Assembly (NCBI GenBank): GCA_947503765.1
Contig: CANNFA010000002.1
Location: 244,501 to 308,500, forward strand
Length of the DNA stretch: 64,000 nt
Direction of reading: 5' to 3'
Origin: an uncultured Paracoccaceae bacterium
Lineage (GTDB): Bacteria > Pseudomonadota > Alphaproteobacteria > Rhodobacterales > Rhodobacteraceae
A program made the position numbers and the translations under genes. The notes under the pieces were generated by a model. It saw nothing but the letters and a program-made list of their open reading frames with translations, searched no databases and was not told the origin of the DNA. How positions within the stretch are numbered: position 1 is the first letter of the stretch; each line of letters starts with the position of its first letter. This document shows positions 1-64,000 of the stretch, one piece after another.

Positions 1-532
1 CGTGACAATCGCCAAGGGGCTGGGCGCCGGGTATCAGCCGATCGGCGCGATGCTGTGCACCGCCGCGATCTACGATGCCATCGAACAGGGAACAGGCTTT
101 TTCCAGCACGGCCACACCTATATGGGCCATCCCATCGCCAGCGCCGCCGCAGATGTTGTGGTGCAAAAGTTGACCGAGGGGGGGCTCACCGCCCGCGCCG
201 CGCAGATGGGTGCGGTGCTGGACGACGCCCTGCGCGCCGCTTTCGGCCAGCACCCGCATGTCGGCGACATCCGCGGCCGGGGGATGTTCCGCGGGCTGGA
301 ACTGGTGGCCGACCGTGAAAGCAAGACGCCCTTCGCGCCGGAAAAGGCCGTGCACAAGGCGGTGAAGGCCGCCGCCTTCGAGGCCGGGCTGATCTGCTAC
401 CCGATGGGCGGGACGATCGACGGGCAGACCGGCGACCACGTCCTGCTGGCGCCGCCCTTCATCGTGACCGAGGCGCAGATCGGCGAATTGGTCGACAAGC
501 TGTCGACCGCTTTCCGCGCCGCCCTGCCGTGA
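1..532 (+). CDS. Class III aminotransferase, C-terminal part (cut by window edge)
   Basis: The reading frame (codons from base 2) is open to the window edge, so the gene begins upstream and only about 176 C-terminal residues are visible. The first residues, TIAKGLGAGYQPIGA, match the loop after beta-strand 8 in fold-type I class III aminotransferases, where the lysine of AKG forms the PLP Schiff base. The HGHTYMGHP and RGRGMFRGLEL segments are also typical of the family. Such enzymes (aspartate-aminotransferase-like or omega-transaminases) move an amino group from an amine or omega-amino acid to pyruvate or 2-oxoglutarate. The substrate cannot be told from this half. The stop overlaps the start of the BKACE gene (GTGA), so the two are translationally coupled and probably act in one catabolic route. 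Confidence 0.9.
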   Translation, partial: VTIAKGLGAGYQPIGAMLCTAAIYDAIEQGTGFFQHGHTYMGHPIASAAADVVVQKLTEGGLTARAAQMGAVLDDALRAAFGQHPHVGDIRGRGMFRGLELVADRESKTPFAPEKAVHKAVKAAAFEAGLICYPMGGTIDGQTGDHVLLAPPFIVTEAQIGELVDKLSTAFRAALP

Positions 533-1293
533 CGCCGCTGCCCCGGCTGATGGTCGCGCCCAACGGCGCGCGGCGCGGCAAGGCCGATCACCCGGAACTG
601 CCGGTGACACTGCCCGAGATCGTGCAGACCGCGCGGGTCTGCGCCAAGGCGGGCGCGGACGGGCTGCACCTGCATCTGCGCGATGCGAACGGTGCGCATG
701 TCCTCGATGCCGGGCTGTACCGCGAGGCGCTGGCCGAACTGCGCGGCGCGGTGCCGGACATGGCGGTGCAGGCCACGACCGAGGCCGCCGGCCGCTACTC
801 CGCGCCGCACCAGCGCCGTGTCGCGCTGGATTCGGGCGCGGCGCTGGTGTCGGCCGCCCTGCGCGAGATGACGGCGGACACGCCCGACGCGGTGGCGACT
901 GCGTTCTACCGCGACTGCGCCGAGCGCGGCATCGCCGTGCAGCATATCCTGTACGCTCCCGAGGATTTCGACCTGCTGACGCGCCTGTTGCCTGCGCCGC
1001 TGCTGCGCGCGCCGGACCTGCAACTGATCTTCGTGCTGGGTCGGTACAGCCGGGATCAGGAAAGCGACCCGGCCGATCTGCACCCGTTCCTGCGCGCGCT
1101 TCGCGCCCATGACCTTGCGCCGGATTGGGCGGTCTGTGCATTTGGCCGGGCCGAAACCGCCTGCCTGATGGAGGCGCACCGCCATGGCGGAAAGCTGCGG
1201 GTCGGGTTCGAGAATTCGCTCTGGCATGCCGATGGCCGCATCGCCCGCGACAATGCCGAACGTGTCAGCGCGGTGCTGGCGGCCTGCGGCTAG
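529..1293 (+). CDS. BKACE-family beta-keto acid cleavage enzyme (DUF849)
   Basis: A 254-residue protein of the BKACE family (3-keto-5-aminohexanoate cleavage enzyme-like, formerly DUF849). Members use an active-site divalent zinc to condense a beta-keto acid with acetyl-CoA, giving acetoacetate and a new acyl-CoA. The N-terminal APNGARRGKADHPELPVT segment and the metal-binding HLHLRD motif (about residues 47-52) are diagnostic, as is VGFENSLWHADGRIARDNAE near the C terminus. The GTG start lies inside the stop region of the aminotransferase (GTGA overlap), the only start that keeps the full N-terminal motif. Pairing with an aminotransferase suggests breakdown of an amino acid or carnitine-like compound through a beta-keto acid, but the substrate is not identifiable. 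Confidence 0.9.
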   Translation: MTPLPRLMVAPNGARRGKADHPELPVTLPEIVQTARVCAKAGADGLHLHLRDANGAHVLDAGLYREALAELRGAVPDMAVQATTEAAGRYSAPHQRRVALDSGAALVSAALREMTADTPDAVATAFYRDCAERGIAVQHILYAPEDFDLLTRLLPAPLLRAPDLQLIFVLGRYSRDQESDPADLHPFLRALRAHDLAPDWAVCAFGRAETACLMEAHRHGGKLRVGFENSLWHADGRIARDNAERVSAVLAACG

Positions 1294-1371
1294 GGCGGCG
1301 AGGCATGGCCGCAACACGCCCCGCCGCTCGCCGGCGCCGAAAGGGCGCGCGTTCCCGCGCGCCGCTCGGCC

Positions 1372-2148
1372 TCAGGGCATAATCTGGCCGCCATTCACTT
1401 CGATGGTCTGGCCGATGATGTAGCTTGCCAGCTCGTCCGAGGCCAGGAACAGGAACGCGCCGACGCATTCGTCGGCCGTCCCCAGGCGCCCCATGGGGAC
1501 GGTCGCGCGCGCCGCTTCAAGTTGCTCCGAGGTGGAATAGCGTTCGTGGAACGGCGTTGTGATCACACCCGGCGCCACCGCGTTGACGCGGATCCCGGAG
1601 CCGGTCCATTCCTTCGCCATGCCGCGTGTGACATTCGCCACGAACGCCTTCGACGAGCCGTAAAGCCCGGCGCCGTTGCTTGCGCCGTTCCTGCCGGCGA
1701 TGGACGTGGTGTTGATGACGAACCCGCCCTGTTTCTTCAGGTAGGGAAAGGCCGCCCGCGACGCCGTCAGGACGGACCGTGCGTTCAGGTCCATGATGTC
1801 GTCGTAATCGGCGTCCGTCACCTCGGAATAGGCGACGCGGCGAACCATCGCGCCCGCGTTGTTGATCAGCCCGTCAAGCCCGCCAAGCGCCGCCGCGGTG
1901 TCGTCCACCGCCTTTGCCAAAGCGGCCGAATCGCTTGCATCGGCGCGGACGAGGTGAACGGTGCCGCCGGCATCGCTGATCTCCTTGCCGAGCGCCTCGG
2001 CCGCGTCGGTGCTGGAATTGTAGTGCAGGCCGACCTTCGCCCCCTGCGCCGCGAAGGCCCGCGCGAGCTCCGCGCCGATCCCGGTCGAAGCGCCGGTGAT
2101 CAGAATGCGTTTTCCGGTGAATTCAGGTAGTTTGTAGCTGGTTGCCAT
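1372..2148 (-). CDS. Short-chain dehydrogenase/reductase (SDR)
   Basis: A 258-residue classical SDR: a cytosolic NAD(P)-dependent oxidoreductase with a Rossmann fold. The cofactor loop TGASTGIG is at residues 18-25 and NNAG at 96-99. The catalytic Ser149, Tyr163 and Lys167 (YGSSK) are all present, and PGVITTPFHERY and the C-terminal IEVNGG are usual for family members near 250 residues. The substrate is unknown; 3-oxoacyl-ACP reductase-like and sugar or alcohol dehydrogenases look alike at this level. The gene is convergent with the aminotransferase/BKACE pair and lies 176 bases downstream of aroQ on the same strand, so it may be transcribed separately. Confidence 0.92.
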   Translation of the reverse strand: MATSYKLPEFTGKRILITGASTGIGAELARAFAAQGAKVGLHYNSSTDAAEALGKEISDAGGTVHLVRADASDSAALAKAVDDTAAALGGLDGLINNAGAMVRRVAYSEVTDADYDDIMDLNARSVLTASRAAFPYLKKQGGFVINTTSIAGRNGASNGAGLYGSSKAFVANVTRGMAKEWTGSGIRVNAVAPGVITTPFHERYSTSEQLEAARATVPMGRLGTADECVGAFLFLASDELASYIIGQTIEVNGGQIMP

Positions 2149-2324
2149 GTCCCGATGTCCTTGCTTCCATGTCGCGCGACAAAGATCACAGGATACCGGC
2201 CAAGGTCAAACCGTTGGCGGCCGCGGCACGGGCCGGCATTCCCGATCAGGGCCGAATCGCGGCCCCGAATGGCGGCGGCACCCGAGTAGGGCAGGCCCCG
2301 CGCGGGCGACCTGCCGAATGTGCG

Positions 2325-2765
2325 CTACGCGCTTGCGGCCAGCGTGCAAATCCGGCGCACCGCCGCCTCGTAGCCTTCGATCCCCAGCCCCGCGATCACC
2401 CCGTCGGCGCGCAGCGAGACGTAGGAATGATGGCGGAAGCTTTCGCGCTTGTGGACGTTCGAGATGTGGATCTCGATCACCGGCCCCTCGAAGGTGTTGA
2501 GCGCATCGAGGATCGCCACCGAGGTATGCGTCAGCGCGCCGGGGTTGATGACGATGCCGCAGGCGCTCTCTCGCGCCTCGTGGATCCAGTCGACGATCTG
2601 GCCCTCCCAGTTCGACTGCACCAGTTTCAGGTCGAACCCGTCCGCCAGCACCGCGCGGCAATTGCGTTCGACATCGTCCAGCGTGTCGCGGCCATAGATC
2701 TCGGGCTGGCGTTTGCCGAGCAGGTTCAGGTTGGGTCCGTTCAGGATGTGGATCGTCTTGGTCAT
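2325..2765 (-). CDS. aroQ: Type II 3-dehydroquinate dehydratase
   Basis: A 146-residue protein of the expected length for type II dehydroquinase, which interconverts 3-dehydroquinate and 3-dehydroshikimate as a cytosolic dodecamer in the shikimate pathway. [19 protein letters not shown] carries the active-site Tyr24. NPGALTHTS and [17 protein letters not shown] supply substrate-binding Asn and His residues and the catalytic histidine region. The gene lies 31 bases downstream of folD on the same strand, so the two are probably co-transcribed. A shikimate-dehydrogenase-like gene lies elsewhere in the window (10.8 kb) but is not adjacent and looks catabolic. Confidence 0.96.
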
Positions 2766-2796
2766 CGTCGTCCTCGGATTGCGGGGAATGGGCGGA

Positions 2797-3699
2797 TCAG
2801 GCGGTCAGCCCCTCGGGCTCCGGCAGGCCGTTCGCGCGGCAGCAGGCGGTCACGGTGTTGGCCAGCAGGCAGGCAATGGTCATCGGCCCGACCCCGCCGG
2901 GAACCGGGGTGATCGCGCCGGCGACCTGGGCCGCGCCGTCGAAATCCACGTCGCCGACCAGCCGGGTCTTGCCCTCGCCCTTTTCCGGGGCGGGCACGCG
3001 GTTGATGCCCACGTCGATCACCGTCGCGCCCGGTTTGACCCAGTCACCGGGGATCATCGCCGGCCGGCCCACCGCCGCCACCAGGATGTCGGCGCCGCGG
3101 CAGACCTCGGGCAGGTCGCGGGTGCGGCTGTGGGCGATGGTCACGGTGCAGCTGTCGCCCAGCAGAAGCTGCGCCATCGGTTTCCCGACGATGTTGGACC
3201 GTCCCACGACCACCGCATTCAGGCCGGACAGGTCGCCAAGCTGATCGCGCAGCATCATCAGGCAGCCGAGCGGCGTGCAGGGCACCATGCTTTTCTGGCC
3301 GGTGCCCAGCAGCCCGACATTCAGGATGTGAAACCCGTCCACGTCCTTGGCCGGGGAAATCGCGTTGAGCACAAGATCGCTGTCGATGTGATCGGGCAGC
3401 GGCAGTTGCACGAGGATGCCGTGCACCGCCGGATCGTCGTTCAGCCGGTCGATCAGCGCCAGCAGGTCGGCCTGCGGCGTGTCCACCGGCAGCTTGTGCT
3501 CGAAGCTCTGCATCCCGGCCTCGGCGGTCTGGCGGCCCTTGTTGCGCACGTAGACCTGGCTTGCGGGATCCTCGCCCACCAGCACCACGGCAAGGCCGGG
3601 CGTGATGCCGTGGCCCCGCTTCAGCCGCCCGACCTCGTCCGCGACCTTGCCGCGCACGGTTTCCGCGAATGCCTTGCCGTCGATGATCGTCGCGCCCAT
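2797..3699 (-). CDS. folD: Bifunctional methylene-THF dehydrogenase / methenyl-THF cyclohydrolase
   Basis: FolD interconverts 5,10-methylene-, 5,10-methenyl- and 10-formyl-tetrahydrofolate in the cytosol. From ATG 3699 the product is 300 residues, the usual size. It shows YVRNKGRQ with the catalytic lysine, [16 protein letters not shown], the NADP-binding GRSNIVGKP and the C-terminal [11 protein letters not shown]. The frame is open for 40 more codons upstream (to 3819), but those residues are unlike FolD and run into a structured repeat. ATG 3699 is preceded by AAAGGAA at good distance. A TTGACC..TATCCG pair about 60-70 bases upstream is a weak promoter candidate. folD sits upstream of aroQ. 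Other folate and glycine genes in the window (5-FCL, glyA, gcvTHP) use its products. Confidence 0.96.
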
Positions 3700-3782
3700 G
3701 CCGGTTCCTTTCGTCGCGATATGCCCTGTGCCCCCGCCGGATAAAGCAAACGGATCGCGGGTCAAGCGGCCGATGCCGGACC

Positions 3783-3895
3783 TATAGCGTGTCGCGGTCT
3801 TTCGGATTCGCAAGTTCATCCGCCGAGCGAGACAGCGTTTTCGAAGAACAACGCGTTCGCCCGGTGGATGAATTCGATTGAACGCGACATGCTCT
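3783..3895 (-). repeat. Structured intergenic repeat, copy A (nested inverted repeats)
   Basis: A roughly 113-bp element with two nested stems. Read on the minus strand it starts AGAGCATGTC and ends GACACGCT. The outer stem pairs 3786-3796 with 3883-3893 (10 of 11). The inner stem pairs 3815-3830 with 3857-3872 (14 of 16), enclosing a loop with a further GCGTT/AACGC pair. It begins 14 bases after the stop of the XRE-cupin gene and lies upstream of folD. It shares six conserved blocks, in the same order and nearly the same spacing, with the element at 51352-51464, while stem sequences differ but still pair. Function is unknown: a REP/MITE-like repeat or a structured RNA or terminator are all possible. 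Confidence 0.75.
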
Positions 3896-3908
3896 GGCGG
3901 GGCCGGGG

Positions 3909-4556
3909 TCAGTTCTCTTGCGGGTAGGTGATCACCGACAGGTACCGTGCCGGAAGCTGCACCAGCGCCTCGGGGCCGTGTGGCGCATCGGAATCGAAGA
4001 TCAGCGAATCGCCCGGCTCCAGCGTGTAGGTCCGGCTGCCGTGGCGATAGTCGATGCGCCCGTCGAGCATGTACAGGAACTCGATGCCCGCATGCTGGAA
4101 GGTCGGAAAGCGGTCGGTCTGGTCGGTCAGCGTGATCAGGTACGGCTCCACCACCACGCCCGATGCGTTCGAGCCGATATGGCCAAGCAGGTTGTACTGG
4201 TGCCCGGCGCGGGTGCCGGCGCGGTCGATCGGCGCCCCCGTGCCTGCCTTGACGTGCATCGCGCCGCGTTCCTCGGCGAAGCCGGCGAACAATTGCACGA
4301 ACGGCACTCGCAACGCGTCGGCCAGCGCCTGCAACGTGCTGAGCGACGCAGACATGTGGCCGTTCTCGATCTTCGACAACGAGCCGACGGACAGATCCGC
4401 AAGCGCCGCAAGATCCGCCCCCGTCATCCGCTGGTGCAGGCGCAATGCACGGACCTGCCGGCCGATCGCCATTTCAAGGTTGTTGTCGCGGAATTCCGGG
4501 ACCGCGTGGGGATCCTGTTTCAGGTCCGTCTCGGACGGTGTCGCCTTGGCGGCCAT
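3909..4556 (-). CDS. XRE-family transcriptional regulator with C-terminal cupin domain
   Basis: A 215-residue cytosolic DNA-binding regulator. Residues about 28-85 form an XRE/Cro helix-turn-helix ([19 protein letters not shown], then [21 protein letters not shown]). Residues about 140-205 form a small cupin ([31 protein letters not shown]) of the kind that senses a small ligand. Start 4556 is chosen because AGAGG stands about 8 bases upstream and the residues after it match family N termini. The frame stays open far upstream through the kinase gene, but that part is only antisense coding shadow. Regulators of this class usually control adjacent amine or amino-acid catabolism genes; the minus-strand kinase just upstream is the obvious partner, by inference. 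Confidence 0.92.
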
Positions 4557-4663
4557 CGGGGGTGCCTCTGCTTTCTGTCTGTCGGTTCCTGCCGGGGGCC
4601 GTCCTGACACAGATCGTGCCGGATGTCTGCCCGCCGCCGGATCCGGGGCGCGAAAGGCGCGGA

Positions 4664-5653
4664 TCAGCCGCCAAGGTAGCGGTCGGCAAGCTCCAGCGTG
4701 GTGCGCGTATAGTCCGGCCCCAGTTCTTGCGCGGTCGGCGTTTCGGAATGGCTGGCGATCCAGGCGGTCAGTTGCAGCCGGCGCAGCATGACGAAGGTGG
4801 GCAGCATGGCCTCGGCCTCGGCCGAGAGCGGGGCGACACTGCGATACCCTTCCGCCCATGCGCTGCGAAGGGCGGGGATCGCGGGGCTGTCCTCGATGAA
4901 GCTCACGGAGGCGGCGAAATCGAACAGGAACCAGCCAAAGCCGCAATCGTCGAAGTCGATCACGGTCAGGCCGCCGCGATGGTCCAGCAGGTTGGCCAGC
5001 CGCAGGTCGGCATGGATAAGGCCGAAGCGGTCCGGCCCGGTGCCCCACTGCGCCAGCCGCGCACGCAGCGTGGCGGCCAGCCGGTCCAGCAGTGCGGCGC
5101 CCGCGGCCGTCAGCCCCGGCGCGTCCTGCCAGCGCCCCCAATGGGCAAGCGGGCCGGCGATGGTGTCGAAGGTCCAGCTTTTCCGGGTGAACCCCGCGGG
5201 CCTGCTCCAGCCGCGGGCATGGGCGTGCAGCCGGGCGCTGATCGCGCCCAGATCGCGGAACCCCGGCACCAGGCTCGCCGCCGGCGACGGCTCTGCCCCC
5301 GGCGCGAAGGCGAAGGCGACCACGTTGCGCGCCGCGCCGGGCAGGTCCAGACGCTGGATCGCGGTTCCGTCGCGGGCCGCGACGATGGCCGGCGTCTTCA
5401 GCACCCGTGCGCGCCGCAGCGCCGCGATCCAGTCGAGTTCCGAGGCGATCTCGGCCCGCCGGTGATAACCGCGCCGGTGAACGCGCAGCACCAGCGGCGC
5501 GCCGCCGCCGGGCGGTACGGCCTTGAACGTCGCGTTTTCCGACAGGTTGAGCAGCGCGAGATCCGAGCCGGCCGAAAGACCCCAGCGAGGCAGCATGCCC
5601 TTCAGGCCGGCCGCTATCGCAGCAAGGTCGGTGTCGCTGAAGGCTTCGGCCAT
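4664..5653 (-). CDS. Phosphotransferase (APH / homoserine-kinase-like fold)
   Basis: A 329-residue aminoglycoside-phosphotransferase-fold kinase. The N-lobe has VLRVHRRGYHR and the C-lobe holds the catalytic loop GLIHADLRLANLL and the metal-binding IDFDDCGFGWFLFDFA (Asp of DFG type). The family includes choline, homoserine and hydroxylysine kinases; real antibiotic resistance is unlikely for such a chromosomal member beside an XRE-cupin regulator. Two in-frame ATGs are possible (5680 and 5653) and neither has a clear Shine-Dalgarno. 5653 is preferred because residues from MAEAFSDTDL look like a normal family N terminus. It lies upstream of the regulator on the same strand with 107 bases between, probably one unit. 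Confidence 0.85.
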   Translation of the reverse strand: MAEAFSDTDLAAIAAGLKGMLPRWGLSAGSDLALLNLSENATFKAVPPGGGAPLVLRVHRRGYHRRAEIASELDWIAALRRARVLKTPAIVAARDGTAIQRLDLPGAARNVVAFAFAPGAEPSPAASLVPGFRDLGAISARLHAHARGWSRPAGFTRKSWTFDTIAGPLAHWGRWQDAPGLTAAGAALLDRLAATLRARLAQWGTGPDRFGLIHADLRLANLLDHRGGLTVIDFDDCGFGWFLFDFAASVSFIEDSPAIPALRSAWAEGYRSVAPLSAEAEAMLPTFVMLRRLQLTAWIASHSETPTAQELGPDYTRTTLELADRYLGG

Positions 5654-5893
5654 GGTCCGTGCAACCGCATTTCTTCGCATTCGCTTCGGCCATCTGTGTT
5701 CCGCGTCCCGCGGCCGGACGCAAGAGGCGGCAATCGGGATCGACCTCGCCGGATGACTGGACTATATGATCGGTTGCGGGGAGCGAGGCCCCGCCGCGCC
5801 TGCCTGCCGATATGGTGCCGGGCGCTTTTTCGGCACACGAATTGACCGGCGCGTCCGGTCGGGGGCCGCGGCCACGCGCTGCGGCGACAGGAC

Positions 5894-7753
5894 ATGACGG
5901 ACACTTCGACCGAACTTCAAGCTAACGATCCGCAGCGGATCTTCCGGCGCACCAGCTCTGTCGGGCGCGACCAGGGGCTGGGCGCGATCGCCCGGATCAC
6001 CCGCATGGCGTTTCGCTATCCGGTGCGGGTGACGCTGGCGCTGGTGGCCACGGTGGCGGCGGTGCTGACGCAATTGTCGATCCCGGTGATCCTTGGCCGT
6101 GCCGTCGACCAGACCCAGGCGATCGCCGAAGGCGGCGGCGACCGCGATGCGCTGGTCGCCAGCGCGCTGATCCTGCTGGCGGCAAGCGTGGCACGCGGGC
6201 TGTTCACGCTGGTGCAGAACTATACCGCGGAATCGGTCGGCCATTCGCTGGCGCGCGATCTGCGCAAGGACATCTACGACCGGATCCAGCGATTGTCGTT
6301 CTCGTTCCACGACCGCACCCATTCGGGCGACCTGATCACGGTGGGGATGCTCGATCTGGAAGGCGTGCGCATGTACTTCTCGACCGCGCTGGTGCGCACC
6401 GTGCTTCTGACATTGCTGATCGGGATCGGTGCGTGGCTGCTGCTGTCGACCGACCTCGTGCTGGGGCTGCTGGCGCTGTCCTTCGTGCCGTTTGCGGCAT
6501 GGCGCAGCTCGGTCATGCAGCTGACCCTGCGCAAGACCTGGCTCGTGCTTCAGGAGCGGCTGGCGATCCTCAGCCGCGTGATGGAGGAAAACCTGGCCGG
6601 GATCCGCGTCGTGCGCGCCTTTTCCGCCGCCGATCACGAAATGGCCAAGTTCGACCGCGCCTCGACCGAGGCGTTGCGGCTCAGCCATTCGCGGATCAAC
6701 GTGCGGGTGCGCGCCACCTCGGCGATGACGATGGCCTTCTTCGGGGCCATGGCGCTGGTGCTGCTGGTCGGCGGGCGGCAGGTCGCCGCGGGCGAGATCA
6801 CGGTGGGAACGCTGGCGACCTTCCTGACCTTCATGACGATCCTGCAGATGCCGGTGCGCCAGCTTGGCCTGATGGTCAACGCCTATGCCCGCGCCTCGAC
6901 CACCGGAGCGCGGCTGTTCGCGCTGATCGACATGCCGGTTGCGATCGACGATGCGCCGGGTGCGCCGGAATTGCAGATCACCGACGGCACGCTGCGGCTG
7001 GAGGATGTGAGTTTCGCCTATGACGGCTCGGGCGGGCAGGCGGCGGTGTCCGGCGTCAGCTTCGAGGCGCGGCGGGGCGAGACCATCGGCGTCGTCGGGG
7101 CGCCGGGGTCGGGCAAGACCACGCTGATGCATCTGATCCCGCGCTTTTACGATGTGACCGCCGGGCGGATCACCATCGACGGGCAGGATATCCGCGACGT
7201 GCGGCTGTCATCGGTCCGGCAGGCCGTGGCGGTGGTGCAGCAGGACAGTTTCCTGTTCACCACCACCATCGAGAACAACATCGCCTATGGCGATCCCTTC
7301 ACCGAGGGGCGGCGGATTCGCGGGGTCAGCGATTCCGCGCAACTGCACGATTATGTGCTGGGTCTGCCGAAGCAATATGGCACCATCGTCGGCGAACGCG
7401 GCGTGTCTCTGTCGGGCGGTCAGCGCCAGCGGCTGAGCATCGCACGCACCCTGATGATGGAGCCGGCGATCCTGATCTTCGACGATTCCACCGCCGCCAT
7501 CGACGCCGGCACCGAAAGCCGGATCCGCGCCGCGCTGCGCGAATACGCGGCGGACCGGATCACGCTGATCGTGGCGCACCGGCTGGCCAGCCTGATGCAT
7601 GCCGACCGGATCCTGTTCCTGGAGGACGGCAGCGTCGTCGAGCAGGGCACCCACGAGGAATTGCTGGCGCTGGGCGGCCGCTACAAGGCGCTGCACGATC
7701 TGCAGATGCGCCCCGAGGGCGACGTTCTGGACGAGAAGGAGGCGACGCCATGA
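5894..7753 (+). CDS. ABC exporter half-transporter with degenerate ATP site (subunit 1)
   Basis: A 619-residue half-transporter: six membrane helices (about residues 40-330) fused to an ATPase domain. Walker A GAPGSGKT is at 402-409, the canonical signature LSGGQ at 506-510, Walker B IFDD near 528-531 and the H-loop AHRLAS near 560. The residue after the Walker B aspartate, normally the catalytic Glu, is Asp531, so this subunit's own ATP site should be hydrolytically poor. The stop overlaps the start of the second half-transporter (ATGA). Heterodimeric exporters of the TM287/288 and BmrCD type have just this arrangement; they move lipids or drugs outward across the inner membrane. A modest AGGAC precedes ATG 5894. 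The substrate is unknown. Confidence 0.93.
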   Translation: MTDTSTELQANDPQRIFRRTSSVGRDQGLGAIARITRMAFRYPVRVTLALVATVAAVLTQLSIPVILGRAVDQTQAIAEGGGDRDALVASALILLAASVARGLFTLVQNYTAESVGHSLARDLRKDIYDRIQRLSFSFHDRTHSGDLITVGMLDLEGVRMYFSTALVRTVLLTLLIGIGAWLLLSTDLVLGLLALSFVPFAAWRSSVMQLTLRKTWLVLQERLAILSRVMEENLAGIRVVRAFSAADHEMAKFDRASTEALRLSHSRINVRVRATSAMTMAFFGAMALVLLVGGRQVAAGEITVGTLATFLTFMTILQMPVRQLGLMVNAYARASTTGARLFALIDMPVAIDDAPGAPELQITDGTLRLEDVSFAYDGSGGQAAVSGVSFEARRGETIGVVGAPGSGKTTLMHLIPRFYDVTAGRITIDGQDIRDVRLSSVRQAVAVVQQDSFLFTTTIENNIAYGDPFTEGRRIRGVSDSAQLHDYVLGLPKQYGTIVGERGVSLSGGQRQRLSIARTLMMEPAILIFDDSTAAIDAGTESRIRAALREYAADRITLIVAHRLASLMHADRILFLEDGSVVEQGTHEELLALGGRYKALHDLQMRPEGDVLDEKEATP

Positions 7754-9645
7754 ACCCGGCCCAGCACGGCGAGCCGCGCGATCCGCATGACGACGGCCGC
7801 CCCCGGATGCGGGCCGTCGTCGGCTCGCACCGGATCGAGGAAGAGATCTTCGGCCGCGCCTTCGACGGCAAGGTGGTGCGCCGGATCTGGGAATTCGTTC
7901 GCCCCTATCGCCGGCAGGTGGTGATTTCCGTCGCCGCGGTCCTGACATTCACCGCCACGCAATTGTCGATTCCGCTGCTGATCCGCTACGCCATCGACCA
8001 CGGCATGGAGCCGGGCGGCGTCCAGAACAACGTGCTGACCGTTGTCGCGATCCTGTTCGCGGTGGTGATCGCGATCAACTACGTAGCCTCGCGCACCCAG
8101 GAGGCGGTGACCGGCCGCATGGCGGAAAACGTGCTGTTCGACATCCGCCGCCGGATGTTCGCGCACCTGCAGCGCGTGTCGCTGTCGTTCATGGACAAGA
8201 CCGAGGTCGGCCGCCTGATGAGCCGGCTTCAGGGCGACGTGAATTCCATGCAGGAATTTCTTGAAACCTCGGTGCTGTCGGTGGGCGACATCATGCTGCT
8301 GGTCGGCATCGTCGGGGTGATGCTCTGGCTGGACTGGCAGCTTGCGCTGCTGGTGCTGATGGTGATCCCGATCCTGCTGGTGGTGCGGATCCTGTGGCTG
8401 GCACGGGCGCGGGCGGCGTTCATGGCCGCGCACGAGGCGAATTCCGTGACCAACGGCGCGCTGGCCGAGGCGATCCACGGTGTGCGCGCGGTGCAGGCGA
8501 TGGACCGGGCGGCGCTGAACGCGCGGCTGTACGACGAGTTGGTCGAGGATAACTTCAACGCGCATCTGCGCGCCTCGCGGCTGGCGCAGATCATGGTGCC
8601 GATCGTCGACAGCCTGACCGGCATCGCCATGGCCGTTGTCGTGGTGGCGGGCGGGCTGATGGTCGTCTCGGGGCGCATCGAGGTGGGCGTGATGGTCGCC
8701 TTCCTGTTCTACATTCAGCGGTTCTTCGACCCGATCCGCTCGCTGACGATGCAATATTCTGTGATGCAGCGCGCCATGGCCTCGGGCCACCGGCTGACCG
8801 AGGTGCTGGATGTCGAGGTGGCGGTGCAGGATGCGCCGGACGCTGTGGCGCTGGGCGAGGACGACGATGGCTCGGTGGAATTTCGCAATGTCACCTTCGG
8901 CTACGATCCCGAACACCCGGTGCTGAAGAACGTCAGTTTCCGCGTCGGCTCGGGCGAGACTGTGGCGCTGATCGGCCCCACGGGGTCTGGCAAGTCCAGC
9001 TCCATGGCGCTGATCCACCGGTTCTACGATGTCGATGACGGCGCGGTGATGGTCGGCGGCCGCGACGTGCGGGCGGTGACCCAGGAAAGCCTGGGCAGGC
9101 ATATCGCCATGGTCCTGCAGGAGCCGTACCTGTTCACCGGCTCGGTGATGGACAATATCCGCTACTCGTCGCACTGGGCCACCGACGACGACGTGGTCGA
9201 GGCGGCGCGCGCGGTCGGTGCGCACGAATTCATCTCGGCCCTGCCGCATGGCTACGAGACGATCCTTGACGAGCGCGGCGGCAACCTGAGCCTCGGGCAG
9301 CGGCAATTGCTGAGCTTTGCGCGCGCCCTGGTGGTGGATGCCAGGATCCTGGTGCTGGACGAGGCCACCGCGAATATCGACAGCTATACCGAGATGCAGA
9401 TCCAGCGGGCGCTTCGGACCCTGCTGGAGGGGCGCACCGGGCTGGTCATCGCGCACCGGCTGGCGACGATCCGCAATGCCGACCGGATCGTGGTCCTGCA
9501 ACAGGGCCAGCTGATCGAAGAAGGCGATCACGAGGCGCTGATGGATGCGGGCGGGCTGTATTCGCGGCTTTACACGATGAACTATGCCAGCTTCGACGAC
9601 CTGCCCGACGAGATCACCGAGGCCGAGCGCGCCATCGCCACCTGA
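7750..9645 (+). CDS. ABC exporter half-transporter (subunit 2, consensus Walker B)
   Basis: A 631-residue half-transporter with a roughly 45-residue polar N-terminal extension, six membrane helices, then an ATPase domain. Walker A GPTGSGKS is at 409-416, Walker B LVLDEAT has the catalytic Glu538 intact, and the H-loop is AHRLAT. Its signature is LSLGQ (513-517) instead of LSGGQ. In the dimer this altered signature would face the Asp531 site of the upstream partner, giving one degenerate site. The other site combines Glu538 with the partner's LSGGQ and should be fully active. The start overlaps the upstream stop by 4 bases. The downstream aldo-keto reductase follows after 56 bases with its own strong ribosome site. 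Confidence 0.93.
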   Translation: MNPAQHGEPRDPHDDGRPRMRAVVGSHRIEEEIFGRAFDGKVVRRIWEFVRPYRRQVVISVAAVLTFTATQLSIPLLIRYAIDHGMEPGGVQNNVLTVVAILFAVVIAINYVASRTQEAVTGRMAENVLFDIRRRMFAHLQRVSLSFMDKTEVGRLMSRLQGDVNSMQEFLETSVLSVGDIMLLVGIVGVMLWLDWQLALLVLMVIPILLVVRILWLARARAAFMAAHEANSVTNGALAEAIHGVRAVQAMDRAALNARLYDELVEDNFNAHLRASRLAQIMVPIVDSLTGIAMAVVVVAGGLMVVSGRIEVGVMVAFLFYIQRFFDPIRSLTMQYSVMQRAMASGHRLTEVLDVEVAVQDAPDAVALGEDDDGSVEFRNVTFGYDPEHPVLKNVSFRVGSGETVALIGPTGSGKSSSMALIHRFYDVDDGAVMVGGRDVRAVTQESLGRHIAMVLQEPYLFTGSVMDNIRYSSHWATDDDVVEAARAVGAHEFISALPHGYETILDERGGNLSLGQRQLLSFARALVVDARILVLDEATANIDSYTEMQIQRALRTLLEGRTGLVIAHRLATIRNADRIVVLQQGQLIEEGDHEALMDAGGLYSRLYTMNYASFDDLPDEITEAERAIAT

Positions 9646-9701
9646 CGGGCGCCAATGTCGGGCGCGGCCGCGCTCTCCTGCGTTGAATGGAAGGAACCCC
9701 C

Positions 9702-10751
9702 ATGCGCTATACACCTGCCGAAGACCGCTATGACCGGATGAGCTATCGCCGTCTCGGCACCTCGGGATTGCACCTTCCCGCCGTGTCGCTGGGCCTGTGG
9801 CACAATTTCGGCCACGACACCCCGCACGAGACCAAGCGCGCGATCTGCCGGGCCGCTTTCGATCACGGCATCACGCATTTCGATCTGGCCAACAATTACG
9901 GCCCGCCGCCGGGCAGCGCCGAGGAGGCGTTCGGAGAGATCCTGCGCACCGATCTTGCCGGCTACCGCGACGAGCTGATCATCTCGAGCAAGGCCGGATA
10001 CCGGATGTGGGACGGCCCCTACGGCGAATGGGGCAGCCGCAAGTACATGATCGCGTCCTGCGATGCCTCGCTGAAGCGGCTGGGGCTGGACTATGTCGAC
10101 ATCTTCTATTCGCACCGCTTCGATCCCGGCACCCCGCTGGAGGAAACGATGGGCGCGCTGGATGCGATCGTGCGGTCGGGCAAGGCGCTGTATGTCGGGC
10201 TGTCGTCCTACAATTCGGAACGGACGCGCGAGGCGGCGGCGATCCTGCGCGATCTGGGCACGCCCTGCGTGATCCACCAGCCCAGCTACAACATGCTGAA
10301 CCGCTGGGTGGAGCGTGACGGGCTGAAGGACACGCTGCGCGAGCTTGGCATCGGCTCCATCGCGTTCACGCCGCTGGCGCAGGGGATGCTGACGTCGAAA
10401 TACCTCGGCGGCGTGCCCGAAGGCTCGCGCGCGGCACAGGGCAAGTCGCTGCGCCCCGAGATGCTGTCGGACCGGGCGATTTCGAATATCCGCGCGCTGA
10501 ACGAGATCGCCGAGGCGCGCGGCCAGACGCTGGCGCAGATGGCCATCGCCTGGGTGCTGCGCGGCGGCGGCATCACCTCGGCCCTGATCGGCGCGTCGCG
10601 GCCCGGCCAGGTCGAGGATTGCGCCGGCGCGGCGCGCAACCTTGACTTCACCGCCGAGGAATTGGCGCGCATCGACACCCATGCCGACGAGGAAGAGATC
10701 AACCTTTGGGCGCTTTCGTCGGAAACCACCGAAGGCGCGGCAAAGCGGTGA
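9702..10751 (+). CDS. Aldo/keto reductase, YghZ/L-glyceraldehyde-3-phosphate reductase-like
   Basis: A 349-residue cytosolic NADPH-dependent aldo/keto reductase of the YghZ (MgrA) branch. FDLANNYGPPPGSAE carries the catalytic Asp and Tyr, IISSKAGYRMW the catalytic Lys, and YSHRFDPGTPLEE the His. The C-terminal GASRPGQVEDC is the NADP phosphate-binding region. Start 9702 is chosen because GGAAGG stands 7-12 bases upstream; an earlier in-frame start at 9687 lacks one. YghZ reduces L-glyceraldehyde 3-phosphate and methylglyoxal in E. coli. Here the tight spacing (7 bases) to a shikimate-dehydrogenase-like gene and then an aldolase suggests a sugar-acid or hydroxy-keto-acid pathway. Confidence 0.93.
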   Translation: MRYTPAEDRYDRMSYRRLGTSGLHLPAVSLGLWHNFGHDTPHETKRAICRAAFDHGITHFDLANNYGPPPGSAEEAFGEILRTDLAGYRDELIISSKAGYRMWDGPYGEWGSRKYMIASCDASLKRLGLDYVDIFYSHRFDPGTPLEETMGALDAIVRSGKALYVGLSSYNSERTREAAAILRDLGTPCVIHQPSYNMLNRWVERDGLKDTLRELGIGSIAFTPLAQGMLTSKYLGGVPEGSRAAQGKSLRPEMLSDRAISNIRALNEIAEARGQTLAQMAIAWVLRGGGITSALIGASRPGQVEDCAGAARNLDFTAEELARIDTHADEEEINLWALSSETTEGAAKR

Positions 10752-10758
10752 AGCGCGG

Positions 10759-11601
10759 ATGAGCCTGCCCGTTTCCGGCCGCACCCGGCTGATCGCGCAT
10801 CTGGGCGTCCCGACCGAGAGCTTTCGCGCGCCGTCGATCTACAACCCGTTCTTCGAGGCACGCGGCGTCGATTGCATCGTCGTGCCGATGGGCTGCGAGG
10901 CGGCGGATTTCGCCGCCTTTCTGCCGCTTGTGACACGGCTGCGGAACTTTGCCGGTGCGCTGATCACAATGCCGCACAAGGCGGCGGCGGCCGGCCTGCT
11001 GGACGAGGCGAGCGTTGCCGTGCAGGTCTGCGGCGCCTGCAACGCGGTGCGGCGGGGCGCAGGCGGCAGGCTGGTGGGCGACATGTTCGACGGCGACGGC
11101 TTCGTGCGCGGGGTGCTGCGCAAGGGGCGGCGGGTGGCGGGCGCCTCGGCGCTGGTGGTCGGCGCGGGGGGCGCGGGGTCGGCCATCGCCGCGTCCCTGG
11201 CCGGCGCGGGGCTTGCACGGCTGGCGCTGTTCGATGCCGACCCGCAGGCCGCGCAGCGCCTGTCCGGGCGGCTGCGCACGCATTTCCCGGACCTCGAGAT
11301 TGCGGCCGGCACGAACGAGCCGGCGGGCTGCGACATCGTGGTGAACGCCACGCCGCTGGGAATGCGGCCGGGCGACGCGATGCCCCTGCCGGTGGACCGG
11401 ATCGCGCCGCAGGCCCTGGTCGGCGATGTGGTGCTGACCCGCGACGAAACCGCGTTTCTTGCCGCTGCAAGGGCGCGCGGCTGCGATGTGCAGGTGGGCG
11501 GCGACATGCTGTTCGAGCAGATCCCGGCCTACCTCGATTTCTTCGGCCTACCGGCCGCGACACCCGAAACCCTGCGCGAACTGGCGCACGAGCAAACCTG
11601 A
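10759..11601 (+). CDS. Shikimate dehydrogenase-like oxidoreductase (not typical AroE)
   Basis: A 280-residue protein with the AroE fold. Substrate-binding and catalytic residues are seen in ALITMPHK (catalytic Lys), GACNAVRR and MFDGDGF. The NADP-binding VVGAGGAGSA is followed by NATPLGM, and the QIPAYLDFF end is typical. The N-terminal serine motif of true AroE (SxSP then HN) is replaced by ESFRAPSIYNPFFEARG, so shikimate may not be the substrate. It sits between an aldo/keto reductase and an HpaI-type aldolase rather than with biosynthetic genes, pointing to a catabolic role (quinate/shikimate-like or sugar-acid dehydrogenase), by inference. ATG 10759 fits the family N terminus; 39 further open codons upstream overlap the reductase gene and are ignored. 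Confidence 0.85.
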   Translation: MSLPVSGRTRLIAHLGVPTESFRAPSIYNPFFEARGVDCIVVPMGCEAADFAAFLPLVTRLRNFAGALITMPHKAAAAGLLDEASVAVQVCGACNAVRRGAGGRLVGDMFDGDGFVRGVLRKGRRVAGASALVVGAGGAGSAIAASLAGAGLARLALFDADPQAAQRLSGRLRTHFPDLEIAAGTNEPAGCDIVVNATPLGMRPGDAMPLPVDRIAPQALVGDVVLTRDETAFLAAARARGCDVQVGGDMLFEQIPAYLDFFGLPAATPETLRELAHEQT

Positions 11602-11612
11602 AAGGAACATCC

Positions 11613-12386
11613 ATGGACCTGCCGAAAAACCGCTTCAAGGCGGCGATCAACGACGGAAAGCCGCAGATCGGCGTGTGGTGCTGCGCGGCCGAGCCGAGCC
11701 AGGCGGAACTGCTGGCGAATTGCGGCTTCGACTGGATGGTGTTCGACACCGAGCATTCGCCGATGGATCCGCTCGTGGTGCAGCCGATGCTGCAGGCGGT
11801 CGCGCCCTATGATGTCAGCGCGGCGGTGCGGCCGACCTGCCTTGACCCTGCGCAGATCAAGAAATTCCTCGATGCCGGCGCGCAGACGGTCATCGTGCCC
11901 TACATCCAGACCGTCGAGGAGGCGAAGCTTGCGGTCGCGTCCGTCACCTACCCGCCGGACGGCATCCGCGGCGTGGCCGGGATGACCCGCGCCGGGCGCT
12001 ACGGCGCCGTCAAGGATTACGCGGCCCGCGCCCGCGAGGAGATTTGCCTGATCCTGCAGGTCGAGACGGTGGAGGCGGTGGGCCGGATCGAGGAGATCGC
12101 GGCGGTGCCGGGCATCGACGGGCTGTTCGTCGGCCCGGCCGACATGGCCGCCTCGATGGGCTATCCGGGGCAGCCGGGCCACCCCGAGGTGCGCGCCGCC
12201 TGCGCGGACGCGATCCGCCGGATTCGCGCCGCCGGGCTGGCCGCGGGGTTCCTGTCGCCGGACGATTCGATGCTGGACGAAATGGTCGCGGCGGGTAGCC
12301 TGTTCACCGCCGTCGATCTGGACATCGCCATCCTGCGGCGCGGCGCGATGGCGCGGGCCGAGGCATGGAAGGCAAAGGTCGGCTGA
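11613..12386 (+). CDS. HpcH/HpaI-family 2-keto-3-deoxy acid aldolase
   Basis: A 257-residue class II aldolase of the HpcH/HpaI (citrate lyase beta-like) family. These metal-dependent TIM-barrel hexamers cleave 2-keto-3-deoxy or 4-hydroxy-2-oxo acids to pyruvate and an aldehyde. IGVWCCAAEPSQAELLA, FDWMVFDTEHSPMD (His-Glu region), VRPTCLDPAQIKKFLDAGAQ, ILQVETVEA (metal Glu) and GLFVGPADMAASMG (metal Asp) are all family landmarks. AAAGGAACATCC gives a strong ribosome site before ATG 11613. It ends the reductase / dehydrogenase / aldolase run, and an MFS transporter follows. Candidates are 4-hydroxy-2-oxoheptanedioate aldolase and 2-keto-3-deoxy-L-rhamnonate aldolase; the sequence alone does not decide. 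Confidence 0.9.
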   Translation: MDLPKNRFKAAINDGKPQIGVWCCAAEPSQAELLANCGFDWMVFDTEHSPMDPLVVQPMLQAVAPYDVSAAVRPTCLDPAQIKKFLDAGAQTVIVPYIQTVEEAKLAVASVTYPPDGIRGVAGMTRAGRYGAVKDYAARAREEICLILQVETVEAVGRIEEIAAVPGIDGLFVGPADMAASMGYPGQPGHPEVRAACADAIRRIRAAGLAAGFLSPDDSMLDEMVAAGSLFTAVDLDIAILRRGAMARAEAWKAKVG

Positions 12387-12423
12387 CCGCACCGGGACCG
12401 GGACCGGCACCGGCGCGGGCGCT

Positions 12424-12452
12424 GCGGGGTTTTGCCGTTGGACAAACCCCGC
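12424..12452 (+). terminator. Hairpin between aldolase and MFS gene
   Basis: GCGGGGTTT (12424-12432) pairs perfectly with AAACCCCGC (12444-12452) around an 11-base loop. There is no T-run, so it may be a weak or Rho-assisted terminator, or a leader structure of the MFS gene that starts 21 bases later. Confidence 0.4.
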
Positions 12453-12473
12453 GGCGCGGCCTAGCAATGCCGG

Positions 12474-13694
12474 ATGACCGCTCCTTCGCTTCTTGACAGC
12501 CGCTATTCCTGGACCCGCCTGGCGATCACGCTGGGCGTGGCCACGATCGGCAATGTCGGCATGTGGGCGGTGATCATGGTCATGCCCGCGGTAGAGGCGG
12601 AATTCGGGGTGAGCCGGGCGGATGCGTCGCTGCCCTACACGCTGACGATGATCGGATTTGCACTGGGCAGCCTGGTGCTGGGCCGCGCGATCGACCGGTT
12701 CGGCGTGGCGCGGGTGCTGATCGCGTCGGCGATCTGCAACGCGGCCGGCTTCACGGCGGCGGCGCAAAGCGGTTCGATCGCGATCCTGACGATCGGCCAG
12801 TTCGTGGTCGGGTTCGGCGCGGCGTCGAGTTTCGGCCCGCTGATCGCCGATATCTCGCACTGGTTCCTGCGCCGGCGCGGCATCGCGGTGGCCGTCGCGG
12901 CCAGCGGCAATTACCTGTCCGGCGCGATCTGGCCGATGCTGCTGTCGGGGGTGCTGGTCGGCAGCGGCTGGAGGGCCGTGTATCTCGTTCTGGCGGGACT
13001 GACGCTGATCCTGATGATCCCCGGCGCCATGGCGCTGCGGCGGCGGATCCCGCCCGAGGCGGCGGCCGAGGCCGATGCGCTGTCGGCGGCGAACCGGCGC
13101 CGTGTGAACCTGCCGCCCGCCGTGCTGCAATGGGCGCTGGTGGTGGCGGGGATCGGCTGCTGCGTGGCGATGTCGATGCCGCAGGTCCATATCGTCGCCT
13201 ATTGCGTCGATCTGGGCTACGGGCCGGCGGTCGGCGCCGAGATGCTGTCGCTCATGCTGATGGGCGGTGTGGTCTCGCGGCTGGTCTCGGGTATGGTGGC
13301 GGACCGGCTGGGCGGCGTGCTGACGCTGCTGATCGGATCGACACTGCAATTCATCGCGCTGCTGCTCTACCTGCCGACGGGGGGGATGGCCTCGCTCTAC
13401 GTGGTCAGCCTGGTCTTCGGGCTGAGCCAGGGCGGCATCGTGCCCAGCTATGCGCTGATCGTGCGCGAATACATGCCCGCGCGCGAAGCCGGGGCGCGGG
13501 TGGGCGTCGTGATCTTCGCCACCATCGTCGGGATGGCGCTGGGCGGCTGGATGTCGGGCTGGATCTACGACCTCACCGGCAGCTACCGCGCGGCCTTCCT
13601 GAACGGAATCGGCTGGAACCTTCTGAACATCGCGATCATGGTGACGATCTTTGTCGCCACGCGGCGCGGCATCGGCCGGCTGCGCGCGGCCTGA
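12474..13694 (+). CDS. Major facilitator superfamily transporter
   Basis: A 406-residue MFS permease with about 12 hydrophobic helices, split by a basic cytoplasmic loop around residues 180-215 (LRRRIPPEAAAEADAL..NRRRVNLPP). Loop 2-3 shows LGRAIDRFGVARV and loop 8-9 SGMVADRLGGV, the MFS signature positions. It most resembles the oxalate/formate antiporter-like or monocarboxylate group, which suits export or uptake of a small organic acid linked to the upstream enzymes. The gene begins 87 bases after the aldolase and is followed by a short hairpin with a T-rich tail. Confidence 0.9.
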   Translation: MTAPSLLDSRYSWTRLAITLGVATIGNVGMWAVIMVMPAVEAEFGVSRADASLPYTLTMIGFALGSLVLGRAIDRFGVARVLIASAICNAAGFTAAAQSGSIAILTIGQFVVGFGAASSFGPLIADISHWFLRRRGIAVAVAASGNYLSGAIWPMLLSGVLVGSGWRAVYLVLAGLTLILMIPGAMALRRRIPPEAAAEADALSAANRRRVNLPPAVLQWALVVAGIGCCVAMSMPQVHIVAYCVDLGYGPAVGAEMLSLMLMGGVVSRLVSGMVADRLGGVLTLLIGSTLQFIALLLYLPTGGMASLYVVSLVFGLSQGGIVPSYALIVREYMPAREAGARVGVVIFATIVGMALGGWMSGWIYDLTGSYRAAFLNGIGWNLLNIAIMVTIFVATRRGIGRLRAA

Positions 13695-13710
13695 GCGGCC
13701 ACAAGACGGA

Positions 13711-13732
13711 GCGCCTGCGGCGCGTTCTTTCT
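13711..13732 (+). terminator. Probable Rho-independent terminator after MFS gene
   Basis: GCGCC (13711-13715) and GGCGC (13719-13723) form a 5-bp stem with a TGC loop, followed by GTTCTTTCT. It lies 17 bases after the MFS stop and upstream of lysA. Confidence 0.45.
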
Positions 13733-13840
13733 GGCACTGCGTGCGGTATGGCGCGGCCTCGATGGCGCGACACCCTGAAGAACCCGCGTTGCAATGGCGC
13801 GCCTCTTTGGTATGACGCGGCGTCTTCAGGAGCGGGCGAG

Positions 13841-15106
13841 ATGGATCATTTTCTGTACAGGAACGGTGTTCTGCATGCCGAGGACGTGGCCGTGCCGGAC
13901 ATCGCGGCGGTGGTCGGCACGCCCTTCTACCTCTATTCCGCGGCGACCCTGCGCCGGCATTACCGGCTGTTCGCCGATGGGCTGGAGGGGCTGCCGCATC
14001 TGGTGTGCTATGCCATGAAGGCCAATTCCAACCAGGCGGTCCTGAAGCTGCTGGGCGATCTCGGCGCCGGCATGGACGTGGTGTCGGGCGGGGAATATGC
14101 GCGCGCCCGCGCCGCCGGCATTCCCGGCGAGCGGATCGTGTTCTCCGGCATCGGCAAGACCCGCGCCGAGATGCGCATGGCGCTGGAGGGCGGGATCCGG
14201 CAGGTCAACCTGGAAAGCGAGCCGGAGATGCGGGTGCTGTCCGAAGTGGCGGTGTCGATGGGCAAGGTCGTGCCGGTGACGGTGCGGGTGAACCCCGACG
14301 TTGACGCCAAGACCCACGAGAAGATCGCCACCGGCAAGAAGGAAAACAAGTTCGGCATTCCCATCGCCCGTGCGCGCGAGGTCTATGCCGAGGCCGCCGC
14401 GCTGCCGGGACTGGACGTGGTGGGGATCGACGTTCACATCGGCAGCCAGCTGACCGATCTGCAACCGTTCCGCGACGCCTATGGTCTGTTGGCATCGTTG
14501 ACCCGGCAACTGCGTGCCGACGGGCACGACATCAGGCGGCTGGACCTGGGCGGCGGGCTTGGCATCCCCTACGAGCGGTCGAACAGCGCGCCGCCGCTGC
14601 CGGTGGAATATTGCGCCATGGTCCGCGAGGTTCTGGGCGATCTGGACTGTGAGATCGAGATCGAGCCGGGACGGCTGATCGCCGGCAATGCGGGGATCCT
14701 GGTGTCCGAGGTGATCTATCTGAAACACGGCGAGGGGCGCGATTTCCTGATCCTTGACGCCGCGATGAACGACCTGATCCGCCCCTCGATGTATTCGAGC
14801 TATCACGAGATCGTGGCGGTGCACGAGCCGGCCGCGGGCGTGCCGCTGGCGCCGGTCGATATCGTCGGACCGGTCTGCGAGTCCGGCGATACCTTTGCGC
14901 GGGATCGCGCCATGCCGCCGCTCGCAGCCGGGGACCTTGTGGCGTTCCGGTCCGCCGGGGCCTATGGTGCGGTCATGGCCTCGGAATACAACACCAGGCC
15001 GCTGGTGCCCGAGGTCCTGGTGCAGGACGATCAATTTGCCGTCATTCGTCCGCGACCGACCTTTGACGAGATTATCAGCCGCGATAGGGTGCCCGCGTGG
15101 CTCTGA
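13841..15106 (+). CDS. lysA: Diaminopimelate decarboxylase
   Basis: LysA decarboxylates meso-diaminopimelate to L-lysine, the last step of lysine synthesis, in the cytosol with PLP. The 421-residue product has the alanine-racemase-like barrel: CYAMKANSN with PLP-lysine Lys60, VDVHIGSQ-like GIDVHIGSQLTD, the glycine-rich LDLGGGLGIPY, EPGRLIAGNAGILV and the C-terminal active-site GPVCESGDTF, which contributes Cys across the dimer. GGAGCGGGCGAG stands before ATG 13841. In related genomes argH and a tiny lipoprotein gene often precede lysA, but here the upstream gene is an MFS transporter, so that part of the usual order is missing. The DUF4175 gene follows after 39 bases. Confidence 0.96.
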   Translation: MDHFLYRNGVLHAEDVAVPDIAAVVGTPFYLYSAATLRRHYRLFADGLEGLPHLVCYAMKANSNQAVLKLLGDLGAGMDVVSGGEYARARAAGIPGERIVFSGIGKTRAEMRMALEGGIRQVNLESEPEMRVLSEVAVSMGKVVPVTVRVNPDVDAKTHEKIATGKKENKFGIPIARAREVYAEAAALPGLDVVGIDVHIGSQLTDLQPFRDAYGLLASLTRQLRADGHDIRRLDLGGGLGIPYERSNSAPPLPVEYCAMVREVLGDLDCEIEIEPGRLIAGNAGILVSEVIYLKHGEGRDFLILDAAMNDLIRPSMYSSYHEIVAVHEPAAGVPLAPVDIVGPVCESGDTFARDRAMPPLAAGDLVAFRSAGAYGAVMASEYNTRPLVPEVLVQDDQFAVIRPRPTFDEIISRDRVPAWL

Positions 15107-15145
15107 CGGTGCGATATTGCACGATGGGCCCGATGGCATGGGTGG

Positions 15146-17725
15146 ATGACCGAGACACGACAGCCGACCGATGACGCGCTGCGCCGCCTGGGGTGGCCGC
15201 TTCGCCTGACACGCTGGGGCATGGCGGCAGAGCGGGCGGTGCGGGCATTCTGGCCGTTCTGGTCGATCCTGCTGCTGGTGCTGGCCGCGCTGATGCTGGG
15301 CCTGCACGAAAGCCTGCCGCTGGAGGCGGTTTGGACCGGGATCGTCGTGTCGGCGCTGGGCCTTGTCTGGACGCTGTGGCGCGGGGCAAGACGCTTTCGC
15401 TGGCCGCGCGCGCACGAGGCGCGGGGCAGGCTGGACCGGACGCTGCCGGGCCGCCCGATCGCGGCGCTGGGCGACAGCCAGGCGATCGGTACGGGCGACG
15501 CCGCCAGCCAGGCGGTCTGGAAGGCGCATGTGGCGCGCATGGCCGACCGGGTGGCCGGCGCCCGCGCGGCGCCGCCGAACCTGCGTATCGCCGACCGCGA
15601 CCCTTACGCGCTGCGCTACGTGGCGCTGCTGGCCTTTGCGGTCGCGCTGCTGTTCGGCTCGTTCCTGCGTGTCGCCAGCGTGACCGAGGTCGCGCCGCCG
15701 GGCGCGGGCGGGGCCGATATCGCCGCCGGGCCAAGCTGGGAAGGCTGGATCGAACCGCCCGCCTATACCGGCAAGCCGTCGCTGTACCTGAACGACATCC
15801 CGCCCGGCCCCTTCACAGTGCCGGAGGCGAGCCGCGTCACCTTGCGGCTCTACGGCGAGACCGGCGAGTTGTCGGTGGTTGAGACCGTGTCAAGCCGCGT
15901 CGGCGGGATGCCGGATGCAGACGATGGCGGCCATAGCTTCGAGGCGGTGCAAAGCGGCCGGATCGCCATCGAGGGGCCGAACGGCGCGGCCTGGGACATC
16001 AGCGTCACCGCCGACATGCCGCCGGATGTCACGCTGCTGGGCGAGCCGGAGCGCGCGCTTGGCGGCGAGATGCGGCAGAATTTCGGGGCAAGCGACGATT
16101 ACGGCGTGGTGTCCGGGCGGGCCGAGATCACGCTCGATCTCGCGGCGGTGGACCGCCGCTATGGCCTGATCCCCGAGCCGGAGCCGCGCGAGCCGCTGGT
16201 GCTTGACCTGCCGCTGACGATTTCCGGCGACCGCACCGATTTCGAAGAGGTTCTGATCGCCAACCTGTCCGAGCATCCCTGGGCAATGCTGCCGGTGACG
16301 ATGGTTCTTCATGCGACCGACGCGCTGGGCCAGGAAGGCGCGTCGGAGCCCGCGCATGTGACCCTGCCGGGGCGGCGTTTCTTCGATCCGCTGGCCGGGG
16401 CGATCATCGAGGTGCGGCGCGACATGCTGTGGAACCGGGCCGAGAACGGCGCGCGCGTGGCGCAGGTGCTGCGCGCGGTGGCCAACAAGCCCGAGGACGT
16501 GTTCGACAGCGAGACCGCGTATCTCAAGCTGCGGGTGCTCCAGCGGCGGCTGGAGCTGCTCAATGAATACGGGATGACCGGGGCGCAGCGCGACGAGATC
16601 GCGGCCGCCCTGTGGGACATCGCGCTGCTGATCGAGGAGGGCAGCCTGACCGACGCGCTGGAGCGGCTGCGCGAGGCCCGCGAGCGGCTGGAAGAGGCGA
16701 TGCGCAACGGCGCCACCGACGAGGAGATCGCCGAGCTGATGCGCGAGCTGCGCGAGGCGACCAAGGACTACATGCGCCAGCTTGCCGAACAGCAGCAGCG
16801 CGACGGCGAGGCGCCCGACCAGGCCCAGGGCGAGATGCAGGAGATCACGCGCGGCCAGCTCGAGGCGCTGATGGACCGCCTGCAGGAACTGATGGAAGAA
16901 GGCCGGATGGACGAGGCGATGGAGCTGATGGACCGCATCGCCGAGCTGATGGAGAACCTGCAGGTGACGCAGGGCGAGCCTTCGCCCGGCGAGGAGGCGA
17001 TGGAGGGTCTGGCCGACAGTCTGCGCCAGCAGCAGGATCTGAGCGACGAGACCTTCGGTGATCTTCAGGAGCAGTTCGGCGAGAACGGCCAGCAGGGCGA
17101 GGAGGGCCGCCAGCCCGGACGGAACGGCAGCCGCGGCAACGGAACGCGCAGCGGCGACGGGGCCGGGCGCGGCCAGGATCCGAGCGGGCCGCCGGAGCCG
17201 GGCGACGGTGCGGGCGGCATGCCCGATGCGGACAGTCTGGCCGACCGGCAGCGCGCGCTGCGCGAGGAACTTGGGCGGCAGCGCGGCAACCTGCCCGGCG
17301 CCGGCACACCGGAGGGCGACGCCGCGCGCGGTGCGCTGGACCGCGCCGGGCGTGCCATGGACGAGGCCGAGAGGGCGCTGCGCGAGGACGATCTGGCCGG
17401 CGCGCTCGACAGCCAGTCCGAGGCGATCGAGGCGCTGCGCGAGGGCATGCGCGATCTGGGCGAGATGATGGCGCAGCAGCAGAACGAACAGGGCCAGCAG
17501 GGCGATGCGCAAGGCCAGGCGAACAACAACAGCCAGGCGCGCGATCCGCTGGGTCGAGAGCCGGGCGCGAGCGGGCAGATCGGCACCGAGGAAGAGATGC
17601 TGCGCGGCGACGACGTATATGGCCGCGCGCGCGAATTGCTCGAGGAATTGCGCCGCCGGTCCGGCGACCAGACGCGCCCGGCCGAAGAGCTGGATTATCT
17701 GAAGCGGCTGCTCGACCGGTTCTGA
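15146..17725 (+). CDS. DUF4175 (TIGR02302) large membrane protein
   Basis: An 859-residue protein of unknown function that regularly follows lysA in Rhodobacterales. The N-terminal part carries three strongly hydrophobic segments (about residues 31-54, 56-75 and 152-174). A beta-rich, probably periplasmic region follows (about 190-430), then a long charged helical region (about 440-640) rich in Glu, Arg, Met and Gln with heptad character. The tail (640-800) is dominated by Gly, Gln, Asn, Arg and Asp and looks disordered. PSWEGWIEPPAYTGKPSLYL resembles the DUF4175 core. A role at the cell envelope is inferred from topology only. The stop is followed by about 50 bases before the convergent zinc-ribbon gene. 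Confidence 0.9.
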   Translation: MTETRQPTDDALRRLGWPLRLTRWGMAAERAVRAFWPFWSILLLVLAALMLGLHESLPLEAVWTGIVVSALGLVWTLWRGARRFRWPRAHEARGRLDRTLPGRPIAALGDSQAIGTGDAASQAVWKAHVARMADRVAGARAAPPNLRIADRDPYALRYVALLAFAVALLFGSFLRVASVTEVAPPGAGGADIAAGPSWEGWIEPPAYTGKPSLYLNDIPPGPFTVPEASRVTLRLYGETGELSVVETVSSRVGGMPDADDGGHSFEAVQSGRIAIEGPNGAAWDISVTADMPPDVTLLGEPERALGGEMRQNFGASDDYGVVSGRAEITLDLAAVDRRYGLIPEPEPREPLVLDLPLTISGDRTDFEEVLIANLSEHPWAMLPVTMVLHATDALGQEGASEPAHVTLPGRRFFDPLAGAIIEVRRDMLWNRAENGARVAQVLRAVANKPEDVFDSETAYLKLRVLQRRLELLNEYGMTGAQRDEIAAALWDIALLIEEGSLTDALERLREARERLEEAMRNGATDEEIAELMRELREATKDYMRQLAEQQQRDGEAPDQAQGEMQEITRGQLEALMDRLQELMEEGRMDEAMELMDRIAELMENLQVTQGEPSPGEEAMEGLADSLRQQQDLSDETFGDLQEQFGENGQQGEEGRQPGRNGSRGNGTRSGDGAGRGQDPSGPPEPGDGAGGMPDADSLADRQRALREELGRQRGNLPGAGTPEGDAARGALDRAGRAMDEAERALREDDLAGALDSQSEAIEALREGMRDLGEMMAQQQNEQGQQGDAQGQANNNSQARDPLGREPGASGQIGTEEEMLRGDDVYGRARELLEELRRRSGDQTRPAEELDYLKRLLDRF

Positions 17726-17774
17726 TGGGCGGGCTTGGTTTCGGGGTGCGGCGGCACGGCGCGGTGCCGGCGGA

Positions 17775-18536
17775 TCAGCCGTCCGCGCCGCCGGTCAGCT
17801 CGCGCACCTTGGCAACCGCCGTCTCGACAAGGCCGTTGACCTGTCCGCGCACATCGTTGACCCCGTCGACATAGGCGGCAAGATAGGGCCGCGCCTGCGG
17901 AACCATGTCGCCGATCCGGGGCGCAAGCGCATAGACCGCGATGGCGATCGCGCATAGCAGGACCACCAGAAGGAACCCGGCGCGAAAGCCGCGGCGTTCG
18001 CGCTTTTGCTCGACTTCCAGCGCCACGGGGGCGGCCGATGCCTCGGACCGGTCGTTCTGGCCGCGCAGGGTCGAGTTGATCTCGTCCACGTCGGGCAGAA
18101 CCTCGGCCCCCTGTCCCTTGGCGCTGTCGGCATCGGCATCGTCCAACCCGCGCAGCCGGGCCATGCGGGCGCGCGCCGCAGCGGATCGGCTGGCGGCGCG
18201 ATCCTGGCTGTCGTCAAGGCCGAGGTCGGGCTGGCTTTCCAGCCCGCTGTCTTTTTCGGCGCGGCGCGCGGCGGCCTCGCGCTCGGCCTCCTCGCGCAGG
18301 ACATCGGCCACTTCGGGGTCAAGCTCGCGGCGGCGGGGCCGTGCCGATGCGCCCGTTTCGGGCGTTTCCGCCTCGGGTGCGTCGGCTTCGGGCGCGTCCG
18401 CGTCGGTTTCCATGTCGCCCGGATGCTGGAACCAGCCATGGCCGCAATTCGAGCATTGCACGTCGCGGCCCGCTGGCGGGATCAGGCTGGCGTCGACCTC
18501 GTAGGTTGCGCCGCAGTTCGGGCAAATCAAGCGCAT
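17775..18536 (-). CDS. MJ0042-type zinc-ribbon protein with one membrane segment
   Basis: A 253-residue protein. The N terminus is an MJ0042-type zinc ribbon with Cys5, Cys8, Cys28 and Cys31 (CPNC..CSNCGHGWFQ). A long acidic, repeat-rich linker follows (ADAPEADAPEAETPETG and an Ala/Arg-rich helix). One hydrophobic segment near residue 195 (AGFLLVVLLCAIAIAVYAL) leads to a short C-terminal domain. ATG 18536 is chosen because it begins right at MRLICPNC; an earlier in-frame start at 18575 only adds an unrelated leader. It diverges from ftsE, a conserved neighbourhood in this order. Function is unknown; a membrane-tethered regulatory or assembly role is only a guess. Confidence 0.88.
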   Translation of the reverse strand: MRLICPNCGATYEVDASLIPPAGRDVQCSNCGHGWFQHPGDMETDADAPEADAPEAETPETGASARPRRRELDPEVADVLREEAEREAAARRAEKDSGLESQPDLGLDDSQDRAASRSAAARARMARLRGLDDADADSAKGQGAEVLPDVDEINSTLRGQNDRSEASAAPVALEVEQKRERRGFRAGFLLVVLLCAIAIAVYALAPRIGDMVPQARPYLAAYVDGVNDVRGQVNGLVETAVAKVRELTGGADG

Positions 18537-18705
18537 GTCGTTCCCTGACGGAATGTCCGGTCCCCGGACGCCCATCCGTTTTTCCCTTTTTCCGCGATTT
18601 GTACCAGCCCCTTAGCGCAATTCATAGCTTTTGAAGCCCGCCCGATTGCAACATCGCGGCAATTTCGGCAAAAGAGCCGCAGTCCCGAAGCGCAAGGAAG
18701 CCGCC

Positions 18706-19383
18706 GTGATCGAGCTTGACGATGTGTCCTACAGCTATGGCGGCGGCGAACTTCTGAGCGGAATCAGCCTGACCTTGCCACCGGGATCCTTCTTTTTTCT
18801 TACCGGACCCTCGGGCGCCGGCAAGACCACCTTTCTCAAGCTGTGCTACGGCGAGCTGTTGCCCACGGCCGGGCGCATCACCGCTTTCGGGCAGGACATG
18901 CGCGGGCGCGGCCGCGACGATATCGCGCGGCTGCGGCAGCGGATCGGGGTCGTGCATCAGGATTGCAAGTTCCTCGACCACCTGCCGGTCGCCGAGAACG
19001 TGGCGCTGCCGCTGACGGTCGCGGGGCGCGACGCGGCGTCGGAAACCGCCAACCTGTCGGAACTGCTTGGCTGGGTCGGGCTGTCTGGGCATGCCGATGC
19101 CCTGCCGCCGGAACTGTCGGGCGGCGAGCGGCAGCGCGCGGCGGTGGCGCGGGCCGTCATCATGGCGCCCGAGATCGTGATCGCCGACGAGCCGACGGGC
19201 AATGTCGACTGGGACATGTCGCTGCGCCTGCTGACCCTGCTGGTGGAGTTGAACCGGATGGGCAAGACGATCCTGATCGCGACCCACGACCTGAACCTGA
19301 TCCGCGCCGCCAAGCAGCAGGTGCAGGCGCGCGTGTTGCGGATCAGCAACCGCAACCTGCAACAGGCGGGGGCCGACCTGTGA
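18706..19383 (+). CDS. ftsE: Cell-division ABC ATPase FtsE
   Basis: FtsE is the cytosolic ATPase of the FtsEX complex that links the divisome to activation of cell-wall hydrolases. The 225-residue product has Walker A GPSGAGKT at 34-41, signature LSGGERQRAAVARA, Walker B IVIADEPTGNVD and the H-loop ATHDLNLI. The start is GTG 18706, preceded by AAGGAAG at 7-13 bases; the frame is open 25 codons further but without family similarity. The stop overlaps the ftsX start (GTGA). The gene opens an operon with ftsX, an acyltransferase and a flavoprotein. Confidence 0.95.
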   Translation: MIELDDVSYSYGGGELLSGISLTLPPGSFFFLTGPSGAGKTTFLKLCYGELLPTAGRITAFGQDMRGRGRDDIARLRQRIGVVHQDCKFLDHLPVAENVALPLTVAGRDAASETANLSELLGWVGLSGHADALPPELSGGERQRAAVARAVIMAPEIVIADEPTGNVDWDMSLRLLTLLVELNRMGKTILIATHDLNLIRAAKQQVQARVLRISNRNLQQAGADL

Positions 19384-20282
19384 ACGCGCTGGCCCGAAGC
19401 CTGAACGTGCTGCGCGGCGACGGGCAGGCGGGCCGCGTCGTGCCGCCGACGGGTCACACGGCGTGGCTGACCCAGTTCACCGCCGGGGCGATGGCGTTCC
19501 TGGCGGTGTTCGCGCTTGCGCTGTCGCTGGCGACCGACCGGCTGGCAGAGCTGTGGTCGTCGGAACTGGCGCGCAGCGCGACGGTGCGCGTTTCCGCCCC
19601 GGCCGGCCAGGAAGAGGCGCAGGTGCGCGCCGCGGTGCGGGTGCTGGAACAGACGCCCGGCATCGCCGCTGTCCGGGTGCTGGACGCGGCCGAGGAACGC
19701 GCGCTGCTGGAGCCGTGGTTCGGCCCCGACCTGCCGGTCGAGGCGCTGCCGATCCCCAGGATGATCGACGTGGTCGAGGGTTCGGACGGCTACGATGCCG
19801 AAGGTCTGCGGCTGCGGCTTGCCGCCGAGGCGCCCGGCGCGGTGCTGGACGACCACACGCGCTGGCGCCAGCCCCTTGTGAAGGCCGCGGGACGGCTGCG
19901 GACGCTGGGCGTGGTGTCGATCCTGCTGATCGGCACGGCGACCGCGGCGATGATCACGCTGGCCGCCAATGCCGCACTGGCCGCGAATGCGCAGGTGATC
20001 CGGGTCCTGCGCCTGGTCGGCGCGCGCGATGTGTATATCGCCCGCGCCTTCGTGCGGCGCTTCACGCTTCGGGCGCTGTCCGGCGCCTTGGCCGGAACGC
20101 TGCTGGGCATGGGGGCGATCGCCTTGCTGCCGGGGGCCAGCACCGAGGGCGGGTTCCTGACCGGCCTCGGGTTCCAGGGTGCGCACTGGCTGATCCCGCT
20201 GGTGATCCCGTTGCTGGCGGCGATCGTCGCCTTCTGGGCGACACGGATGGCGGCGCTGCGGTCGCTTCGGGGGCTGATGTGA
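19380..20282 (+). CDS. ftsX: Cell-division membrane protein FtsX
   Basis: FtsX is the permease-like partner of FtsE; its extracytoplasmic loop recruits cell-wall hydrolases or their activators. The 300-residue product starts at GTG 19380, overlapping the ftsE stop. A first membrane helix (about residues 36-57) is followed by a periplasmic domain of about 100 residues. Three C-terminal helices follow (about 178-202, 227-247 and 265-285), with LRLVGARDVYIARAFVRRF as the conserved cytoplasmic coupling segment. The stop overlaps the next gene's GTG start by 4 bases. Confidence 0.94.
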   Translation: MNALARSLNVLRGDGQAGRVVPPTGHTAWLTQFTAGAMAFLAVFALALSLATDRLAELWSSELARSATVRVSAPAGQEEAQVRAAVRVLEQTPGIAAVRVLDAAEERALLEPWFGPDLPVEALPIPRMIDVVEGSDGYDAEGLRLRLAAEAPGAVLDDHTRWRQPLVKAAGRLRTLGVVSILLIGTATAAMITLAANAALAANAQVIRVLRLVGARDVYIARAFVRRFTLRALSGALAGTLLGMGAIALLPGASTEGGFLTGLGFQGAHWLIPLVIPLLAAIVAFWATRMAALRSLRGLM

Positions 20283-21007
20283 CAAGGTGGGTCCGGTCGC
20301 TGCTGTTCATCGGCCAGATGTACCTGGTGATGGCCGCGATGGCGCTTGTGTTCCTGGTCCCGGCGATGATCACCCGCCGCGCCGCCTATGCCGGGGTGCA
20401 TCTGTATTGCGGCTATGTCCGCTGGACCGCGCGCTGGATGGTCGGGCTGGCGAGCGAAGTGCGCGGAGAGGTGCCGCGCGACGAGGTTCTGATCGCCGCC
20501 AAGCACCAGTCCTTTTTCGACATCATCCTGCTGTGCAGCGTTCTGCCGCGCCCGAAATTCATCATGAAGAAGGAATTGAAATGGACCCCGATCGTCGGCT
20601 GGTACGCGATGCGCATCGGCTGCGTTCCGGTGGACCGGGGCAAGCGCGGCGCGGCAATCGGCCGGATGCTGGACGACGTGCACAAGGGCCGCGCGCTTCC
20701 CGGACAGCTGATCATCTACCCGCAGGGCACGCGGGTGGCGCCCGGCCTGAAAAAGCCGTTCAAGGTGGGCAGCGCCGTGCTTTATGCGCAACTCGGACAG
20801 GATTGCGTTCCGGCGGCCACCAATGTCGGCCTGTTCTGGCCCCGTCACGGCATCCTGCGCAAGCCGGGGCTGGCCGTGCTCGAGTTCCTGCCGCGCATCC
20901 CGCAGGGCCGCGAACAGGCGGCGTTCATGGCCACGCTGGAGGCCGAGATCGAAGGCGCGTCGGACCGGCTGCTGGCAGAGGGCGGGTTCCGCCTCGAGGA
21001 GGGATGA
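20279..21007 (+). CDS. 1-acyl-sn-glycerol-3-phosphate acyltransferase (PlsC-like)
   Basis: A 242-residue membrane-bound acyltransferase that would add the second acyl chain to lysophosphatidate in phospholipid synthesis. One N-terminal membrane helix (LLFIGQMYLVMAAMALVFLV) precedes the catalytic KHQSFFDI (HxxxxD motif). KKELKWTPIVGW, GCVPVDRGKRG and IIYPQGTRVAPG (family EGTR motif, with Q in place of E) follow. The GTG start overlaps the ftsX stop and its own stop overlaps the next start (ATGA), so it is fully coupled to the ftsEX operon. Whether it is the main PlsC or a paralogue cannot be decided here. Confidence 0.92.
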   Translation: MTRWVRSLLFIGQMYLVMAAMALVFLVPAMITRRAAYAGVHLYCGYVRWTARWMVGLASEVRGEVPRDEVLIAAKHQSFFDIILLCSVLPRPKFIMKKELKWTPIVGWYAMRIGCVPVDRGKRGAAIGRMLDDVHKGRALPGQLIIYPQGTRVAPGLKKPFKVGSAVLYAQLGQDCVPAATNVGLFWPRHGILRKPGLAVLEFLPRIPQGREQAAFMATLEAEIEGASDRLLAEGGFRLEEG

Positions 21008-21612
21008 TGGACACGATCGACGATCTGGACACGCTTCTGGCCGTCTATCCCGAAGAGCCGGCGCGCGGCGCGCTGGACAAGGTGGTGAACCGCATCACGC
21101 CGGCCTACGCCCGCTGGCTGGCCGCGTCGCGGTTCTGCATCCTGTCCACCGTCGGCCCCGAAGGCACCGATGCCAGCCCGCGCGGCGATGACGGCCCGGT
21201 TGCCGAAGTCCTGGATCCCACGGCGCTGGCGCTGCCCGACTGGCGCGGCAACAACCGGATCGACAGCCTGCGCAACATCGTCCGGGACGGGCGCATCGCC
21301 GTGCTGTTCATGGTGCGCGGCACGCAGAACGTGGTGCGGGTCAACGGCACCGCGCGGCTGACGGCGGATGCCGCGATGACGGCGCGCTTTGAACGGGACG
21401 GCAGGCAGCCGCGATCCGTGATCGTGGTGTCGGTCAAGGAGGTGTATTTCCAGTGCGCCAAGGCGGTGATGCGCGCTGCGCTTTGGGACGGGACGGATGA
21501 CAGCGGCAAGGTGCCCACGGCCGGCGCGTTCAAGCGCGAGCTGGATGCCGCGTTCGATGCGGATGCCTACGACGCGGAGTATGGCCGCCACGCCGCGCGC
21601 ATCCTGTGGTGA
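21004..21612 (+). CDS. PPOX-class FMN-dependent flavoprotein (MSMEG_1061-like)
   Basis: A 202-residue protein of the pyridoxamine 5'-phosphate oxidase-like split-barrel superfamily. Residues around [19 protein letters not shown] and [17 protein letters not shown] are the FMN-binding landmarks of the MSMEG_1061 subfamily. [22 protein letters not shown] and [15 protein letters not shown] complete the barrel. The family binds FMN and may reduce or sequester small molecules; the physiological substrate is unknown. Two adjacent ATGs (21004 and 21007) are possible; 21004 overlaps the upstream stop. It is the last gene of the ftsEX operon and a strong terminator follows. Confidence 0.88.
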
Positions 21613-21617
21613 CACCC

Positions 21618-21635
21618 GCGGCACGGCCGCTTTTT
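21618..21635 (+). terminator. Rho-independent terminator of the ftsEX operon
   Basis: GCGGC (21618-21622) and GCCGC (21626-21630) form a GC stem with an ACG loop, directly followed by TTTTT (21631-21635). It lies 6 bases after the flavoprotein stop. Confidence 0.7.
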
Positions 21636-21706
21636 ACGGTCCATTTGCGGGCTGGTCTTGCCGCGGGCTGGTCGCTAAGACGGCCGGAACAAGGAAAGGT
21701 CGACCC

Positions 21707-22792
21707 ATGACCGGCATCGCGCCGCAGCCCGGCATTCTGGAGATCAAGCTGTATGTCAGCGGCCAGTCCTCGATCGAGGGCCGCGAGGACGTGGTCAAGC
21801 TGTCGTCGAACGAGAACCCGTTCGGTCCCAGCCCCCGCGCGCAGGAGGCGCTGCGCCGCAGCGCGCACCTGCTGCACCGCTACCCGCCCACCGATCACGC
21901 CGCGCTGCGCGCCGCCATCGGCGAGGTGCACGGGCTGGATGCGGGGCGCATCATCTGCGGTGTCGGCTCGGACGAGATCATCCATTTCCTGTGCCAGGCC
22001 TATGCCGGGCCGGGCGACGAGGTGCTGTATACCGAGCACGGCTTTTCGATGTACCGCATCTCGGCGCTGGCGGCGGGCGCCGCGCCGGTCGAGGCGCCGG
22101 AGCGGGACCGCACCGTCGATGTCGATGCCGTATTGGCGGCCTGCACCGCGCGCACGAAGCTCGTGTTCATCGCCAACCCGAACAATCCGACCGGCACGAT
22201 GATCGGCGGCGGCGACCTTGCGCGGCTGGCCGCGGGGCTGCCCGAGGGCGTTCTGCTGGTGCTGGACGGCGCCTATGCCGAGTTCGCCTCGGGCTATGAC
22301 GGCGGCGTGTCGCTGATCGAGGAGCGCGGCAACGTGTTCATGACGCGGACCTTTTCCAAGCTCTACGGGCTGGGCGGGCTGCGCGTCGGCTGGGGATACG
22401 GCCCGCGCGAGATCGTCGATGTGCTCAACCGCGTTCGCGGGCCGTTCAACCTGTCGCTGCCCGCGCTGGACGCGGCCGAGGCCGCCGTGCGCGACCGCGA
22501 TTTCGTCGAGAAATGCCTGGCCGAGAACAAGCGTATGCGCGCCTGGCTGGCCGAGGCGCTGGCAGAGCGCGGTGTGCCGTCGGACACGTCCTGCGCCAAT
22601 TTCATCCTCGCGCGGTTTCACGACACCGAAGAGGCGGATGCCTGCGATGCCTGGCTTCGGGATGCCGGGATCCTGGTGCGCAAGGTGGCGGGCTACAAGC
22701 TGCCGCATTGCCTGCGCATCACGGTGGGCGACGAGGCGTCGTGCCGCCGCGTCGCCCACGCCATCGGGGCGTTCAAGGACAGCCGGACATGA
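21707..22792 (+). CDS. hisC: Histidinol-phosphate aminotransferase
   Basis: A 361-residue PLP-dependent fold-type I aminotransferase that converts imidazole-acetol phosphate and glutamate to histidinol phosphate. In this group it often also handles aromatic amino acids. Landmarks are [13 protein letters not shown], the phosphate-contacting [28 protein letters not shown] and the PLP-lysine Lys218 in [26 protein letters not shown] stands 7-15 bases before ATG 21707, a very strong ribosome site. The stop overlaps the tyrA-like start by 4 bases, joining the two steps of tyrosine or phenylalanine formation. Confidence 0.95.
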
Positions 22793-23709
22793 GCGCGATC
22801 TACGACCGCATCGCCCTGATCGGGCTGGGCCTGATCGCCGGCTCGATGGGCCTGGCGATCCGCGAGCATGGCCTGGCGAATGAGGTGGTGGGCACCGCCC
22901 GCTCGGCCGAAACGCGCGCCGTGGCGGTCGACCTCGGGCTGTGCGACCGGGTGACAGAGACGGCGGCCGAGGCGGTGAAGGGCGCCGATCTGGTGGTGCT
23001 GGCCGTGCCGGTCGGCGTGATGGGCGCGGTGGCCGAGGAGATCGGCCCCCACCTCGCACCGGGTGCGACCGTCACCGATGTCGGCTCGGTCAAGCGCAGG
23101 GTGATCGACGCGGTGGCGCCGCACCTGCCCGAAAACGTGCACTTCATCCCCGCCCATCCGCTGGCCGGGACGGAGCATTCCGGCCCCCATGCCGGCTTTG
23201 CCACGCTGTTCCAGAACCGCTGGTGCCTGCTGGTCCCGGCGGACGGCGCGGACGAGGCTGCCACCGGCCGGCTGCGCGCGCTGTGGCAGGCCATGGGCGC
23301 CAATGTCGAAATGATGGAGCCGGACCACCACGATCTGGTTCTGGCCGTCACCAGCCACGCGCCGCACCTGATCGCCTACACGATGGTCGGCGTGGCCGAC
23401 GACCTGCGCCGCGTCACCGATTCAGAGGTCATAAAGTATTCTGCGGCAGGCTTTCGGGACTTCACGCGAATCGCTGCGTCGGACCCGACGATGTGGCGGG
23501 ACGTGTTCCTGACCAACAAGGAGGCGACGCTGGAAATCCTGGGCCGGTTCACCGAAGAACTGTTCGCGCTGCAACGGGCAATTCGCACGGGTGACGGCCA
23601 GCAGCTTTTCGATTATTTTACGCGCACACGCGCCATCCGCCGCGGCATCATCGAGGCCGGGCAGGACACGGACGCACCGGATTTCGGACGGGGGACAAAA
23701 CGCACATGA
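22789..23709 (+). CDS. Prephenate/arogenate dehydrogenase family protein
   Basis: A 306-residue NAD(P)-dependent enzyme of tyrosine synthesis (TyrA/TyrC family), oxidatively decarboxylating prephenate or arogenate. The Rossmann GLGLIAGS is at residues 12-19, [10 protein letters not shown] and the substrate-binding [11 protein letters not shown] follow, and [14 protein letters not shown] with the catalytic histidine region comes next. The helical C-terminal domain holds [27 protein letters not shown]. No chorismate mutase or ACT domain is present. It is coupled to hisC upstream and to the extensin-like gene downstream through ATGA overlaps. Confidence 0.93.
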
Positions 23710-24668
23710 CCTTGCGATTCAAGGGGTTCGTCCTGTTGGGCGCACTTCTCGGCGGCCCGCTATCGGCCGAGGCGCCGGACAGTTCCATGCCGCCCGAGAT
23801 ACGCCCCGTCCCCGCAGTCGAAGAGGCCGCCACGCCCGCGCCGGTGCGCCGTCCGGCCGACCTGGAGGCGGAGGTTCCCGTGGTCGAGACGACGATGCGC
23901 GAAACTCCGCCGATCACCGTGGTCGCCGCGGGGCTTGCGCGCTCGCCGCTGCCGATCCCGCGCCCGCGGGTCATCGTGCGCCGGGTCGCCCCGCCGCCCG
24001 AGACGTCGGCACCTGCGCCCGAGCCGGTCGTCGTCGCCTCTGCCGGCGCGGTCGTGCGGCCGGCCCCGCCACCGAAGCGGCCCAAGGGCGGGTTCCTCGC
24101 CGCGCTGTTCAGGGCGCCCGACAAGCCGTCGAAATACCCGGCTGCGGGGTCGGTCTGCGGCGATCCGGCAATTCGCGGGCAGGCATTGCCGCCGATCCCG
24201 GCGAAACTGCGCGGCTGCGGCCAGCCGAACCCGGTGCGCATCACCTCGGTCGACGGCGTCGCGCTGACCACCCCCGCAACCGTCAGCTGCGAAACTGCGA
24301 GCGCCCTGCGCCGCTGGGTCTCCGGCGTGGTAAAGCCGGTGGTCGGCCGCCATGGCGGCGGGGTCGCCGGGCTGAAGGTTGCCGCAAGCTATTCCTGCCG
24401 CACCCGCAACAACGTGCCGGGGGCCAAGATCTCGGAACACGGGCGCGGCAAGGCGATCGACATCTCCGCGATCATCCTCAAGAACGGCAGCGCGATGACG
24501 GTGCTGCACGGCTGGCGCGACAAGGTGCAGGGGCCGATCCTGCAAAAGATCCATGCCGCCGCCTGTGGAACCTTCGGAACGGTGCTTGGCCCGCGATCCG
24601 ACCGGTATCACCAGGACCACCTGCATCTCGACGTCGCGGCTCACGGCTATGGACCATATTGCCGATGA
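23706..24668 (+). CDS. Extensin-family secreted protein
   Basis: A 320-residue exported protein. A short signal peptide ([23 protein letters not shown]) is followed by a proline-rich low-complexity region to about residue 135 (RPADLEAEVP, PIPRPRV, APAPEPV). The extensin-like C-terminal domain (DUF-type, about 150-320) follows, with paired cysteines (SVCGDP, LRGCGQ, VSCETA, SYSCRTRN, AACGTFG) and the motifs KISEHGRGKAIDIS and DRYHQDHLHLD. Those His-Asp positions resemble LAS-fold peptidoglycan peptidases, so a cell-wall role is plausible but unproved. ATG 23706 overlaps the dehydrogenase stop. It is convergent with the dodecin gene. Confidence 0.9.
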   Translation: MTLRFKGFVLLGALLGGPLSAEAPDSSMPPEIRPVPAVEEAATPAPVRRPADLEAEVPVVETTMRETPPITVVAAGLARSPLPIPRPRVIVRRVAPPPETSAPAPEPVVVASAGAVVRPAPPPKRPKGGFLAALFRAPDKPSKYPAAGSVCGDPAIRGQALPPIPAKLRGCGQPNPVRITSVDGVALTTPATVSCETASALRRWVSGVVKPVVGRHGGGVAGLKVAASYSCRTRNNVPGAKISEHGRGKAIDISAIILKNGSAMTVLHGWRDKVQGPILQKIHAAACGTFGTVLGPRSDRYHQDHLHLDVAAHGYGPYCR

Positions 24669-24750
24669 CACGACGCATGATCTGAACCCGCTCGCCGGGA
24701 TCGCGGGTCGGCCGGCCGGCAACAGGAAGAGGCGCCGCCGTCCGCTGCCG

Positions 24751-24960
24751 CTACCGCTCCAGCCGGAAGCCCAGCTTCACCCCCACCTGGAAATGCGCCA
24801 CCTCGCCTTGCGCGACATGGCCGCGAATTTCCGTCACCTCGAACCATTCCACATTGCGCACGCTCTTGCCCGCCGTCGCCACCGCATTACGGATCGCGTC
24901 ATCGATGGAGGCCGCGGAAGAGCCGTAAACCTCGGTGATCGGATAGACATTGTCGGACAT
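24751..24960 (-). CDS. Dodecin flavin-binding protein
   Basis: A 69-residue dodecin. These small proteins form hollow dodecamers that bind and protect flavins such as riboflavin, lumichrome and FMN. The whole length fits: KVYPITEV-like NVYPITEVYGSSAASIDDAIRNAV, then NVEWFEVTEIRGHV containing the flavin-stacking Trp, and VAHFQVGVKLGFRLE. The length matches the family (about 70). AGGAGGGAATCCC stands before ATG 24960 on the minus strand. It lies downstream of lepA on the same strand, 215 bases away, with possible mutually exclusive hairpins in between (25099-25143). Confidence 0.95.
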   Translation of the reverse strand: MSDNVYPITEVYGSSAASIDDAIRNAVATAGKSVRNVEWFEVTEIRGHVAQGEVAHFQVGVKLGFRLER

Positions 24961-25098
24961 GGGATTCCCTCCTTTGGTGTCGGAAAGAAGGGTAGGGCGC
25001 GGGATGCGGGTGTCGATGCGGGTCGGCCTCGGCGCGGAGGCAAATCTCCGGCGGATTGAAACGTCTCATCGTGTCGGGAAGGATCGCCCCTCATGGAA

Positions 25099-25143
25099 GG
25101 CGTCGCAAGTCAGCCTCCCCGTTCGACGCCATCCACTTGCGAC
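25099..25143 (-). other. Alternative inverted repeats upstream of dodecin gene
   Basis: GTCGCAAGT (25102-25110) pairs perfectly with ACTTGCGAC (25135-25143). GGCGTCG (25099-25105) pairs perfectly with CGACGCC (25124-25130). The two 5-prime arms overlap, so only one stem can form at a time. The stretch lies after lepA and 139 bases before the dodecin start. No T-run follows either stem. It could be a terminator for lepA or a leader switch for the dodecin gene. Confidence 0.4.
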
Positions 25144-25175
25144 CAGCCCCGGCAAACAATTACTCAAAGGGCCTG

Positions 25176-26975
25176 TCACCCATCCATCTTCAACGCATTG
25201 ATGAATGCTTCTTGCGGGATGTCGACCTTGCCGAACTGGCGCATCTTCTTCTTGCCGGCCTTCTGCTTGTCCAGCAGCTTGCGCTTGCGCGAGGCGTCGC
25301 CGCCGTAGCATTTCGCCGTCACATCCTTGCGCAGCGCGGCCAGCGTCTCGCGGGCGATGACCTTGCCGCCGATGGCCGCCTGGATCGGAATCTTGAACAT
25401 GTGGCGGGGGATCAGGTCCTTCAGCTTTTCGACCATGACGCGCCCGCGCATTTCCGCCCGGTCGCGGTGGACCATCATCGACAGCGCGTCCACCGGTTCC
25501 TCGTTGACCAGGATCTGCATCTTGACGAGGTTGTCCTGCCGGTAGCCCGTCAGGTGGTAATCGAAGGATGCGTAACCCTTCGTTACCGATTTGAGCCTGT
25601 CGTAGAAGTCGAACACCACCTCGTTCAGCGGCAGGTCGTAGACCACCATCGCCCGCGCGCCGGCATAGGTCAGCTCCTGCTGGATGCCGCGCCGGTCCTG
25701 GCAGAGCTTCAGCACGTCGCCCAGATATTCGTCGGGCACCAGGATCGTCGCCTTGATGCGCGGCTCCTCGACATGGGCGACATGGGTCGCGTCGGGCATG
25801 TCGGCGGGGTTGTGCAATTCGGTGACGCTGCCGTCGCGCATATGGACCTTGTAGACCACCGAGGGCGCGGTGGTGATCAGCTCGATGTCGTATTCGCGTT
25901 CCAGCCGGTCGCGGATCACTTCGAGGTGCAGAAGCCCAAGGAACCCGCAGCGAAAGCCGAAACCGAGCGCGGCGGAGGTTTCCATCTCGTAGGAAAACGA
26001 TGCGTCGTTCAGCGCCAGTTTCTCGATCGCGGTGCGAAGATCCTCGAAATCCGCGGCGTCGACCGGGAACAGGCCGCAGAACACCACCGGGACCGACGGG
26101 TTGAAGCCGGGCAGCGGCGCGGCGGCGCCCTTCTTTTCGTGGGTGATCGTGTCGCCCACGCGGGTGTCGCGCACCTGCTTGATCGAGCCGGTGAAGATGC
26201 CGATCTCGCCGGGGCCAAGCTCCTTGATGTCGACCATGGCCGGTTTCAGCACGGACAGCTTGTCGATCCCGTAGATCGCCCCGGTCTGCATCATGCGGAT
26301 CCGGTCGCCCTTGCGGATCACGCCGTCCATCACCCGGATCAGCACGACCACGCCGAGATAGGCGTCGTACCACGAATCCACCAGCATCGCCTTGAGCGGC
26401 GCGTCGCGGTCGCCCTTGGGGGGCGGCAGGCGTTTGACGATTGCTTCCAGCACGTCGGGGATGCCAAGCCCGGTCTTGGCCGAAATCTCGACGGCGTCAT
26501 GTGCCTCGATCCCGATCACGTCCTCGATCTGCGCCTTGACGCGCTCGGGCTCCGAGGCCGGCAGGTCGATCTTGTTGAGCACCGGCACGATCTCGTGATC
26601 CGCGTCGATGGCCTGATACACATTGGCCAGGGTCTGCGCCTCGACCCCTTGTGTCGCGTCCACCACCAGCAGCGACCCCTCGACCGCGCGCATCGAGCGG
26701 CTGACCTCGTAGGCGAAATCGACATGGCCGGGGGTGTCGATCAGGTTCAGCACATAGGTGTGCCCGTCCTGCGCCGGATAGTCGATGCGCACCGTGTTGG
26801 CCTTGATGGTGATGCCGCGCTCGCGCTCGATGTCCATCGCGTCGAGCATCTGCTCCTTCATGTCGCGCTCGGCGACGGTTCCGGTCAGCTGGATCAGCCG
26901 GTCGGCAAGCGTGGATTTCCCATGGTCGATATGCGCGACGATGGAGAAATTGCGGATATGGGCGAGGTCGGTCAT
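25176..26975 (-). CDS. lepA: Elongation factor 4 (LepA), ribosome-associated GTPase
   Basis: LepA is a translation GTPase of the EF-G superfamily that acts on 30S assembly/initiation or back-translocates stalled ribosomes. From ATG 26975 the product is 599 residues, the standard length. G-motifs are AHIDHGKST (G1), GITIK (G2), DTPGHVDF (G3) and NKIDLP (G4). The C-terminal LepA-specific domain ends [22 protein letters not shown]. The open frame extends 49 codons further upstream to 27122, but those codons precede the conserved N terminus and run into the antitoxin promoter. The gene diverges from the toxin-antitoxin pair. Confidence 0.97.
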
Positions 26976-27034
26976 GCGCAACGATATGATGCAGGCGCGG
27001 GAGGGGGTCAATGGGGCGTATGGCGGATGCGGGG

Positions 27035-27063
27035 TTGAGAATGTGGTTTGTAGTGTATATTTT
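27035..27063 (+). promoter_or_regulatory. Candidate promoter of the toxin-antitoxin operon
   Basis: TTGAGA (27035-27040) is followed by TATATT (27056-27061, 15-base spacer) or TATTTT (27058-27063, 17-base spacer) in an AT-rich patch unlike the surrounding GC-rich DNA. The antitoxin ATG lies 25 bases downstream with GAAAGGA before it. Repeated TGTGTA/TGTGTAA words here could be the antitoxin operator. Confidence 0.45.
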
Positions 27064-27087
27064 GGTGTGTAATCGAAAGGACATGCC

Positions 27088-27339
27088 ATGACCCGCCTTC
27101 TGACCACCGAAATCGCCACCATGACCGAGATGCGCGAGCCGCAGAAAGTGCTCGATCGGGCGCGCGGCCGGCCCGTGGCGGTGATGAAGAATTCGCGCCT
27201 CGTGGGCTATTTCGTGCCGGCCGAGGCGGTGGCCACGCCGGGCGAGCACCGGGTGGCGACGATGGAAGAGGTGCTGGCCCACCTGCAGGAGACCCGCGCC
27301 GAGGTTCAGCCGGTGCTCGACTATCTGCGCGACAAGTGA
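27088..27339 (+). CDS. Phd/YefM-type antitoxin
   Basis: An 83-residue protein with the Phd/YefM plan: an N-terminal DNA-binding and dimerisation half ([36 protein letters not shown]) and a charged C-terminal half that would bind and neutralise the toxin ([22 protein letters not shown]). Antitoxins of this type also repress their own operon, with toxin as co-repressor. GAAAGGACATGCC gives the ribosome site at ATG 27088. Its stop overlaps the toxin start (GTGA), the normal arrangement for keeping antitoxin in excess. It lies beside a restriction-modification pair, suggesting a mobile defence island. Confidence 0.85.
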
Positions 27340-27716
27340 TGTTCACCCTTCTGACGCCCGATCAGGTGCGCGCGATTCATGACGTGGTGCTCAATTCTGG
27401 CGAATTGACTGGCGAAGCGCTGGACAAATCGCTGGAAAGCGCGCTGGCCCGCGTGGAAAACCGTCTGGCCTACGGCATGATCGGCGATGGGTTCGATCTG
27501 GCGGCGGCCTATGCCGTCGCCGTGGCCACGGGGCATTGCTTCAACGACGCGAACAAGCGGACAGCTTTCCGAACGATGAACGCGGCGCTGGCGCTTAACG
27601 GCCACCGCATCGCCTGGACCACGGAAGAAGTCGGTGCAATGGTGGTCGAGGTCGCCCAGGGGCGTGTCGAGGCCGACGATCTGGCGGGTTGGCTGCGCAT
27701 CAAGGCACAGGGCTGA
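27336..27716 (+). CDS. Doc-type (death-on-curing, Fic-fold) toxin
   Basis: A 126-residue Fic/Doc-fold protein. The active-site motif HCFNDANKR is at residues 67-75, matching the Doc consensus HxFx(D/N)xNKR with intact His67. Phage P1 Doc phosphorylates EF-Tu and stops translation; the same activity is inferred here. The start may be GTG 27336 (overlapping the antitoxin stop) or ATG 27339 one codon later. The length is that of Doc. The gene follows its antitoxin directly and is separated from the restriction endonuclease by 84 bases. Confidence 0.9.
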   Translation: MMFTLLTPDQVRAIHDVVLNSGELTGEALDKSLESALARVENRLAYGMIGDGFDLAAAYAVAVATGHCFNDANKRTAFRTMNAALALNGHRIAWTTEEVGAMVVEVAQGRVEADDLAGWLRIKAQG

Positions 27717-27800
27717 CGCGGGGGAATCCGACCTTGCCGCGATGGAAACGGTCCGGTAGTGTTTCGACACCTTGTGAGAACAATTCCAGAACGCCGCAAC

Positions 27801-28391
27801 ATGCTGACCGCCCGGCTGCCAGATTTCGTGAGACAGAACTATTATTGCGGCGAGTGGCACCATGCCAGCGCGGTCATGGCCGGCGACCGCCCGCAGGAAT
27901 GGCGCGACCTGATGGACGTTCTGTCTGCGTTCCGGCTCAAGAAATCGTATATCGCCAGGGGCGGCGGCTCCAAGACCAACCTCGCCGCGTATATCGACAC
28001 GTTCCTCGAGGCGCGCGGCTGGCGCGAGACGAAGTTCGACACCAAGATCGTCGTGGACGACACCGAAACCGCGACGCCGACCCACAAGATCGACATGTTC
28101 CGCAACGGCATCGCGGTCGAGATCGAATGGAACAACAAGGATCCGTTCTATGACCGCGATCTCAACAACTTTCGCCTGCTGCATGCATTGCGGACGGTGA
28201 GCGTCGGGGTCATCATCACCCGTGCCGACGAGCTTCAGGACATTTTCGACGATCTGGGGCGCGGATCGTCCTATGGCACATCGACGACGCATCTGAGCAA
28301 ACTGATCCCGCGAATCGAGGGCGGCGGCGCCGGCGGATGCCCGATCCTGACCTTCGGGATCAAGAAGAGCCTGTACAGGGAGACCGAGTGA
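27801..28391 (+). CDS. BglII/BstYI-like type II restriction endonuclease
   Basis: A 196-residue endonuclease-fold protein. The likely catalytic centre is THKIDMFRNGIAVEIEWNNKD with Asp98, Glu107 and Glu109. The spacing D-x8-E-x-E equals that of BglII (Asp84, Glu93, Gln95) with Gln replaced by Glu as in BamHI. NNKDPFYDRDLNNFRLLHAL, SVGVIITRADELQ, LGRGSSYGTSTTHLSKL and the C-terminal GGGAGGCPILTFGI are landmarks I associate with the family. ATG 27801 is preferred: family N termini begin like MLTARLPDFVRQNY; a GTG at 27759 adds 14 atypical codons. The stop shares one base with the methyltransferase start (TGATG). Two small dyads (27759-27770 and 27772-27783) precede it. Early codons (AGA, AAC TAT TAT) are less GC-biased than neighbours, suggesting transfer. 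Confidence 0.82.
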   Translation: MLTARLPDFVRQNYYCGEWHHASAVMAGDRPQEWRDLMDVLSAFRLKKSYIARGGGSKTNLAAYIDTFLEARGWRETKFDTKIVVDDTETATPTHKIDMFRNGIAVEIEWNNKDPFYDRDLNNFRLLHALRTVSVGVIITRADELQDIFDDLGRGSSYGTSTTHLSKLIPRIEGGGAGGCPILTFGIKKSLYRETE

Positions 28392-29047
28392 TGGCGAATG
28401 CGAATGACGACTTCCTGTCGGATCTGGCGGGCCGGAAGTTCCAGACCATCCTCGCCGACCCGCCCTGGCAGTTCCAGAACCGCACCGGCAAGATGGCGCC
28501 GGAACACCGGCGGTTGTCGCGCTATCCGACCATGACGCTGGACGATATCTGCGATTTGCCGGTAGAGGCGGTGGCCGGCGATCCGGCGCATCTTTACCTG
28601 TGGGTGCCCAACGCCCTGCTGCCCGAGGGGCTGAAGGTGATGGAACATTGGGGGTTCCGCTACAAGAGCAACCTGATCTGGTACAAGATCCGCAAGGATG
28701 GCGGGCCGGACCGGCGCGGTGTGGGCTTCTATTTCCGCAACGTGACGGAAATCCTGCTGTTCGGCGTGCGCGGCAAGAACGCCCGCACCCTGGCGCCGGG
28801 CCGGTCGCAGGAAAACATCATCGCCACGCAGAAGCGCGAGCATAGCCGCAAGCCCGACGAGCAATACGACCTGATCGAACGGTGCAGCTTCGGCGAGCGG
28901 CTGGAGATTTTCGCGCGCGGCCCGCGCGCCGGCTGGACGGTCTGGGGCAACCAGTCCGAGCATTACGAGCCGACATGGAAAACCTACCCCAACCACTCGC
29001 AGGCCAAGGTCGTCCCGCTCAAGAAAGCGTCCGCCTCGCGCGGCTGA
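28391..29047 (+). CDS. MT-A70-family adenine-N6 DNA methyltransferase
   Basis: A 218-residue MT-A70-like methyltransferase that would protect the host genome by methylating adenine N6 in the recognition site. The catalytic DPPW is at residues 23-26 (ILADPPWQFQNRTG). LSRYPTMTLDDICDLPV, HLYLWVPNALLPEGLKVMEHWGFRYKSNLIWYK, the FRNVTEILLFGVRG strand and KPDEQYDLIERCSFGERLEIFARGPRAGWTVWGNQ are all typical. ATG 28391 shares one base with the endonuclease stop, so the pair is coupled, endonuclease first. The recognition sequence is unknown; BstYI-type enzymes read RGATCY, which contains a methylatable adenine. Confidence 0.92.
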   Translation: MANANDDFLSDLAGRKFQTILADPPWQFQNRTGKMAPEHRRLSRYPTMTLDDICDLPVEAVAGDPAHLYLWVPNALLPEGLKVMEHWGFRYKSNLIWYKIRKDGGPDRRGVGFYFRNVTEILLFGVRGKNARTLAPGRSQENIIATQKREHSRKPDEQYDLIERCSFGERLEIFARGPRAGWTVWGNQSEHYEPTWKTYPNHSQAKVVPLKKASASRG

Positions 29048-29121
29048 CGGTCGGCCGGACCTGCCGCGCGCGGATGCAATCGCATCTGGTCATCGGCGCG
29101 GAACTGGCGCACAGTCGCGCC

Positions 29122-29370
29122 ATGCTGGAAACCCATGAATTGCCGGTCGAAGCCGTGCGCGTACCCGTGAAGCGCCTGAAGACGCTGGACGAGGCACGTG
29201 TGCAGGCGCTGGCCGAGGACATGCTGGAAAACGGGCAGACCACGCCGATCCGGGTCCGGCCCGATGGCGATAGCTACGTTCTGCTCGAGGGGCTGCATCG
29301 TCTCGCGGCGCTCAAGGCGCTGGGCGAGGAGGTCGTGCGCGCCTTCGTCGTGCGGGCGCGGTTGCACTGA
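29122..29370 (+). CDS. Mini ParB/sulfiredoxin-fold protein
   Basis: An 82-residue protein that is only a ParB N-terminal/sulfiredoxin fold: ELPVEAVRVPVKRLKTLDEARVQALAEDMLENGQTTPIRVRPDG, then LLEGLHRLAALKALGEEVVRAFVV. EGLHR sits where ParB has GERR and sulfiredoxin GCHR, the nucleotide-binding loop; there is no Cys, so sulfiredoxin activity is excluded. The DNA-binding helix domain of true ParB is missing. An in-frame ATG at 29074 would add 16 residues. It follows the methyltransferase by 74 bases on the same strand, so it may be an accessory of the restriction-modification module, but its function is unknown. Confidence 0.75.
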   Translation: MLETHELPVEAVRVPVKRLKTLDEARVQALAEDMLENGQTTPIRVRPDGDSYVLLEGLHRLAALKALGEEVVRAFVVRARLH

Positions 29371-29388
29371 GCCGAAAGGCGGCGCCGG

Positions 29389-29994
29389 TCAATTCTTGCG
29401 GACACGGTTCTTGACCGCCTTGTCCTTGGTCTGACCGTTGCTGTCCGCGAACGGATCGGTTTCGGCGAACGGATCCTTGCCGGTCGATCCGCGGCTGTTC
29501 ATCTCGCGCTGGCACTTTTCCACCTCGTCCCAGGCCCGGCGCGACCCGTTCAGTTTCAGATTGTCGATTTCCTTCCCGTTATACGAGATCCGCATGTTCA
29601 GCGCGGCCTGGAATTCGGCGATGAAATCCATCTTCGTGCTTTGCGCGTGCAGGTACACCGTCTCGCCGGAGTTGAATTGCAGGCCCGAGGCAGAGACATC
29701 CCAGACCGGGCGGCTGCCGAACTGGACCTGGATGTCGTAGGAGCCGTCGGGGCTGATCGACCGCCAATCGTCGTTGCCGACCAGGAAATAGAAGTTGTCC
29801 TTTTGCGGGTTGCGCCCGATCCGTAGCACCGTACCCCCGTTCCAGGATGCCAGCGCGTAACACCCGTTGCCGATGGTGGGGTCGACGGAAACATCCCAAT
29901 TGCCCACGGCGGCCCAGAAATCGTTGTCGGCCGCGCTTGCGGGCAGGCCGGACAGGGACACGCCGAGGATGAGAGCCAAGGACTTTGCGGACAT
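29389..29994 (-). CDS. Secreted protein of unknown function
   Basis: A 201-residue protein with a signal peptide (MSAKSLALILGVSLSGLPASAA). I do not recognise a family. The mature part is beta-rich with many aromatic residues (DNDFWAAVGNWDVSVDPTIGNGCYALASWNGG, FYFLVGNDDW, YDIQVQFG). A C-terminal tail is charged and repetitive (DPFAETDPFADSNG, then KDKAVKNRVRKN). Two cysteines could form a disulphide. ATG 29994 is chosen for GGAGG about 6 bases upstream and the signal peptide that follows; a longer frame to 30036 lacks both. It is convergent with the ParB-like gene, 18 bases apart. Confidence 0.8.
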   Translation of the reverse strand: MSAKSLALILGVSLSGLPASAADNDFWAAVGNWDVSVDPTIGNGCYALASWNGGTVLRIGRNPQKDNFYFLVGNDDWRSISPDGSYDIQVQFGSRPVWDVSASGLQFNSGETVYLHAQSTKMDFIAEFQAALNMRISYNGKEIDNLKLNGSRRAWDEVEKCQREMNSRGSTGKDPFAETDPFADSNGQTKDKAVKNRVRKN

Positions 29995-30149
29995 CAGAGC
30001 CTCCGGAAAACAATATGATGCGTGTATCTTAAGCACAGCCTGCGCCGAACAGGCAAGATTGGACGCTTCGAATTGATCTGGCGCAAGGCCGTGCCTATCC
30101 TGTCTCGAATACGAATGCGCCCGATGGGCTCAGGCGAAAGGAACGGACC

Positions 30150-30326
30150 ATGCTACGCCTTGCAATGACGCTGTTCGCCGTGATCGCGACGACGCTGATG
30201 GGCAGCTTTGTCGTGGTTGCGCTGGTCACCGGCTATGACACGTTGCAGCCGGTTCTGGCGGCGGCCGCGGCCGGGTTCGTGGCGGCGATTCCGGTCACCT
30301 GGATCGTGACGAAAAAGCTGGTCTGA
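30150..30326 (+). CDS. Small two-helix membrane protein (often mislabelled CTP synthetase)
   Basis: A 58-codon gene with GAAAGGA 7-13 bases before ATG 30150 and a TGA at 30324. The product is almost entirely two hydrophobic helices (LRLAMTLFAVIATTLMGSF..VVALVTG and LAAAAAGFVAAIPVTWIV) ending in KKLV. From memory, similar 55-60 residue proteins are widespread in Rhodobacterales and often carry the wrong database name CTP synthetase; nothing here resembles that enzyme. Function is unknown. It is convergent with the alpha/beta hydrolase, 18 bases away. Confidence 0.75.
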   Translation: MLRLAMTLFAVIATTLMGSFVVVALVTGYDTLQPVLAAAAAGFVAAIPVTWIVTKKLV

Positions 30327-30344
30327 CCCGCCCCGGCCCGCGTC

Positions 30345-31103
30345 TCAGGCGTCGAGCCAGGTGCGCAGGGCGGCGATGAATTCGCGCGGCTTGTCGGCAT
30401 GCAGCCAATGGCCCGCGCCGGGGATCTTGGCGAAACGGGCGCGCGGGAAATATCCGCGGATCGCCTGCCGGTGTTCGGGGCGCACGTAATCGCTGTCGGC
30501 ACCGGCCAGGAACAGGGCCGGGATGTCCGCCTGCGCGGCCACGTCCGGCCAGCCGATGATCCGGTCCATCTCGGCGTCCAGCGCGTCGAGGTTCAGCCGC
30601 CATTCGCCCGCCTTCGTGTCCAGCGACTGCAGCAGGAAGGCGCGGGTGCCGCGGTCGGGGATCGCGCCGGCCAGCGCCGCGTCGGCGTCGGCGCGCGTGC
30701 CGCCAGCCTCGGGGTTCAGCCCGCGCATCGCGTCGATCAATTGCCGCTGGCTATGGGCGTAGGCGACCGGCGCGATATCCGCCACGGTCAGTTTCGCCAC
30801 CTTGTCCGGCTCTGTCAGCGCCAGCATCATTGCCGCCTTGCCACCCATGGAATGGCCGACCACGTCGGCACGGCCGCCATGAGCGTCGATCACTTCGGCC
30901 AGATCGGCGGCAAGGTCCGGGTAGGTATGGCTGGCATGCCACGGACTTGCGCCGTGATTGCGCATGTCGACGCTCAGGACCTGCCGCGAATCGGCCAGTC
31001 GCCGGGCGATGGCGCCCCAGTTGCGGGCCGACCCGAACAGGCCGTGTACGATCAGAAGTGGCGGGTGTTGCGTCTGTGCGCCAGTAACGGTGGTATTCAG
31101 CAT
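30345..31103 (-). CDS. Alpha/beta hydrolase (YbfF-like esterase)
   Basis: A 252-residue cytosolic alpha/beta hydrolase. The oxyanion HGLFGSARNW is at residues 20-29. The nucleophile elbow is GHSMGG, with the catalytic Ser in VVGHSMGGKAAM. The acid region is LFLAGADSDYV and the catalytic His is in GAGHWLHADKP. The N-terminal pattern PLLIVHGLFGSARNWGAIAR and SVDMRNHGASPW closely follow E. coli YbfF, an acyl-CoA or short-chain esterase. The true substrate is unknown. Start 31103 has only a weak ribosome site but begins the conserved region; frames further upstream are shadows. Confidence 0.9.
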   Translation of the reverse strand: MLNTTVTGAQTQHPPLLIVHGLFGSARNWGAIARRLADSRQVLSVDMRNHGASPWHASHTYPDLAADLAEVIDAHGGRADVVGHSMGGKAAMMLALTEPDKVAKLTVADIAPVAYAHSQRQLIDAMRGLNPEAGGTRADADAALAGAIPDRGTRAFLLQSLDTKAGEWRLNLDALDAEMDRIIGWPDVAAQADIPALFLAGADSDYVRPEHRQAIRGYFPRARFAKIPGAGHWLHADKPREFIAALRTWLDA

Positions 31104-31194
31104 GCCCGCTGCATAGCCGAGGGGGCGGGGGCTGGAAAGGGGCGGGGTGCGGCAGGTACGTTCCCTGAAAGCTGCTATTGGGGGGATAGAGCTG

Positions 31195-31569
31195 ATGATG
31201 ACTGCCGAAGGGCTGGCTGCGCGGTCTGCGTCGCTGGCGCGCCTGTTCGAGAAAAAGCTGAAACTGCGGGGCGGCGGGCTGGAAGCCAAGCTGAACCGCG
31301 CCGGCCGGCGGCTGCCGCCGCGGGTGCGCCGCGAGGCCGAATTGCTGGTTGCGGCGGAACGCGCCGCCGGGCATCCGCGCCTGATGCGCCAGTTCGATCC
31401 CGCCGCGCTGGATGCGGCCCATGCCGGATGCGCGCGCTGGCTGCGGGGCGTCGATCTGCGCCGGCGGCGCCGCGACCGCGCGCTGAACCTGCTGGCTGCC
31501 AATGTCTTCAACCTGCTGATCGTGGCCGGGGCGTTCGTCGGCTACCTTGTCTGGTCGGGGCACCTTTAG
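31195..31569 (+). CDS. Small protein of unknown function with C-terminal membrane helix
   Basis: A 124-residue protein of no family I recognise. It is strongly basic and Ala/Leu/Arg-rich, suggesting helices (LARLFEKKLKLRGGGLEAKLNRAGRRLPPRVRREAELLVAAERAAGHPRL, given here as the visible character rather than a motif). It ends in one hydrophobic segment (LLAANVFNLLIVAGAFVGYLVW), so it is probably tail-anchored. GGGGGG stands about 8-13 bases before ATG 31195; a second ATG at 31198 is equally possible. It lies between divergent and convergent unrelated genes, so context gives no function. Confidence 0.65.
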   Translation: MMTAEGLAARSASLARLFEKKLKLRGGGLEAKLNRAGRRLPPRVRREAELLVAAERAAGHPRLMRQFDPAALDAAHAGCARWLRGVDLRRRRRDRALNLLAANVFNLLIVAGAFVGYLVWSGHL

Positions 31570-31601
31570 GCACCCCGGCCCGGCAAAGCTGGTCTTCCCG
31601 G

Positions 31602-32009
31602 TCAATCGCCGCGCATGCCGGCATATTCCGCGTCGGTCACATGACGCTCCCACACGACATGGACGCCGTCCTGCGCCTCCTGCATCGCGAGGTGGCACAT
31701 GGCGGTATCCGGCGCGGCACCGTGCCAGTGCCGTTCGCCGGGCGGGATCCAGATCGTGTCGCCGGGGCGGATCGTGACGATCGTCCCTCCCTCTGTCTGG
31801 AACAGCCCGGTGCCCGACACGACATGCAGCGTCTGGCCCAGCGGATGGGTGTGCCAGGCCGTGCGCGCGCCCGGCTCGAAGGTGACCCATGTGGCGCGCA
31901 GGCGGGCCGGTTCCGGCGCCTCGACGATCGCATCCTGCCGGACACGGCCGGTGAAATACTCGGCGGGCGGGGTGAGCGACGCGGTGTCGCCGGCGCGGGT
32001 GATCTGCAT
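31602..32009 (-). CDS. Cupin-domain protein
   Basis: A 135-residue single-domain cupin. The first metal motif is visible in GARTAWHTHPLGQTLHVVSG (HxH then Gln in the usual Glu place) and the second in PGDTIWIPPGERHWHGA. TMCHLAMQEAQ completes the barrel. Such small cupins include quercetinase-like dioxygenases and carboxymuconolactone-linked proteins; the reaction is not assignable. ATG 32009 follows AGGAGA at 6-11 bases. It is monocistronic, convergent with the small membrane protein and divergent from the LprI-like gene. Confidence 0.88.
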   Translation of the reverse strand: MQITRAGDTASLTPPAEYFTGRVRQDAIVEAPEPARLRATWVTFEPGARTAWHTHPLGQTLHVVSGTGLFQTEGGTIVTIRPGDTIWIPPGERHWHGAAPDTAMCHLAMQEAQDGVHVVWERHVTDAEYAGMRGD

Positions 32010-32146
32010 GGGCTTCTCCTGTATCCGTCTGTATACGCCTCGCGGAGCAGAGCATGGCCCGGCGCCGGTGTGAAGGGGGACTGACGCATGCACGGCTTGG
32101 GGTTATGGTGGCAGGATGCACCCTTTTCGTGAACGGGAGAAATCCG

Positions 32147-32539
32147 ATGACCAGACTTCCCTCGATCCTGATGGCGCTGTCCTGCCTCGCGGTTCCGGCG
32201 GCGGCCACCGCCGATCCGACCGAGGAATGCGCCGCCGGCAGCCAGGCCGAGATCGCGGATTGCCTTTATGAGCTGGAACAGGACGTCGACCGGGATGTCG
32301 CGTCCTCGCTGCGTTCCGCGGCCGCGTCGGCAGAGAAACTGGACGCGCGCATGGACCGGCCACTTATGGTTCCTGCGCTGGATGCCTCGCAGGCGGCCTG
32401 GACGGCCTATCGCGATGCGCAATGCGAGGCGATGGGCGCGAGTTTCGGCGGCGGGTCCGGCGCCGGAATCGCCATCCGAAGCTGCCGCGTGACGCTGGGC
32501 CGGGCGCGGGCCGAGGAGTTGAAGACGCTGATATTCTGA
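32147..32539 (+). CDS. Secreted DUF1311 / LprI-like lysozyme-inhibitor family protein
   Basis: A 130-residue exported protein. A signal peptide (MTRLPSILMALSCLAVPAAATA) is followed by the DUF1311 pattern: EECAAGSQAEIADCLYELEQDVD, a helical middle, then QAAWTAYRDAQCEAMGASFGGGSG and SCRVTLGRARAEELKTL. Four cysteines (about residues 28, 39, 92 and 108) can form two disulphides as in LprI. Some members inhibit lysozyme; for this one it is only a family inference. GGGAGA precedes ATG 32147. A bidirectional hairpin (32550-32576) separates it from glyA. Confidence 0.87.
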   Translation: MTRLPSILMALSCLAVPAAATADPTEECAAGSQAEIADCLYELEQDVDRDVASSLRSAAASAEKLDARMDRPLMVPALDASQAAWTAYRDAQCEAMGASFGGGSGAGIAIRSCRVTLGRARAEELKTLIF

Positions 32540-32549
32540 GCAGCGCGGT

Positions 32550-32576
32550 GGCGGGGCCGGCAATGCCTGCCCCGCC
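32550..32576. terminator. Bidirectional hairpin between LprI-like gene and glyA
   Basis: GGCGGGGC (32550-32557) pairs perfectly with GCCCCGCC (32569-32576). After one mismatch the stem continues with GGC/GCC around an AAT loop. It fills the 48-base gap between two convergent stops. No T-run is present on either side. Confidence 0.55.
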
Positions 32577-32587
32577 GGGCGCCGGGT

Positions 32588-33883
32588 TCACAGCGCCGGG
32601 TAGATCGGGAACTTTGCGCACAGGGTGTCGACCTCGGCGCGTACCGCGTCCTCAACCGTGCCGTTGCCATCCTCGCCATTGGCGGCAAGCCCGTCGATCA
32701 CCTGCACGATCCAGTCGGCGATCTGCCGGAACTCCGCCTCGCCGAAGCCGCGGGTGGTGCCGGCGGGCGTGCCCAGGCGGATGCCCGAGGTCACGAACGG
32801 CTTTTCGGGATCGAACGGCACGCCGTTCTTGTTGCAGGTGATGCGCGCGCGGCCCAGTGCCTTTTCGGCGGCCTTGCCGGTCACGCCCTTGGGTCGCAGG
32901 TCGGCCAGCATCAGGTGGTTGTCGGTGCCGCCCGACACGATGTCGATGCCGCCCTTCTGCAACTGGTCGGCCATGGCGCGGGCATTGGCCACCACCTGCG
33001 CGGCGTAGTCGTTGAATTCCGGGCGCAGCGCCTCGGCAAAGGCGACGGCCTTGGCCGCGATCACATGCATCAGCGGGCCGCCCTGAAGGCCGGGGAACAC
33101 CGCCGAGTTGATCTTTTTAGCCACCGCCTCGTCATTCGTGAGGATCAGCCCGCCGCGCGGGCCGCGCAGCGATTTGTGGGTGGTCGAGGTCGTGACATGC
33201 GCGTGCGGCACCGGCGAGGCATGGGCGCCGCCCGCGACCAGCCCGGCGATGTGGGCCATGTCCACATGCAGCCAGGCGCCGACCTCGTCCGCGATCTCGC
33301 GGAACGCGGCCCAGTCCCATTCGCGACTGTAGGCGGTGCCGCCCGCAAGGATCAGCTTGGGCTTGTGCTTGCGGGCCTTGGCGCGGACCTCGTCCATGTC
33401 CAGCAGGCTGTCCTGCTGTCGCACGCCGTAGGACACGACGTCGAACCACTTGCCCGACATGTTGACCGGCGAGCCGTGGGTCAGGTGGCCGCCCGAATTC
33501 AGATCCAGCCCCATGAAGGTGTCGCCCGGCTTCAGCAGCGCCAGGAACACCGCCTGGTTCATCTGGCTGCCGGAATTGGGCTGGACGTTGGCGAAGCCCG
33601 CGCCGAACAGCTGCTTGGCGCGCTCGATCGCCAGTTCCTCGGCAATGTCCACGTACTGGCAGCCGCCGTAATAGCGTCGGCCCGGATAGCCTTCGGCGTA
33701 CTTGTTGGTCAGGACCGATCCCTGCGCCTCGAGCACGGCGCGCGAGACGATGTTCTCGGACGCGATCAGCTCGATCTCGTCCTGCTGGCGGCCAAGCTCC
33801 TGCCGGGTGACGGCGAAGATCTCCGGGTCGCGGTCGGCGAGGCTTTCGGTGAAGAAACCGGCGTTGCGGTGGGGCGCGTTCAT
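32588..33883 (-). CDS. glyA: Serine hydroxymethyltransferase
   Basis: GlyA converts serine and tetrahydrofolate to glycine and 5,10-methylene-THF in the cytosol with PLP. The 431-residue product has [37 protein letters not shown], the [14 protein letters not shown] strand and the PLP-lysine in [15 protein letters not shown], all invariant in the family. [11 protein letters not shown]-like [15 protein letters not shown] and [15 protein letters not shown] close the active site. It supplies methylene-THF to FolD and glycine to the GcvTHP system encoded at 51-56 kb. It stands alone between an LprI-like gene (convergent) and nadK (divergent). Confidence 0.97.
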
Positions 33884-34028
33884 CGGGCGGACTCCGTTTC
33901 ATGGCGGCATGGGTTGGCGTCCCTGTAGCGCGTCGGGCCGCGGGGATGAAGCCCATTCTGCCGCCGCGCGCAGCGCCGGCCCTTGTCTTTCGCCGCTCCG
34001 CTTGCAATCTGGCGGCAGGAGGACCGGA

Positions 34029-34787
34029 ATGACCCCTATCGCATTCGTGGCCAGTGATGCCGCGCCCGCACGCTCCGCACTGGCGGCGCTGTCGGCGCGC
34101 TACGGCAACGCGGCGCCCGAAGAGGCGGAGGTGATCGTGGCGCTGGGCGGCGACGGGTTCATGCTCCAGACCCTCCACGGCACGATGGAGCTGGACGTGC
34201 CGGTCTACGGCATGAACCGCGGCACCGTCGGATTCATGATGAACGGCTATCACGAGGACGATCTGCTGGATCGCCTTGCCGAGGCCGAGGAAACCGTGAT
34301 CCACCCCCTGCACATGCGCGCCGAGACGCCCGAGGGCGGCATGCAGGAGGCGTTGGCGATCAACGAGGTGTCGTTGTTGCGGGTCGGCCCGCAGGCGGCG
34401 CGGCTGAAGATCACCGTGGACGGCCGCGTGCGGATGGAGGAACTGGTTTGCGACGGGGCGCTGGTCTCCACTCCGGCAGGCTCGACAGCGTACAATTACT
34501 CGGCCCACGGCCCGATCCTGCCGATCGGGTCGGACGTGCTGGCGCTGACCGCGATCGCGCCGTTCCGGCCAAGGCGCTGGCGCGGTGCGCTGCTGCCGAT
34601 GGCGGCGAAGGTGCGCGTCGACGTGCTGGAGCCGGAAAAGCGCCCGGTCTCTGCCGTCGCCGACAGCCGCGCGGTCGAACGGGTGACGGCGGTCGAGATC
34701 CGGGCGGAACAATCGGTGCGTCACAGGCTGCTGTTCGATCCGGGTCACGGGCTGGAGGAACGCCTTATCCGCGAGCAGTTCGTCTGA
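34029..34787 (+). CDS. nadK: NAD kinase
   Basis: NadK phosphorylates NAD to NADP, the sole route to NADP in most bacteria. The 252-residue product is a short alphaproteobacterial form. The NAD-kinase GGDG motif is at residues 40-43 ([12 protein letters not shown]), followed by [22 protein letters not shown] and the ATP/NAD-binding [25 protein letters not shown] lies about 6 bases before ATG 34029. The gene diverges from glyA with 145 bases between and has no close operon partner. Confidence 0.95.
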
Positions 34788-34834
34788 GCCGCGCCCGCGC
34801 GCCCCACGGTTAACGCCCCGTTGGCGAAATCCCT

Positions 34835-34846
34835 ACAATTCATTGT
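34835..34846. promoter_or_regulatory. Dyad and candidate promoter upstream of a 55-codon gene
   Basis: ACAAT (34835-34839) and ATTGT (34842-34846) form a perfect short dyad in an AT-rich patch. A TTGGCG (34821-34826) and TGTAAA (34844-34849) pair with a 17-base spacer could be a promoter overlapping it. The next ATG is at 34914. Confidence 0.3.
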
Positions 34847-34913
34847 AAAGTATGGCGATGTTGACAGGCGCGCGGTAGCGTTCCGGGGTGTGTGACATGT
34901 AGGGGGTAGCAAT

Positions 34914-35081
34914 ATGTTCGAGACACCGGAGGCACGTATCCTGCTGATGCTGCGGGATATCCATGACGATCTGCGCGAGATGCGGCTTGAGGTCGACGCG
35001 CGGTTCGGGCGCGTCGAAACCGGGCTGGCCGATGCGCGCGAGGAGATACGCGTGTTGGCGGGGCGGCCCGGGCCGGGCTGA
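34914..35081 (+). CDS. 55-residue coiled-coil protein
   Basis: A 55-codon frame opening at ATG 34914 with AGGGGG 8-13 bases upstream. Residues FETPEARILLMLRDIHDDL, then REMRLEVDARFGRVETGLADARE, give a heptad-rich, charged amphipathic helix, likely a short coiled coil. No family is recognised with certainty. A clear ribosome site, an AT-rich upstream patch with a dyad and a following hairpin support it as a real gene. It is convergent with the M15 peptidase. Confidence 0.6.
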   Translation: MFETPEARILLMLRDIHDDLREMRLEVDARFGRVETGLADAREEIRVLAGRPGPG

Positions 35082-35096
35082 ACGGGCCGCCGTGCG

Positions 35097-35120
35097 CCGG
35101 GCGCGCTCAGCCGCGCCCGG
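35097..35120. terminator. Perfect 9-bp hairpin between convergent genes
   Basis: CCGGGCGCG (35097-35105) and CGCGCCCGG (35112-35120) pair perfectly around a 6-base loop. It overlaps the stop codon of the M15 peptidase gene and lies 16 bases after the 55-codon gene. No T-run follows. Confidence 0.45.
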
Positions 35121-35928
35121 CAAGCCGCGCGAACAGGATCATCTCGGGCCGGTATTCGAAATGCATCCCGTCGAAATGGTGCCACTTGCCGCCCCAGATG
35201 AAGCCGCGCCGTTCCATCGCCTGCACCAGTTCGGGCGGAAAGCGGTTGTCGTAGGCCGTTGCCTGACCGGGCTGCGCACCCGACCAGCGCCAGTAGCCGC
35301 CCAGCCGTGTGTTGAAATCCACCGCGATCCCGAAGGAATGCGCCGACAGCCGGTTCGTTCCGGCGATCACGCGCCAGTTGAAGGTGCCGCCGCTCTCGGC
35401 AAGGAACCCATCCATCCCGCCGCCATGGCGCGCGATCTCGTCCAGCGCCGCCTGAAGCTGGGCATGGACGCAATGCTTGCGCGTGACGGCGAAATCCACG
35501 CTCATCGTGGTGCCTTTGTACCGGACGCGCGTCAGCGAGGCGCGCGCGCTGGCCTTGTCGCCGAACCACAGCGCGCGGAACAGCGCGTCGCTGCGCACCC
35601 GGCCGGGATCGTTCCACGGCGTGCGCCGCGGCCCGAGGTCGAAGTTCAAGGGATAGCGATAGACGAACATGTCGCCGATGGTGGCATCGTTCAGCCGATC
35701 TGCCGGGGACACGTCACGATCGCCGCGATAGGCCACGGTCTTGCCGTCCGCCGTGGTGAAGGTGCCGGCGCCGCGGTTCAGATCGCTGCCGGGATAGGCC
35801 GTCTCGAGCGCGGTCTCGACCGGCGCGCCTCCGGCCGGCAGCGGCAGCGTCAGCCAGTCGACGGGCCGGCATTCCTGTGCCGCCACGGGGGCGGCGCAAA
35901 GCAGCAGAACAAGCGTCAGGAGCCGCAT
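35107..35928 (-). CDS. Secreted M15-family peptidase (D-Ala-D-Ala carboxypeptidase-like)
   Basis: A 273-residue exported protein. A signal peptide (MRLLTLVLLLCAAPVAAQ) leads to a C-terminal LAS-fold domain. The zinc site is visible as the His and Asp of SAHSFGIAVDFN (near residues 190-200) and the His of DGMHFEYRPE near the end. This matches M15C/VanY-type peptidases that cut peptidoglycan stem peptides or D-Ala-D-Ala ends. An extra N-terminal region (about 20-125) is of unknown use. Its start shares one base with the stop of the small secreted gene upstream (TGATG), so the two are co-translated. Confidence 0.88.
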   Translation of the reverse strand: MRLLTLVLLLCAAPVAAQECRPVDWLTLPLPAGGAPVETALETAYPGSDLNRGAGTFTTADGKTVAYRGDRDVSPADRLNDATIGDMFVYRYPLNFDLGPRRTPWNDPGRVRSDALFRALWFGDKASARASLTRVRYKGTTMSVDFAVTRKHCVHAQLQAALDEIARHGGGMDGFLAESGGTFNWRVIAGTNRLSAHSFGIAVDFNTRLGGYWRWSGAQPGQATAYDNRFPPELVQAMERRGFIWGGKWHHFDGMHFEYRPEMILFARLAGRG

Positions 35929-36308
35929 CAGTAGGCGGTCACGTTGATATGCGTCCCGGTGCTGCCATAGCCGTAGATGTCGACGCGGATCATCACCTCG
36001 TTATTGACGACGTAGCTGGAAAATCCGGGCTCGGTGCTGCCCTTCAGGATCATCTGTTCGGCACGGGCGCGGTTTTCCATCGAGCCAAAGAAGCTGTCCC
36101 ATTCATCCTGCGGGTCGCGGATGCCGAACCGGTGGAAATTGGCCCGGTCCTGGCGGATCACCTGCCAGAACTGGGTCAGCCGCTGGCCGTTGGAATTGTA
36201 GTGGTCGCGGCTGCTGAGAAACGCGGTGTAGCTTTCCAGAAGCTGCTGCGCCGAGACGGTTGTGGGCAGCGCAAGAAGGGCGGCGAGAAGAAGAACGGCG
36301 AATCGCAT
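35928..36308 (-). CDS. Small secreted protein of unknown function
   Basis: A 126-residue protein with a signal peptide (MRFAVLLLAALLALPTTVSA). The mature part, about 106 residues, starts QQLLESYTAFLSSRDHYNSNGQRL and ends in a Gly/Tyr-rich strand (VDIYGYGSTGTHINV). No family is recognised. Co-translation with the M15 peptidase through a TGATG junction suggests a cell-envelope or peptidoglycan-linked role, by inference. AAAGGATCAGTCCC precedes ATG 36308. Confidence 0.8.
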   Translation of the reverse strand: MRFAVLLLAALLALPTTVSAQQLLESYTAFLSSRDHYNSNGQRLTQFWQVIRQDRANFHRFGIRDPQDEWDSFFGSMENRARAEQMILKGSTEPGFSSYVVNNEVMIRVDIYGYGSTGTHINVTAY

Positions 36309-36406
36309 GGGACTGATCCTTTTGTATCAGGGACGCGCCCAGCATCGTGCGCCGCAAGGGTCTGAACGCTGATCCAGATCAATGCGCCGGCCGAAGTGCC
36401 GCTGCG

Positions 36407-38308
36407 TCATCCCGCTTTTTCCAGAGGATAGCCCAATTCGGCCACGGCGGCACGGATTTCGTCCAGGATGGCGGGATCGTCGATGGTCGCGGGCGGCTTG
36501 AACTCCTGCCCGTCGGCGATCTTGGCCATGGTCGCGCGCAGGATCTTGCCCGAGCGTGTCTTGGGCAGCCGGTCGACAACCGCCACCAGCTTGAACGCGG
36601 CGACCGGGCCGATCCGTTCGCGCACCAGCCGGACGCATTCGGCGGCGATGTCGGCATGGGGCCGGTCCACCCCCTTGGTCAGGCAGACGAATCCCATCGG
36701 CACCTGCCCCTTCAGCACATCTGCGACGCCGATCACCGCACATTCGGCGACATCGGGATGGCTGGCCAGAACCTCTTCCATGCCGCCTGTGGAAAGGCGG
36801 TGCCCGGCCACGTTGATCACGTCGTCGGTACGCGCCATGATCCAGAGGTATCCGTCCTCGTCCTTCATGCCCGCATCGCCGGTTTCGTAATATCCCGGAA
36901 AATGCGCCAGATAGGATTTGTGGAACCGCTCGGCCGCGTTCCAAAGCGTCGGCAGCGTTCCGGGCGGCAGCGGCAGCTTTACCGCGATGGCGCCCAGCGT
37001 TCCGGGCGGCACCTCGTGCCCCTCGTCATCGAGGATGCGGATGTCATAGCCCGGCATCGCCACGGTGGGCGATCCGGTCTTGACCGGCATCGCCTCGATC
37101 CCCACGGGGTTGCCGGCGATGGTGTAGCCGGTTTCCGTCTGCCACCAATGGTCGTAGACCGGCTTGCCGGTCGCCGCGCGCGTCCATTCGATGGTATCGG
37201 GATCGGCGCGTTCCCCGGCCAGGTAGATCGCGTTCAGGTGAGACAGGTCGTATTTGCGGATGAACTCGCCCTTGGGATCGTCGCGTTTCACGGCGCGGAA
37301 GGCGGTGGGCGCGGTGAAGAACGACTTCACCTTGTGCTCGGAAATCACCCGCCAGAACGTGCCCGCGTCGGGGGTGCCCACCGGCTTTCCCTCGAACACC
37401 ACGGTGGTGTTGCCGTGGATCAGCGGCGCGTAGCAGATATAGCTGTGCCCGACGACCCAGCCGACATCCGACGCGGCCCAGAACACGTCGCCCGGATCGA
37501 CGTTGTAGACGTTCTTCATCGTCCAGTTGAGCGCGACGAGGTGCCCCGCCGTTGGCCGTACCACCCCCTTGGGCGCGCCCGTGGTGCCGGAGGTATAGAG
37601 GATATAGGCAGGGTGGTTCCCCTCCACCGGAAGGCAGTCGGCCGGGTCCACCCCGAACTGGAAGCCGTGCCAGTTGACATCGCGGCCCGGTGTCAGCTCT
37701 GCAACCTCGTGTTCGCGCTGGAAGATGACGCAGAAATCGGGCTTGTGCGCGGCCTGTTCGATGGCACCGTCGAGCAGCGGCTTGTAATGCACGATGCGGC
37801 CCGGCTCGATCCCGCAGGAGGCGGCGATGATCGCCTTGGGCTTGGCGTCGTCGATCCGCACGGCCAGCTCGTGGCTGGCAAAGCCGCCGAACACCACCGA
37901 ATGGATCGCGCCGATCCGCGCGCAGGCCAGCATCGCCTCGACCGCCTCGGGGATCATCGGCATGTAGATGATGACGCGGTCGCCCTTTTCCACGCCCTTG
38001 GCGCGCAGTGCGCCGGCAAGGCTGGCCACGCGGTTGCGCAGCTCGAAAAAGCTGATCTCGCGCTTGGTCTGGGTCACGGGGCTGTCCCAGATGATCGCCG
38101 CCTGGTCGCCGCGCCCGGCCTCGACATGGCGGTCCACGGCGTTCCAGCAGGTGTTCACGCGGGCATCGGCGAACCATTCGTAGATGCCGCCGCCCCGGTC
38201 GAACAGTGCTCTGGTCGGCGGCGTGTGCCAGTCGATCGCCTCTGCCTGTTTCAGCCAGAACGCTTCGGGATCGTCCTGCCAGGACTTGTAGACGTCCGCG
38301 TATCCCAT
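36407..38308 (-). CDS. prpE: Propionyl-CoA synthetase (AMP-forming)
   Basis: A 633-residue acyl-CoA synthetase of the ACS/PrpE family that activates propionate (and often acetate) to the acyl-CoA through an acyl-AMP. The P-loop-like YTSGTTGAPKGVVR, the A5 region YDHWWQTETG, the hinge GYLWIMARTDDVINVAGHRLSTG and the acetylatable C-terminal lysine in PKTRSGKILR are all present. YADVYKSWQDDPEAFWLKQAEAIDW at the start follows PrpE rather than acetyl-CoA synthetase, so propionate is favoured. GGAGGAGGG precedes ATG 38308. It is transcribed alone, with 98-170 bases on each side. Confidence 0.9.
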   Translation of the reverse strand: MGYADVYKSWQDDPEAFWLKQAEAIDWHTPPTRALFDRGGGIYEWFADARVNTCWNAVDRHVEAGRGDQAAIIWDSPVTQTKREISFFELRNRVASLAGALRAKGVEKGDRVIIYMPMIPEAVEAMLACARIGAIHSVVFGGFASHELAVRIDDAKPKAIIAASCGIEPGRIVHYKPLLDGAIEQAAHKPDFCVIFQREHEVAELTPGRDVNWHGFQFGVDPADCLPVEGNHPAYILYTSGTTGAPKGVVRPTAGHLVALNWTMKNVYNVDPGDVFWAASDVGWVVGHSYICYAPLIHGNTTVVFEGKPVGTPDAGTFWRVISEHKVKSFFTAPTAFRAVKRDDPKGEFIRKYDLSHLNAIYLAGERADPDTIEWTRAATGKPVYDHWWQTETGYTIAGNPVGIEAMPVKTGSPTVAMPGYDIRILDDEGHEVPPGTLGAIAVKLPLPPGTLPTLWNAAERFHKSYLAHFPGYYETGDAGMKDEDGYLWIMARTDDVINVAGHRLSTGGMEEVLASHPDVAECAVIGVADVLKGQVPMGFVCLTKGVDRPHADIAAECVRLVRERIGPVAAFKLVAVVDRLPKTRSGKILRATMAKIADGQEFKPPATIDDPAILDEIRAAVAELGYPLEKAG

Positions 38309-38478
38309 GGTATGCCCTCCTCCGGCCCTTGCGCTGGATAACCCCGCGGGCCGGATTCGGGCAAGCGCGGGTTTATGCGGTATCGGGTCACTGTTCGCGA
38401 TAACGCGGCACCTTGCCGCTGTCCTTTCGCGGGCGGTTCCTTGCGTGTTTGCAACGAAAGGGCACCGCTAGCCGCGCA

Positions 38479-40260
38479 TCATAGCGGCCAGATGAACGGG
38501 ATCAGCGCCGAGGCAAGCAGCCCGATCGACAGGTTCAGCGGGATCCCGACCTTCATGAAATCGGTGAAACGGTAGCCACCGGGTCCGTAGACCAGCATGT
38601 TGGTCTGGTAGCCGATCGGCGTGGCGAAACTGGCCGAGGCCGCGACCATCACCGCGACCACCAGCGGGCGCGCGTCGATCCCGATCGCATTCGCAAGGCC
38701 GATGGCGATGGGCGTGACCACCACCGCGACCGCGTTGTTGGACACCAGTTCGGTCAGCAGCGAAGTCAGAAGATAGATCGCCCAGACGATGAAGAACGGC
38801 GGCAGGTCGGTCAGCGCAGGCGCGATGGCCTGCACGATCAGCATGACGGCGCCGGATTCCTCCAGCGCCGTGCCGATGGCGAGCATGGCGAAGATCAGCG
38901 CCAGCAGGCGGCCGTCGACAAAGGCGAACGCCTCTTCGGCATCGATGCAGCGGGTGATCAGCACCACCGAGACGGCGATCACCGCCAGCATCAGGATCGG
39001 CGCGACCCCAAGCGCCGCCAGCGCCACGATGCCCAGCAGCGCCGCCACCGCGAGCGGCGCGTGGCCGCGGCGGAAGGCGCGGGCCGACGGCTGCGCGACA
39101 TCGACCAGCCGCATGTCCTGGGCAAGGCGCTGGATATCCTCGACCGCGCCTTCAAGCAGCAGCGTGTCGCCGACCCGCACCACGAGGTCTTCGAGCTGGC
39201 GGCCGATATTCTGGTTCCGCCGGTGCACCGCCAGCGGGTACACGCCATAGCGCCGCCGCAGCCGCAGATCGCCCAGCCGCCGCCCCACCATGCGGCACCC
39301 GGGAGAGATCAGCACCTCGACCGTCTGGGTTTCCACGGCCGAGATCTGGTCGACCCGGCGCAGCGACTTGTTGCGCTGCAGGCTGAGCAGTTCGGTCATC
39401 TGCGTGCGCAGCACCACCCGGTCGCCGACCTGCAATTCGACCCCGTCAAGGTTGCGGCGCAACGATTCGTCGCCGCGGATCACGTCGACCAGCCGCACGC
39501 CCTCGCGCTTGAACAGCTGCACGCCCAGCACCTCGCGGCCGATCAGGTTGCTGTCGGGGGGGATTACCGCCTCGGTGAAGAATTTCATCCGCGCGCGGGA
39601 CGTGGACAGGATATCGGCCATCGAATCGCGCGCCGGCAGCAGGCGCGGCGCGATGAAGCGCAGGTAGATCGCGCCCCAGGCCACCAGCACGATACCCAGC
39701 GGCGTGATCTCGAAGATGGTGAAGGGCGCCAGCCCGCGCGCCCGCGCCACGCCGTCGACCAGCAGGTTGGTCGAGGTGCCGATCAGCGTCAGCGTGCCGC
39801 CAAGGATCGCCGCATAGCTGAGCGGGATCAGCAGTTTCGAGGCCGGCAGGCCCAGCCGCTGCGCCAGCTGCACGAAGACCGGGATCATCACCACCACGAC
39901 CGGCGTGTTGTTGACCACCGCCGATGCGACCACCACCAGCACCATCAGCGCCCCGATCGTCGCCGCCGGGCGCGAGGCGACGCTGCGCTGGGCCATCTGC
40001 GTGAACCATTCCAGCGCGCCGGTGCGCACCATGGCGCCCATCACGATGAACATCGACGCGATGGTCCATGGCGCCGGGTTCGACAGCACCTCTAGCCCCG
40101 CCTCGTAGGGCAGCAGGCCAAGCACCAGCATGGTGGCGGCGCCGGTGATCGCCACCACCTCGGTCGGGAAGCTCTCGCGCAGGAACATCGCGAACATCAG
40201 CGCGACGATCCCGAGGGTCAGGAACGCTTCGCCGGTGGGCGTGAGGAAGGAATCGATCAT
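38479..40260 (-). CDS. SLC13/DASS-family permease with two RCK_C domains
   Basis: A 593-residue membrane transporter. Two halves of hydrophobic helices (about residues 1-205 and 395-593) flank two cytoplasmic TrkA-C (RCK_C) domains at about 215-300 and 305-385, each with the pattern of SNLIGREVLGVQL..GVRLVDVIRG and CRMVGRRLGDLRLRRRYGVYPLAV. VVNNTPVVVVMIPV and SNNAVAVVVTPIAI are the duplicated SNT-like substrate motifs of the divalent anion/sodium symporters. Sulfate or dicarboxylate is the likely substrate class. ATG 40260 is chosen because the first helix follows directly; 67 further open codons are Pro/Arg-rich shadow. Confidence 0.88.
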   Translation of the reverse strand: MIDSFLTPTGEAFLTLGIVALMFAMFLRESFPTEVVAITGAATMLVLGLLPYEAGLEVLSNPAPWTIASMFIVMGAMVRTGALEWFTQMAQRSVASRPAATIGALMVLVVVASAVVNNTPVVVVMIPVFVQLAQRLGLPASKLLIPLSYAAILGGTLTLIGTSTNLLVDGVARARGLAPFTIFEITPLGIVLVAWGAIYLRFIAPRLLPARDSMADILSTSRARMKFFTEAVIPPDSNLIGREVLGVQLFKREGVRLVDVIRGDESLRRNLDGVELQVGDRVVLRTQMTELLSLQRNKSLRRVDQISAVETQTVEVLISPGCRMVGRRLGDLRLRRRYGVYPLAVHRRNQNIGRQLEDLVVRVGDTLLLEGAVEDIQRLAQDMRLVDVAQPSARAFRRGHAPLAVAALLGIVALAALGVAPILMLAVIAVSVVLITRCIDAEEAFAFVDGRLLALIFAMLAIGTALEESGAVMLIVQAIAPALTDLPPFFIVWAIYLLTSLLTELVSNNAVAVVVTPIAIGLANAIGIDARPLVVAVMVAASASFATPIGYQTNMLVYGPGGYRFTDFMKVGIPLNLSIGLLASALIPFIWPL

Positions 40261-40390
40261 CGAAGAGGGCGCCCGCGCTAGTCCGGCACGCATCCTGACG
40301 GCAAGCCGCGCCGGGCACAAGCGCCGCCATGCGCTGCCGGTGCGGCAATACGGGCGCGGGCGGGCGGCATGTGGACGGCGCGCGCGGTGC

Positions 40391-41203
40391 TCAGGGCCCG
40401 GCGGCGGGCAGCCGCCCGCCCTCGCGGACCATCTCGACGCGCCGGGCGCGGCCGGTGGCATCGTCGGTCTCGACGAAAAGGCCCGACAGCGTCGCCGCGC
40501 CGGCGGCCGGCTTGAACCGCCCGCCCGCCATGCCGGTGATGAACCGGCGCAGGGGTTCGGCCTTGTCCATGCCGATCACGGAATCGTAGTCGCCGCACAT
40601 CCCTGCATCGGTCTGATAGGCGGTGCCGCCGGGCAGGATCATCGCGTCGGCGGTGGGCACATGGGTATGCGTTCCGACCACGACCGAGGCGCGCCCGTCG
40701 CACCAATGGCCCATCGCCATCTTCTCGGACGTGGCCTCGCAATGGATGTCCACCAGGATCGCCTGCGCCTGGCCGCCCAGCGGATGCGCCTTGAGCACGC
40801 TCTCGACGGCCGAGAACGGATCGTCGAAGGGGCGTTTCATGAACACCTGGCCCAGCGCCTGCGTCACGAGGATCTTGCGGCCGCGCGTCGCCTCGAACAG
40901 GCGGGCGCCGCGGCCGGGGGCGGATTTGGCAAAGTTGAGCGGGCGCAGGATGCGCGGCTCGGTCTCGATGAATTGCAGCATGTCGCGCTGGTCGAAGGCA
41001 TGGTCGCCCAGCGTCAGGCAATCGGCCCCGGCATCCAGCAGCCCGCGCGCATGGTCGGCGGACAGACCGGCGCCGTTGGTGGCGTTCTCGCCGTTGACCA
41101 CCACGAAATCGAGCCGCCATTCATCCCGCAGGGGCTTCAGCCGTGCGGCGATCGCCTCGCGCCCGGCGCGGCCCATCACATCGCCCAGAAACAGAATACG
41201 CAT
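40391..41203 (-). CDS. YmdB/TIGR00282-family metallophosphoesterase
   Basis: A 270-residue metallophosphoesterase. Metal ligands are seen in LFLGDVMG (Asp), VVNGENATNG (Glu-Asn), LGDHAFDQ (Asp-His) and VGTHTHVPTAD (His pair). GTAYQTDAGMCGDYDSVIGM is characteristic. Bacillus YmdB is a 2',3'-cyclic-nucleotide phosphodiesterase with a global role in biofilm and motility; activity here is inferred from family. It lies downstream of 5-FCL (53 bases) and upstream of the SLC13 permease on the same strand. The pairing with 5-FCL recurs in alphaproteobacteria. Confidence 0.9.
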   Translation of the reverse strand: MRILFLGDVMGRAGREAIAARLKPLRDEWRLDFVVVNGENATNGAGLSADHARGLLDAGADCLTLGDHAFDQRDMLQFIETEPRILRPLNFAKSAPGRGARLFEATRGRKILVTQALGQVFMKRPFDDPFSAVESVLKAHPLGGQAQAILVDIHCEATSEKMAMGHWCDGRASVVVGTHTHVPTADAMILPGGTAYQTDAGMCGDYDSVIGMDKAEPLRRFITGMAGGRFKPAAGAATLSGLFVETDDATGRARRVEMVREGGRLPAAGP

Positions 41204-41256
41204 GACGCCGAGGGGTAGGGCGGCGGCGGGGCGGGGGCAAGGGGGAAAGCGCGCCC

Positions 41257-41829
41257 TCAGGCAAAGCTGTGCACGCCGGCCTCGGTCACCACCGCGTCGA
41301 GCGGCTGGTCGGTCGGCTCCAGCGGCAGCGCGTCGGCCTCCTGCGCCGCCCAGGCGAACCCGACCGCCAGCACCGGGCCGGCGGCGCGCAGCGCCTCCAG
41401 CGTGCGGTCGTAGAAGCCGCCGCCATAGCCCAGCCGCCCGCCCTGCCGGTCGAAGGCGACCAGCGGCACGATCACCACTTCGGGCGTCATGGCGCGGGCC
41501 AGCGCGGGCACCCGCGCACCGAACGGACCGCTGCGCATCGCCGCTCCAGGGATCCAGACGTGGAATTCCAGCGCGAGGCCCGCGCCGGCGATGATCGGAA
41601 CGCCGACGGGCGCATCGCGCGACAGGTCGGCCATGGCGGGCAGGGGGTCGATCTCGGACCGCATCGGCATGTAACCGGCCAGCGGACGGCCGCGATGCGG
41701 CGCAAGCCAGGCCAGAAGACGCGCCGCACCCGCGGCCGGGTCGCCGCCTGCATGGGCCGCGCGCCGCCGCGCCAGCGCCGCCTTCCGGGCCGCCGCCTTG
41801 CGCGCCGCCGGGTCGCGGGATGCCGTCAC
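41257..41829 (-). CDS. 5-formyltetrahydrofolate cyclo-ligase
   Basis: A 190-residue enzyme that uses ATP to turn 5-formyl-THF, an inhibitory storage folate, into 5,10-methenyl-THF. The basic N terminus KAAARKAALARRRAAH holds the phosphate-binding residues. YMPMRSEIDPLP and the C-terminal VPLVAFDRQGGRLGYGGGFYDRTL are the family signature. The GTG start at 41829 overlaps the mgtE stop (GTGA). It links to glyA and gcv genes elsewhere in the window, because serine hydroxymethyltransferase makes 5-formyl-THF as a side product in the presence of glycine. Confidence 0.92.
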   Translation of the reverse strand: MTASRDPAARKAAARKAALARRRAAHAGGDPAAGAARLLAWLAPHRGRPLAGYMPMRSEIDPLPAMADLSRDAPVGVPIIAGAGLALEFHVWIPGAAMRSGPFGARVPALARAMTPEVVIVPLVAFDRQGGRLGYGGGFYDRTLEALRAAGPVLAVGFAWAAQEADALPLEPTDQPLDAVVTEAGVHSFA

Positions 41830-43214
41830 AGCAGCATCACCGCCGCCAGCCCGAGGAACGCGAAAAAGCCGACGATATCCGTCACCGTGGTCACGAAGGC
41901 GCCCGAGGCCAGGGCCGGGTCGATCCGCAGCCGGTCGAGGATCACCGGGATCATCGTGCCCGCCAGCCCCGCGACGATCAGGTTGATCACCATGGCGATC
42001 CCGATGACGACCCCCAGCATCGGCGCGCCGAACCAGACCACGCCGACGATCCCCATCACCACCGCGAACAGCACGCCGTTCACCAGCCCCACCAGAACCT
42101 CGCGCCGGATCACCCGCCACACGTTGGATCCGGTCAGATCGCGCGTGGCGATGGCGCGCACCGCGACGGTCAACGACTGCGTGCCCGCATTGCCCCCCAT
42201 CGAGGCGACGATCGGCATCAGCACCGCCAGCGCCACGAATTGCGCAATGGTCGTGTCGAACAGCGAGATCACCATGGACGCCAGGATCGCCGTCACCAGG
42301 TTGACCGCCAGCCACGGAAACCGGCGGCGGGTGGTGGCCATGACCTTGTCGGACAGGCTCGATTCGTCGCTGACCCCGGCAAGGCGCAGGATGTCCTCCT
42401 CGTGCTCCTCGTCCAGCACGATCATCGCGTCGTCGATGGTGATCACCCCGACAAGCCGACCGGCGGCATCCACCACGGGTGCGGAAATCAGGTGGTACTG
42501 GTTGAAGGCATAGGCGACATCGCCCTCGTCCTCGTCGGCGGCGATGGTGCGGAACGTGTCCTCGGCGATGTCGATAAGGCGCGTGGCGCGCGGCGCACCC
42601 AGGATCTTGCCCAGCGTGACATTGGCGACCGGCCGGTAGCGCGGATCGACCAGGGTCATGTGATAGAAATCGTCGGGCAGATCCTCGCGCGAGCGCAGGT
42701 GGTCGATCGCCTCGCCCACGGTCCAGTGTTCGGGGCCGGCCACGACCTCGCGCTGCATCATCCGGCCGGCGGTGAATTCAGGGAAGTTCAGCGCCTGTTC
42801 GACGGCCAGCCGGTCGGTATCCTCCAGCGTGCGCAGGATTTCCTGCTGCTGCGGCGCGCCCAGATCCTCGAGGATGTCGACCACATCGTCCGAGTCCAGC
42901 TCGCGCATCGCGCCGGTCAGAACCGCCGGCGACAGCAGCGAAATCACCTCTTCGCGGATGGATTCGTCGATCTCCGACAGGATTTCGCCGTCGATCTCGT
43001 GCTCGTAGGCTTTCAGGATCGCGGCGCGCGATGCGTAGTCGACCTGTTCCAGAAGGTCGGCGATGTCGGCCGGGTGCAACGGCTCCATCAGCCGGGTGAC
43101 GGTGTCCCGGTCGCCGTTCTCGGCCGCCTGGGAAATCGCGGCGACGGTGTCGCGATCCAGCTCGTAGCGGTCGTCGTCGTCGCGGTGTTCTTCGCCGTAC
43201 TGTTCTTCGACCAT
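41826..43214 (-). CDS. mgtE: Magnesium transporter MgtE
   Basis: A 462-residue magnesium channel of the inner membrane. An acidic N-terminal MgtE_N superhelical domain (about 25-135, with repeats such as LHPADIADLLEQVD and LDSDDVVDILEDLG) is followed by a CBS pair (about 145-270) that senses magnesium. The rest is a five-helix membrane domain with VLMPIVASMGGNAGTQSLTVAVRAIA, the pore motif. ATG 43214 is preferred to the more upstream 43271 because GGGGACAGG precedes it and the extra codons are unlike MgtE. It is the first gene of a minus-strand run with 5-FCL and the YmdB-like gene. Confidence 0.95.
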   Translation of the reverse strand: MVEEQYGEEHRDDDDRYELDRDTVAAISQAAENGDRDTVTRLMEPLHPADIADLLEQVDYASRAAILKAYEHEIDGEILSEIDESIREEVISLLSPAVLTGAMRELDSDDVVDILEDLGAPQQQEILRTLEDTDRLAVEQALNFPEFTAGRMMQREVVAGPEHWTVGEAIDHLRSREDLPDDFYHMTLVDPRYRPVANVTLGKILGAPRATRLIDIAEDTFRTIAADEDEGDVAYAFNQYHLISAPVVDAAGRLVGVITIDDAMIVLDEEHEEDILRLAGVSDESSLSDKVMATTRRRFPWLAVNLVTAILASMVISLFDTTIAQFVALAVLMPIVASMGGNAGTQSLTVAVRAIATRDLTGSNVWRVIRREVLVGLVNGVLFAVVMGIVGVVWFGAPMLGVVIGIAMVINLIVAGLAGTMIPVILDRLRIDPALASGAFVTTVTDIVGFFAFLGLAAVMLL

Positions 43215-43383
43215 GACCTGTCCCCTTGTCTTCGCACCCTCATAAAACGTGACCGGGGCGGATTGAAACAAAAGATGGGGCTTGGCGGCATGTTCGCGGT
43301 GGGCCGCGCGGAATTCGCAGATTTACCATCGGGGGCGGGCGGCGTATCGTCCGGCGGTTGTGCACGAAGAAAGGGTCGCGAGC

Positions 43384-44673
43384 ATGGGCAAGACACTGAT
43401 CCTCGGGCAGACGCTGGCCTTTGTCGCCGATCCGTTCCACGCCCCGGTGGCCGAGGCCGCGCGCCACGAGCGGCGCGGCGGCGTCCTGGTCGAGGCGGGG
43501 CGCATCGCGGCGTTGGGCACGGCCGATGAGTTGCGCGCCGCGCATCCCGGCGCGCGCGTCGTCGATCACGGTGACGCACTGATCTGTGCCGGCTTCGTCG
43601 ATGCCCATGCGCATTATCCGCAGACCGCGATCATCGCCTCCTGGGGCAAGCGGCTGATCGACTGGCTGAACACCTATACCTTCCCCGAGGAGATGCGGTT
43701 CGGCGATCCTGCCTATGCCGCCGAGGTGGCGGCGCGGTATTTCGACCTGACGCTGGCGAACGGGACCACGACGGTCTGTTCCTACTGCACCAGCCATCCC
43801 GAAAGCGTCGATGCCTATTTCACCGAGGCAGAGCGGCGCGGGCTGCGCGCGGTGGGCGGCAAGACCTGCATGGATCGCAACGCGCCGGAGGGTCTGTGCG
43901 ACACGCCCGCGCGCGCCTACGACGAAAGCCGCGCGCTGCTGCAGCGGTGGCACGGCACCGGGCGGCTGGTCTACGCGATCACGCCGCGGTTTTCGCCCAC
44001 CTCCAGCTCCGCGCAGCTCGAGGCGCTGGGCGCGCTCTGGGCCGAACACCCGGACTGCCCGATGCAGACCCACCTGTCCGAGCAGACCGACGAGATCGCC
44101 TGGGCACGCAGCCTGTTCCCCGAGGCGCGCGATTACCTCGACACCTACGAAGCGTTCGGGCTGCTGGGGCCGGGCGCCGTTTACGGCCACGCGATCCACC
44201 TGGAGCCGCGCGAAAAGGACCGGCTGGCAGAGGTCGATGCGGCGCTGGTGCATTGCCCGACCTCCAACACCTTCATCGGCTCGGGGATCTTCGACACCGC
44301 CGGGCTGACCGCGCGCGGGCTGCGGATCGGGCTGGCCACCGATACCGGCGGCGGGTCGTCGTTCTCGATGCTGCGCACCATGGCCGCGGCCTATGAGTTG
44401 GGCCAGCTGAACGGCGGCGCGCTGCACCCGGCACAACTGATGTGGCTGGCCACGTCCGGCTCGGCACGGGCGCTGCGGCTGGAGGACCGGATCGGCAACC
44501 TGGCGGTCGGGATGGAGGCGGACCTCGCGGTGCTCGATCTGGCATCGACCCCCGCCATCGCGCAGCGCGCGGCGCGGGCCGAGGACTTCTGGGAGACGCT
44601 GTTTCCGACGATCATGATGGGCGACGACCGGGCAATGCGGGCAGTCTGGGCAGGCGGCGCGCAAGTGATCTGA
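43384..44673 (+). CDS. guaD: Guanine deaminase
   Basis: A 429-residue amidohydrolase converting guanine to xanthine and ammonia in purine breakdown. Zinc ligands are His75 and His77 in DAHAHYPQ, then QTHLSEQ and YGHAIHL, with the metal aspartate in ATDTGGGSS. IIASWGKRLIDWLNTYTFPEE, TVCSYCTSHPESVDAYF and GKTCMDRNAPE are guanine-deaminase specific. AAAGGG precedes ATG 43384. It is convergent with the 8-oxoguanine deaminase gene, so two guanine-type deaminases sit side by side; they are paralogous amidohydrolases, not a recent duplication by eye. Confidence 0.95.
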   Translation: MGKTLILGQTLAFVADPFHAPVAEAARHERRGGVLVEAGRIAALGTADELRAAHPGARVVDHGDALICAGFVDAHAHYPQTAIIASWGKRLIDWLNTYTFPEEMRFGDPAYAAEVAARYFDLTLANGTTTVCSYCTSHPESVDAYFTEAERRGLRAVGGKTCMDRNAPEGLCDTPARAYDESRALLQRWHGTGRLVYAITPRFSPTSSSAQLEALGALWAEHPDCPMQTHLSEQTDEIAWARSLFPEARDYLDTYEAFGLLGPGAVYGHAIHLEPREKDRLAEVDAALVHCPTSNTFIGSGIFDTAGLTARGLRIGLATDTGGGSSFSMLRTMAAAYELGQLNGGALHPAQLMWLATSGSARALRLEDRIGNLAVGMEADLAVLDLASTPAIAQRAARAEDFWETLFPTIMMGDDRAMRAVWAGGAQVI

Positions 44674-44676
44674 GCA

Positions 44677-44738
44677 ATGTGAAAAGAGTCACATATCCCG
44701 CAATCGAGTCCGTTATTTTGCGATTTTTGCGGCTAAAA
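44677..44738. terminator. Hairpins between the two deaminase genes
   Basis: ATGTGA (44677-44682) pairs with TCACAT (44689-44694) around AAAGAG. A second imperfect stem, CCGCAATCG with CGATTTTTGCGG, follows to about 44733 with several Ts. This AT-rich stretch between converging genes is a likely two-way terminator. Confidence 0.4.
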
Positions 44739-44755
44739 TCTTCATGAATCACGCA

Positions 44756-46096
44756 TCAAATCCCCTCGGCCAAATTCGCCACAAGCGCGTTCTGACGCGC
44801 GATCACGGCCGGAAGGTCGATGGTCGCAAGCTCTCCGCCGCGCACCACCTGCCGTCCTTCCACGAACAGATCGCGCACCCGCGTCGGCCCCGCCAGAAGC
44901 AGCGCGGCGGGATCCCACGACCCCGCGCTCTCGACGCCCGAGACGTCCCAGATCGCCAGGTCGGCGCGCATTCCCTCGTCGATGCGCCCGCAATCGTCGC
45001 GGCCCAGAACCTCCGCCCCGCCGCGCGTCGCCAGTTCCAGCGCGGCATGGGCCGCCATCGCCCCGGCACCGTTCTCCACCCGCTGAAGCAGCATCGCCAT
45101 CCGCGCCTCGGCTGCGAGGTTGCCCGCGTCGTTGGAGGCCGATCCGTCCACGCCAAGCCCGACCTTCACCCCCGCATCCAGCATCCGCCGCACCGGCGCG
45201 ATCCCCGAGCCAAGCCGGCAGTTGGAACAGGGGCAATGTGCGACCCCCGTCCCGGTGCGGGCGAACAGGTCGATCTCGGCGCCGTCCAGCTTGACGCAAT
45301 GGGCATGCCAGACGTCCGGCCCGGTCCAGCCCAGATCCTCGGCATATTGGCCGGGGCGACAGCCGAATTTCTCCTGGCTGTAGGCGACATCCTCGGCGTT
45401 TTCGGCCAGATGGGTGTGCAGCATCACCTTCTTGTCGCGGGCCAGAAGCGCGGTGTCGCGCATCAGCTCGCGGCTGACCGAGAACGGCGAACACGGCGCC
45501 AGCCCGACGCGCACCATGGCACCGGGCGCGGGGTCGTGAAAGGCGTCCACGACGCGGATCATGTCGGCCAGGATGTTCGGCTCTGCCTCGACCAGCGCAT
45601 CGGGCGGCAGGCCGCCCAGGCTTTCGCCGATGGACATGGCGCCGCGTGTCGGGTGAAACCGCAGGCCGATCTCGCGCGCCGCCGCGATCGTGTCGTCCAG
45701 CCGCGCGCCATTCGGGAACAGGTACAGATGATCGGCGCAGAGCGAGCAGCCCGACAGCGCCAGTTCGGCCAGCCCGGTCAAAGCCGAGACGTGCATTTCC
45801 TCGGGGCCAAGGCGCGCCCAGATCGGGTACAGTGTCTTGAGCCAGCCGAACAGCAGCGCGTCCTGACCGCCGGGCACCGCGCGGGTCAGGGTCTGGAAGA
45901 GGTGGTGATGGGTGTTCACCAGCCCCGGCGTGACGATGCAGCCCGCCGCGTCCAGAACCTTGCCCGTGGTGGTCAGCCCGCCGCCGATCTCGGCGATGGC
46001 GCCATCCCGGATCAGGATGTCGCAATCGAGGAATTCGTTTCGCTTGTCGTCCATGGTCAGGACGCACCGGGCGCCTTGGATCAGGGTCTCGGTCAT
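44756..46096 (-). CDS. 8-oxoguanine deaminase
   Basis: A 446-residue amidohydrolase. Zinc ligands are in NTHHHLFQTL (residues 61-66; His63 and His65), LHTHLAEN and HAHCVKLDG, with the aspartate in GVDGSASND. CPCSNCRLGSGIAPV and ADHLYLFPNGA are landmarks of the 8-oxoguanine deaminase branch, which turns 8-oxoguanine into urate. Other members deaminate hydroxyatrazine or isoxanthopterin, so the substrate is family inference. The start is ATG 46096; the gene diverges from gltX with 120 bases between. Together with guaD it would feed purine catabolism to urate and xanthine. Confidence 0.9.
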   Translation of the reverse strand: MTETLIQGARCVLTMDDKRNEFLDCDILIRDGAIAEIGGGLTTTGKVLDAAGCIVTPGLVNTHHHLFQTLTRAVPGGQDALLFGWLKTLYPIWARLGPEEMHVSALTGLAELALSGCSLCADHLYLFPNGARLDDTIAAAREIGLRFHPTRGAMSIGESLGGLPPDALVEAEPNILADMIRVVDAFHDPAPGAMVRVGLAPCSPFSVSRELMRDTALLARDKKVMLHTHLAENAEDVAYSQEKFGCRPGQYAEDLGWTGPDVWHAHCVKLDGAEIDLFARTGTGVAHCPCSNCRLGSGIAPVRRMLDAGVKVGLGVDGSASNDAGNLAAEARMAMLLQRVENGAGAMAAHAALELATRGGAEVLGRDDCGRIDEGMRADLAIWDVSGVESAGSWDPAALLLAGPTRVRDLFVEGRQVVRGGELATIDLPAVIARQNALVANLAEGI

Positions 46097-46216
46097 CTCA
46101 TGCGCTCCGCTGCCGTTCTGCGCGTGATCCTAGCGCGCGCTGCGGCGCCGGCCAAGCGGGGCGCAGTGGACAAGGCGCAAAGCCTGTGACAGAGCAGCGC
46201 GCAAGGAGACCCGCCC

Positions 46217-47542
46217 ATGACCACCACCCGTTTCGCCCCGTCGCCCACCGGATTCCTGCATGTCGGCAACCTGCGCACCGCGCTGTTCAACTTTCTGATC
46301 GCGCGCAAGGCCGGGGGCACGTTCATCCTGCGGCTCGACGACACCGACCCCGAGCGGTCGAAGGAACATTTCGTCGACGCGATCCGCGAGGATCTCGAAT
46401 GGCTGGGCCTGACCTGGGACCGGGTGGAACGGCAGTCGCAGCGGCTGGATCGCTATGCCGCCGCCGCGGATACGCTGCGCGGCAAGGACCGGCTTTACGA
46501 GGCGTTCGAGACGCCGACCGAACTGGACCTGAAGCGCAAGAAACAATTGAACATGGGCAAGCCGCCGGTCTATGACCGCGCCGCGCTGGACCTCACGGAC
46601 GCCGACCGCGACCGGCTGCGCGCGGAACGGGGCGGGCATTGGCGGTTCCTGCTGGACCGCGACCGGATCGAGTGGCAGGACAGCATCCTCGGGGCCACGT
46701 CGATCGACGCGGCCAGCGTGTCGGACCCGGTGCTGATCCGCGGCGACGGTCAGGTGCTTTATACGCTGGCCTCGGTCGTCGACGACACCGAGATGTGCGT
46801 GACCCATGTCGTGCGCGGCGCCGACCACGTGACCAACACGGCGACCCAGATCCAGATCATCGAGGCGCTGGGCGGCACCGTGCCGAACTTTGCCCACCAT
46901 TCGCTGCTGACCGGCCCGCAGGGCGAGGCGCTGTCGAAACGGCTGGGCACGCTGGCGCTGCGCGATCTGCGCGACCAGGGGGTCGAGCCGATGGCGCTTC
47001 TGTCGCTGCTGGCGCGGCTCGGCTCGGCCGACCCGGTGGAGCTGCGCGGATCCGTGGACGAGCTGATCGAAGGTTTCGACATCGCCCGTTTCGGCGCGGC
47101 GCCCACCAAGTTCGACGTGAACGATCTGTTCCCGCTGACCGCCCGCCACCTTGCCGCACAGCCGTTCGCGGCGGTCGCGGATGACATCCGCGCGCTGGGC
47201 GTGCCGGACGCCATCGCGCCGGCCTTCTGGAAGGCGGTGCACGAGAACATCGCGGCGCGCGCCGACATGGCCGAGTGGTGGGCGGTGTTCCGGGACGGCG
47301 CGCCGCAGCCGGCGCTGGACGAGGGCGACCGCGCCTTCGTGGCCGAGGCGCTGGCGCTGTTGCCGCCGCATCCCTACGGCCCCGAGACCTGGGGCGCCTG
47401 GACCGCCGCCGTAAAGGAAAAGACCGGCCGCAAGGGCAAGGCGCTGTTCATGCCGCTGCGCCTTGCCGTCACCGGCCGCGCGCGCGGGCCGGAAATGGCG
47501 GACGTGATGCCGCTGCTGCAACAGCCGCCGAAACCGGCCTGA
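46217..47542 (+). CDS. gltX: Glutamate--tRNA ligase (short, cysteine-free form)
   Basis: A 441-residue class I aminoacyl-tRNA synthetase charging tRNA-Glu (and tRNA-Gln where GatCAB is used). The HIGH motif is HVGN at residues 15-18 (FAPSPTGFLHVGNLRTALFN) and the KMSKS counterpart is ALSKRLG. The zinc-binding cysteines of E. coli GluRS are absent: that stretch reads LYEAFETPTELDLKRKKQLN. Alphaproteobacteria commonly carry two gltX genes and the short one looks like this, so a second copy is expected elsewhere. AAGGAGA precedes ATG 46217. Its stop is 7 bases from the end of the convergent glucosidase gene. Confidence 0.95.
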   Translation: MTTTRFAPSPTGFLHVGNLRTALFNFLIARKAGGTFILRLDDTDPERSKEHFVDAIREDLEWLGLTWDRVERQSQRLDRYAAAADTLRGKDRLYEAFETPTELDLKRKKQLNMGKPPVYDRAALDLTDADRDRLRAERGGHWRFLLDRDRIEWQDSILGATSIDAASVSDPVLIRGDGQVLYTLASVVDDTEMCVTHVVRGADHVTNTATQIQIIEALGGTVPNFAHHSLLTGPQGEALSKRLGTLALRDLRDQGVEPMALLSLLARLGSADPVELRGSVDELIEGFDIARFGAAPTKFDVNDLFPLTARHLAAQPFAAVADDIRALGVPDAIAPAFWKAVHENIAARADMAEWWAVFRDGAPQPALDEGDRAFVAEALALLPPHPYGPETWGAWTAAVKEKTGRKGKALFMPLRLAVTGRARGPEMADVMPLLQQPPKPA

Positions 47543-47549
47543 GCGCGTC

Positions 47550-49142
47550 TTACGCCTTCCGCAGGATCATCACCCCGTTCGGCCCCAGCCGCACCTTGCC
47601 GCCGTCCAATTCCGCCGCCTCGGCCAGCAGCACCTCGCCGGCCTCGGGCAGGGTATGCTCCACCGCGTCCGGCGACAGGTTGAACACGCACAGCACGTCC
47701 TTGCCGCGCCGGTAGGCCAGCACCGGGTCCGCGCTGTCCGTGAACGCCATCTTCCCGGTGCGCAGCGCCGGTTCCGCGCGGCGCAGCGCCAGCATCCGCC
47801 GGTAGAAGGCCAGCACGCTGTCTTCGCCGCCCTGCCGGTCCACCGAGCGCTCGCGCTGCGGCGCCTTGACCGGCAGCCAGGTGCGATTGGCGACCGAGAA
47901 CCCGGCATTCGGCGCGTCCGCCTCCCACGTCATCGGTGTGCGGCAGCCATCGCGGCCCTTGATCTCGGGCCAGAAATTGATGCCGTCCGGGTCGGTCAAC
48001 TCGTCGAACTCCAGCTCGGTCTCCAACTGGCCCAGTTCCTCGCCCTGATAAAGACAGACCGACCCCTCGAAGGTCAGCAGCATCGCCGCCGACAATTTGG
48101 CCAGCGCGGCGCTGTCCGTGCCGTGCTTGCGCCAGCGGGTGACGTGCCGTTCCACATCGTGGTTGGAAAATGCCCAGCATGGCCAGCCCTCCGGCGCGCC
48201 GTCGAAGAACTGCGCGATCCGGCTGCGAAAGAAGGCGGGCGAGAATTTCGGGCCCAGGAACTCGAAGGAATAGGCCATGTGCAGACGCCGCCCCGAGGTA
48301 TAGGCGCCCATCAGGTCGATGGAATGGTGGCTGTCGCCCACCTCTCCGACCATGGTGCGGGCGTCGTATTCGTCCAGCAGCGCGCGCATCCGCTGGAGGA
48401 AGGCCAGGTTTTCCGGCTGGTTCTTGGAATGCAGGTGATATTGCATGTCATAGGGTTTGCGCGCCGGTTCGTCATGGCGCACCGGATCGGCCGGATCGTC
48501 GGGCAGCCGCGCATCGTGAAAGTAGAAATTCACCGTATCGAGGCGGAACCCGTCCACCCCGCGCTCCAGCCAGAAGCGCATGTTCTCCAGGTGCCAATCC
48601 TGCACGTCCGGGTTGTGGAAATTGAAATCCGGCTGATCCTTCAGGAAGTTGTGGAAATAGTATTGCCGCCGCCGGCTGTCCCATTCCCACGCCCCGCCGC
48701 CGAAGATCGCCTGCCAGTTGTTCGGCGGCGATCCGTCCGGTTTCGGGTCGGCCCAGACGTACCAATCCGCCTTCGGCCCGGTCCGCGCGGCGCGCGATTG
48801 GGTGAAGAACGGGTGCTGGTCGGACGAATGCGACAGCACCTGGTCGATGATCACCTTCAGGCCCAAGGCATGCGCGCGGGCCAGCAGCGCGTCGAAATCG
48901 GCCAGCGTGCCGAAGACCGGGTCGATGCCGCGATAATCGGACACGTCATAGCCCATGTCCTTCATCGGCGAGGTGAAGACCGGGCTGAGCCAGATCGCAT
49001 CCACCCCCAGCCCCGCCACATGGTCGAGCCGCGCGGTGATGCCCGGCAGATCGCCGATCCCGTCGCCCGTCGCATCCATGAAGGAGCGCGGGTAAATCTG
49101 GTAGGTGACCGAGCCGCGCCACCAATTGTCGTCACGCATCAT
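47550..49142 (-). CDS. GH13 alpha-glucosidase / oligo-1,6-glucosidase
   Basis: A 530-residue cytosolic glycoside hydrolase family 13 enzyme that removes glucose from the non-reducing end of malto- or isomalto-oligosaccharides. The TIM barrel begins WWRGSVTYQIYPRSFMDATGDGIGDLPGI. Catalytic residues are the nucleophile Asp in GFRLDTVNFY, the acid Glu in MVGEVGDSH and the stabiliser Asp in FSNHDVERH. The HSSDQHPFF and GYDVSDYRGIDP regions are typical of subfamily 23/30. ATG 49142 and 49139 are adjacent; AAGGGG lies upstream of both. No sugar transporter is in the window, so the natural sugar is open. Confidence 0.93.
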   Translation of the reverse strand: MMRDDNWWRGSVTYQIYPRSFMDATGDGIGDLPGITARLDHVAGLGVDAIWLSPVFTSPMKDMGYDVSDYRGIDPVFGTLADFDALLARAHALGLKVIIDQVLSHSSDQHPFFTQSRAARTGPKADWYVWADPKPDGSPPNNWQAIFGGGAWEWDSRRRQYYFHNFLKDQPDFNFHNPDVQDWHLENMRFWLERGVDGFRLDTVNFYFHDARLPDDPADPVRHDEPARKPYDMQYHLHSKNQPENLAFLQRMRALLDEYDARTMVGEVGDSHHSIDLMGAYTSGRRLHMAYSFEFLGPKFSPAFFRSRIAQFFDGAPEGWPCWAFSNHDVERHVTRWRKHGTDSAALAKLSAAMLLTFEGSVCLYQGEELGQLETELEFDELTDPDGINFWPEIKGRDGCRTPMTWEADAPNAGFSVANRTWLPVKAPQRERSVDRQGGEDSVLAFYRRMLALRRAEPALRTGKMAFTDSADPVLAYRRGKDVLCVFNLSPDAVEHTLPEAGEVLLAEAAELDGGKVRLGPNGVMILRKA

Positions 49143-49251
49143 CGGGCATCCCCTTTTCTGCATTGCCTGCCGGATTGCCGCATTTCACGCGAAAACGCCA
49201 GACCAAGGCAACCGTCAAGGTTGCCGGTCGGTGTTGCGGTGCGGAGGGAGT

Positions 49252-49327
<76 letters not shown>

Positions 49328-49535
49328 ACTGAGACACGTCGCGGTCAAGGCGCCACGGGACTTCGCCCGAACGCGGCTGAACACGACCTGTTCTCGGCGC
49401 GGTATGTGATGGCTTTCGCCGCTGCTGTCAAGAACCTGCTTGGCCGGTCCGGCACCTTCTGGTCCTTCGAAAAGCCGCTGCTGTGCGCGGCCGCGAAGGA
49501 CGCTATGGTAAGGGCGGACCAAACGGGAATGCGCG

Positions 49536-50834
49536 ATGCTGTCGAAACGTCTTTGGAAGCTGCTGCAATTGTCGCGCAAGATCTGGGTGCGCACCTCGCT
49601 GATCGCCATTCTCGCGCTGATCGCGGTCGGTGCCTCGGCGGTTCTGGGATGGATGATCCCCGAGGAACTGACCCAGCGGTTCGGCCCCGACGCGGTGATG
49701 CCGCTGCTCAACATCCTTGCCAGCTCGATGCTGGCGGTGGTGACGTTCTCGCTGTCGGTCATGGTCGCCGCGTTCCGGCAGGCGTCCTCGCAGGTCACGC
49801 CGCGCGCGCACCGCCTGCTGCTGGAGGACACGACCACGCAGACGGTGCTGGCGACCTTCCTCGGGGCGTTCATCTTTGCGCTGCTGGCGCTGGTGCTGTT
49901 CCGCGCCGGGTTCTACTCGGCCCGCGACGCGGTGGTGGTGTTCGCCTTCACCGTGCTGGTGATCGCGCTGGTCGTTCTGGCGATTCTGCGCTGGATCGCG
50001 CATCTGTCGCGGCTTGGCAGCATGGACGAGACGATGCAGCAACTCGAAAGCCGGGTCAGCCGCACGCTCTACAATCATCGCCGGTGGCCGGGGATCGGGG
50101 CGGCGACCTATACCGATGCGGACGATGTGCCGCAGGGCGCGGTGCCGGTCCTGTCGCCGGTGGCGGGCTATGTGCGCCATATCGACATCCGCGCGGTGCA
50201 GAACGCGGCAGAGGCGCGGGGCTGCCAAGTCCGCCTGTCGGCGATTCCCGGCGACTGGGTGGGCGCGGATGATGTGCTGGGCCATGTCGATCATGCGGGC
50301 AAGGACACGGCCGAGCGGATCGTGAACGCCTATTCGTTGTCGGCCCTGCGCAATTTCGACCAGGATCCGCGATTCGGCCTGTTCGTCATGGCCGAAATCG
50401 CGGTGCGCGCGCTGTCGCCCGGCATCAACGATCCGGGCACGGCGATCGAGGTGATCGCGCGGCTTGAACGGATGCTCACCGAGCATTCGCCGGATAGCAT
50501 AGTCGCCGAGACGCCGGATTTCGCCAATGTCCGCGTGCGCCTCCTGCCCGAGGCAGAGCTGATCGACGAGGCGTTCGCGATGATGGCCCGCGACGGCGCC
50601 GGCATGGTCGAGGTGGCGCGCCGCCTGCTGGGCACGCTGCGGCGGCTGGCAAGGTCGCGCGATCCCGAACTGTCCGTGGCCGCGCGCGAGCTGGCCCGCT
50701 ACGCCATTGCCGCGGCCGAAACCGCGCTGAGCCGCGAGCACGATCTTGAACGGCTGCATGCGGCGGTGGCCGGCTGGAACAGCTTCGCCCAGGAGGCCGA
50801 GCCCGAACCGCTGGTGGTCCGGCCCCGGCGCTGA
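49536..50834 (+). CDS. DUF2254 membrane protein
   Basis: A 432-residue predicted membrane protein of the DUF2254 family. Four hydrophobic segments lie in the first 155 residues (SLIAILALIAVGASAVLGW, LLNILASSMLAVVTFSLSVMV, VLATFLGAFIFALLALVLF and AVVVFAFTVLVIALVVLAIL). A soluble C-terminal domain follows. FSLSVMVAAFRQASSQVTPRAHRLLLEDTTTQ and FDQDPRFGLFVMAEIAVRALSPGINDPGTA are the conserved family stretches. Function is unknown. ATG 49536 has only a weak GGGA ahead of it. The stop is 4 bases from the end of the convergent trxC gene; 208 bases without other genes separate it from the tRNA. Confidence 0.88.
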   Translation: MLSKRLWKLLQLSRKIWVRTSLIAILALIAVGASAVLGWMIPEELTQRFGPDAVMPLLNILASSMLAVVTFSLSVMVAAFRQASSQVTPRAHRLLLEDTTTQTVLATFLGAFIFALLALVLFRAGFYSARDAVVVFAFTVLVIALVVLAILRWIAHLSRLGSMDETMQQLESRVSRTLYNHRRWPGIGAATYTDADDVPQGAVPVLSPVAGYVRHIDIRAVQNAAEARGCQVRLSAIPGDWVGADDVLGHVDHAGKDTAERIVNAYSLSALRNFDQDPRFGLFVMAEIAVRALSPGINDPGTAIEVIARLERMLTEHSPDSIVAETPDFANVRVRLLPEAELIDEAFAMMARDGAGMVEVARRLLGTLRRLARSRDPELSVAARELARYAIAAAETALSREHDLERLHAAVAGWNSFAQEAEPEPLVVRPRR

Positions 50835-50838
50835 GCCG

Positions 50839-51279
50839 TCAGGCCACGCGGTCGCCGCGCGCGAAAGCCTCGATCTGCGCGGCGGGGCGTGCGCCCGCCA
50901 GGCGCGCCGCCTCGCGGCCGCCGCGGAACGCGATCAGCGCCGGAATGCCGCGGATGTTGAAGCGCACGGTGGCATCGGGGTTGGCCATCGTGTCGACCTT
51001 GGCAAAGCGGATCGCGGGGGCCGATGCCTGCGCGGCCTTGGCGAATTCCGGCGCCATCATCCGGCAGGGGCCGCACCAATCGGCCCAGAAATCCACGATC
51101 AGCGGCAGATCGTCGGTTTTCGCCGCTTTTTCCAGCGTCGCAAGGTCGATCTCGTGCACCTTGCCCGAGACCAGTCTGGTCCCGCAGACCCCGCATTTCG
51201 GCCCTTTGCCCAGCTTGTCGGACGGCACCCGGTTGGCCGATCCGCAGTCGAGGCAGATGAGTTTCGTCTGGCCGGACAT
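50839..51279 (-). CDS. trxC: Thioredoxin TrxC (thioredoxin 2 with zinc finger)
   Basis: A 146-residue cytosolic disulphide reductase. The N-terminal zinc finger has Cys9, Cys12, Cys29 and Cys32 (ICLDCGSANRVPSD..KCGVCG), the mark of thioredoxin 2. The thioredoxin fold carries the active site WCGPC at residues 68-72 and the cis-proline in RGIPALIAF. E. coli TrxC is induced by oxidative stress through OxyR. ATG 51279 is preferred to 51303 because it directly precedes the zinc finger. A large palindromic repeat lies upstream (51352-51464). Confidence 0.95.
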   Translation of the reverse strand: MSGQTKLICLDCGSANRVPSDKLGKGPKCGVCGTRLVSGKVHEIDLATLEKAAKTDDLPLIVDFWADWCGPCRMMAPEFAKAAQASAPAIRFAKVDTMANPDATVRFNIRGIPALIAFRGGREAARLAGARPAAQIEAFARGDRVA

Positions 51280-51351
51280 CGCCGCGCTCCCGTTCAAATT
51301 CAATCACTCGAATATATCGGAAGCGCGGCGCGATTGCGCAAGGGGCGGGCG

Positions 51352-51464
51352 AGAGCATGTCTTGCCAAATTGAATTCTCGTGCCCGCCCGAACGCATTTG
51401 CGTCGCAAACGCTGCCTCGGTCGGGCACGAGAATACGGCTCGTCTTACTGGCAAGACACGCTCT
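51352..51464 (+). repeat. Structured intergenic repeat, copy B (nested inverted repeats)
   Basis: A 113-bp element with two long stems. The outer arms 51352-51367 and 51449-51464 pair at 15 of 16 positions (AGAGC, then GTCTTGCCA). The inner arms 51374-51391 and 51417-51434 pair at 17 of 18 (ATTCTCGTGCCCG core). The loop holds ACGCATTTGCGT. It fills the gap between gcvP and trxC and covers the last base pairs of the gcvP stop. It shares the blocks AGAGCATGTC, GAATTC, CGAACGC, AAACGCTG, CTCG and GACACGCT, in order, with copy A at 3783-3895. Confidence 0.85.
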
Positions 51465-54312
51465 ATTCCGCCGCTTCGGCGTAAGCCTCCAGCGGCGGGC
51501 AGGTGCAGATCAGATGCCGATCGCCATACACGTTGTCCACCCGGTTCACCGGCGGCCAGTACTTGTCCACCCGGAACGCACCGGCCGGGAAGCATCCGGC
51601 CTCGCGGCTGTAGGGCCGGTCCCAGTCGCCCACCAGATCCTCGACCGTGTGGGGGGCGTGTTTCAGCGGGTTGTTCTCGGCGTCCATCTCGCCCGAGGCG
51701 ACCGCGTCGATCTCGGCCCGGATCGCCAGCATCGCGTCGCAGAACCGGTCCAGCTCGGCCTTGGTCTCGCTCTCGGTCGGCTCCACCATCAGCGTGCCTG
51801 CAACCGGAAAGGACATCGTGGGCGCGTGAAACCCGTTGTCGATCAGCCGCTTGGCGACGTCATCCACGGTGATCCCGGCCAGTTTCTCGAACGGGCGGGT
51901 GTCGAGGATGCATTCATGCGCCACCCGGTTCCCGCGCCCCTTGAACAGCACGTCATAGGCGCCTTCCAGCCGCTTGGCGATGTAGTTGGCGTTCAAGATC
52001 GCGACCCGCGTCGCCTGCGTCAGCCCTTCGCCGCCCATCATCAGGATATAGGCCCAGGAAATCGGCAGGATCATCGGCGAGCCGTAGGGCGCGGCGGAAA
52101 CCGGCCCCTCGGTGCCGCCGCTATGCGGATGGCCGGGCAGGTGCGGCGCCAGGTGCGCCTTGACCCCGATCGGTCCCATGCCGGGGCCGCCGCCGCCATG
52201 CGGGATGCAGAAGGTCTTGTGCAGGTTCAGGTGGCTCACATCGGCGCCCAGATCGCCCGGACGCGCCAGCCCGACCAGCGCGTTGAGGTTGGCGCCGTCC
52301 AGATAGACCTGCCCGCCGTGGCGATGCGTGATATCGCAGACCTCGCGCACGGTTTCCTCGAACACGCCGTGGGTGGACGGATAGGTGATCATGCAGGCGG
52401 CCAGCGCGTCGCCCGCCGCCTCGGCCTTGGCGCGGAAGTCTTCCACGTCGATATCGCCGTTCTCGGCCGATTTGACCACCACCACGTCCATTCCCGCCAT
52501 CTGCGCCGAGGCCGGGTTCGTGCCATGCGCCGAGGTCGGGATCAGGCAGATCCTGCGCCCGGTATCGCCCTGCGCGCGGTGATAGGCGGCAATCGTCAAC
52601 AGTCCGGCAAATTCACCCTGCGCGCCGGAATTGGGCTGCATCGACATCGCGTCATAGCCGGTGATGCTGCACAGCTTGGCCGACAGGTCGTCGAGAAGCT
52701 GCCGGTATCCCTGCACCTGATCCTCGGGGGCGAAGGGGTGGATGTTCGAGAATTCCGGCCAGGTGACCGGCATCATTTCCGCCGCCGCGTTCAGCTTCAT
52801 CGTGCACGACCCCAGCGGGATCATCGCGCGGTCCAGCGCCAGGTCGCGGTCTGCGAGGCGGCGCATGTAGCGCATCATCTCGGTCTCGGCGCGGTTCATC
52901 TGGAACACCGGGTGGGTCAGGTATTCCGATTGCCGCAGCATCGCTTCGGGGATGCGGATGTCGCGCGCCGCATCGCCATACTCCGCCTCGATCCCGAAGG
53001 CGCGCCACAGCCGTTCCACTGCATCCACCCGCGTCGTCTCGTCCAGCGCGATGCCCAGCTTGGTCGTGCCGATCCGGCGCAGGTTGATCCGCTCTGCCCG
53101 CGCGGCGCGCAGGATCGCGCCCTGAAGCGGGCCGACCTCGACCGTGATGGTGTCGAAGAACGCTTCCGGCTCCACGGCAAAGCCCGCCGCCGACAGGACC
53201 TCCGCCACGCGAACGGCCTTGCGGTGGATGCCCTCGGCGATCGCGCGCAGGCCCACCGGCCCGTGGAACACCGCGTAGAACGACGCCATCACCGCCAGCA
53301 ACGCCTGCGCGGTGCACACGTTCGATGTCGCCTTTTCGCGGCGGATATGCTGCTCGCGGGTCTGCAGCGCCAGCCGGAACGCCTGGTTGCCGCGCGCGTC
53401 GATCGACACGCCGACCAGCCGGCCCGGCATCGAGCGCTTGTAGGCGTCGCGGCAGGCCATGTAGGCGGCATGCGGGCCGCCATAGCCCATCGGCACGCCG
53501 AACCGCTGGGTCGAGCCGACGGCGATGTCGGCGCCCATCGCGCCGGGTTCCTTCAGCACCGTCAGCGCCAGCGGGTCGGCGATCACGACGCCCAGCGCCT
53601 TCTGCGCGTGCAGCGCGTCGATCTGGGCGGTGAAATCGCGGACATCGCCGAACGTGCCTGGATACTGGAACGCGGCGCCGAACAGACCCTCTTCGGGCAT
53701 GTCCTCGGGCGCGCCCACGATCACCTTGATCCCCAGCGGTTCGGCGCGGGTCTGCATCACGGCGATATTCTGCGGGTGGCAATTCTCGTCGATGAAGAAG
53801 CCCACTGCCTTGGTCTTCGCCACCCGCTGCGCCATCGCCATCGCCTCGGCGGCGGCGGTGGCCTCGTCCAGCAGCGAGGCGTTGGCGATGTCCAGCCCGG
53901 TCAGGTCGCAGATCATCGTCTGGTAGTTCAGCAGCGCCTCCAGCCGGCCCTGGCTGATTTCCGGCTGATACGGCGTATAGGCCGTGTACCAGGCCGGGTT
54001 TTCCAAAATGTACCGCTGAATCGCGGGCGGCGTGACCGTCCCGTGATAGCCCTGCCCGATCATCGTGGTGAACACCTGGTTCTTCTGCGCGCATTGCCGC
54101 ATGAACCAGATCAGCTCGCGCTCCGACTTGGCGGGACCGAAATCCAGCGGCTCGGCCTGCCGGATGGATTTCGGCACCGTCTCTTCGATCAGCGCATCAA
54201 GGCTGCCTGCGCCGACGACCTCCAGCATGGCGGCCATTTCCTCGGGAGAGGGGCCGATATGGCGGCGGTTGGCGAAATCGTGCGGTTCGTAATCGGACGA
54301 GGAAAAGGGCAT
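51463..54312 (-). CDS. gcvP: Glycine dehydrogenase (decarboxylating), P-protein
   Basis: GcvP decarboxylates glycine and passes the aminomethyl group to the lipoyl arm of GcvH. The 949-residue product is the single-chain form, with both alpha-like (1-450) and beta-like (450-949) halves. Landmarks are [14 protein letters not shown] near the start, [29 protein letters not shown], the glycine-rich [13 protein letters not shown] and the PLP-lysine in [18 protein letters not shown] 54312 has a weak ribosome site, but the conserved N terminus fits. It is the third gene of the riboswitch-controlled gcvT-gcvH-gcvP operon, 67 bases after gcvH. Confidence 0.97.
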
Positions 54313-54379
54313 GTCTCACGCCTGTTCAGCTGAAGGGGCAGGTAAACGCACGGCGAGTGCCGCGCGGCGGGGCAGGGCG

Positions 54380-54739
54380 CTAGCCGATGAATTTCTTGTA
54401 AGCGGCGTCATCCATCAACTCGTCGAGCACCGACGGATCCTCGATGCGCATCTTGAAGAACCAGCCGTCGCCCAGCGGATCCTCGTTCACGAGGCCCGGA
54501 TTCTCGACCACGGCTTCGTTCACCTCGACGATCTCGCCGTCGAGCGGGGCAAGGATTTCCGACGCGGCCTTGACCGATTCGATCACCGCGACCTCGTCAT
54601 CGGTGGAAACGGTGGTTTCGGCATCGGGCAGTTCCACGAACACCACGTCGCCCAGTTGTTCGCTAGCATGTTCGGTGATGCCCACGGTCACGATATTGCC
54701 GTCGGCCACCAGCCATTCATGTTCCTCGGTGAATTTCAT
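54380..54739 (-). CDS. gcvH: Glycine cleavage system H protein
   Basis: GcvH shuttles the aminomethyl intermediate on a lipoyl-lysine between GcvP, GcvT and the lipoamide dehydrogenase. The 119-residue product has the lipoylation site Lys57 in [12 protein letters not shown], preceded by EHEWLVADG and [33 protein letters not shown] closes the fold. GGGAG lies 6-10 bases before ATG 54739. The frame is open upstream through gcvT but that is shadow. It follows gcvT by 17 bases. Confidence 0.97.
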
Positions 54740-54756
54740 CGCAGTCTCCCTCTTGG

Positions 54757-55887
54757 TCATTTCCTGTAGCCGGCTTCGCGGAACGGCATTGCCGCAACGC
54801 GGGCGGGCAGTCTTTTTCCGCGCACCTCGCCGTAAAGCACCGTGCCTTCCGCCGCGTGGCCGGCATCGACATAGGCCATCGAGATCGGCGCCTCGACCGA
54901 GGGGCCGTAAGCGCCCGATGTCACCTCGCCGATGGGCGCGCCGCCCTCGGCACCGGCATGGATCGGGGTGCCGGGGCGCATCGGTGCGCGCCCCTCCGGG
55001 CGCAGCCCGATCCGGCGCCGCGCGGTGCCGTCTTCCATTTCTGAAAGGATCTTCTCCGCGCCCGGAAAGCCGCCTTCGCGCGCGCCGCCGCGTCGCCGCG
55101 CCTTCTGGATCGCCCAGCCGAGCCCGGCCGCGATGGGGCTTGTCTCGGGGCCAAGATCGCTGCCGTAAAGGCACAGACCCGCCTCCAGCCGTAGCGAATC
55201 GCGCGCGCCCAGACCGATCGGTGCCACGGCATCGTCGGCCAGCAGGGCGCGGGCGAAATCCGCCGCGCGGTCCTCGGGCACCGAAATCTCGAACCCGTCC
55301 TCGCCGGTATAGCCCGACCGCGACAGCCACAGATCGCCGTGATCGGACGCCACAACCGCCACGTCCATGAACCGCATGTCCGCCGCCTCGGGCACTAGCG
55401 CGGCCAGCACCCGCTCGGCCTCGGGCCCCTGAAGCGCCAGAAGCGCGCGGTCCGTCACCTCCTCGACGGCGCAGGTGGCGGCAAGATGCGCGCGCATATG
55501 GGCAAGATCGGCCGCCTTGCAGGCCGCGTTGGTGACGGTGAACAGGTGATCGCCCCGGTTCGCCACCATCAGGTCGTCAAGGATGCCGCCCGCGTCGTTG
55601 GTGAAGAACGTGTAGCGCTGCCGCCCTTCCTTCAGCGCCAGCAGATCCTGCGGCACCAGCGTCTCGAACGCCTCGGCCGCGACGGCGATGCCGCCCTGCA
55701 GCGGCCGGATGAGCACCTGACCCATATGGCTGACATCGAACAGCCCGGCCGCGGCGCGGCAATGCAGATGTTCCTTGAGCACGCCCATCGGGTATTGCAC
55801 CGGCATCTCGTAGCCGGCGAAGGGCACCATCTTTGCCCCCAATTCGACGTGCAGATCGTAAAGACAGGTCCGTTCCAGATCGGCCAT
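54757..55887 (-). CDS. gcvT: Aminomethyltransferase, T protein
   Basis: GcvT releases ammonia from the GcvH-bound intermediate and forms 5,10-methylene-THF. The 376-residue product begins [32 protein letters not shown], with [23 protein letters not shown] (catalytic Asp region), [13 protein letters not shown] and [17 protein letters not shown] as family marks. Start 55887 is preferred to 55926 because the family N terminus starts there and a GGGGGG tract lies just ahead. It is the first gene after the tandem glycine riboswitch. Confidence 0.97.
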
Positions 55888-55950
55888 GCCGCCCCCCAAG
55901 CCTCGCCGGACCGAATCCGGCACCATGCCGGGCGCTTCGCCGCCCGAACG

Positions 55951-56125
55951 ATGCCCCCTCTGTCCGTCCGCCTGAGATCGTTATCCCTTCGGCGCCCCGG
56001 ATCAAGCCGGGATCTCTCCAGAGTCCGTCACCGACGCCAGGTCCCTTGTGCCTGAGAGTTTACCGGGGCGGTTGCTCCTTCGGCACCGGCATGGGCCGGA
56101 TTCTCCCTGGCTCGGCCCCGCAACG
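55951..56125 (-). promoter_or_regulatory. Tandem glycine riboswitch upstream of gcvT
   Basis: On the minus strand two glycine aptamers lie in series. The first contains GGGAGAATCCGG, then GCCGAAGGAGCAA and AACTCTCAGGCA. The second contains GACTCTGGAGAG, then GCCGAAGGGATAACG and ATCTCAGGCGGACAGAGG. These are the conserved cores of the gcvT RNA element. The gcvT start is about 64 bases downstream. In known cases glycine binding turns the glycine cleavage operon on; direction here is inferred. Confidence 0.93.
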
Positions 56126-56169
56126 CTACGCGAAGCGGTGCGGCGCGGCAAGAGGGGCCGGGACGGGGG

Positions 56170-57147
56170 CTATTCGGCCGGGACCGGGGCCGGCAGGGAA
56201 ACGGCTGGGCGTTCCCGCCGGCGCAGCAATGCCCAGACTGCCGCGATGATGGTGATCGAGGCATAGCCATCGACGGCATAGTGGAACCCCGAATAGACGG
56301 ACAGGAATAGGATCGCGGCGAGGAAGGCAGCGGCGGGAAGAACCAGCAGCGAGAAACGTTCGACCGTGTAGAGCAGGATCACGCTGGCCACGGCGATATG
56401 AACGCTGGGGAAAGCCGATATACCCGTGCCCAGCACCTGCCGGTCCTCGACGTAAAAGCCCCAAAGGCTTTCTTGGATTCGCACGAAAAGCGGGCTGGAA
56501 AATGCGCCGCTGTCCAGAGCATCGCGTAGGTCACCGAAGCGGTCAGTCAGCAGCAGCGCATCGTAAAAGACCGGTCCCGCCGACATGAAGGCAAGCGCCA
56601 GCACGTTCCCGACGAAGACCCACGCGGCGCCGTACAGGACAAGGAAGCGCCGGCGCCGCGCCGTATCGGTTTCGGCAACGGCAAGGAATATCGGAAAGCC
56701 GAAGGCAAGGATTCCCCAGACCTTGAAATATAGAACGTCGGCAAGGCCAATGGGCAGGTATCTGGATAGCCCGTGTGCCGCGATCCACGGATCGGTTCCG
56801 AAGTGAAGCCAGGCATCGAACCGGGCCAGAACAGGGTCGGCGTGGAAATCTAGGATCAGGGGCAACAGGTTCTTGAACTGCGCAAAGCCGGCGAGAAAGG
56901 CGATGGTGCCGAAAACCGCGAAACCCACCGCGCGAATTGCCGCCATCGATCCGGACCGTGCATTCCAAGCCGCGTGCAGAACGAGCACGGCCAGGAGTCC
57001 CACCAGCAGCTGGTGCGAAACCGGGGCGAAAGCCACTGCGCCGCGCAGCGCCAGGATCATCAATGCGGCCGCATCGCCGCGCAGCAGTTCGACCGCCAGG
57101 AACGACAGACCAAGATAGGCCAAAGAGAAGTAGAAGAATCCGCGCAT
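56170..57147 (-). CDS. PAP2-superfamily membrane protein (Aur1/Ipt1-like)
   Basis: A 325-residue integral membrane protein with about seven hydrophobic helices. The C-terminal part carries the PAP2/phosphatase triad region: SAFPSVHIAVASV (SxxxH motif) and YSGFHYAVDGYAS (His with Asp, the third motif). Residues GTDPWIAAHGLSRYLP and GTGISAFPS resemble the inositolphosphotransferase (Aur1/Ipt1) branch more than simple lipid phosphatases. It probably removes or transfers a phospho-head group on the periplasmic side of the inner membrane. No strong ribosome site is seen before ATG 57147. It lies just upstream of the riboswitch-led gcv operon on the same strand but is separate from it. Confidence 0.85.
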   Translation of the reverse strand: MRGFFYFSLAYLGLSFLAVELLRGDAAALMILALRGAVAFAPVSHQLLVGLLAVLVLHAAWNARSGSMAAIRAVGFAVFGTIAFLAGFAQFKNLLPLILDFHADPVLARFDAWLHFGTDPWIAAHGLSRYLPIGLADVLYFKVWGILAFGFPIFLAVAETDTARRRRFLVLYGAAWVFVGNVLALAFMSAGPVFYDALLLTDRFGDLRDALDSGAFSSPLFVRIQESLWGFYVEDRQVLGTGISAFPSVHIAVASVILLYTVERFSLLVLPAAAFLAAILFLSVYSGFHYAVDGYASITIIAAVWALLRRRERPAVSLPAPVPAE

Positions 57148-57286
57148 GACATCCGGCAGGTCTGGAAAACGTGATCCGATCCATGGCTAAACTGAAAAAG
57201 TGAACATTTTGTGTCCGCTTGCGAGATTGCCGGCCTGGGATTTCCGGCGCCGGCGGCGATACGGCCAATCGGGACGCCCCGCCCCC

Positions 57287-57314
57287 TTGCACCGGCGCCT
57301 TGCGGGACTATAAC
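57287..57314 (+). promoter_or_regulatory. Candidate sigma-70 promoter of carB
   Basis: TTGCAC (57287-57292) and TATAAC (57309-57314) are separated by 16 bases. The carB ATG is 27 bases after the -10 box, preceded by GGGGGATGAC, so the leader would be very short. Confidence 0.55.
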
Positions 57315-57340
57315 CCCGCGAACCGCAGCCGGGGGATGAC

Positions 57341-60763
<3,423 letters not shown>

Positions 60764-60790
60764 GACGGGTGCCCGCACATACCGCCCCGG

Positions 60791-60809
60791 GCGCCGCAGA
60801 CGGCGGCGC
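60791..60809 (+). terminator. Hairpin after carB
   Basis: GCGCCGC (60791-60797) pairs perfectly with GCGGCGC (60803-60809) around a 5-base loop, 27 bases after the carB stop and 36 bases before the GST start. There is no T-run. Confidence 0.4.
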
Positions 60810-60845
60810 TAGCTGGCAAACGACAACGACAAGGAAAGGCACGCG

Positions 60846-61715
60846 ATGAGTTCCGACGAATACGATCCGCCGAAGGTCTGGACCTGGGACACGGAAAACG
60901 GCGGCCAGTTCGCCAGCACCAACCGCCCGGTCGCGGGCGCGACCCATGACCGCGAGCTGCCGGTCGGCGAACATCCCTACCAGCTCTATTCCCTGGCCAC
61001 GCCGAACGGGCAGAAGGTGACGATCCTGTTCGAGGAGCTGCTGGAGGCCGGCTTTGACGCCGAATACGATGCCTGGCCGATCCGCATCGGCGATGGCGAC
61101 CAGTTCGGCTCGGGCTTCGTGGCGGCCAATCCGAATTCCAAGATCCCCGCGCTGATGGATCATAGCGCCACGCCGCCGACCCGCGTCTTCGAAAGCGCGG
61201 CGATCCTGATGCATCTGTCGGAGCGGTTCGGCGCCTTCCAGGTAAGCGACCCCGCGGACCGGCCGGAGATGCTGTCCTGGCTGTTCTGGCAGATGGGCAG
61301 CGCGCCGTATCTGGGCGGCGGCTTTGGCCATTTCTACGCATATGCGCCGAAGAAATGGGAATACCCGATCAACCGCTTCGCGATGGAGGTCAAGCGCCAG
61401 CTCGACGTGCTGGACCGGCATCTTGACGGACGCGACTGGATGGCGGGCGGCGACTATACCATCGCCGACATGGCGATCTGGCCCTGGTATGGCGGGCTGG
61501 TGCTGTTCGACCAGTACGGTGCTTCCGAATTCCTCGACACCGCGTCCTACCGCAACGTGGTCTCCTGGGCGGAGCGTATCTGGGCGCGCCCGGCGGTCCG
61601 GCGCGGGCGCAAGGTGAACCGTTTTCAGGGGGAGCTGTCAGATCAGTTGCACGAGCGGCACGCCGCCTCGGATTTCGAGCTGCGCACCCAGGACAAGCTG
61701 GAAGCGCAGGGATAG
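60846..61715 (+). CDS. YghU-type glutathione S-transferase / disulfide-bond oxidoreductase
   Basis: A 289-residue glutathione-transferase-fold protein of the Nu class (YghU/YfcG), which binds two glutathiones and acts mainly as a disulphide reductase. The long N-terminal arm FASTNRPVAGATHDRELPVG precedes the thioredoxin-like domain (HPYQLYSLATPNGQKVTILFEELL, with Thr-Pro-Asn as the GSH site). NPNSKIPAL and VFESAAILMHLSERF bind glutathione. The helical domain includes DWMAGGDYTIADMAIWPW. AAGGAAAGG precedes ATG 60846. It follows carB but is separated by a hairpin. Confidence 0.92.
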   Translation: MSSDEYDPPKVWTWDTENGGQFASTNRPVAGATHDRELPVGEHPYQLYSLATPNGQKVTILFEELLEAGFDAEYDAWPIRIGDGDQFGSGFVAANPNSKIPALMDHSATPPTRVFESAAILMHLSERFGAFQVSDPADRPEMLSWLFWQMGSAPYLGGGFGHFYAYAPKKWEYPINRFAMEVKRQLDVLDRHLDGRDWMAGGDYTIADMAIWPWYGGLVLFDQYGASEFLDTASYRNVVSWAERIWARPAVRRGRKVNRFQGELSDQLHERHAASDFELRTQDKLEAQG

Positions 61716-61744
61716 GATATCGCCGCGCTGGCGCGCGGCGATCC

Positions 61745-61797
61745 GGGTGGGGGGCGCTGCCCCCCACGCCCCCCGGGATATTTGAAAACCGAAGAAG
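61745..61797 (+). repeat. Rhodobacterales-type extragenic palindrome
   Basis: GTGGGGGG (61747-61754) pairs perfectly with CCCCCCAC (61760-61767) around CGCTG. It is followed by GCCCCCCGGGATATTTGAAAACC and GAAGAAG. From memory this hairpin plus GGGATATTT..AAGAAG tail recurs between genes across Rhodobacterales. Here it fills the gap between the convergent GST and pcs genes and could also end transcription. Confidence 0.75.
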
Positions 61798-61836
61798 GGG
61801 CCCGCAGAGGGACCGTGTGCAGCGCGGAAGGGCCGG

Positions 61837-62535
61837 TCAGGCGCCGGCGCGCGCCGGGATAAGCTGTTGCAGGATGCCCGCGAACACCAGGTAGAGCGAG
61901 GTGACGATCAGGCCCCAATGCGCCCAGCTTTGCGGGTCGAAATCGACCCAGGCGGCCCAGCCGGCAAAGAAGGTCCAGGCCAGTGCCATCGGCAGCGACA
62001 CCGCGCGCCAGCGTTCGGTGCGCACCGGATGGATGAATTTCAGCGGCATGAACATCGCGGCCGCCAGCACCACCACGATGAACAGGATCGCCCAGATCCC
62101 CGGATGCAGCCCGAACAGGACGATCACCACCATGTTCCAGCAGCCGGGAAAGCCCGAGAACGAATTGTCCTTCGTCTTCATCCGGGTGTCGGCGAAATAG
62201 ATGACGCTGGTAAAGGTGATCAGGATGATCGCGCACCAGCCGGTCCAGTCCGGCAGCAACCCCGACTTGAACAGCGCATAGGCCGGGATGAACACGTAGG
62301 TCAGGTAGTCGATGATGAGATCCATGAGCACGCCGTCATATTGCGGCGCGTTCACCTTGACGTCGTAGCGGCGGGCCAGCGGCCCATCGAGGCCGTCCAC
62401 CGCGAAGGCGACGACCAGCCACAGGTACATCAACCCCCATTTCTCGTCGACGGCGGCCAGCATAGCCAGCATGGCAAAGACCGCGCCGGTGGCGGTCAGG
62501 TAATGGACGCAAACGGCCTTCAGTCTCGCGGTCAT
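61837..62535 (-). CDS. pcs: Phosphatidylcholine synthase
   Basis: A 232-residue integral membrane CDP-alcohol phosphatidyltransferase that joins CDP-diacylglycerol and choline to make phosphatidylcholine, a lipid of host-associated and marine alphaproteobacteria. About seven to eight hydrophobic helices are seen. The CDP-alcohol motif is VDGLDGPLARRYDVKVNAPQYDGVLMDLIIDYLTYV, given here in pieces: DGLDGPLARR, then YDG and DLIIDYL with the metal-binding aspartates. VHYLTATGAVFAMLAML at the start is typical of Pcs. A plain CDP-alcohol transferase is the alternative. It lies 78 bases downstream of xerC on the same strand. Confidence 0.9.
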   Translation of the reverse strand: MTARLKAVCVHYLTATGAVFAMLAMLAAVDEKWGLMYLWLVVAFAVDGLDGPLARRYDVKVNAPQYDGVLMDLIIDYLTYVFIPAYALFKSGLLPDWTGWCAIILITFTSVIYFADTRMKTKDNSFSGFPGCWNMVVIVLFGLHPGIWAILFIVVVLAAAMFMPLKFIHPVRTERWRAVSLPMALAWTFFAGWAAWVDFDPQSWAHWGLIVTSLYLVFAGILQQLIPARAGA

Positions 62536-62613
62536 TTGCCCGTCATGCCGGATATGGCCTGCCAGCGCAAACGAATAGGCGCAGGGGCTTCGGGCCGGGG
62601 TCTGGCGGTTCGC

Positions 62614-63558
62614 CTATGCACGCGGATGCGCCTGGTCGTAGACCTCCATCAGCCGGGCCTGATCGACCGCCGTGTAGGCCTGCGTGGTGGACAGCGACGC
62701 ATGGCCGAGCAGTTCCTGGATCGCCCGCAGATCGCCGCCTGCCGCAAGCAGGTGCGTGGCGAAGCTGTGGCGCAGGGCATGCGGCGTCGCCGTGGCGGGC
62801 AGGCCGAGCTGCATCCGCGCGTCCTGCATCGCCTGGCGGATCACCCGCGCATTGACAGCCCCGCCCCGCACGCCGCGAAACAGCGGCGCGTCCGGTGCCA
62901 TCTGCCACGGGCAGGCGGCGACATAGGCGGCGACGGCGTCCCGCGCGGCGGGGATCACCGGCACGATGCGTTCCTTGCCGCCCTTGCCGGCGATCCGCAG
63001 CACCTCGGGCAGGGGGGCATCCGCGCCGGTCAGGCCCAGCCCTTCGGAGATGCGCAGCCCGCAGCCGTATAGCAGCGTGACGATCGCCACGTCGCGCGCG
63101 CCGACCCACCCGGTGCGCGGCGCCAGGCCGACCGTGTCGATCACGTCGCGCGCCGATGCCTCGGTCAGCGGGCGCGGCAGCTTGCGGCGGTATTTCGGGC
63201 TGCGCGCCGACAGGATGGCGGTCGGCTCGAAGCCTTCGCGTTCGGCGGCCCAGCGGGTAAAGGACTTGACCGCCGACAGGCTGCGCGCCAGCGACCGCGC
63301 CGCCACGCCGCGCCCGCGTTCATGCGCCATCCAGGCCCGCATGTCGGACACCGTGACCGCGCCCAAAGCGGCCGGTCCCATGCCGCCGCCCAGATGCACG
63401 GCGAGAAAGCCAAGCCAGCCCGCCACGTCGCGGCCATAGGCGGCGAGCGTCTGCTCGGCCGCCCCGTCCAGCGCCTTGAGATGATCGAGCCAGCGCGCCA
63501 GCGCGTCGCGCATCCCCACCGAAAGCGCGAGGCCGTGCGCCGCGGCGCGGCCGGTCAC
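62614..63558 (-). CDS. xerC: Tyrosine recombinase XerC
   Basis: XerC, with XerD and FtsK, resolves chromosome dimers at dif. The 314-residue product has an N-terminal SAM-like core-binding domain (about 15-110) and a catalytic domain with Arg169 (CGLRISE), Lys192 (GKGGKER), His260 and Arg263 (HALRHSF), His286 (LGHASLS) and the nucleophile Tyr295 (TTQAYTAV). The GTG start at 63558 overlaps the DUF484 stop (GTGA), a conserved pairing in proteobacteria that argues for the housekeeping XerC rather than an integrase. Fifty more open codons upstream are shadow of the DUF484 gene. Confidence 0.94.
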   Translation of the reverse strand: MTGRAAAHGLALSVGMRDALARWLDHLKALDGAAEQTLAAYGRDVAGWLGFLAVHLGGGMGPAALGAVTVSDMRAWMAHERGRGVAARSLARSLSAVKSFTRWAAEREGFEPTAILSARSPKYRRKLPRPLTEASARDVIDTVGLAPRTGWVGARDVAIVTLLYGCGLRISEGLGLTGADAPLPEVLRIAGKGGKERIVPVIPAARDAVAAYVAACPWQMAPDAPLFRGVRGGAVNARVIRQAMQDARMQLGLPATATPHALRHSFATHLLAAGGDLRAIQELLGHASLSTTQAYTAVDQARLMEVYDQAHPRA

Positions 63559-64000
63559 GACAGCCAGCGGCGCATCGCCCGTTCGAACACGCCCGCGAAG
63601 AAGGTCAGCAGATCGGTGCCCTGCGTCGGCTTGAACTGGTGCGGATCCTCGGCGCCGAAAACCAGCATGCCGGGCAGGCGGCCCGGCCCGAGATCGAGCT
63701 TCAGGCACGCCTCGGAGCGGATCCAGTCGGACCGTTCGCCATAGACGAGGTCGCTGTCAGGCTGTACCTGCCGCAGCGTCACCTGCCGGATCGGGATATT
63801 TCGCCCTTGCGTCAGGTAGGCGGCGGCAAAGCCCGGCTCGGCCACCAGAAGCGTGCCGCCCAGTGCCCGCGCCGCCGGGTCGTCGTTGGCCACCGCCGAT
63901 TCCAGCACCAGGCGCAGCGCGTCGAGCCGCAGGATCTCTGCGATCTCGCTTTCGAGGTTCTTCAGGAAATCGTCGAATCCCACCGGATCCAGCATCTTGA
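63555..64000 (-). CDS. DUF484-family protein, C-terminal part (cut by window edge)
   Basis: The visible 148 or so residues (frame open past the window edge) match the GAF-like C-terminal region of DUF484 proteins, which are usually over 200 residues. Clear blocks are FDDFLKNLESEIAEILRLDALRLVLES, GRNIPIRQVTLRQV, SDWIRSEACLKLDLGPGRLPGMLVFGAEDPHQFKPTQGTDLLTFFAGV (listed here by its central LVFGAEDPHQF). The ATG at 63995 is internal by length, so the true start lies upstream outside the window. It precedes and is coupled to xerC, as in many proteobacteria. Function is unknown. Confidence 0.88.
   Translation of the reverse strand, partial: KMLDPVGFDDFLKNLESEIAEILRLDALRLVLESAVANDDPAARALGGTLLVAEPGFAAAYLTQGRNIPIRQVTLRQVQPDSDLVYGERSDWIRSEACLKLDLGPGRLPGMLVFGAEDPHQFKPTQGTDLLTFFAGVFERAMRRWLS

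Follow-up and report, generated by a model that had tools for sequence, protein, structure and literature searches.

The short intergenic region between folD and an XRE-cupin regulator gene, near the start of the 64,000-nucleotide stretch of DNA analysed here (the window), carries a structured sequence of about 110 bp that recurs, with different stems and the same short blocks, in a second intergenic region further along. This raises the question of what kind of sequence the two copies represent and how they came to be there. The preliminary description offered an undescribed REP/MITE or RNA family. The repeat or MITE part of this proposal was borne out by a multicopy and patchy occurrence, by a TA duplication at one site and by the placement of 0 of 146 copies in genes; the REP part and, for the dispersed copies, the RNA part were not. 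With a probability of about 0.85, we consider the family to consist of non-autonomous, MITE-like (ERIC-like) intergenic elements of about 110 bp which insert at TA, rebuild stop codons and are moved in trans.

Anatomy and context of the two copies

Both copies were recovered where they had first been placed, on the minus strand near 3783-3895 (copy A) and on the plus strand near 51352-51464 (copy B), with the conserved blocks in the order originally given. Their nearly equal spacing mostly held as well, except that CGAACGC and AAACGCTG, given as 10-11 nt apart, are separated by 12 nt in copy A (11 nt in copy B). The outer and inner stems had been described correctly: their sequences differ between the copies and pairing is retained. 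RNA folding z-scores were -4.3 for copy A and -8.2 for copy B, and none of 200 shuffles of either folded as well. Out of 29 strong copies in the genome to which the window belongs (hereafter the source genome), A and B are the only ones inside the window. Their boundaries, listed below together with the neighbouring genes, were derived by analogy from the empty site known for a different copy, L154.

3785..3894, minus strand: copy A, element proper, about 110 bp, GAGCATGTCGCG...CGCGACACGCTA (sequence; borders by analogy with the L154 empty site)
3783..3784, no strand: TA at the 3' border of copy A (sequence; TA duplication observed for another copy)
3828..3859, minus strand: asymmetric core hairpin of copy A, CGAACGC...GCTGTCTCG (sequence and alignments)
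2797..3699, minus strand: folD, the gene downstream of copy A (Pfam matches to THF_DHG_CYH and its C-terminal domain)
3909..4556, minus strand: XRE-cupin regulator gene, upstream neighbour of copy A (Pfam HTH_3, Cupin_2)
51353..51463, plus strand: copy B, element proper, 111 bp, GAGCATGTCTTG...CAAGACACGCTC (sequence and alignment)
51389..51419, plus strand: asymmetric core hairpin of copy B, CGAACGC...GCTGCCTCG (sequence)
50839..51279, minus strand: trxC-like thioredoxin gene, the other neighbour of copy B (Pfam Thioredoxin, Zn_ribbon_Thio2)
51463..51465, minus strand: gcvP stop codon TAG, made up of the border TA and the terminal base of copy B (gene call and sequence)
51463..54312, minus strand: gcvP (glycine dehydrogenase), whose stop abuts copy B (Pfam GDC-P, 9.7e-187)

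Copy A is co-directional with both of its neighbours; no called stop codon was found at either of its ends, and the dinucleotide at its 5' border is CA, perhaps a TA that has decayed. Copy B has the opposite orientation to its neighbours, the thioredoxin gene and gcvP, and the stop codon of the latter takes its last base from the end of the element. The orthologous intergenic region in a genome of the same genus (G001) is without the element; it was rejected as a base-exact empty site on account of its divergence. As regards copy A, its flanks match separate places in three same-genus genomes (G001, G002, G004), and a fourth (G003) gave a match to one flank only. The gcvP gene ending at copy B is part of a cluster with gcvT (54757-55926), just upstream of which a glycine riboswitch was detected (Rfam RF00504, 61.6 bits; window positions 56029-56118, minus strand).

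A patchily distributed family of elements

An exact search of the 3.98 Mb source genome (G000) gave three matches to AGAGCATGTC-N-GAATTC-N-CGAACGC and none to the reversed control pattern. A covariance model built from these three copies, with which 150 of 378 first-look candidates were scored, returned 54 matches in that genome at E<=10 and 30 at E<1.2e-6; the latter correspond to 29 distinct copies, one match being the antisense reading of another. The preliminary description had made the existence of a family depend on further copies in related genomes, and model matches were indeed present in 5 of 60 relatives, namely G001, G007, G011, G024 and G032, the first of which belongs to the same genus; three other genomes of that genus gave no match among the candidates scored, at most 57 in each. 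A wider model found matches in 24 of 245 other genomes of the family and, in a class-wide draw of 386 genomes, in the source genome, in G569 and weakly in G045. All copy numbers in these three sets are lower bounds, since the candidates scored per genome were limited to at most 57 (relatives), 14 (family set) and 9 (class-wide draw) and weak copies may be missed.

In species genomes, the exact core pattern was found at 108 loci, 100 of which were taken further; because these genome-contig loci were chosen by exact core match, core conservation among them is biased. The carriers among the 80 titles listed (L178-L257) fall into what we take to be the Rhodobacteraceae in the wide sense, together with Roseibium and Labrenzia, and Roseibium marinum alone accounts for dozens of copies. 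The distribution of the family is patchy. A loose form of the core pattern gave at least 120 matches in viral contigs, which were taken as mostly chance and left unused.

After removal of 9 antisense duplicates from 155 aligned matches, 146 copies were available for comparison, 142 of them with a recognisable core. The element is short, multicopy and devoid of a transposase gene. From ends reading G(A/G)GCRTGTC, its roughly 110 bp lead through an outer stem, then a conserved short segment resembling GAATTC, and an inner stem to the core, CGAACGC...GCTGCCTCG, whose asymmetric internal loop gives the element its orientation. Base counts over the 146 copies, with termini placed by an end-finding step that itself scores the motif, revealed GAGC-like terminal inverted repeats at both ends. 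Among the 142 copies, 77 carry GANTC, the CcrM methylation motif (PMC2229807), in their 3' linker, compared with 7.5% of shuffled linkers; the other 65 are without it there.

The four copies in which the core was not recognised are L132 and three from the source genome (L143, L148 and L151, with matches of 89, 67 and 64 bp), where internal deletions drop the core and both ends are retained. Three copies from Roseibium marinum (L209, L220, L200) contain short tandem duplications of parts of the stem or core.

Insertion at TA and regeneration of stop codons

Base-exact evidence of insertion comes from one site. In G007, the filled locus reads C-TA-GGGCGTGTCGCG...CGCGACATGCTT-TA-GCGCGG and is flanked by convergent genes, a stop codon having been called at either end of the element. 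Three empty alleles from the same genus as G007, two of them on two contigs of G643 and one in G642, read C-TA-GCG, C-TA-ACG and T-TA-GCG, with flanks 90-92% identical to those of G007. Compared with these three alleles, TA is duplicated on insertion at this locus. The left gene of the empty alleles, as read by eye, ends in frame at the same TAG/TAA, and the stop of the right gene was called in the filled allele only. The element was inserted into the shared stop codons of convergent genes, and its end bases regenerate the stops. The two empty versions in G643 may come from two organisms, because this assembly comprises 540 contigs with 5% contamination. Filled and empty alleles occur on plasmids too.

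Abutment on stop codons was also frequent in the family at large. With 34 of the 5' ends and 42 of the 3' ends, the terminal TAR falls exactly on the stop codon of an adjacent gene (offset 0), while none of the other offsets printed (within 40 nt) occurs more than 4 times. Altogether, a stop exactly at the terminal TAR was found in 70 of the 146 copies, six of them at both ends, as placed by an end-finding step that scores a YTAR-like motif and slightly favours TAR. The stops concerned are TAG in 59 cases, TGA in 9 and TAA in 8. Part of this excess is due to target preference, because YTAR and CTAG sites are often stops themselves: at the same loci, the fraction of sites that are stop codons is 7-9% for intergenic TA, 15-26% for YTAR and 20-50% for CTAG. 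Set against these backgrounds, 16 of 29 copies in the source genome (p=7e-7 versus YTAR, p=2e-4 versus CTAG) and 42 of 96 database copies (p=8e-12 and p=0.01, respectively) are located at stops. The remaining 13 of the 29, copy A among them, have no stop codon at any terminus.

None of the 146 copies lies inside a called gene, and none overlaps one by more than 45 nt. Among 134 fully classed copies, 59 are placed between convergent, 65 between tandem and 10 between divergent genes, and divergent (promoter) regions are avoided, as 1 of the 29 source-genome copies is found there versus 42% of intergenic bases. These assignments rely on a gene caller trained on 14 window genes (13 with Pfam matches, plus gcvP) and, for relatives and database loci, retrained on its own calls. 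A caller trained on the longest ORFs was dropped, having called opposite-strand frames and put 7 of the 29 copies inside genes.

Candidate mobilisers

No autonomous partner of the element was found among the IS630 and IS5 matches of 11 carrier genomes, which counts against the MITE reading. A possible mobiliser, more doubtful than probable, is an IS5-family transposase (presumably IS427-like) that would recognise GRGCRTGTC-type ends and a YTAR target. The IS5 domain DUF4096 matched in 7 of the 11 carriers, and the IS5-family elements of one of them, G007 (L388/L392/L395/L396, L384), have TA-flanked ends that begin with G at YTAR. In G112, moreover, an IS5-family insertion sequence (L380) directly abuts an element copy, the border TA being common to both, and one of its ends agrees with the element end in 10 of 14 bases; however, the other end agrees in 6 of 14, and only 3 of 11 insertion sequence ends compared with the element reach at least 8 of 14. 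Furthermore, DUF4096 gave no match in the source genome, G032, G642 or G643. The IS5-family elements are a lead only.

IS630 was rejected as mobiliser. Its DDE_3 domain matched in 5 of the 11 carriers and not in the source genome, and the 30 IS630 loci taken from 40 matches yielded only six single end-like matches of two mismatches each.

Related elements at plasmid virB2-virB3 and other sites

Reading of plasmid records at sequence level revealed eight with the element between virB2 and virB3 (L334-L340, L344) and three with an empty site (L341-L343). Among 40 listed of 116 plasmid records, at least 22 matched in two pieces and were 108 bp shorter than the query stretch (H12-H31, H33, H34); these 22 include the three empty records just mentioned. 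The plasmids with this site belong to the Roseobacter group, and a Yoonia plasmid (L345) holds an insert of similar length at the same position, without the core and with a different fold.

Eight filled sequences from the plasmid records and three from genome loci, two of which are almost identical, were compared; in these 11 sequences, double changes with retained pairing were seen at 13 of 30 pairs. Identity to L334 amounts to 64-90% within the element, compared with 83-96% for the ends of the flanking genes, although coding constraint alone slows the latter. Fold z-scores for seven of the plasmid copies were -3.98, -3.54, -2.94, -2.50, -1.74, -1.31 and 0.03. Another plasmid site, where a helix-turn-helix (mob-type) gene begins, is filled in two records by very different sequences with the same core (L346, L347) and empty in three (L348-L350). 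Related elements are likewise found in L277 and L226, at a site between what we take to be tolQ and tolR. Folding clearly better than that of shuffles was not seen for L346, L347 or L277 (z of 0.85, -0.40 and -1.45), and a plasmid BLAST search with a source-genome copy matched the core only, in 5 records.

Because pairing is kept at virB2-virB3 while the sequence turns over, a derived cis-regulatory form is plausible at this site and an RNA role possible; the data fit a domesticated form and do not prove it. A bolder proposal, which we put forward tentatively and with the odds against it, is that the core CGAACGC/GCTGCCTCG (with an AC/UGCC internal loop) serves as a recognition motif and that the mobile element turned, at virB2-virB3, into a structured mRNA switch beside the start codon of the next gene, its stems being kept by compensatory change in place. 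This might perhaps extend to the plasmid mob-gene site and to tolQ-tolR. If true, the dispersed chromosomal copies would be selfish relatives of a functional, conjugation-linked RNA element. The plasmid virB2-virB3 copies make such a possible domestication directly testable.

Covariation of the stems

Covariation of the stems beyond chance, as anticipated from copies A and B, was confirmed: 35 of 44 pairs changed on both sides across 74 copies, and the observed values exceeded all 500 shuffles and every slid control, in an alignment that was fitted to the model and so leans towards structure. The covariation is genuine and mostly lies between subfamilies. It speaks for a structured RNA family, whether a trans-acting sRNA or a cis-regulatory leader, in which each copy is conserved for its function, and so do the double changes kept at virB2-virB3 while the element diverges. 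In addition, stem sites are less diverged than unpaired sites in 10 of 11 subfamilies (of at least 4 copies each), so that a weak constraint on the stems may remain.

Against this, the arms of resident copies decay nearly independently. Pairing in the 11 subfamilies ranges from 0.01 below to 0.05 above the prediction for independent decay (for instance, 0.86 versus 0.84 and 0.80 versus 0.78, with the largest gap at 0.82 versus 0.77). The subfamily consensus folds into a nested hairpin with a pairing of 0.92-1.00 that arises by construction, each being scored on its own fold, and does not count as evidence. On the terminal branches of the trees, Watson-Crick pairs changed to G-U 39 times and to A-C 68 times in the inner stem (p=0.007), and 71 and 92 times, respectively, in the outer stem (p=0.12), with ties broken at random since alphabetical tie-breaking favours A-C. 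These counts show no G-U preference on the analysed strand; in raw cell counts, where related copies are not independent, G-U and A-C stood at 56 versus 177, and at 111 versus 233 for both stems. The orientation of copies between tandem genes is even (36 sense versus 29 antisense). Rfam 15 matched only tRNA and the glycine riboswitch in the window and no element, and 12 element-bearing loci gave 9 matches at E<=5, all below the gathering threshold and none relevant. A host-level RNA function of the dispersed copies is not supported by these results, which make an RNA family of this kind unlikely, and pairing seems to be preserved mainly in the copies that spread.

Least probable is a REP/REPIN-type element whose hairpin is recognised on one strand by a RAYT (HUH single-strand) transposase: the conserved asymmetric internal loop of the hairpin is in keeping with it and the predominance of A-C over G-U changes in the inner stem would agree with the other strand being recognised in single-stranded form, but the RAYT domain Y1_Tnp, rejected as mobiliser, is absent from the source genome and matched in only 2 of the 11 carriers (once with an internal stop and once partially), and the TA duplication observed at the empty site is, to our knowledge, not expected of HUH transposition.

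A model for spread and decay

According to the MITE-like reading that we favour, the imperfect inverted-repeat ends G(A/G)GCRTGTC run on into the long outer stem, with the inner stem and the asymmetric core hairpin at the tip, and a transposase supplied in trans would insert the element at YTAR, duplicating TA. The first base of the element is mostly a purine, whichever strand is read, and insertion at the TA of a TAG or TAA therefore rebuilds the stop codon; landing between convergent or tandem genes would thus cost little. Landings in genes and promoter regions would be lost or avoided. Stem pairing may be retained in spreading lineages by selection on pairing during mobilisation, with resident copies left largely to decay. 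The conserved internal core is unusual and speaks against this model, given that a MITE should need its ends only; the lower divergence of stem sites and the 13 source-genome copies with no terminal stop codon count against it as well.

Marine alphaproteobacteria (Rhodobacteraceae in the wide sense, Roseibium/Labrenzia) thereby gain an ERIC-like mobile repeat, with base-exact empty alleles available at one locus, as well as a clear case of insertion into stop codons with restoration of the stop by the inserted element. Furthermore, the family suggests that strong stem covariation in a repeat may have its source in selection on spreading copies and not in RNA function, which calls for caution in covariation-based RNA discovery.

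Comparison with known intergenic repeats

No earlier description of this family was found in the open-access PMC literature, and on that account we regard the family as new, though of a kind already known. The Br-REP1/Br-REP2 repeats of Bradyrhizobium are, like the element, palindromes of Alphaproteobacteria that lie in intergenic regions at gene 3' ends (PMC5082802), and differ from it in their shorter units and in their printed consensus sequences, which lack its core. Bru-RS1/Bru-RS2 of Brucella, palindromic by the title cited in PMC2677664, host insertion sequences and, compared by description, share with the element their alphaproteobacterial hosts and a parallel to the IS5-family insertion sequence that abuts a copy in L380. 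RUP of pneumococcus (107 bp) resembles it by description in size, TA target and non-autonomy; unlike the element, for which none was found, RUP has a candidate transposase partner, IS630-Spn1, with indirect evidence for mobilisation in trans (PMC2229807).

The CcrM-associated intergenic repeats of Caulobacter (CIR) are likewise of about 110 bp, alphaproteobacterial and intergenic, with TA termini; their GANTC motif is present in the linker of 77 of the 142 element copies. As described in the same source (PMC2229807), they consist of two arms and a linker without terminal inverted repeats, whereas the element is a single nested hairpin with terminal pairing. ERIC (IRU/RU-1), a 127-bp enterobacterial repeat, is described in PMC2229807 and PMC10969869. 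The element resembles it in length, in a paired terminal inverted repeat, in TA termini with target duplication, in its intergenic location, in a lineage-dependent copy number and in being non-autonomous. By description, it differs from ERIC in its hosts, in the CGAACGC/GCTGCCTCG core, in the wholesale turnover of its stems and in the abutment on stop codons, which was measured here for the element.
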